From a virus, in IMG/VR virus record IMGVR_UViG_3300047453_000594, positions 1 through 21,793 of that record: a DNA stretch of 21,793 bases, one strand, 5' to 3'. Shown piece after piece: positions 1-21,793 of this stretch. The position numbers and the translations under genes were made by a program. Numbering within the stretch: the first letter of the stretch is position 1; each line of letters begins with the position of its first letter. Below the pieces are notes generated by a model. It did no database searches. It was not told the DNA's origin and was given only the letters and a program-made list of their open reading frames with translations.

Positions 1-1707
1 CTTACCATTTATTTCAATTATCATATCTTTAGAATATGAAGTACTCCATTCATGATTCACTCTTACATTTCTACCGTCGCCATCAGTTAGTAGAACTAGA
101 TTTACTTTTTGTACAGGGAATTTATTGCGAAAATCTTTTACTATGTGATCAGAAGCCATGATAACTTCATTCAGCGGAGTACCACCAAAACCTTCAATAT
201 CAGAAAGGTGGTTCCAGTGATATGTGTCTTCTAATGTGTAAAGATAAAGCATTCTATAAGCTTCTTCATACGCTGTTTTTTTCATAGAAGAATTTAATAG
301 TTCAAAAATTCTTGTATCTTTATGATCTACTTCTCCAATACTAATTGTAGAATATTCACGACCACAAGGATTTCCAGAAGTAAACCCATATATTACAAAT
401 GGAATATTAACCTTTTTACAGAACATTGCAAGATTTAAAGTTTGCTTAATTGTATCTCCTAGAATTCTGTCCATAGAACCTGAATAATCTATTAGCATAA
501 TCATACCATGCGATTTTGCATCAGCAAGGTTAGTTACTTTTGCAAAAATATCGTCATTATACTTATAACTATGAAGTTTATTAGTATCAATAGAGCCAGT
601 ACGAGCTGTTTGAGCTCTTTGAGTTCTATAAGCAGCTTTGCGCATTTCAAACTCTTTTGCCATTAAACCAGTTGTCTTATTAGTCTCATCAAGAAAAGCT
701 TTATAATCTTCCCATACAATTACAGGGTGGTCAGAAATCTTCAACTTTCGGGCCTGTTCTACATCTGAATAAGTAAATAGCATTTCTTTATATTGATTTT
801 TACTAATAGAACGAACATAAAGGGGTTGCTTACCAGCATCATCTTTTTCTAAAAGATCTTCTTCATTTTCGCGAAAACTTGCATCAGTCTCAACGTTTTC
901 AACATCGCCAATATCTACTTTTTTGGAGCTTTCAACAAAAGAACTTCCACCTTCTGTATCTTTAACTTGGTCAGATTCATTAGATATTTCACTTGAATTT
1001 TCTATTGAATTTTCTAGATTTTCGTCTTCAGCTTCTTCTCTGCTTTCGCTATTAGACGATTGGCTTTCCATAGAAAGATCTTCATTCTCATTTCCGCTAT
1101 TAGGGCTTTGCATTTGAGATGAATTGTCTTCAAAATTATCATTATTATTATCCTTATGCTCTTGCATATATGCGTATAAATCTCGACATGCGTCTAAAAC
1201 ATCATCCCAAGTTTCTACAGACATAACTTTATTTACTAAAGGCTGCTCTTCTTTTGAAAATGGAACATCAATAATATCGCGCAATTTAGCTTTAATATTA
1301 ATTCTATCAACTAATGAATAACTTTCAATGTCTCTATTTTTTGTACCAAAAAAGTTACGAGCAAAAAGCTCTTTATATCCTAATTTAAAAGATCTTGTAA
1401 GACCAGGATACTTAGATTGAATTTTCTTTTCAATGCGAACGTCTTCAACAACATTCACATAAGAGCGTGGGCAACCAGGAATTTCAATTGAAGAATCGTG
1501 CCAACCATCTTTTGGAGTATAAAGCGCATGGCCAACTTCGTGTCCAATTAAAAGATCAGTAAGAAACCTGCTTGAAGATTTCCATAAAGGAAGACCAAGA
1601 ACTCGTTTTTCAACATCAAAAAAAGCTGTGGGAAAATTTCCATATTGAATAGAAATATTCTCATTAGCTAAAAGCTTAGCTAGTATTGATTTAGATTGAT
1701 TTGCCAT
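1..1707 (-). CDS. CobT-like protein: HExxH metallopeptidase domain plus VWA domain (3' end outside window)
   Basis: The frame stays open for 569 codons to the window edge, so the C-terminus is missing. ATG 1707 is chosen because GGAG lies 7 nt upstream. Residues 56-60 are HEVGH, a zinc-protease HExxH motif; E88 in VVEDVRIE may be the third metal ligand. Residues about 190-300 form a Ser/Glu/Asp/Asn-rich acidic linker. The C-terminal part is a von Willebrand A domain with a complete MIDAS: D407-x-S409-x-S411, T510 in GGTPL and D542 in LTDGD. An acidic linker followed by a VWA domain resembles CobT of aerobic cobaltochelatase, and T4-like marine phages carry genes annotated as CobT or VWA peptidase. 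The HExxH head suggests a protease rather than, or in addition to, a chelatase subunit; that is inference. CobT acts with the AAA+ ATPase CobS; no cobS gene lies in this window. It has its own sigma70-type promoter, apart from the deformylase gene upstream. Confidence 0.8.
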   Translation of the reverse strand, partial: MANQSKSILAKLLANENISIQYGNFPTAFFDVEKRVLGLPLWKSSSRFLTDLLIGHEVGHALYTPKDGWHDSSIEIPGCPRSYVNVVEDVRIEKKIQSKYPGLTRSFKLGYKELFARNFFGTKNRDIESYSLVDRINIKAKLRDIIDVPFSKEEQPLVNKVMSVETWDDVLDACRDLYAYMQEHKDNNNDNFEDNSSQMQSPNSGNENEDLSMESQSSNSESREEAEDENLENSIENSSEISNESDQVKDTEGGSSFVESSKKVDIGDVENVETDASFRENEEDLLEKDDAGKQPLYVRSISKNQYKEMLFTYSDVEQARKLKISDHPVIVWEDYKAFLDETNKTTGLMAKEFEMRKAAYRTQRAQTARTGSIDTNKLHSYKYNDDIFAKVTNLADAKSHGMIMLIDYSGSMDRILGDTIKQTLNLAMFCKKVNIPFVIYGFTSGNPCGREYSTISIGEVDHKDTRIFELLNSSMKKTAYEEAYRMLYLYTLEDTYHWNHLSDIEGFGGTPLNEVIMASDHIVKDFRNKFPVQKVNLVLLTDGDGRNVRVNHEWSTSYSKDMIIEINGK

Positions 1708-1731
1708 GCCATTTCTCCATTTAATAGATAT

Positions 1732-1772
1732 ATTCTATCATAGTTCTCAGCAAATGTAAACCCCTAAATGCA
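1732..1772 (-). promoter_or_regulatory. Sigma70-type promoter of the CobT-like gene
   Basis: On the minus strand TTTACA (1760-1755) and TAGAAT (1737-1732) are separated by exactly 17 nt. The start codon at 1707 lies about 25 nt beyond the -10 box. The block TGCATTTAGGGG just upstream of the -35 box recurs almost unchanged in the rightward promoter at 5911-5951. T-rich tracts lie further upstream. No late TATAAATA box is present, so early or middle expression by host-type polymerase is inferred. Confidence 0.75.
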
Positions 1773-1809
1773 AAAAAGTGAAAAAAAGATTTCTTTAATA
1801 ATCAATAAC

Positions 1810-2304
1810 TTAGGCAGCTTTCTTAGATTTTTTTAATTTTTTATTCCAGCGATCTAATTGAATTTTAGATAAATGACTCCAAAAGAACTTTCCTTCCATA
1901 TGATCGTACTCATGCTGGATAATTCTATTAGTTACTCCCATAAAAAGCTGCTCTTCTTGCTTTTTGCCTTCATAATCAATAAATGACATTCGAATAGCAT
2001 CTGGACGTTTTACATTCATAAATAATCCTGGATATGTAAGACAACCTTCTTCCAATAAGAGGTAGTTATCTGACTCCCACGTTACTTTAGGATTAATAAA
2101 CGTTTGTTGATAATCTTGATATTTTACAACAAACATACGTTTATCAATTCCAACTTGATTTGCAGCTAATCCAGCTCCACCTTGCTTATCTACAAATGAA
2201 TACAATTTATCTGCGATATCGCGGAGTTCATCCATATCTATTGACTGAATATCTATCAAAGGAGAATTCAGCATTGGATGTTCATTTGGTAATATATTCA
2301 TCAT
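1810..2304 (-). CDS. def: Peptide deformylase
   Basis: This 164-residue protein removes the N-formyl group from nascent peptides in the cytoplasm. All three family motifs are visible: GAGLAANQ (residues 43-50), EEGCLTYP with metal ligand C88, and QHEYDH with H131, E132 and H135. The second motif usually reads EGCLS; here Ser is replaced by Thr. A Lys-rich tail (KKLKKSKKAA) ends the protein. Phage deformylases are common in marine T4-like genomes, where they are thought to sustain translation during infection. The start overlaps the gp46 stop as ATGA, so the two are probably translationally coupled. A second in-frame ATG follows immediately, and which is used cannot be told. Confidence 0.93.
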   Translation of the reverse strand: MMNILPNEHPMLNSPLIDIQSIDMDELRDIADKLYSFVDKQGGAGLAANQVGIDKRMFVVKYQDYQQTFINPKVTWESDNYLLLEEGCLTYPGLFMNVKRPDAIRMSFIDYEGKKQEEQLFMGVTNRIIQHEYDHMEGKFFWSHLSKIQLDRWNKKLKKSKKAA

Positions 2305-4025
2305 GCGACCTTTTTCATTTTGCTAAAATTATGCTCTTTTATAAATTCAATTTTATTTCTAAATTTACCATCTAATAGATCTCCTTTATGTGAAATAACA
2401 AAGACATTTGTATTATCATCAAGAGTATAAAGAATCTTCATTAAATTATCAATACCATCATGATCCAAAGATGAGTCAAAAGTTTCATCTAAAATTAGTA
2501 AATTTGTAGATGTAGAATTTTTCATTTTTGCGATTTGACGCCAAGTAAATAATAAAGCTAAATCAATTCTTTGTTTTTCTCCTTCGGAAAACGAAGCATA
2601 GTTAAATGAATCTCTATGTCTAGACTTAATTGTCTCATTGAAGTTTTCATCTAAGTTGAAAGAAACAAAAAAATCAAGTACTTGTAGATATTTATTAATC
2701 AAATTATTCATAACTGGCAAATATTGCTTAATTACTTTTGTTTTAATACCACTATCTTTTAACATTTCTGATGCAGCTTGATTATACGATCTACTATCTA
2801 CAAGCGATAACTTTTCTTCTGATAAAACATTACGAGCTTCATTTAATACATTAAGGTCTTCATTAGCTTTTTTCAAATCACCGCCAGAACCTTGAAGGCT
2901 ATCTATCTCGCTCTGAAGATCGTGTATTTGTCCTTGGAGCCTGGTGATTGTAGAATTATTAGATGATATATTCGACGTGTTTTCTCTGACCTGCTCTGAA
3001 GTTCTATTGAGCCGTTCAATAGTTGATTCCACAACAGTCGACTGTTCAGATGCATCAAAAATTGCTTCGTTAAGTTCTTTGGCTTTGGACTTGGCAATGG
3101 ACAGTTTTTCGTGTCGAAGATTATCGGCAATATCTTGGGAACATGTTGGGCAAACGGAGTTTTCCTCATAGAACTTAGCGTCTTTGACAACTGATTTAAC
3201 TTGGGTTTGGAACTGCGCTTTATAATGCAAGAGCGATTGCTTTTTATTGTGCGCCTCTTTGAGATCATCGTCCAATCCTTCCTGTAACTTTAATAGCTCA
3301 TTAGATAGATCTTCATTTGTGCGATTTAACAAATGAACTTCATCAGTATATTCATCTATCTGAGTTTCTTTTTTAGAAATTTGGTCTTCATTTAATTCTG
3401 TAATATCTCTAATATATTTCTTTTGAAGACCAATTTTCTCTTTATTTAAGTCATACTCGTATGTAATGCTATTAATTTCTTCTTTTAGTTTAGTATCTTT
3501 TTCACGTAGAATTTGGTTCATTTTAGAGAAAATTTGAATATCAAGCAAATCTTCAATAATATCCCTACGATGCTGCGCCGGCAATTGCATAAATGGTATA
3601 AACGAACTTGAGCCAAGAACAACAATCTGATGGAACGATTTATGATTTAACTTAAGTATATTCTGCTCAAGAAATTTTTGGTAATCTTTAACAGTTGATG
3701 ATTGATTAATCATATTACCGTTTTGCCAGATCTCAAATTTTCCTGGTTTAATACCACGAACAACTTTAAATTTATGCTTACCAATTGTAAAAGTTACTTC
3801 AACTTCGCAATTTTTATTATTGATTGAATTGATTAGTTGAGGTTTATTAATATTTCTATGTGGTTTACCAAATAAAGCAAAAGATAAAGCGTCTAAAAGA
3901 GTACTTTTTCCTGAGCCGTTCTGCCCTACGATTAATGTAGTTGGAGATTTATCTAATTGAACCTCTGACCATTCATTACCAGTTGATAGAAAGTTTTTCC
4001 ATTTGACGTAATTAAAATATATCAT
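2301..4025 (-). CDS. 46: gp46 recombination endonuclease subunit (Rad50/SbcC-like ATPase)
   Basis: This is the ATPase half of the gp46-gp47 complex that resects DNA ends for phage recombination-dependent replication. The 574 residues, close to the T4 length, show an N-terminal Walker A GQNGSGKST (34-42). A long coiled coil is interrupted by a zinc-hook CPTC (C292 and C295). The ABC signature is SEGEKQR (480-486), and the Walker B is LLILDETFD with D513 and E514. The start overlaps the gp47 stop as ATGA, and the stop overlaps the deformylase start, so the three genes form one translational chain. The central coiled-coil part (about 2880-3280) has clearly higher GC than the flanks; see findings. 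Confidence 0.96.
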   Translation of the reverse strand: MIYFNYVKWKNFLSTGNEWSEVQLDKSPTTLIVGQNGSGKSTLLDALSFALFGKPHRNINKPQLINSINNKNCEVEVTFTIGKHKFKVVRGIKPGKFEIWQNGNMINQSSTVKDYQKFLEQNILKLNHKSFHQIVVLGSSSFIPFMQLPAQHRRDIIEDLLDIQIFSKMNQILREKDTKLKEEINSITYEYDLNKEKIGLQKKYIRDITELNEDQISKKETQIDEYTDEVHLLNRTNEDLSNELLKLQEGLDDDLKEAHNKKQSLLHYKAQFQTQVKSVVKDAKFYEENSVCPTCSQDIADNLRHEKLSIAKSKAKELNEAIFDASEQSTVVESTIERLNRTSEQVRENTSNISSNNSTITRLQGQIHDLQSEIDSLQGSGGDLKKANEDLNVLNEARNVLSEEKLSLVDSRSYNQAASEMLKDSGIKTKVIKQYLPVMNNLINKYLQVLDFFVSFNLDENFNETIKSRHRDSFNYASFSEGEKQRIDLALLFTWRQIAKMKNSTSTNLLILDETFDSSLDHDGIDNLMKILYTLDDNTNVFVISHKGDLLDGKFRNKIEFIKEHNFSKMKKVA

Positions 4026-5083
4026 ACTAATTCTGTAGCCTGTGCTTCTACGTATAAAGTACGCATTAAATTCTTAATACGGCCTTTATCTAAATCTGTT
4101 TCTACTGCTTCAACATATGAGTCAAGAAGATCAGTAGTATCTTCTACTGATACGGATTTGTCATCGACATTATCACCAGTAAATTCTTCAAAAGTTTCAG
4201 CAATTTTTAGTTCATGAATATCTTCATTTTGAATACGATCTACAAACCTATCAAATAAAAATGGATCAGTTTTTTTAGCCACAATTAGCTTGACAAACTT
4301 ATTTGCAAGATTCGACGTATCATAATTATTATAATCATTTTTTTCATCATTGTAAAATACTTTTTTATACAATGTGTTTGGATTTTTTACAGGTGTAAGT
4401 TCTCTAGTTTCACTATCAAGAATATGGAAATATTTTGGATCATTACAATCTGACCAAGTAAATTCCATTTGATTTCCAAGGTAGTGAATATTTCCTCGAT
4501 GAGATTTTGTGTGAAAGTGGCCAGACATTACCAACTCAAAACGTTCAAATATTTCAGAGCTCATACCATGAGTATTTGGCATTCCTGGCATCATATCAAA
4601 ACCAATAAGCTCTAAGTGAGCTCCAAGAATTGAAGCCGGACACTTTTTAATAAATTGAATTGATTCAGCATAATTTTCAGAGTTAATCCAAGGGACACAT
4701 CCAATTTTAAGCCCATCATAATCGATAACTTTTGGCTTCATAATAATATTAACATTAGATGTATAATATCCAAGCAATTCTTTTAAAGAACATAAGTCAT
4801 TCGTGTTTTTATAAAAAACGTCGTGATTTCCTGGAATAATATCCATATGAATACCCTCACGCTTAAGAGTATCTAAAAACACTTTTCGATTTGAATTAAG
4901 AGCTTTAAAATTTACAAATTTGCGATGGTCATAATAATCTCCAAGATGGAGAATTTGTTTAATATTATTCTCTTCTAAATAAGGAAAAAATACTTCTGAG
5001 TAAAACCGTTCTTGATCTTTAATAAAAATTTCTGAAGAATTACGTATACCACAGTGTGTGTCATTAAGAATTGCAATTTTCAT
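4022..5083 (-). CDS. 47: gp47 recombination endonuclease subunit (Mre11/SbcD-like nuclease)
   Basis: This metallophosphoesterase is the nuclease partner of gp46. Counting from ATG 5083 it has 353 residues with the full set of metal-binding motifs: DTH (D8, H10), LHLGDYYD (D49), PGNHD (N86, H87), GAH (H156) and SGHFH (H189, H191). The reading frame continues one codon upstream to a TTG at 5086. I prefer ATG 5083 because GAGG lies 6 nt before it, whereas TTG would leave only 3 nt. The start region overlaps the end of a 55-residue ORF by 20 nt. The stop overlaps the gp46 start as ATGA. Confidence 0.95.
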   Translation of the reverse strand: MKIAILNDTHCGIRNSSEIFIKDQERFYSEVFFPYLEENNIKQILHLGDYYDHRKFVNFKALNSNRKVFLDTLKREGIHMDIIPGNHDVFYKNTNDLCSLKELLGYYTSNVNIIMKPKVIDYDGLKIGCVPWINSENYAESIQFIKKCPASILGAHLELIGFDMMPGMPNTHGMSSEIFERFELVMSGHFHTKSHRGNIHYLGNQMEFTWSDCNDPKYFHILDSETRELTPVKNPNTLYKKVFYNDEKNDYNNYDTSNLANKFVKLIVAKKTDPFLFDRFVDRIQNEDIHELKIAETFEEFTGDNVDDKSVSVEDTTDLLDSYVEAVETDLDKGRIKNLMRTLYVEAQATELV

Positions 5084-5231
5084 CAATACCCTCGAGAATA
5101 TTACGCTTTAATTTATTTGCGCTATCATATGCTTTTATGGTCTCAGCATCATCTGGACCTTTTCTTTCTCTAAATTCATTTGCAACTCTAGAAGCTTCGC
5201 AAAACATAATAAATTGTTCTTTTAAACCCAT
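5064..5231 (-). CDS. Small hypothetical protein between gp55 and gp47 (55 aa)
   Basis: This is an ORF of 55 codons plus stop filling the space between gp55 and gp47. Its ATG at 5231 overlaps the gp55 TAA stop as TAATG. Its end overlaps the gp47 start by about 20 nt in another frame. The predicted protein begins MGLKEQFIMFCEASRVANEF, is charged and is likely helical, with no motif I recognise. The tight stop/start overlap on the left-hand side of gp55, the absence of any other coding use of the space and the conserved direction support a real gene. Its GAGG near the 3' end doubles as the gp47 ribosome binding site. The function is unknown. Confidence 0.7.
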   Translation of the reverse strand: MGLKEQFIMFCEASRVANEFRERKGPDDAETIKAYDSANKLKRNILEGIDENCNS

Positions 5232-5818
5232 TACTCATCTCCCATAAACAATTCTATTCCTTTAGCTTTTTTAATTTTTGCTTTTTCTTCTTTCGCAAAA
5301 TCTTTAAGTTGTTTATCAGTATCTTTAACTTTATCAATTCTAGATCTTAACTGATCTACAAAGTATCTACCTGAATCTGCATTATCATATCCTGATTGTA
5401 AAAATTCATCTACAGAAGCTTTTTCAATCCACTTAAATTTAATATCTTGCTGCTTCTTTTCTTTTGCAATACGGCGTAAAAAAGCATAATAGCAAATTTG
5501 AGTAAAATACGCAAAAGCATTAGGATTACCTGTGCGTGTAGCGGCTTCGATATTGTAGTTTGTAATTGCTTTCAAACAATTTTCTACAGCATCCATTACC
5601 ATTTCTTCACGGTAAGTATATCGAATAAAATTAGATTTGTGAGACAAGCCTTCGGCAATCTTAAGGAAACAATTAGCAATATAATCTGTTACTACAGGTA
5701 GTGAATTACCTTCTGCTTCAGCTTGACGTACGGTTGCAACATAGTCAACAACTTTTTGAGAGAATTCTCTATTGTTAACATAGTGTGGCTTATCTCTAGG
5801 CTTGATTTTTTTAGTCAT
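5231..5818 (-). CDS. 55: gp55 sigma factor for late transcription
   Basis: This 195-residue protein is close in length to T4 gp55. It redirects host RNA polymerase core to the TATAAATA late promoters, together with the sliding clamp and gp33 in T4. Recognisable family stretches are HYVNNREFSQKVVDY near residue 12 and the central IAEGLSHKSNF...YTYREEMVMDAVE. These are followed by NPNAFAYFTQICYYAFLRRI, the region resembling sigma region 2 that contacts core and the -10 element. The ribosome binding site AGGAG lies 7 nt before ATG 5818. A sigma70-type promoter sits directly upstream, consistent with early or middle expression before its late targets. The target octamer occurs six times in this window. 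Confidence 0.92.
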   Translation of the reverse strand: MTKKIKPRDKPHYVNNREFSQKVVDYVATVRQAEAEGNSLPVVTDYIANCFLKIAEGLSHKSNFIRYTYREEMVMDAVENCLKAITNYNIEAATRTGNPNAFAYFTQICYYAFLRRIAKEKKQQDIKFKWIEKASVDEFLQSGYDNADSGRYFVDQLRSRIDKVKDTDKQLKDFAKEEKAKIKKAKGIELFMGDE

Positions 5819-5850
5819 ATTATAGCTCCTAGTGTATATTATTAGTTATT

Positions 5851-5880
5851 ATTATAAACTAATTCTAAGGATTTGTACAA
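5851..5880 (-). promoter_or_regulatory. Sigma70-type promoter of gp55
   Basis: On the minus strand TTGTAC (5880-5875) and a perfect TATAAT (5856-5851) are separated by 18 nt. The expected transcript start is about 25 nt before the gp55 ATG at 5818. Long A/T tracts at 5882-5905 upstream could act as an UP element shared with the divergent promoter at 5911-5951. Confidence 0.65.
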
Positions 5881-5910
5881 CACTTTTTTTAAATTTTTTT
5901 TAAAATAAAT

Positions 5911-5951
5911 GCATTTTAGGGGTTTACAGATTTGCAAACCTATGGTATAAT
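5911..5951 (+). promoter_or_regulatory. Rightward sigma70-type promoter facing into the late Sm-like/uvsW unit
   Basis: On the plus strand TTTACA (5923-5928) and a perfect TATAAT (5946-5951) are exactly 17 nt apart. The preceding GCATTTTAGGGG matches the block before the CobT-like gene promoter. The transcript would start near 5958 and run antisense to the gene at 5987-6388 and then to uvsW. No rightward ORF of useful size follows: the first ATG at 5990 is followed at once by a TAG stop. The -35 box lies inside an imperfect palindrome (5921-5940). The box quality makes the promoter call reasonable; antisense function is inference. Confidence 0.65.
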
Positions 5952-5986
5952 TAATAGAGTCCGGTGAGAGAGGGGGATATACTTAA

Positions 5987-6388
5987 TTAATGTAGCTTTT
6001 TAGATGGTGATATAGCATAATTTAAATCCATTTCCTCTTCAGTAGCCTTTTCCATTTCAGCATCAGCTTTTGTTTGTTCTACTTTTTCATCACCTTTTAA
6101 AGCTGCGTGAATATATCTTTCTTTAATATCATTTCTGACTTCTGTAGCAGAAACAATATTTCTAGAATTTAATTTAATTAAAGAGCTTTTAGCAAATGGC
6201 ATAAATTTAGTAAAAAAGTATGTGTCATTGCCATTAGCTTGCATAGCTAAATTTAGTATCATAGGCCTTTCCATGACGATCATCGCTCCTTCAATAGAAT
6301 TTATATATGCAATAATCTCATTTCCATCAGACAACCTTATGTGTTGAATGTCCATATCATCTAAAGGATCTTCTGTAAAGCTATTCAT
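5987..6388 (-). CDS. Conserved T4-like phage protein, probable Sm-like fold
   Basis: This 133-residue protein follows uvsW with an ATGA start/stop overlap, so it is probably co-translated. The N-terminal half, IQHIRLSDGNEIIAYI followed by MIVMERPMIL, has the spacing of a bent beta-sheet Sm/LSm core: a conserved hydrophobic-x-L-x-[ND]-G strand, then a hydrophobic strand ending in a Pro. The C-terminal 40 residues are charged and probably disordered. Marine T4-like genomes often carry such a small gene beside uvsW. RNA binding is only suggested by the fold resemblance; I infer it from the pattern and cannot confirm it. Its DNA is also covered by the rightward transcript predicted from 5911-5951. 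Confidence 0.75.
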   Translation of the reverse strand: MNSFTEDPLDDMDIQHIRLSDGNEIIAYINSIEGAMIVMERPMILNLAMQANGNDTYFFTKFMPFAKSSLIKLNSRNIVSATEVRNDIKERYIHAALKGDEKVEQTKADAEMEKATEEEMDLNYAISPSKKLH

Positions 6389-7884
6389 AAAGTTATCTCG
6401 TATATTTTATATTTAAATTTCTCTTTAGTATATATCTTAATGCGTTCTGCTGCGTGATTTAGTGTATAGTTCTTATTACTTTTCCAATGGAGATCATCAG
6501 CTAAATCATATAGCTTTGTCTCTCTACCGTCATCACTCTTTCTCAATCCTCGCCCAATTGATTGTAAAACTTTAATTTGTGATTTACTTGGACTAGCGAA
6601 TATGATATTATGCAAATTCCGAATATTAACACCAGTGCTAAAGGTACCAAGACTTGCAACAATAACAGCATTTTTTTCTCTTTCAACAATTTCTCTAATT
6701 TGTTCTCTAATATCAGTGTCTACAGAACCAGAGACATAAAATATTTTTCTTCGATGGTGAGCCTTTGCCTTGATTAAATCATACAAAGGCTTACCATGTT
6801 TTTCTACAAGTTGAAATAATACTAAGGTATTTCCATCTTGATCTAAAGCTAAATTAGCAATAAAGTTATTTCGCTTTTCATTTTTAACAATAAAACCAAC
6901 TTCTTCTTGGTATTTTACTTTATTTATTAGCTTACATTCTTCATCAGAATATTTCAATAAAAGTACTGATATGTCTAGTTCCGCCAGCGCTCCTTGATCC
7001 ATGAGACTTTTCGTTGTAGTGACATAATGCGCTGGTCCAAAATAGCCTTCCAAAACAAGTTTGTGTGTATTAGTACCGTCAAGTGTACCAGTAGTACCAA
7101 ATCTAAATTCAGCCTCACGACACTTTGTAAGAATCGAAGTAAGGCTCTTAGCTTTAAAATTATGTGCTTCATCTCCGATCACCATACCATATGGCTCAAA
7201 CCAGTGACCGGGCATTTTATAAATCGATTGCCAAGTAGTAATAACGACTCGTTGGCCAAAGATCTTTTCCTTTCCTGAATAAATCCTATGACATAATTTA
7301 TCTACGTTAAACGTATCGTCAAATTCTGAATAATCTCCAAAGTCTTTATACATTTGTTCTACTAATGAAGTAGTAGGAACAATAATGATTACTTTTTTAT
7401 CATTATTGTTTAGGTACCATCTAAGCATTGAGTAAATAATTAAAGATTTGCCAGAAGCAGTTGGTGAAATAAGTAAAGCTCTTTTATTTTTTAATCCATG
7501 CTCAATTGCTTGTAGTTGATAGTCCCTTGGCTCAATTTGTTTTCCTTTTGATGTAATTGTCATTTCTTTCATGAATGACATATCGATATCAGCTTCAGTA
7601 TTAGGTAATCCATAATAGTTATTATGGAGCAATTCAAGTTGATAACCTCTACCAGGTGTTCCAGCAAATTCTTCTACATATCGAAATAAGCCAGCCGGCA
7701 GTTCTTTTTTACGAACATCATATAAACGAATCTTACCATCCCAGATTTTATTTTTATATGCTGGCATGAATTTATAGCCAGGGACATAAAAAGTAAAAAA
7801 ATCAGATAATTCGTTTGCTACAGATGGCTCACAATCTACATGTAAAAATGAATGATTCTTATTCTGAATCTTTATAACATCCAT
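6385..7884 (-). CDS. uvsW: UvsW-type DNA/RNA-DNA helicase
   Basis: This is a superfamily 2 helicase of 499 residues, about the T4 length. In T4, UvsW unwinds R-loops and branched DNA, helping the shift from origin- to recombination-dependent replication. After an N-terminal UvsW-specific domain, EPRDYQLQAI is the Q-like motif (118-127), PTASGKS (141-147) is Walker A and GDEAHNF contains the DEAH box (238-241). GTTGTL, GTFSTGVNI and QSIGRGLRKS (motif VI) complete the set. Its ATG overlaps the uvsY stop as TAATG, and its stop overlaps the next start as ATGA. A TATAAATA late box lies inside uvsY, 68 nt upstream, matching the known late expression of T4 uvsW. Confidence 0.95.
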   Translation of the reverse strand: MDVIKIQNKNHSFLHVDCEPSVANELSDFFTFYVPGYKFMPAYKNKIWDGKIRLYDVRKKELPAGLFRYVEEFAGTPGRGYQLELLHNNYYGLPNTEADIDMSFMKEMTITSKGKQIEPRDYQLQAIEHGLKNKRALLISPTASGKSLIIYSMLRWYLNNNDKKVIIIVPTTSLVEQMYKDFGDYSEFDDTFNVDKLCHRIYSGKEKIFGQRVVITTWQSIYKMPGHWFEPYGMVIGDEAHNFKAKSLTSILTKCREAEFRFGTTGTLDGTNTHKLVLEGYFGPAHYVTTTKSLMDQGALAELDISVLLLKYSDEECKLINKVKYQEEVGFIVKNEKRNNFIANLALDQDGNTLVLFQLVEKHGKPLYDLIKAKAHHRRKIFYVSGSVDTDIREQIREIVEREKNAVIVASLGTFSTGVNIRNLHNIIFASPSKSQIKVLQSIGRGLRKSDDGRETKLYDLADDLHWKSNKNYTLNHAAERIKIYTKEKFKYKIYEITL

Positions 7885-8330
7885 TATCCACCACTTTCAA
7901 ATTTTCTCCAGTCAATCATATTTTTAATAGTAGAATGTCTCCACCTAATAGTATTTATAATTTCCTCTAAAGTCTCAATTAAAGTTTTTAGATAATCGAT
8001 TTTTGCTTGTGCTTCTTGAATATGTGGATCAGAATCATAATAGTAATCCATTTCGCCTTTTAGTACTTTCAATCCATTCAAAGCATCATATTCCCATCCA
8101 AGCTGATCTATTTGGTCTTTTGGCATTTTACCATTATACCAAAGCCATTTGTTTTTTAGCAAAACTTTAAAATCCATATCTCTACGCTTCAGTTGAAGCT
8201 TAGTTACAGATAGCATTTCTAAGTATTTTGCGTGAAGAGAGGCAGTCTTTTTTGAGGCTTCATCTAATCTTATATCATCAATTTCAGAATCTTTAGCCCA
8301 CATTTTCAAAACGTCTTCAAGATTTAGCAT
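7884..8330 (-). CDS. uvsY: UvsY recombination mediator
   Basis: This 148-residue protein is slightly longer than T4 UvsY. UvsY loads the UvsX recombinase onto gp32-coated single-stranded DNA. The sequence is helical and charged. It matches the family by an N-terminal LNLEDVLKMWAKDSEID, a central basic region LQLKRRDMDFKVLLKNKW and the ending IKNMIDWRKFESGG, comparable to IKHIQDMRAFEAG in T4. The position between gp3 and uvsW is the marine T4-like order. A weak Shine-Dalgarno (AAGGT) lies 11 nt before the ATG. uvsX is not in this window. Confidence 0.9.
   Translation of the reverse strand: MLNLEDVLKMWAKDSEIDDIRLDEASKKTASLHAKYLEMLSVTKLQLKRRDMDFKVLLKNKWLWYNGKMPKDQIDQLGWEYDALNGLKVLKGEMDYYYDSDPHIQEAQAKIDYLKTLIETLEEIINTIRWRHSTIKNMIDWRKFESGG
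7952..7959 (-). promoter_or_regulatory. Late promoter TATAAATA for uvsW, inside uvsY
   Basis: An exact minus-strand octamer lies 68 nt before the uvsW start, within the 3' coding part of uvsY. T4 uvsW is expressed late from its own promoter, which makes this internal site plausible, though an 8-mer of A/T can arise by chance in AT-rich DNA. Confidence 0.5.
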
Positions 8331-8345
8331 TATATAATATTACCT

Positions 8346-8858
8346 TTATAAAAATTTGTAATAACTGTATTGAAATTCCACAACCGCTGTTAAATAGTTT
8401 ACTGTTTCAGTAGTAACTTCAAATGGTAAAGAAGATAAACTTGTCGGATGCGCGTCTGCAAATTTTATTTCTTTTACAACGTTATTATTAGAATTATATA
8501 TTATTAGTGTAAGATCTCTAGTTTTAGTTTGCCCCTGATCTCCTTGACCAACCATTCCAAACATCCAATCATGAATTTCTTGATAATTTGTAAATTGCTC
8601 ATCAACTAAAAATGTTAACGTAAGAGGAGCATAATCAAGCTTATCTGCAGCTATTAGAATATTTCTCTTTGGTGTATTCATTGTTGCGCCAGGAACTGAA
8701 AGATCTGGAATAACTGCTGCTTGAACAGTATATTGAGCATTTGGATATTTTAAACTATCAATTGCTAAACGAAACCCAGCTGGATTCGCAAAAGTTTGTT
8801 GTTCAACTAAATACGAAGTTGGTTGAGTATTATAATTGATTTCTTTTGTGTAAGCCAT
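8346..8858 (-). CDS. 3: gp3 tail completion and sheath stabiliser protein
   Basis: This 170-residue protein caps the end of the tail tube in T4, where gp3 is related in fold to tube protein gp19. Recognisable features are the early FRLAIDSLKYPN and VQAAVIPDLSVPG. Then come LDYAPLTLTFLVDEQFTNY with IHDWMFGM, comparable to the T4 gp3 segment ending in YEWM, and a C-terminal FQYSYYKF. Length and position directly after gp23 and before uvsY fit the marine T4-like layout. The resemblance to gp19 (shared tube fold) leaves a small chance that it is another tube paralogue. A late TATAAATA box lies 30 nt upstream; the ribosome binding site is weak (GGAAA). Confidence 0.82.
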   Translation of the reverse strand: MAYTKEINYNTQPTSYLVEQQTFANPAGFRLAIDSLKYPNAQYTVQAAVIPDLSVPGATMNTPKRNILIAADKLDYAPLTLTFLVDEQFTNYQEIHDWMFGMVGQGDQGQTKTRDLTLIIYNSNNNVVKEIKFADAHPTSLSSLPFEVTTETVNYLTAVVEFQYSYYKFL

Positions 8859-8887
8859 AATAATTTTCCATCTAAATTACTTTATAC

Positions 8888-8895
8888 TATTTATA
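8888..8895 (-). promoter_or_regulatory. Late promoter TATAAATA for gp3
   Basis: An exact minus-strand octamer lies 30 nt before the gp3 ATG. It sits just past the T-tract of the gp23 terminator, so it restarts transcription for gp3-uvsY-uvsW. Confidence 0.85.
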
Positions 8896-8899
8896 TGAT

Positions 8900-8925
8900 A
8901 AAAAAAGGGGCTCCGAAGAGCCCCT
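8900..8925 (-). terminator. Rho-independent terminator after gp23
   Basis: On the minus strand an 8-bp stem (AGGGGCTC/GAGCCCCT, 8925-8906) closes a UUCG tetraloop and is followed by seven T residues (8906-8900). This is a textbook intrinsic terminator ending the head-gene transcript about 30 nt after the gp23 stop. A weaker 5-bp hairpin (GTAGG/CCTAC) lies between it and gp23 at about 8934-8948. Confidence 0.93.
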
Positions 8926-8953
8926 CAAAGAAGGTAGGTTAACCCTACTCTTA

Positions 8954-10258
8954 TTATGTACCTAAGATATTAGTTACAGCAAAGATACGATAGTACTGGT
9001 TAGCACGATCTGTACCTGTTTCGCTTGAACCTGCGCCACCCGCAAATGGGTTAGCAACCATGCCGTAGCGAGTTTTGAAGCCGATACGTGGCTGGAAGTC
9101 AGACTCACCAACTGCACGAACCATTGTTAATGGAACGTATGGTGCGTAGAATAGACCAGCATCGTATGGGTTAGTACCACGGTAACCTACAGTTACATAG
9201 TCCTGACCTGCATATGGGTCGATGTATACTTTTGTACGACCATTAAGAACACCAGCAAATGTATTGCCTGTGTCATCAACATTTAAGTTAGCTGATAGAG
9301 CTGGAGTGTAGTCTAACATGCCAGCTGCTGCAAGAGCAGATGCAACGTCTGAAGAACAGATCATGAAGTTACCTTTACCGCGACGTGTTTCACGCGCGAT
9401 TTCGTTTGCTTCACGCTCGATCTGCATGATCAAGCCTTTGAACTTCTCTACTGACCAACGGCCGTCTGAATCGCCATCAACATCAAATACACCATTTACT
9501 GCTGTGTTTGAAGTTTGTGCGCCAAGCTTCGCTTTTACGTTGATTGTACGGATAACTTCGCGGTTGATTTCTGCGAGAATCTCAGCAGACAAGATGTTTG
9601 CTAGTTCTGATTCAGCGTCAAGACCGTGGATTGCTTTAAGGTCTTGTGCTAGTTCCATTGTGTACTCAGCTTTTAGTGCACGTGATTTCGCAGTTACGGA
9701 TGTTTTCTCGATTGAGAAAGCCATTTCACCGAATGCGTTACCTGTGTTACCAAGAGCTTCAGCAGCTGATGTTGCCATACCTGTACCAGTTGCGAATGAA
9801 TCTTCAACATCGTCAGCTGGTGTAGTATCTGTGCCATATGAACCTAGTGAGTCAGATGTACCTGCGTGTGAACCGCCACCGGCGTGCGCTGTATTTGCTT
9901 CGCCAAATAACGCTTCTGCACCGCCTTGTGTGCTATAACGTGATTTCATAGCAAAGATCAAACCAGTTGGGCCTGACATTGGCTGAACACCAGCAACGTC
10001 GTATGCCATTAGGTTTGGCATTGCACGGCGTACAAGTGAAATAAGTACTGGGTCGAATGTATCGATTCCACCACCAGTTGCGTTAGCTGCAGTTTCGTTT
10101 AAAGAACCAAAAGCCGCACGCTCTTCGCGCATTGCTTTTTCTTGGTTTTCTAGAAGTACAGCAGTTACGGACTTACGATAGTTGTCCTTGATTTCAGGAA
10201 CGTCAGCGTTCTCGAGGATCGGCTGCCATTTCTGTTGAGCATTTTCTGCGTTAAACAT
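8954..10258 (-). CDS. 23: gp23 major capsid protein precursor
   Basis: This 434-residue protein forms the hexamers of the T4-type head. The family core is clear: VRRAMPNLMAYDVAGVQPM then SGPTGLIFAMKSRY (about residues 76-108), and the C-terminal FKTRYGMVANPFAGG segment. Family precursors are cut near the N-terminus by protease gp21 after L/I-x-E; SLNE at 52-54 (E54) before a Gly-rich stretch is a candidate. AGGAG lies 10 nt before the ATG. Two TAA codons in tandem end the gene, followed by a strong terminator. GC is around 50% in places, well above most of the window, probably reflecting codon selection in the most abundant virion protein. No late octamer lies directly upstream, so it probably depends on the promoter before gp67. 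Confidence 0.97.
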   Translation of the reverse strand: MFNAENAQQKWQPILENADVPEIKDNYRKSVTAVLLENQEKAMREERAAFGSLNETAANATGGGIDTFDPVLISLVRRAMPNLMAYDVAGVQPMSGPTGLIFAMKSRYSTQGGAEALFGEANTAHAGGGSHAGTSDSLGSYGTDTTPADDVEDSFATGTGMATSAAEALGNTGNAFGEMAFSIEKTSVTAKSRALKAEYTMELAQDLKAIHGLDAESELANILSAEILAEINREVIRTINVKAKLGAQTSNTAVNGVFDVDGDSDGRWSVEKFKGLIMQIEREANEIARETRRGKGNFMICSSDVASALAAAGMLDYTPALSANLNVDDTGNTFAGVLNGRTKVYIDPYAGQDYVTVGYRGTNPYDAGLFYAPYVPLTMVRAVGESDFQPRIGFKTRYGMVANPFAGGAGSSETGTDRANQYYRIFAVTNILGT

Positions 10259-10281
10259 TTTGTTTATTCTCCTAATGGATA

Positions 10282-11391
10282 TTATTTGTTAGACTTAGAT
10301 AGAGCAGCCAGATATTTTTCCATGACTGGTGAAACTTCAATTTCCTCACCATCTGCGTTCATAGAAACTTCTGCTTCTTCTACATTTTCAGTTACGGTTT
10401 CTTTAGCAAAGTATGATTCTTTTAATGTAGCTACTTTCTTAGTGAAAGTTTCTTCATCTTCAAAATCAACATCTTCAGCAAGTGACTTTAGCTTTTCAGC
10501 TTCAGTAACAGCTAAATCTTTAGATGCTTCTGCTAAAATTTCTGTACGACGAAAATCTGAAACAGATTCGTTTAGACGAATATTGTCTTCTGTAGCTTTA
10601 GTTAGTTGTGCTTCAAGCTCTTCAACTTGCTCAGCTAGATCGTCAACCATATCAACTTTTGATTCTGGTACTTCGATATAGTGCTCAGTGAATACACCTT
10701 TTAGCGCTTCCATAAATGATTCTGCGATTTCTGCGCGTAAACCATTTTCTACTGCTACACGATTTTCTTCCATCCAATTCTCAACGACATAGTTAAGGTA
10801 ACCATCTACCTTTTCTACTAGTTCGTCACGAATACCAGCTGTTTCTTCTTCTAGGTGCTGAGTATATTCAGCTTCTAGACGATCAATCTCACCAGCAACT
10901 TTTGTTTTTACTGCTGCTTCAAAGATTGTAGCTGCTTTTTCTTGGAATCCTTCAGATAATGTTTCATCAGAAGATACTAGGGCTTCAAGGTCAGCTTCGA
11001 AGTCATAGCCTTCTTTTACTTTACCTTTAGTTTCCTTCATTTCTTCATCATCATCATCGTCGTCATCATCGCCGTCTTCGTCATCATTACCCATAAATTT
11101 TTCATAGGCGGCTGTTAAGTCGGCCTTTTTCATTTTGGACATTTCTTTGTACATGGCATTAATAATACCAGCCTTAGTCTTCGGCATTGCTGATTCTTCA
11201 ATAGCTTCTTCAACAACTTCTTCAGTTGTTTCTTCAGCTACTACTTCTTCAGTTTCTGCTTCGACAGCATCTTCCACGATGTCTTCCTCAGTCTCAACTT
11301 CAACGTCTTCAACGAGGTCTTCATCTTGGAGCTCTACTTCAGAAACGTCTTCAATGAGATCCAACTCTTCGTTTTTGGTCTCTTCAGACAT
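10282..11391 (-). CDS. 22: gp22 prohead core scaffolding protein
   Basis: This is the main internal scaffold around which gp23 assembles, degraded later by gp21. It is 369 residues from ATG 11391, about 100 longer than T4 gp22. I choose this start because AGGAG lies 8 nt upstream; an in-frame ATG at 11412 would lie upstream of that AGGAG. The N-terminal third is extremely acidic, with many Glu/Asp/Val repeats and a run of eight Asp (108-115). The rest is helical and coiled-coil-like, for example VDMVDDLAEQVEELEAQL. The C-terminal PVMEKYLAALSKSNK is the best conserved family part. The position between gp21 and gp23 supports the call. Confidence 0.93.
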   Translation of the reverse strand: MSEETKNEELDLIEDVSEVELQDEDLVEDVEVETEEDIVEDAVEAETEEVVAEETTEEVVEEAIEESAMPKTKAGIINAMYKEMSKMKKADLTAAYEKFMGNDDEDGDDDDDDDDEEMKETKGKVKEGYDFEADLEALVSSDETLSEGFQEKAATIFEAAVKTKVAGEIDRLEAEYTQHLEEETAGIRDELVEKVDGYLNYVVENWMEENRVAVENGLRAEIAESFMEALKGVFTEHYIEVPESKVDMVDDLAEQVEELEAQLTKATEDNIRLNESVSDFRRTEILAEASKDLAVTEAEKLKSLAEDVDFEDEETFTKKVATLKESYFAKETVTENVEEAEVSMNADGEEIEVSPVMEKYLAALSKSNK

Positions 11392-11416
11392 ATAATTTAC
11401 TCCTTGATTCATAGAG

Positions 11417-12061
11417 TTAAAGTTTTGAGAGGAAATCTTGCCACACCTTCAATTGACTTTCAGCCAATTGGGATGAAGATGCCTTTTTGATTTCAGTCTC
11501 ATATTTTTCAATTTCTTGTGCTTTGAGTAGACCATTATCCCAAACCCATTCAACGCCTTCCATAATCCCATTAACGAAAGCTTGAGGGGCTGAGGGGTCT
11601 TGAACAATGTCCACTGTTGCGAGAATAAAATCATTCCCAACAACATTTACTCCGTTTTTATTCACAAGAGTTCCCATACCACGACTAGAAACACCCAGCT
11701 GACATCCACCTTCAACCAAACCTTTTACAATTTGGCCCATTGGAGTGTCTAACACAAGTGCTTTTCCCATCACATTATTACCATCCCAATTAAGTTCGGT
11801 AATGCGATGCGATACTTTATCCAAATTAATGGTAGGACCTTCTGGGTGATTTAATTCACCAACTGCTCTACCTTTGGAAACCTGTTCGGTAACATATTTA
11901 TTAACTGCACCTTCCATCACATCACGAGGATATACACGGCCATTTCTATTTTTAGATTCGGCTTGCATAAAGATACCTTCAATAACTACATTTTTCTTAC
12001 CGTTCTTTTCTTCGGTAATATAATTGAGGCTATCCTCAAGATGTTCTGTAATAAGTTTCAT
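11417..12061 (-). CDS. 21: gp21 prohead core protease
   Basis: This serine protease cleaves the scaffold and capsid proteins during T4-type head maturation. The length, 214 residues, is nearly that of T4 gp21. Visible family features are IFMQAESKNRNGRVYP (31-45), GELNHPEG with the candidate catalytic H72, and CQLGVSSRGMG with the candidate nucleophile S125 or S126. VDIVQDPSAPQAFVNGIMEG follows. GGGAG lies 9 nt before the ATG. The stop is about 25 nt before the gp22 start. Confidence 0.96.
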   Translation of the reverse strand: MKLITEHLEDSLNYITEEKNGKKNVVIEGIFMQAESKNRNGRVYPRDVMEGAVNKYVTEQVSKGRAVGELNHPEGPTINLDKVSHRITELNWDGNNVMGKALVLDTPMGQIVKGLVEGGCQLGVSSRGMGTLVNKNGVNVVGNDFILATVDIVQDPSAPQAFVNGIMEGVEWVWDNGLLKAQEIEKYETEIKKASSSQLAESQLKVWQDFLSKL

Positions 12062-12065
12062 TAAC

Positions 12066-12284
12066 TTATGCTCCCATTAAATCTGCAAATTCTTTTGCAG
12101 CTTTTTCTGCTTCTTTAGCATTTTTATATTTATCGTCTAGCAAAGTGCCATCGATATAAACAGAAAACTTGGAACCTTTCTGCTTAATTACAGCTTTAGA
12201 TTTTTTACCAACTTTAAGAGTTTTAACTTCTTTTTCAGAAGCTTCACTCACTGTCAGTTTCTGTCTCAGTTCCTTGAATTTCAT
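12066..12284 (-). CDS. Small basic prohead core protein, gp68-like
   Basis: This is a 72-residue Lys-rich protein between gp67 and gp21, the position of gp68 in T4. ATG 12284 is chosen; the frame continues to a TTG at 12305, but that start has no better ribosome binding site. It overlaps the gp67 3' end by 41 nt in another frame. The sequence has a basic middle and the repeated pattern FSVYIDGTLLDDKY followed by NAKEAEKAAKEFADLM, a short beta part plus a helix. It is about half the length of T4 gp68. The assignment rests mostly on position and the core-protein-like composition, so it is tentative. It is probably packaged in the prohead core and cut by gp21. Confidence 0.6.
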   Translation of the reverse strand: MKFKELRQKLTVSEASEKEVKTLKVGKKSKAVIKQKGSKFSVYIDGTLLDDKYKNAKEAEKAAKEFADLMGA

Positions 12285-12465
12285 CTGTAGAAATTTCCTG
12301 TTCAATACTATCTGTTACGCCATTATATACATCATTAGCTAGTTCAATCTTCTTGGCATCAAGCGCTACACTAATTTTACTAGACATTAAATCGTTAAAA
12401 GTATTATTAGCGTCTGAAGTTTTACCACTTGCTAAAGCATTAATTAAATCAATTGTTTCGGTCAT
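12244..12465 (-). CDS. 67: gp67-like prohead core protein
   Basis: This 73-residue protein is similar in size to T4 gp67. The N-terminal pattern LINALASGKTSDANNTFNDL then an Ala-Leu-Asp-Lys-Lys-x-Glu helix corresponds to the T4 gp67 start (LIEAIKSNDLVAARKLFAEA, then a Lys/Glu helix). The C-terminus is acidic (EIQGTETETDSE), as in T4 gp67. The position immediately after portal gp20 is the family position. AAGGTG lies 8 nt before the ATG, and a late TATAAATA box lies 20 nt upstream. Confidence 0.83.
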   Translation of the reverse strand: MTETIDLINALASGKTSDANNTFNDLMSSKISVALDAKKIELANDVYNGVTDSIEQEISTDEIQGTETETDSE

Positions 12466-12485
12466 TTATTAGTCACCTTTTAGTA

Positions 12486-12493
12486 TATTTATA
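12486..12493 (-). promoter_or_regulatory. Late promoter TATAAATA for gp67-gp68-gp21-gp22-gp23
   Basis: An exact minus-strand octamer lies between the gp20 stop and the gp67 start (ATG 20 nt downstream). It is the last octamer before the gp23 terminator, so it probably drives the whole head-assembly block. Confidence 0.85.
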
Positions 12494-12498
12494 ATAAT

Positions 12499-13998
12499 TT
12501 ATATTTCAAGATCGTCTTCGTCAGGTATTTGACCTGAGTCTCTTTCATCTTCAATCTGCTTATCCATAAGCTCAATTTCATCATCGTTTTGCATTAAAAT
12601 ATTCTTACGCACCCAATCTTTAGAAAAATAGTTTCCTACGTATTCATCTAATTGCGCAAGTAATTCTAATCTTTCTCTTAAAATCTCAGCATCTTTTAAT
12701 TCAGCAAAGTGAGAATCTTTAATATAGTCAACAGCAATATTTTCTTTTATATCTTTCCAATCAGCTTCAGTAATAATACCTTTTAGTAATAGCTGTGTTT
12801 TTAAAAGATCTAAAAATAACCATGAAAACTTTTTACGTAAACGATTAATGAATTTTTGAAACTTAACTTCATCTCTAGAAATTTCTGTAGCTCTACCTAA
12901 TGAAAATTGTGCTTCTTGTTCTAATCTATTCACTGGAACATTTAATGATTTATATAATTTCTTTTGAAAATAAATAATGTCATCAATTTGGCCTAAATTT
13001 TCACCACCAGGAAGAGTCGAAATTTCTGTACCTCTACCTCCTTCACGACGTGGTAGCCAAAAATCTTCTAGCATTGACATATGTTTACGGTCATCTTTAA
13101 TTTCGCCAGTTGACGCGTCGTATACTAATTTATTACGATATTGGTTCATAATGCCACGCAAGTATTCTTCCGATTTACCTTTTGGAAGATTTCCCACGTC
13201 AATATAAAAAATTCTACGTTCTGGAGCTCTTGATAATCTATAAATTACCAAAGAGTCTTCCATCATTCGTAATTGATTGACTGGTTTAATTGCCTTATGC
13301 AAATATGAAAGAACTTTTTTACGAGAAGAATCTAGTAGACCTGATGTTGTATATTGAATTGCATCTTTTGAGATTTTTAATCCTTGATTGGATTTGCTCA
13401 TGGAGCTATCTTGATAAAGATAGTATTCGTCAATACTTTTAATAATATCTGCACCAGTTTTTGGATCTTTTTGAGAATCAATTTCTTTTACTTTACGAAT
13501 TCTAGTTGGATCAACTGGTCTTAATTCTAAAATTCCTTTTTTTGGACTGCTTTCATCAATAATAATATGGTAAAACAATCTACCGTCTACATACCACTTA
13601 CGAAATGTTTCATGACCATAATGATTAAATTGTAAAAGAGAAATTACGTTTTCGAATTCTTCTCTAATTAGTTTTTTAACATTATTTGGTTGTTTTAACT
13701 CATCAGTAAGTAGTTCTATAGGTGCTGATGTGTAATCAGAAACAATAGATTCATTTACAATATCTTCAATTGCTGCATCACACTCTGGATGCTGTGCAAT
13801 ATCGCGGTATCTACGAATTAAATCAGCTTCAGATTTAGCGCCTTCTGTTCCAGACATATCAACATATTGACCAAAGTAACCTCCGGCCTGAATATAACTA
13901 GAACCATCATCTTCTAAAGGAGCAACAAAAGACTGTTTTTTCTTATCTTCTTGTTCTTGCTCTTTTCGCTTAATCTCAAACCCAAATATTTCCGCCAT
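12499..13998 (-). CDS. 20: gp20 portal vertex protein
   Basis: This 499-residue protein forms the dodecameric ring at the head-tail vertex and passes DNA during packaging by gp17. Strong family segments are YRDIAQHPECDAAIEDIVNE (about 66-85) and RKWYVDGRLFYHIIID with ELRPVDPTRIRKVKEI. RAPERRIFYIDVGNLPKGK, EDFWLPRREGGRGTEISTLPGG, and the C-terminal QAQFSLGRATEISRDEVKF follow. AGGA lies 8 nt before the ATG. It starts a transcription unit with a late octamer 52 nt upstream and a hairpin in its leader. Confidence 0.97.
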   Translation of the reverse strand: MAEIFGFEIKRKEQEQEDKKKQSFVAPLEDDGSSYIQAGGYFGQYVDMSGTEGAKSEADLIRRYRDIAQHPECDAAIEDIVNESIVSDYTSAPIELLTDELKQPNNVKKLIREEFENVISLLQFNHYGHETFRKWYVDGRLFYHIIIDESSPKKGILELRPVDPTRIRKVKEIDSQKDPKTGADIIKSIDEYYLYQDSSMSKSNQGLKISKDAIQYTTSGLLDSSRKKVLSYLHKAIKPVNQLRMMEDSLVIYRLSRAPERRIFYIDVGNLPKGKSEEYLRGIMNQYRNKLVYDASTGEIKDDRKHMSMLEDFWLPRREGGRGTEISTLPGGENLGQIDDIIYFQKKLYKSLNVPVNRLEQEAQFSLGRATEISRDEVKFQKFINRLRKKFSWLFLDLLKTQLLLKGIITEADWKDIKENIAVDYIKDSHFAELKDAEILRERLELLAQLDEYVGNYFSKDWVRKNILMQNDDEIELMDKQIEDERDSGQIPDEDDLEI

Positions 13999-14023
13999 TT
14001 AATTTTTCCTACGTTATAATAAA

Positions 14024-14045
14024 CAGAGGGGATAAAACCCCTCTG
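14024..14045 (-). terminator. Hairpin after gp19, also in the gp20 leader
   Basis: An 8-bp perfect stem CAGAGGGG/CCCCTCTG encloses a 6-nt loop. On the minus strand TTTATTAT follows, so it looks like an intrinsic terminator for gp19, though the T-tract is interrupted. The late octamer at 14050-14057 lies just upstream, so a gp20 transcript would begin at or within the first stem arm. Confidence 0.75.
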
Positions 14046-14049
14046 CTAT

Positions 14050-14057
14050 TATTTATA
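14050..14057 (-). promoter_or_regulatory. Late promoter TATAAATA for gp20
   Basis: An exact minus-strand octamer lies between the gp19 stop (14063) and the gp20 start (13998). Transcription would start near 14044, inside or next to the hairpin at 14024-14045. Confidence 0.8.
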
Positions 14058-14062
14058 TGCCA

Positions 14063-14596
14063 TTAAGTAGTGGTGTTTGATTCCCAATACTGTACTTGAA
14101 GTTCAACTGTAAACTCCTCAATAGCATTTTCGTTATCAAATGATACGTCAATTGCTGCAACATTCGTTGGCCACATGCCGCGGAAAGTATAACCTTTGAC
14201 TGAATTTCCATCTTTATCTAGCTGATAAACTGCTGCATCAGCAAAATAGTTAGATGGCGTAACTTCACCTGTGTTTGCATTGTGAGAGTTGATATAGTTC
14301 ATCCAACGCTCGAATGCATTCCGAAGAATGAAGTTTGTATCATTTAAGATTGTGATTGTCCAAGGTTCAAATGTACGGTCACCCGCAATTTGAAGTTGGC
14401 GTCCACGGAATGGGACTGTGATAGGTGCAATAACGGAAGCTGGGAGCTGTGCTGCTTTAATTAAAAAGCCACCAATTTCAGACTCGGCCGCACCTGCGAT
14501 ACCGGCTGGGAAACCCATTTCAACTTTAAATAAGTTGGAACGTGCACCACCACCGACTAGTTTTGATTTGAAATCATCTACGCCTAAGATAGCCAT
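14063..14596 (-). CDS. 19: gp19 tail tube protein
   Basis: This 177-residue protein polymerises as the inner tube of the contractile tail; T4 gp19 is a little shorter. Family segments are GVDDFKSKLVGGGARSNLFK near the N-terminus and IGGFLIKAAQLPASVIAPITVPFRGR (about 41-66). FEPWTITILNDTNF with RNAFERWMNYIN and the C-terminal EEFTVELQVQYWE complete the set. AGGAG lies 8 nt before the ATG, only 12 nt after the gp18 stop. It is followed by a hairpin terminator. GC content is above the window average, as for other major virion proteins. Confidence 0.95.
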   Translation of the reverse strand: MAILGVDDFKSKLVGGGARSNLFKVEMGFPAGIAGAAESEIGGFLIKAAQLPASVIAPITVPFRGRQLQIAGDRTFEPWTITILNDTNFILRNAFERWMNYINSHNANTGEVTPSNYFADAAVYQLDKDGNSVKGYTFRGMWPTNVAAIDVSFDNENAIEEFTVELQVQYWESNTTT

Positions 14597-14608
14597 TGTT
14601 TATTCTCC

Positions 14609-16288
14609 TTATTGACCAATAATTTCAGAGAATTCAACGCCAGTACGAGTCGCGATGAAGTTCAATGTGATGAAGTTAATTGAACGGGCAGGTTTAATAT
14701 AGATATCAGCCACAAAGCGGTTTGAATCTACAATTTCACCTGTGTTATTTGTTGCATCACAAACAACCGCAAAGTCTGTAAGCCCACGACGACCCTTAAC
14801 ATCACGTAAGAATGGTTCTACCATATTACGGAACATTGCACGGGTAAATTCGTCGTTGAATTCAAAGAGTTGATATTTAGCAGCAGTCGCAATCGCTTTT
14901 TCTAAAACAATGAACAATCTACGTACATTAATACGGTCAAATGCAGATGGCTTAGATTGAGCCGTCTTATCGCCATATAATACAGTACCCTGTCCAGGGA
15001 AAGATACGATTGGATTAATACGTGCTTTATAAAGTGTATCACGATCAGCTTGCTTTGGATTAAAAGCAACTTTTGTAATACCTAATAGTTGACCACGGTT
15101 TAAACCAGCTGGTGAGAACCATGTGTCAGCTACATTATCTGTATTTGCACATAAGCCAGCCATATGACCACATGCTGGAATCCAGCGATATGTGTCATTA
15201 TATTTGTCATATACTTTAAGTGCAGTGGAATCGATCATACCATATGAAGTTGATGTTAATTGATCAGCAAATGCTTTTACATCAGCTGCCGGTGTGGCCG
15301 TTCCTACGGTGTCCTCTATTGGAGGCGAAATAAACGCAACAGCATCTTTACGATTTGTTGCAATGCTTAGCAAGTCATTAGCTAAAGTAACGTCGTCACC
15401 ACTATTTATTCCTGGAACTGAGAATATTAAATTAACATCTACAGTTTCTGCATCTTCGAACATGTCATATCCGGTTTGCAATTCTCCAACTGTAGGTACG
15501 TTATCATCAGTACCATGTGCCATATTTTCTTCGATAATAGCTGGTGTAATAGTGTCAAGATAGTCTCCGGCATAATCGCCACTATCTTTACCGGAATGCA
15601 CTAATGATGAGTGCGCCACGCCAAACCATACATATGCTGAATTGTCGTTTAAAACATCTGCATAGTAGTTAGAAACTCCTTGTGGAGTTTTAGCTTCTGC
15701 CGCTTGAGACACAAAAGGCCAAACTTCCAAAACTGTGTTTGGGGTGCCTGTCCATGCTCCTGTTCTATCGATAACTGCAATATGCATTTCATCATTAGAA
15801 GAACTTCTTTCAGAAGCCCAATCAGATGTTGCAGGTGCTGCATCGAATTGACCGGCATAAGCCCATGCACTAAACGCTGCTGAGTCTGCTGGACACATTG
15901 AAACTGTTAGTGCATTACCTAATGTTCCTGGATATTTAGCAACCCACTCGTGTGGGATTACTGCTGAATCGTAAGCGTCACGATTTTTAATTAGCTGGCC
16001 AGCTGAACCAGTTGAAGCATTAAGATTATCAGTTGCAACACGTACAACTTTTAATGCGTTCGCATAGTTTAAGAAGCTAGCAGCTGTTAAAAAGTAAGAC
16101 GCAGTTACGCTGTCTGGGGTACCGAAAATTGCAGCAAGTTCTTTTTCTGAACCAACTGTGCGCATTTCTTCTACTGGCCCCCAGTTGAATGCGCCAGCAA
16201 AACCACCAATAGATGATGATACAGCTGGAACAACATTCGTTAGGTCAATTTCTTTGACCTGAACTCCTGGTGATACTTGAAAAGCCAT
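14609..16288 (-). CDS. 18: gp18 contractile tail sheath protein
   Basis: This 559-residue sheath subunit is about 100 residues shorter than T4 gp18, typical of marine relatives that lack part of the protruding domain. The N-terminal SPGVQVKEIDLTNVVPAVSS and the C-terminal polymerising domain are clear. The latter includes FSPAGLNRGQLLGITKVAFN, INPIVSFPGQGTVLYGDKTA, INVRRLFIVLEKAI, and ARSINFITLNFIATRTGVEF. AGGA lies 6 nt before the ATG. A late octamer lies 80 nt upstream, and the gene probably shares a transcript with gp19. Confidence 0.96.
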   Translation of the reverse strand: MAFQVSPGVQVKEIDLTNVVPAVSSSIGGFAGAFNWGPVEEMRTVGSEKELAAIFGTPDSVTASYFLTAASFLNYANALKVVRVATDNLNASTGSAGQLIKNRDAYDSAVIPHEWVAKYPGTLGNALTVSMCPADSAAFSAWAYAGQFDAAPATSDWASERSSSNDEMHIAVIDRTGAWTGTPNTVLEVWPFVSQAAEAKTPQGVSNYYADVLNDNSAYVWFGVAHSSLVHSGKDSGDYAGDYLDTITPAIIEENMAHGTDDNVPTVGELQTGYDMFEDAETVDVNLIFSVPGINSGDDVTLANDLLSIATNRKDAVAFISPPIEDTVGTATPAADVKAFADQLTSTSYGMIDSTALKVYDKYNDTYRWIPACGHMAGLCANTDNVADTWFSPAGLNRGQLLGITKVAFNPKQADRDTLYKARINPIVSFPGQGTVLYGDKTAQSKPSAFDRINVRRLFIVLEKAIATAAKYQLFEFNDEFTRAMFRNMVEPFLRDVKGRRGLTDFAVVCDATNNTGEIVDSNRFVADIYIKPARSINFITLNFIATRTGVEFSEIIGQ

Positions 16289-16367
16289 TTTTATTCCTCT
16301 CCAAAAAAGATTATAAGCTCGGGATAATTATATGATTTCATAATACGAATTGTTTGTCACTCGTATA

Positions 16368-16375
16368 TATTTATA
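16368..16375 (-). promoter_or_regulatory. Late promoter TATAAATA for gp18-gp19
   Basis: An exact minus-strand octamer lies just after the gp17 stop and 80 nt before the gp18 ATG. A 6-bp inverted repeat ATACGA/TCGTAT (16343-16366) begins right beyond it and would lie near the 5' end of the transcript. Confidence 0.8.
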
Positions 16376-16378
16376 ATA

Positions 16379-17980
16379 TTAATAAATTCCAGTATTTACT
16401 GCTTCCCAGACAACTCCATCGCTGTCTGTTTCATACTTATCTTCTCTACCATCATCAAAAAAGCCAACTGGAACTATATCTTCTTCCATAGCTTTAATTC
16501 TTTCTGAATATAACAAAGATTTCATATCAATATCCGTAAGCTCGGCGAAAAATGCATTGGTTGAAAACCAACCAAATAAAACTAAACTCATAACAATATC
16601 GTCATGATTGCCTGAAGAAGCTTCAAAAGAATTTCCTCTGGCTTCAAATGTAGATAATTCTAAAATAGTTTCTGCATCATTAATTACTAATTTTTGCTGC
16701 TCTATTAAATCTTTCATATTTGAGCAACCAATTCTTTTTACTTTACGAGTCATTGTAACACCAATAGCATTGGCCTTAACTGCAGACTCAACAAACACAT
16801 TCTCATATTCTAAATCATAATATAAACCATTACAAACAACTGAACCTTGGTCATTATTTTCAACAACAACATACGCATGATTATATCTATTTGCATACTT
16901 ATATATTATATCGGGAAGTAGCAATGGAGATATAGTATTGTCTTGATAAACTGCTACTTGTTCAAAAGGTCTTACAGACATATCTATAATGTTAAAAACA
17001 GAATAGTCTTGGCCTCTTCCCTTTGCAACATCTACAAATATCATATATTCATGGGCTTCTTCTGGCTCTTTATAAATTCTTAAATTATCAACTCTGCCAA
17101 TAGGTTCTTTGGCTTGTAATTTAAGAAGAATTTCTGGGGCAATAAGAGTATTACCGGTTCCATGAAAGGTATTACCGAATTCTTGTTGGAATTGTAATTC
17201 AGATGTGTTATTAATTGTTGTTTGTCTCCAAGCTTCATCTCGGCCTGGAACATCCCACCAATCTACTCTAAAAGGCTTATATTCATTAGTTGATTGAACT
17301 GCACCCTCCCAAATTTTATGATATACATTACCAACTCCATTTGCAGTACTAGTAATAATGACTCGTGTAGAATCACCAGAAGATACAACGGGGTAAGTTG
17401 AAGTATAAAATTCTGAGTCGTTTTCAACAAAAGCAAATTCGTCTAAAAATAATAAATTCACAGACATGCCGCGAATAGAAGAACCCGAGGTTGCAGCAGC
17501 TATAATTCTAGAGTTGTTGGAAAATTCAATAGAGCTTTTATTTAAAGCTTTAGCTCCAGGCTGTAAAAAGAATGGCATATTTTCTAACATAAGAGTAATT
17601 CTTGCTAGCATTTCTCTAGCAGTAGACCCTTTGTTAGCAAGAATTGCAATTGTTTTTTCTGGATTGAAAATAGCATACCATAGAAGATATGCAACAGAGC
17701 TAATAGATTTACCTGATTGCCTACATGCTAAAACTACTGAAAATCTATTATCGTTGAAATGCTTAAACATTTCTTCTTGGTATGGATATAGATCAAATGG
17801 AACTAATCCTTTATCAAGAGAAATAACTTTTAAATATGTTCTAGCAAAATATGAAGGATTCTTCATACATTTTGCGTATTCTTTAATTTCTTCCTGAGTC
17901 CATTCTTGTTCTACACCATCGCGTTTAACGTTTGGATTGCCAAGATAGCCAAGTTCATTATTCTTCAGAGTCGATGACAT
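16379..17980 (-). CDS. 17: gp17 terminase large subunit
   Basis: This is the packaging motor ATPase and headful nuclease, 533 residues and shorter than T4 gp17. The ATPase domain shows Walker A CRQSGKS (86-92) and Walker B LLFLDEFAF with D180 and E181. The coupling motif is TSTANG (210-215). The RNase H-like nuclease domain shows IFVDVAKGRGQDYS with D317 and D325, VVVENNDQGS, and the C-terminal GNHDDIVMSLVL. Its start overlaps the gp16 3' end by 23 nt. No termination signal is visible before the gp18 promoter. Confidence 0.97.
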   Translation of the reverse strand: MSSTLKNNELGYLGNPNVKRDGVEQEWTQEEIKEYAKCMKNPSYFARTYLKVISLDKGLVPFDLYPYQEEMFKHFNDNRFSVVLACRQSGKSISSVAYLLWYAIFNPEKTIAILANKGSTAREMLARITLMLENMPFFLQPGAKALNKSSIEFSNNSRIIAAATSGSSIRGMSVNLLFLDEFAFVENDSEFYTSTYPVVSSGDSTRVIITSTANGVGNVYHKIWEGAVQSTNEYKPFRVDWWDVPGRDEAWRQTTINNTSELQFQQEFGNTFHGTGNTLIAPEILLKLQAKEPIGRVDNLRIYKEPEEAHEYMIFVDVAKGRGQDYSVFNIIDMSVRPFEQVAVYQDNTISPLLLPDIIYKYANRYNHAYVVVENNDQGSVVCNGLYYDLEYENVFVESAVKANAIGVTMTRKVKRIGCSNMKDLIEQQKLVINDAETILELSTFEARGNSFEASSGNHDDIVMSLVLFGWFSTNAFFAELTDIDMKSLLYSERIKAMEEDIVPVGFFDDGREDKYETDSDGVVWEAVNTGIY

Positions 17981-18308
17981 CTGTTTCTTCCATTTTTTTC
18001 AATAGCATTCTTTGCAGGTCAGTTGAAGAACCTACATATACATTATTTTGTGTCATTTTATTTGGAAGTGCTTTTGCGTCTTTTAAACGAACTTCTTTCT
18101 TTTTATTTTGAAGTTCCATTAGTCTATCAGTAATTTCTGCGTTTTGTTTCATCATATTCGATAATACTTCAAAAGCACGAGGATGTTCGGATTCCCTCGC
18201 TAATTCCATCATAAGATCTATTGCTTCATCGCCTTTTTCAGACAAATTATAATACTTTGCTCTAGCAAAGTCATAATCGTCATCAATATCGTCTTTATCA
18301 CTCTTCAT
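17958..18308 (-). CDS. 16: gp16 terminase small subunit
   Basis: This 116-residue protein is shorter than T4 gp16. It recognises DNA and regulates gp17. The central helical part, DFARAKYYNLSEKGDEAIDL followed by ARESEHPRAFEVLSNMMKQN and a MELQNKKKE helix, carries the family signature (YYNL...KG..A...A....HPRA.EV). The start overlaps the gp15 stop as TAATG, and the 3' end overlaps the gp17 start by 23 nt. The order gp15-gp16-gp17 supports the call. Confidence 0.92.
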   Translation of the reverse strand: MKSDKDDIDDDYDFARAKYYNLSEKGDEAIDLMMELARESEHPRAFEVLSNMMKQNAEITDRLMELQNKKKEVRLKDAKALPNKMTQNNVYVGSSTDLQRMLLKKMEETDVIDSEE

Positions 18309-19078
18309 TATGTAATTGCTCCATCATCAGTCTCGTCTTTTCCAGTAATTACATTATCAAAATTACCATCAGCAGCTGACCCATCAGCAACATATTCTTC
18401 TAAAAATCCAAATGGATCTTGACTTGTATTAATCATATCGACATCAGCAATTTGAATAACTTTTTGTTCTTTTACTGGCCCATAAAAACGAACACGAAGA
18501 TCAAAACTTAAGGTATAAACAATTGCTCGCCTAGATAAAAAGTCACCTTCATAATCTTCAGATAAGTTAACACCACTTAGTACAATAGGAATATCGTTTT
18601 TAATTCCCATTGAAGGAATTTCATTTATAGTTATTGTGTAATCAGGTTGGAAATATGGAATAATTTGTTCTACAATTTGTAAAGCATCGTCTTGGTTTTT
18701 AGCCATAATAGCCAATTCAATACTCATTGTATATGGACTATAAGTATAAAGAGTATTTCTTTTTGTGTAATCAGCAATAGAATTATTTTGAACTACTTTA
18801 TTCATTTTAGGTAGTTTAGATGCAGCATCATAGGTTAATCCAGCAATCTCAAAAGACATTCTTGGTAATTTAATTCCTACTTTTGGATCTTCAAAATCAG
18901 TTTGACCTTCTATTCTTGCAAGAAATTTTTGTTTTGGTCCATATGCTAATGGAACTCTTAAAATACTTTTAACTTCATCATTAGAATCTTTGCGAACCAC
19001 GTTAATATTATTAAATATTGTTCCAAAAGCAGCAATTGTTCGACGAATAGATGCGTGATAGAAATGTTCATTTAGCAT
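18308..19078 (-). CDS. 15: gp15 tail terminator / proximal sheath stabiliser
   Basis: This 256-residue protein forms the ring that ends the tail sheath and joins it to the neck. Family matches run along its length. The N-terminal FYHASIRRTIAAFGTIFNNI is followed by RVPLAYGPKQKFLARI and PRMSFEIAGLTYDA. The strongest match is SPYTMSIELAIMAKNQDDAL followed by QIVEQIIPYFQPDYTITINE, then GDFLSRRAIVYTLSFDLRVR. GGAG at the end of gp14 lies 7 nt before its ATG. Start and stop are packed against gp14 and gp16. Confidence 0.94.
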   Translation of the reverse strand: MLNEHFYHASIRRTIAAFGTIFNNINVVRKDSNDEVKSILRVPLAYGPKQKFLARIEGQTDFEDPKVGIKLPRMSFEIAGLTYDAASKLPKMNKVVQNNSIADYTKRNTLYTYSPYTMSIELAIMAKNQDDALQIVEQIIPYFQPDYTITINEIPSMGIKNDIPIVLSGVNLSEDYEGDFLSRRAIVYTLSFDLRVRFYGPVKEQKVIQIADVDMINTSQDPFGFLEEYVADGSAADGNFDNVITGKDETDDGAIT

Positions 19079-19080
19079 AA

Positions 19081-20004
19081 TTAATCTCCAATTTCACCGA
19101 ATGGGTTAGATTCAGTAAAGTCAATAATTCCATCACCTTCAACTTCAAAATCTTGGTTTCTTGCTTGATAATCATTTACAAATTGATTTTTAGAAGGATC
19201 GTCTTCAATGCCATGCACATTTACAATATCCCATTCAGCTCCTGATTCTAAACCAGTTAGTTTATTACCATCTACTTGAAAATCTACAACTTTACCATTA
19301 GTCGTAGCCCAATCGGTAATAATTACTCTTGAAGTAGTAGAATCGACAATAGTAAAATCTGTTACTCTTCCAGTGATATATTCACCAGGTTCAGCAGCAA
19401 TTTCTTGACGAATATTTTCGTTTTCAATAAAATTAGTACCATTAGTATTGTTAACAATAATAGTAGTTTGCTGAGAAATAGCTTTATTAATATTATCTAG
19501 TTCTGTAATTCCAGTATTAATTGATTCGCCTGAGTATTCAAATAATTCGCATTGCAGCGTGTATGTAGGAAGATTTGATAATTGATAAAATGGATTCTCA
19601 TGTTCTACAAATCTAATTTCAAATAAAGAACCAGACAAAGGTAAATAAATTAAATCACCTTCCATTGGTCTAACTTTATAGGTATCTTCTAACCGCTGAA
19701 TATAATTTTCCCAACGTCTTCTAGAAACAATAAAATTAGCTTGATCTCTAATTTCTACGCCAAATTTTGATAATAGATTACCATCACCTTCAAATCCATC
19801 AATATTAGCAATATACATTTCAATAATATAAGCATCATCGAAATTAGATTCAATATCTTCATTTAATATTCTATCTTCTGAAACGATTGTACGAGGCAAG
19901 TAATATACATCTTGCCCATACATCTTTAGAGATTCTATTACTATATCTTCATAAAGATTTTGTTCTGTTCTTACTTTTTGGCTAAAATATACATTTGTTG
20001 CCAT
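19081..20004 (-). CDS. 14: gp14 neck protein
   Basis: This 307-residue neck protein is about 50 residues longer than T4 gp14. Family matches are LYEDIVIESLKMYGQDVYYL, PRTIVSEDRILNEDIESNF, AYIIEMYIANIDGFEGDGNL with LLSKFGVEIRDQ, then EGDLIYLPLSGSLFEIRFVE and NPFYQL. The extra length lies in the C-terminal half after about residue 170. That part is rich in Asn, Thr and Gly and has strand-like patterns (ITGRVTDFTIVDSTTSRVII). The C-terminus FTESNPFGEIGD recalls the T4 ending with SPFDND. It lies 4 nt after gp13 and 2 nt before gp15. Confidence 0.93.
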   Translation of the reverse strand: MATNVYFSQKVRTEQNLYEDIVIESLKMYGQDVYYLPRTIVSEDRILNEDIESNFDDAYIIEMYIANIDGFEGDGNLLSKFGVEIRDQANFIVSRRRWENYIQRLEDTYKVRPMEGDLIYLPLSGSLFEIRFVEHENPFYQLSNLPTYTLQCELFEYSGESINTGITELDNINKAISQQTTIIVNNTNGTNFIENENIRQEIAAEPGEYITGRVTDFTIVDSTTSRVIITDWATTNGKVVDFQVDGNKLTGLESGAEWDIVNVHGIEDDPSKNQFVNDYQARNQDFEVEGDGIIDFTESNPFGEIGD

Positions 20005-20008
20005 ACCA

Positions 20009-20758
20009 TTATCCTACATAAAAATCAACTGGCATTTCATAATTAAGCTGCATCTGCTCTCTAATTTGAGAAAGTTCTTCAGTTGCATCATCAAATATTT
20101 GTCTGCCATTTAATGTAACTCCACCAGGAAGTTGCATACCTTCAAATTTAATGAGATTGGCGCCCCATTGCTGCTTAATAAGCGCTGTTAAATACTGCTT
20201 TAAAAACATATCGTTATAAACATCAGAATAAGTAGAGGGATCTACTATTCTCATACATTCAACAATAATGTAGTCATTTTCCTTTATATCCGCTCCCCAA
20301 TCAACATCTAGATGCAATTCATTCATATGTCGATTAAATCTTACAAATTCGCCATTTCCATTTAATTTCGTATCTAATAAAGAAATATATGATTGGACCA
20401 TTTCATAATACATTAGATCGCCAATATATGACAAATCATATATATCATTTAAATTCATTTGATATTTTACAGAAAACATATTTATTGATGATTGTGAATC
20501 ACCGATAGGAAATACTCTTTTGACATAAAGTATATTGTCATTTAGAGTAACATATCCATTTGAAACATCAGATGCTGTTATTTGATGTTTCAAATAGACT
20601 CTCATAGTAGCGTCTGAATGATACTCTTGGTAGAATTGAAGAGCATCATCCACACGATCTTCTATTTGGTCATCATCTACATTAATTTCGATGACAGGCG
20701 AACCCAAGCGCCTTAATGCATAATCTATTAATTCTTGTCTTGTACTTGGATTCGCCAT
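20009..20758 (-). CDS. 13: gp13 neck protein
   Basis: This 249-residue protein forms the neck ring below the portal together with gp14. Visible family features are RQELIDYALRRLGSPVIEIN near the N-terminus, DDQIEDRVDDALQFYQEYHS, VKYQMNLNDIYDL, and the C-terminal LKQYLTALIKQQWGANLIKF followed by LPGGVTLNGRQIFDDA. The last segment is typical of gp13 homologues. AGGA lies 9 nt before the ATG. A late octamer lies 34 nt upstream and begins the gp13-gp17 unit. Confidence 0.94.
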   Translation of the reverse strand: MANPSTRQELIDYALRRLGSPVIEINVDDDQIEDRVDDALQFYQEYHSDATMRVYLKHQITASDVSNGYVTLNDNILYVKRVFPIGDSQSSINMFSVKYQMNLNDIYDLSYIGDLMYYEMVQSYISLLDTKLNGNGEFVRFNRHMNELHLDVDWGADIKENDYIIVECMRIVDPSTYSDVYNDMFLKQYLTALIKQQWGANLIKFEGMQLPGGVTLNGRQIFDDATEELSQIREQMQLNYEMPVDFYVG

Positions 20759-20791
20759 GTTTTATCATCCTAATTTTTTAGTGGTTTGTAA

Positions 20792-20799
20792 TATTTATA
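20792..20799 (-). promoter_or_regulatory. Late promoter TATAAATA for gp13-gp17
   Basis: An exact minus-strand octamer lies directly between the fibre gene stop and the gp13 start, 34 nt upstream of the ATG. Confidence 0.85.
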
Positions 20800-21793
20800 T
20801 TACTTTCCACATTCACATTTTGCTTCGTGAGCATCAACTTTTTCTTGAAGTTCTTTAACTGCTTCAATTAGTAGACCAACCATTGCTTGATAGTTAACTG
20901 ACTTCATACCTTCGTTATCAGTTGCAACGACTTCTGGAATAACTGCTTCAACTTCTTGAGCGATAACACCCATTGTTTTTGCACCAGATTCTTTCCAGTC
21001 AAAGTTTACACCACGTAGCGCAGCAACTTTAGAACCGGCATCAGCAATTGTTTCAACATTTTCTTTTAGACGTTCGTCTGAAGTTGAGTTAAAGTCAGCA
21101 GCTGTGACTGTTCCTGAGAATGTTGGAGATGCATCAACACTTAGAGTTGAGCCACTATATGATAAGTTAGTACCTGCAGTAACAACTCCGGCCGCAGTAA
21201 CAGTAAAGTTAAGTTTACCACTTGTATCATCATATGCAACACCAATACCTGTTTCAGTGTTTGACGATACCATTCCACCGATAATATCTTGAACTTGCTC
21301 TGTTGAAAGAACAGCATCAGAAATGCTTACTGAGGATGTTGTACCACCAGCAGTTGTAAATGTGATTGTATCATTACTTGCAGAAGCAGAAACAAATCCT
21401 GCATCTAGTGCAGTTTGTAGACCATCAACATTTGCAATCGTATGATTGTGTGAATCATCAGCAATTGTTGCAGTAATTGTCAAGTTACCAGTACCATCAA
21501 AAGAACCAGAACCAGATACATCGCCACTTAAACCAATTGTTCTTGATGTTGCAAGAGCAGTAGCTGTAGCAGCATTACCTGAAGTATTTTGGTTACCAGA
21601 TGTGTTAACACCAGGAAGATCAATATTTGCGGTTCCGTTGAAAGAAACTCCACCAATTGTTCTAGCAGTTGCTAGTGCAGTGGCTGTAGCGGCATTGCCT
21701 GAAGTATCTTGGTTACCAGCAGTATTTACACCAGCAAGGTCAATATTTGCAGTACCATCAAATGATACACCACCAATTGTTCTAGCAGTTGCT
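20800..21793 (-). CDS. Fibre-like structural protein with S74 intramolecular chaperone domain (5' end outside window)
   Basis: The frame is open to the window edge, so at least 331 residues are missing their N-terminus; a TTG at 21483 inside it is not a start. The visible part begins with 40-residue repeats carrying ARTIGGVSFDGTANIDLPGV, as in trimeric phage tail fibres. A linker follows, with Thr/Ser-rich beta patterns. The C-terminal 105 residues are a peptidase_S74 / intramolecular chaperone domain: STSDERLKENVETI holds the conserved Ser-Asp and Lys of the self-cleavage site. GVIAQEVEAVIPEVV and VNYQAMVGLLIEAVKELQEK follow. Such domains trimerise the fibre and then cut themselves off. It ends in a Cys-containing tail (KCECGK). 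Its position before gp13 suggests a whisker or fibre role, which is inference. Confidence 0.88.
   Translation of the reverse strand, partial: ATARTIGGVSFDGTANIDLAGVNTAGNQDTSGNAATATALATARTIGGVSFNGTANIDLPGVNTSGNQNTSGNAATATALATSRTIGLSGDVSGSGSFDGTGNLTITATIADDSHNHTIANVDGLQTALDAGFVSASASNDTITFTTAGGTTSSVSISDAVLSTEQVQDIIGGMVSSNTETGIGVAYDDTSGKLNFTVTAAGVVTAGTNLSYSGSTLSVDASPTFSGTVTAADFNSTSDERLKENVETIADAGSKVAALRGVNFDWKESGAKTMGVIAQEVEAVIPEVVATDNEGMKSVNYQAMVGLLIEAVKELQEKVDAHEAKCECGK
21541..21793 (-). repeat. Tandem 120-bp coding repeats in the fibre gene
   Basis: Two full units (21541-21660 and 21661-21780) and the start of a third (21781 on) align with a constant 120-bp period, encoding a 40-residue motif. 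Units differ by scattered substitutions, many of them synonymous. The array continues beyond the window. Confidence 0.9.

Follow-up and report, generated by a model that had tools for sequence, protein, structure and literature searches.

Why should a phage carry so strong a promoter at a place where that promoter serves no gene? The question arises in an IMG/VR virus record of 21.8 kb that belongs to a marine T4-like phage; the whole 21,793 nucleotides of the record were analysed and are called the window here. By tblastn with gp55, the closest named relatives are phage C48C1 (65%) and Pelagibacter phage HTVC008M (48%). The minus strand carries, in the order of transcription, a tail tube gene, uvsY, uvsW, a small conserved gene and gp55. 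The small gene was called ‘Sm-like’ in an earlier note on this DNA, and we keep that name. Between its stop codon (5987) and the start of gp55 (5818) lie two promoters placed back to back, one reading leftward into gp55, a feature absent from the earlier note, and the other reading rightward as an orphan (Table 1). Marine T4-like phages rank with the most abundant phages of the ocean; the literature that we found gives no established site for the start of their replication.

The orphan promoter and its setting

A scan of the window listed 99 promoter-like sites, an unremarkable number given the 85.6 ± 9.1 found in shuffled sequences, and the orphan promoter had the highest score of them all. 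It was first noticed as a near-consensus plus-strand TTTACA-17-TATAAT, a description that the scan bears out: the site is of the sigma70 type (hexamers at 16–18 bp spacing), matches 11 of 12 hexamer positions, includes the TGG extension, and stands above chance. The Sm-like gene and uvsW had been described as coded opposite to the promoter, and both do lie on the minus strand, as do gp55 and uvsY. If the promoter is active, its plus-strand transcript would by geometry be antisense to the Sm-like gene, and also to uvsW if it is long enough.

Table 1. Features of the window between gp55 and the region upstream of uvsW, with positions counted from the first letter of the window.
Feature	Position	Strand	Basis
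Orphan promoter: −35 TTTACA (5923–5928), spacer 17, extended −10 TGG (5943–5945), −10 TATAAT (5946–5951)	5923..5951	+	Promoter scan and conservation in relatives
Conserved transcript start: predicted +1 at ~5957–5959; G/purine-rich tract 5966–5977; ends in TATAC (5978–5982)	5952..5982	+	Alignment, R-loop rank
TTTTAGGGG abutting the −35 on its upstream side; kept in the window clade	5914..5922	+	Alignment and anchored consensus
Divergent gp55 promoter, TGTACA-17-TATAAT	5851..5879	−	Scan; conserved in relatives
gp55, late sigma factor	5231..5818	−	PHROG 234, E 4e-52; tblastn
Small conserved gene (‘Sm-like’); T4-like GC 139 / PHROG 527, 431, 471	5987..6388	−	
uvsW helicase	6385..7884	−	Pfam UvsW_N, E 9e-17
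uvsY	7884..8330	−	Pfam UvsY, E 2e-27
Late-promoter-like TATAAATA upstream of uvsW; in some close relatives only	7952..7959	−	

No protein product is apparent for such a transcript. The claim that no usable open reading frame follows the promoter holds, with the first plus-strand ATG (5990–5992) running directly into TAG. Plus-strand reading frames near the promoter in relatives have a median of 10 codons, compared with 13 in shuffles, and a small plus-strand frame as the product was rejected because these frames are no longer than those in shuffles. The sequence beyond 5982 is AT-rich in the window, and the scan listed nothing like a plus-strand terminator from 5952 to 8930. The gap between the major capsid gene and the tail tube gene holds, on the minus strand, a strong hairpin with a run of T (GAGGGGCTCTTCGGAGCCCCTT TTTTTATC, 8905–8926) that resembles an intrinsic terminator.

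Conservation of the promoter and of the transcript start

The element is widespread. Three scans with gp55 proteins, together with the named phages, yielded a set of about 239 gp55 loci. In 227 of them a promoter on the opposite strand lies near the 3′ end of the upstream gene, with gp55 identity falling to about 45%. In 80 non-redundant regions upstream of gp55, the best opposite-strand promoter averaged 11.9 bits, compared with 6.8 bits in dinucleotide shuffles, which places the orphan promoter 34 standard deviations above the shuffles. An opposite-strand promoter scoring 9 bits or more was present in 94% of these regions, in 8.5% of shuffles and in 8% of 25 control intergenic regions. The promoter of gp55 itself averaged 11.8 bits, so the orphan promoter is equally strong. 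In seven complete genomes (C48C1, HTVC008M, Syn19, P-SSM4, S-B64, ACG-2014b and Syn9), each with 38–60 tandem intergenic regions, the orphan site ranked first for opposite-strand promoter score in all seven, which share synteny and ancestry and thus are not independent tests. The element is also present in P-HM2, a Eurybiavirus, for which strand-specific RNA-seq data exist (GSE79359); its start is predicted at about 120,709 of GU075905 there, and at about 123,698 of DQ149023 in Syn9.

Loss of the −10 and −35 boxes in close relatives had been named in the earlier note as a ground for rejecting its reading; when these relatives were checked, the boxes proved to be kept. The exact 29-base promoter occurs in three other contigs, and a near-identity DNA search of a phage collection gave no match. 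No family was returned by an Rfam search of the window and ten relatives. A literature search that did not take in the Syn9 transcriptome paper (doi 10.1038/ismej.2015.210), which possibly maps the start without comment, found no description of the element. In intergenic sequence free of selection, a promoter would be expected to decay while gp55 diverges to about 45% identity. Judged from sequence comparison, the element is very probably a conserved promoter that makes a non-coding transcript and is kept across marine T4-like phages; since so strong a promoter is retained across the whole group without a gene, such an RNA is almost certainly made. That one site holds the single strongest gene-less promoter across the group makes it a specific candidate for an origin or for a regulatory RNA common to these phages.

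The position of the element is stable while its neighbours vary. The Sm-like gene adjoins it in convergent geometry in 225 of 227 loci. At 25 loci an insertion moves gp55 200–960 nt away, and the element stays beside the Sm-like stop codon; at one locus (L083) an extra gene separates the Sm-like gene from the element, which stays beside gp55. Both arrangements indicate that the element does not simply follow from the gp55 promoter and does not need to abut the Sm-like gene. Simple occlusion of the gp55 promoter is likewise disfavoured by the loci in which gp55 is separated. At a further locus (L061) other genes adjoin the element, and the contig ends before it reaches the position of uvsW. Insertions between the element and gp55 recur (L041, L047, L055, L056 and L068), and several encode a cytidylyltransferase-like protein (MKxGFTCSxFDLLHAGH).

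Conservation extends a short way past the promoter. In an alignment of nine close sequences, the window included, the stretch from −35 to −10 is 96% identical and the 31 bases beyond the −10 (5952–5982) are 99% identical, with 94% of positions invariant; the spacer between the two divergent promoters is 80% identical, and the 3′ end of the Sm-like gene beyond 5990 only 53–61%. The conserved stretch thus stops about 30 nt past the −10, at TATAC (5982). The window and C48C1 clades share a G-rich start that closes with a TATAC-like motif, whose distance from the −10 hardly varies (23–28 nt). Cyanophages have a conserved start of different sequence, and HTVC008M-like phages have, centred on the predicted start, a dyad whose arms pair perfectly (at least four pairs in 26 of 65 unique sequences, against 5.7 ± 2.1). 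The promoter is therefore common to all clades and the start is specific to each. The left arm of the dyad should lie outside the transcript, so the dyad may act at the level of DNA. A short 5′ hairpin is found in HTVC008M-like phages (z 5.6) and cyanophages (z 4.0) and is absent from the window clade; its wobble pairs do not separate action as RNA from action as DNA.

The length of the predicted transcript may also differ by clade. In cyanophages, terminator-like hairpins lie about 93–130 nt past the −10, more often than shuffling of synonymous codons would produce (z −4.4); antisense controls taken from uvsW, from gp55 and from the inner codons of the Sm-like gene gave z between −1.7 and 1.8. 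With hairpins at that distance, the predicted cyanophage RNAs would stop hundreds of nucleotides before reaching uvsW. Plus-strand terminators are not beyond chance in the window clade (z 0.3) or in the HTVC008M clade.

A candidate replication origin and competing explanations

We tentatively favour the view that the element is a transcript-primed, oriF-like replication origin. A host-type RNA polymerase would start near 5958, presumably before gp55 takes over, and a non-coding RNA would run rightward from there. The G-rich start would keep the new RNA annealed to its template as an R-loop, and this RNA would prime leading-strand DNA synthesis toward uvsW, as happens at T4 oriF. The origin would be switched off once gp55 redirects the polymerase and UvsW accumulates. 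G-rich RNA stabilises hybrids at the transcript-primed origins of ColE1 and mitochondria.

Several observations point this way. The promoter is strong and conserved, with T4 oriF as a precedent; selection is confined to the promoter and the start; there is one such promoter per genome, independent of its neighbours; and R-loop propensity is high in two clades. When the window was ranked by the stability of the RNA:DNA hybrid over that of the duplex, the 25-mer from 5958 came 2nd of 43,536, a ranking that is approximate in its nearest-neighbour values, which follow published tables. The start has a median percentile of 0.1 among window-clade sequences and of 0.4 among those of the C48C1 clade. 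Other results weaken the origin reading. HTVC008M-like starts, at percentile 30, are not prone to R-loops (cyanophage starts, at 12, are mildly so), and the predicted cyanophage transcripts are short, at about 100 nt. GC skew supports the reading weakly and non-specifically: in each of the seven complete genomes the element falls within the lowest 16–33% of the detrended cumulative curve, but this is a broad trough whose minimum lies 8–23 kb from the element, with no step or sharp extremum at the element itself. The T4 precedent is also imperfect, as oriF serves uvsY, and so is not an orphan, and has a MotA site. More tentative still is the extension to the whole group, by which Kyanoviridae, the Eurybiavirus P-HM2 and uncultured relatives might share one dedicated transcript-primed origin at a constant place between uvsW and gp55, driven by a host-type promoter that serves no gene and, in some clades, by a G-rich start that forms R-loops, beside the gene of the helicase that would shut the origin off.

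The earlier note had read the promoter as a source of antisense RNA that keeps uvsW silent until gp55 takes over. Much of its premise stands, in that the promoter is under selection, lacks a coding product and would give a transcript antisense to the Sm-like gene; the silencing role is what finds no support. More broadly, the RNA or convergent transcription could dampen the Sm-like/uvsW unit before late transcription, which we consider possible but doubtful. The convergent geometry in nearly all loci, usually with the Sm-like gene adjacent, is what such control would lead one to expect; uvsW is made late in T4 (PMC3016281), and cyanophage S-PM2 has a known antisense RNA, CfrI (PMC2984593). However, it is the start that is conserved and not the antisense body, and a cis-antisense RNA needs no conserved start. 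The short cyanophage transcripts would fall short of uvsW, another gene can intervene (as at L083), and a late promoter beside uvsW, present in the window and some close relatives, was rejected as a family trait (3 of 49, against 5.2 expected).

Conservation of the start within each clade would suit a trans-acting small RNA whose first 20–30 nt pair with host or phage RNAs or bind a protein, and the cyanophage terminators would suit it as well. Even so, this is unlikely, with a start sequence that varies between clades, terminators missing from the window and HTVC008M clades, and no match to an Rfam family. A role as a transcription barrier appears improbable: opposing initiation would keep late uvsW/Sm-like transcripts out of gp55-47-46, possibly helped by a minus-strand Rho site rich in C. 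The element does always sit at the boundary of two units, and the minus-strand RNA is C-rich and G-poor just past the stop codon, but HTVC008M and cyanophages show this tract only weakly, and a barrier has no need of a conserved start at a fixed spacing from the −10. Functionless bidirectional transcription from the gp55 promoter is very improbable. It would account for promoters that stand back to back and for the many cyanophages in which the −35 boxes of the two divergent promoters interdigitate; against it, the element is kept with gp55 up to 960 nt away, scores far above shuffles, and has a start that is better conserved than the stretch separating the two promoters.

T4 oriF and other known systems

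The origin reading takes its model from T4, in which oriF and oriG each have a promoter with a sigma70-type −10 and the oriF transcript forms a persistent R-loop; UvsW unwinds R-loops, and oriF is shut off by the promoter switch together with UvsW (PMC3016281). T4 oriF (ori-uvsY), at 115321 on the minus strand, is directed at the 3′ end of the plus-strand uvsW, a geometry that matches the element described here. Both lie downstream of uvsW and have a sigma70-type −10 (GTGGTATAAT in T4), and the use of oriF before late transcription is presumed to have its counterpart here. The promoter of oriF depends on MotA and serves uvsY, whereas the element has a TTGACA-like −35, no gene and a G-rich start, and its role as an origin is putative. 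A MotA-dependent middle promoter was not found at the element, where a TTTACA/TTGACA-like −35 at 17 bp fills the site, and for this reason we leave the element out of the oriF class, although it may work alike. A host-like promoter is what would be expected, since cyanomyoviruses lack motA (PMC2984593). A resemblance between GTGGTATAATGAATCTAAGTCC of T4 oriF and GTGGTATAATTAATAGAGTCC of the relatives was noticed post hoc and is given no weight.

For Syn9, a single theta origin has been described as a prediction only (PMC2984593). Transcript-primed replication at the ColE1 and mitochondrial origins, a parallel drawn in PMC3016281, is a likeness in mechanism only, with no relation in sequence. 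CfrI resembles the predicted RNA in being non-coding, antisense to phage genes and carried by a T4-like phage (PMC2984593), but it sits at psbA and a homing endonuclease gene, an unrelated site.

Some smaller regularities accompany the element. The −35 hexamers of the divergent promoters (5874–5879 and 5923–5928 in the window) are identical within a phage in 33 of 75 cases, against 20.3 ± 2.7 expected; this hints at a shared recognition factor, and common ancestry could explain it too. The dyad of HTVC008M-like and other marine clades (4700–4810 in L003, and relatives, just past the opposite-strand −10) pairs perfectly by Watson–Crick rules around a TGT centre, with arms that vary. The Sm-like protein has His as its last residue before the stop codon in 48 of 48 window-clade sequences, 61 of 63 in the group classed as ‘other’ and 13 of 15 HTVC008M-like sequences, a feature not seen in cyanophages.
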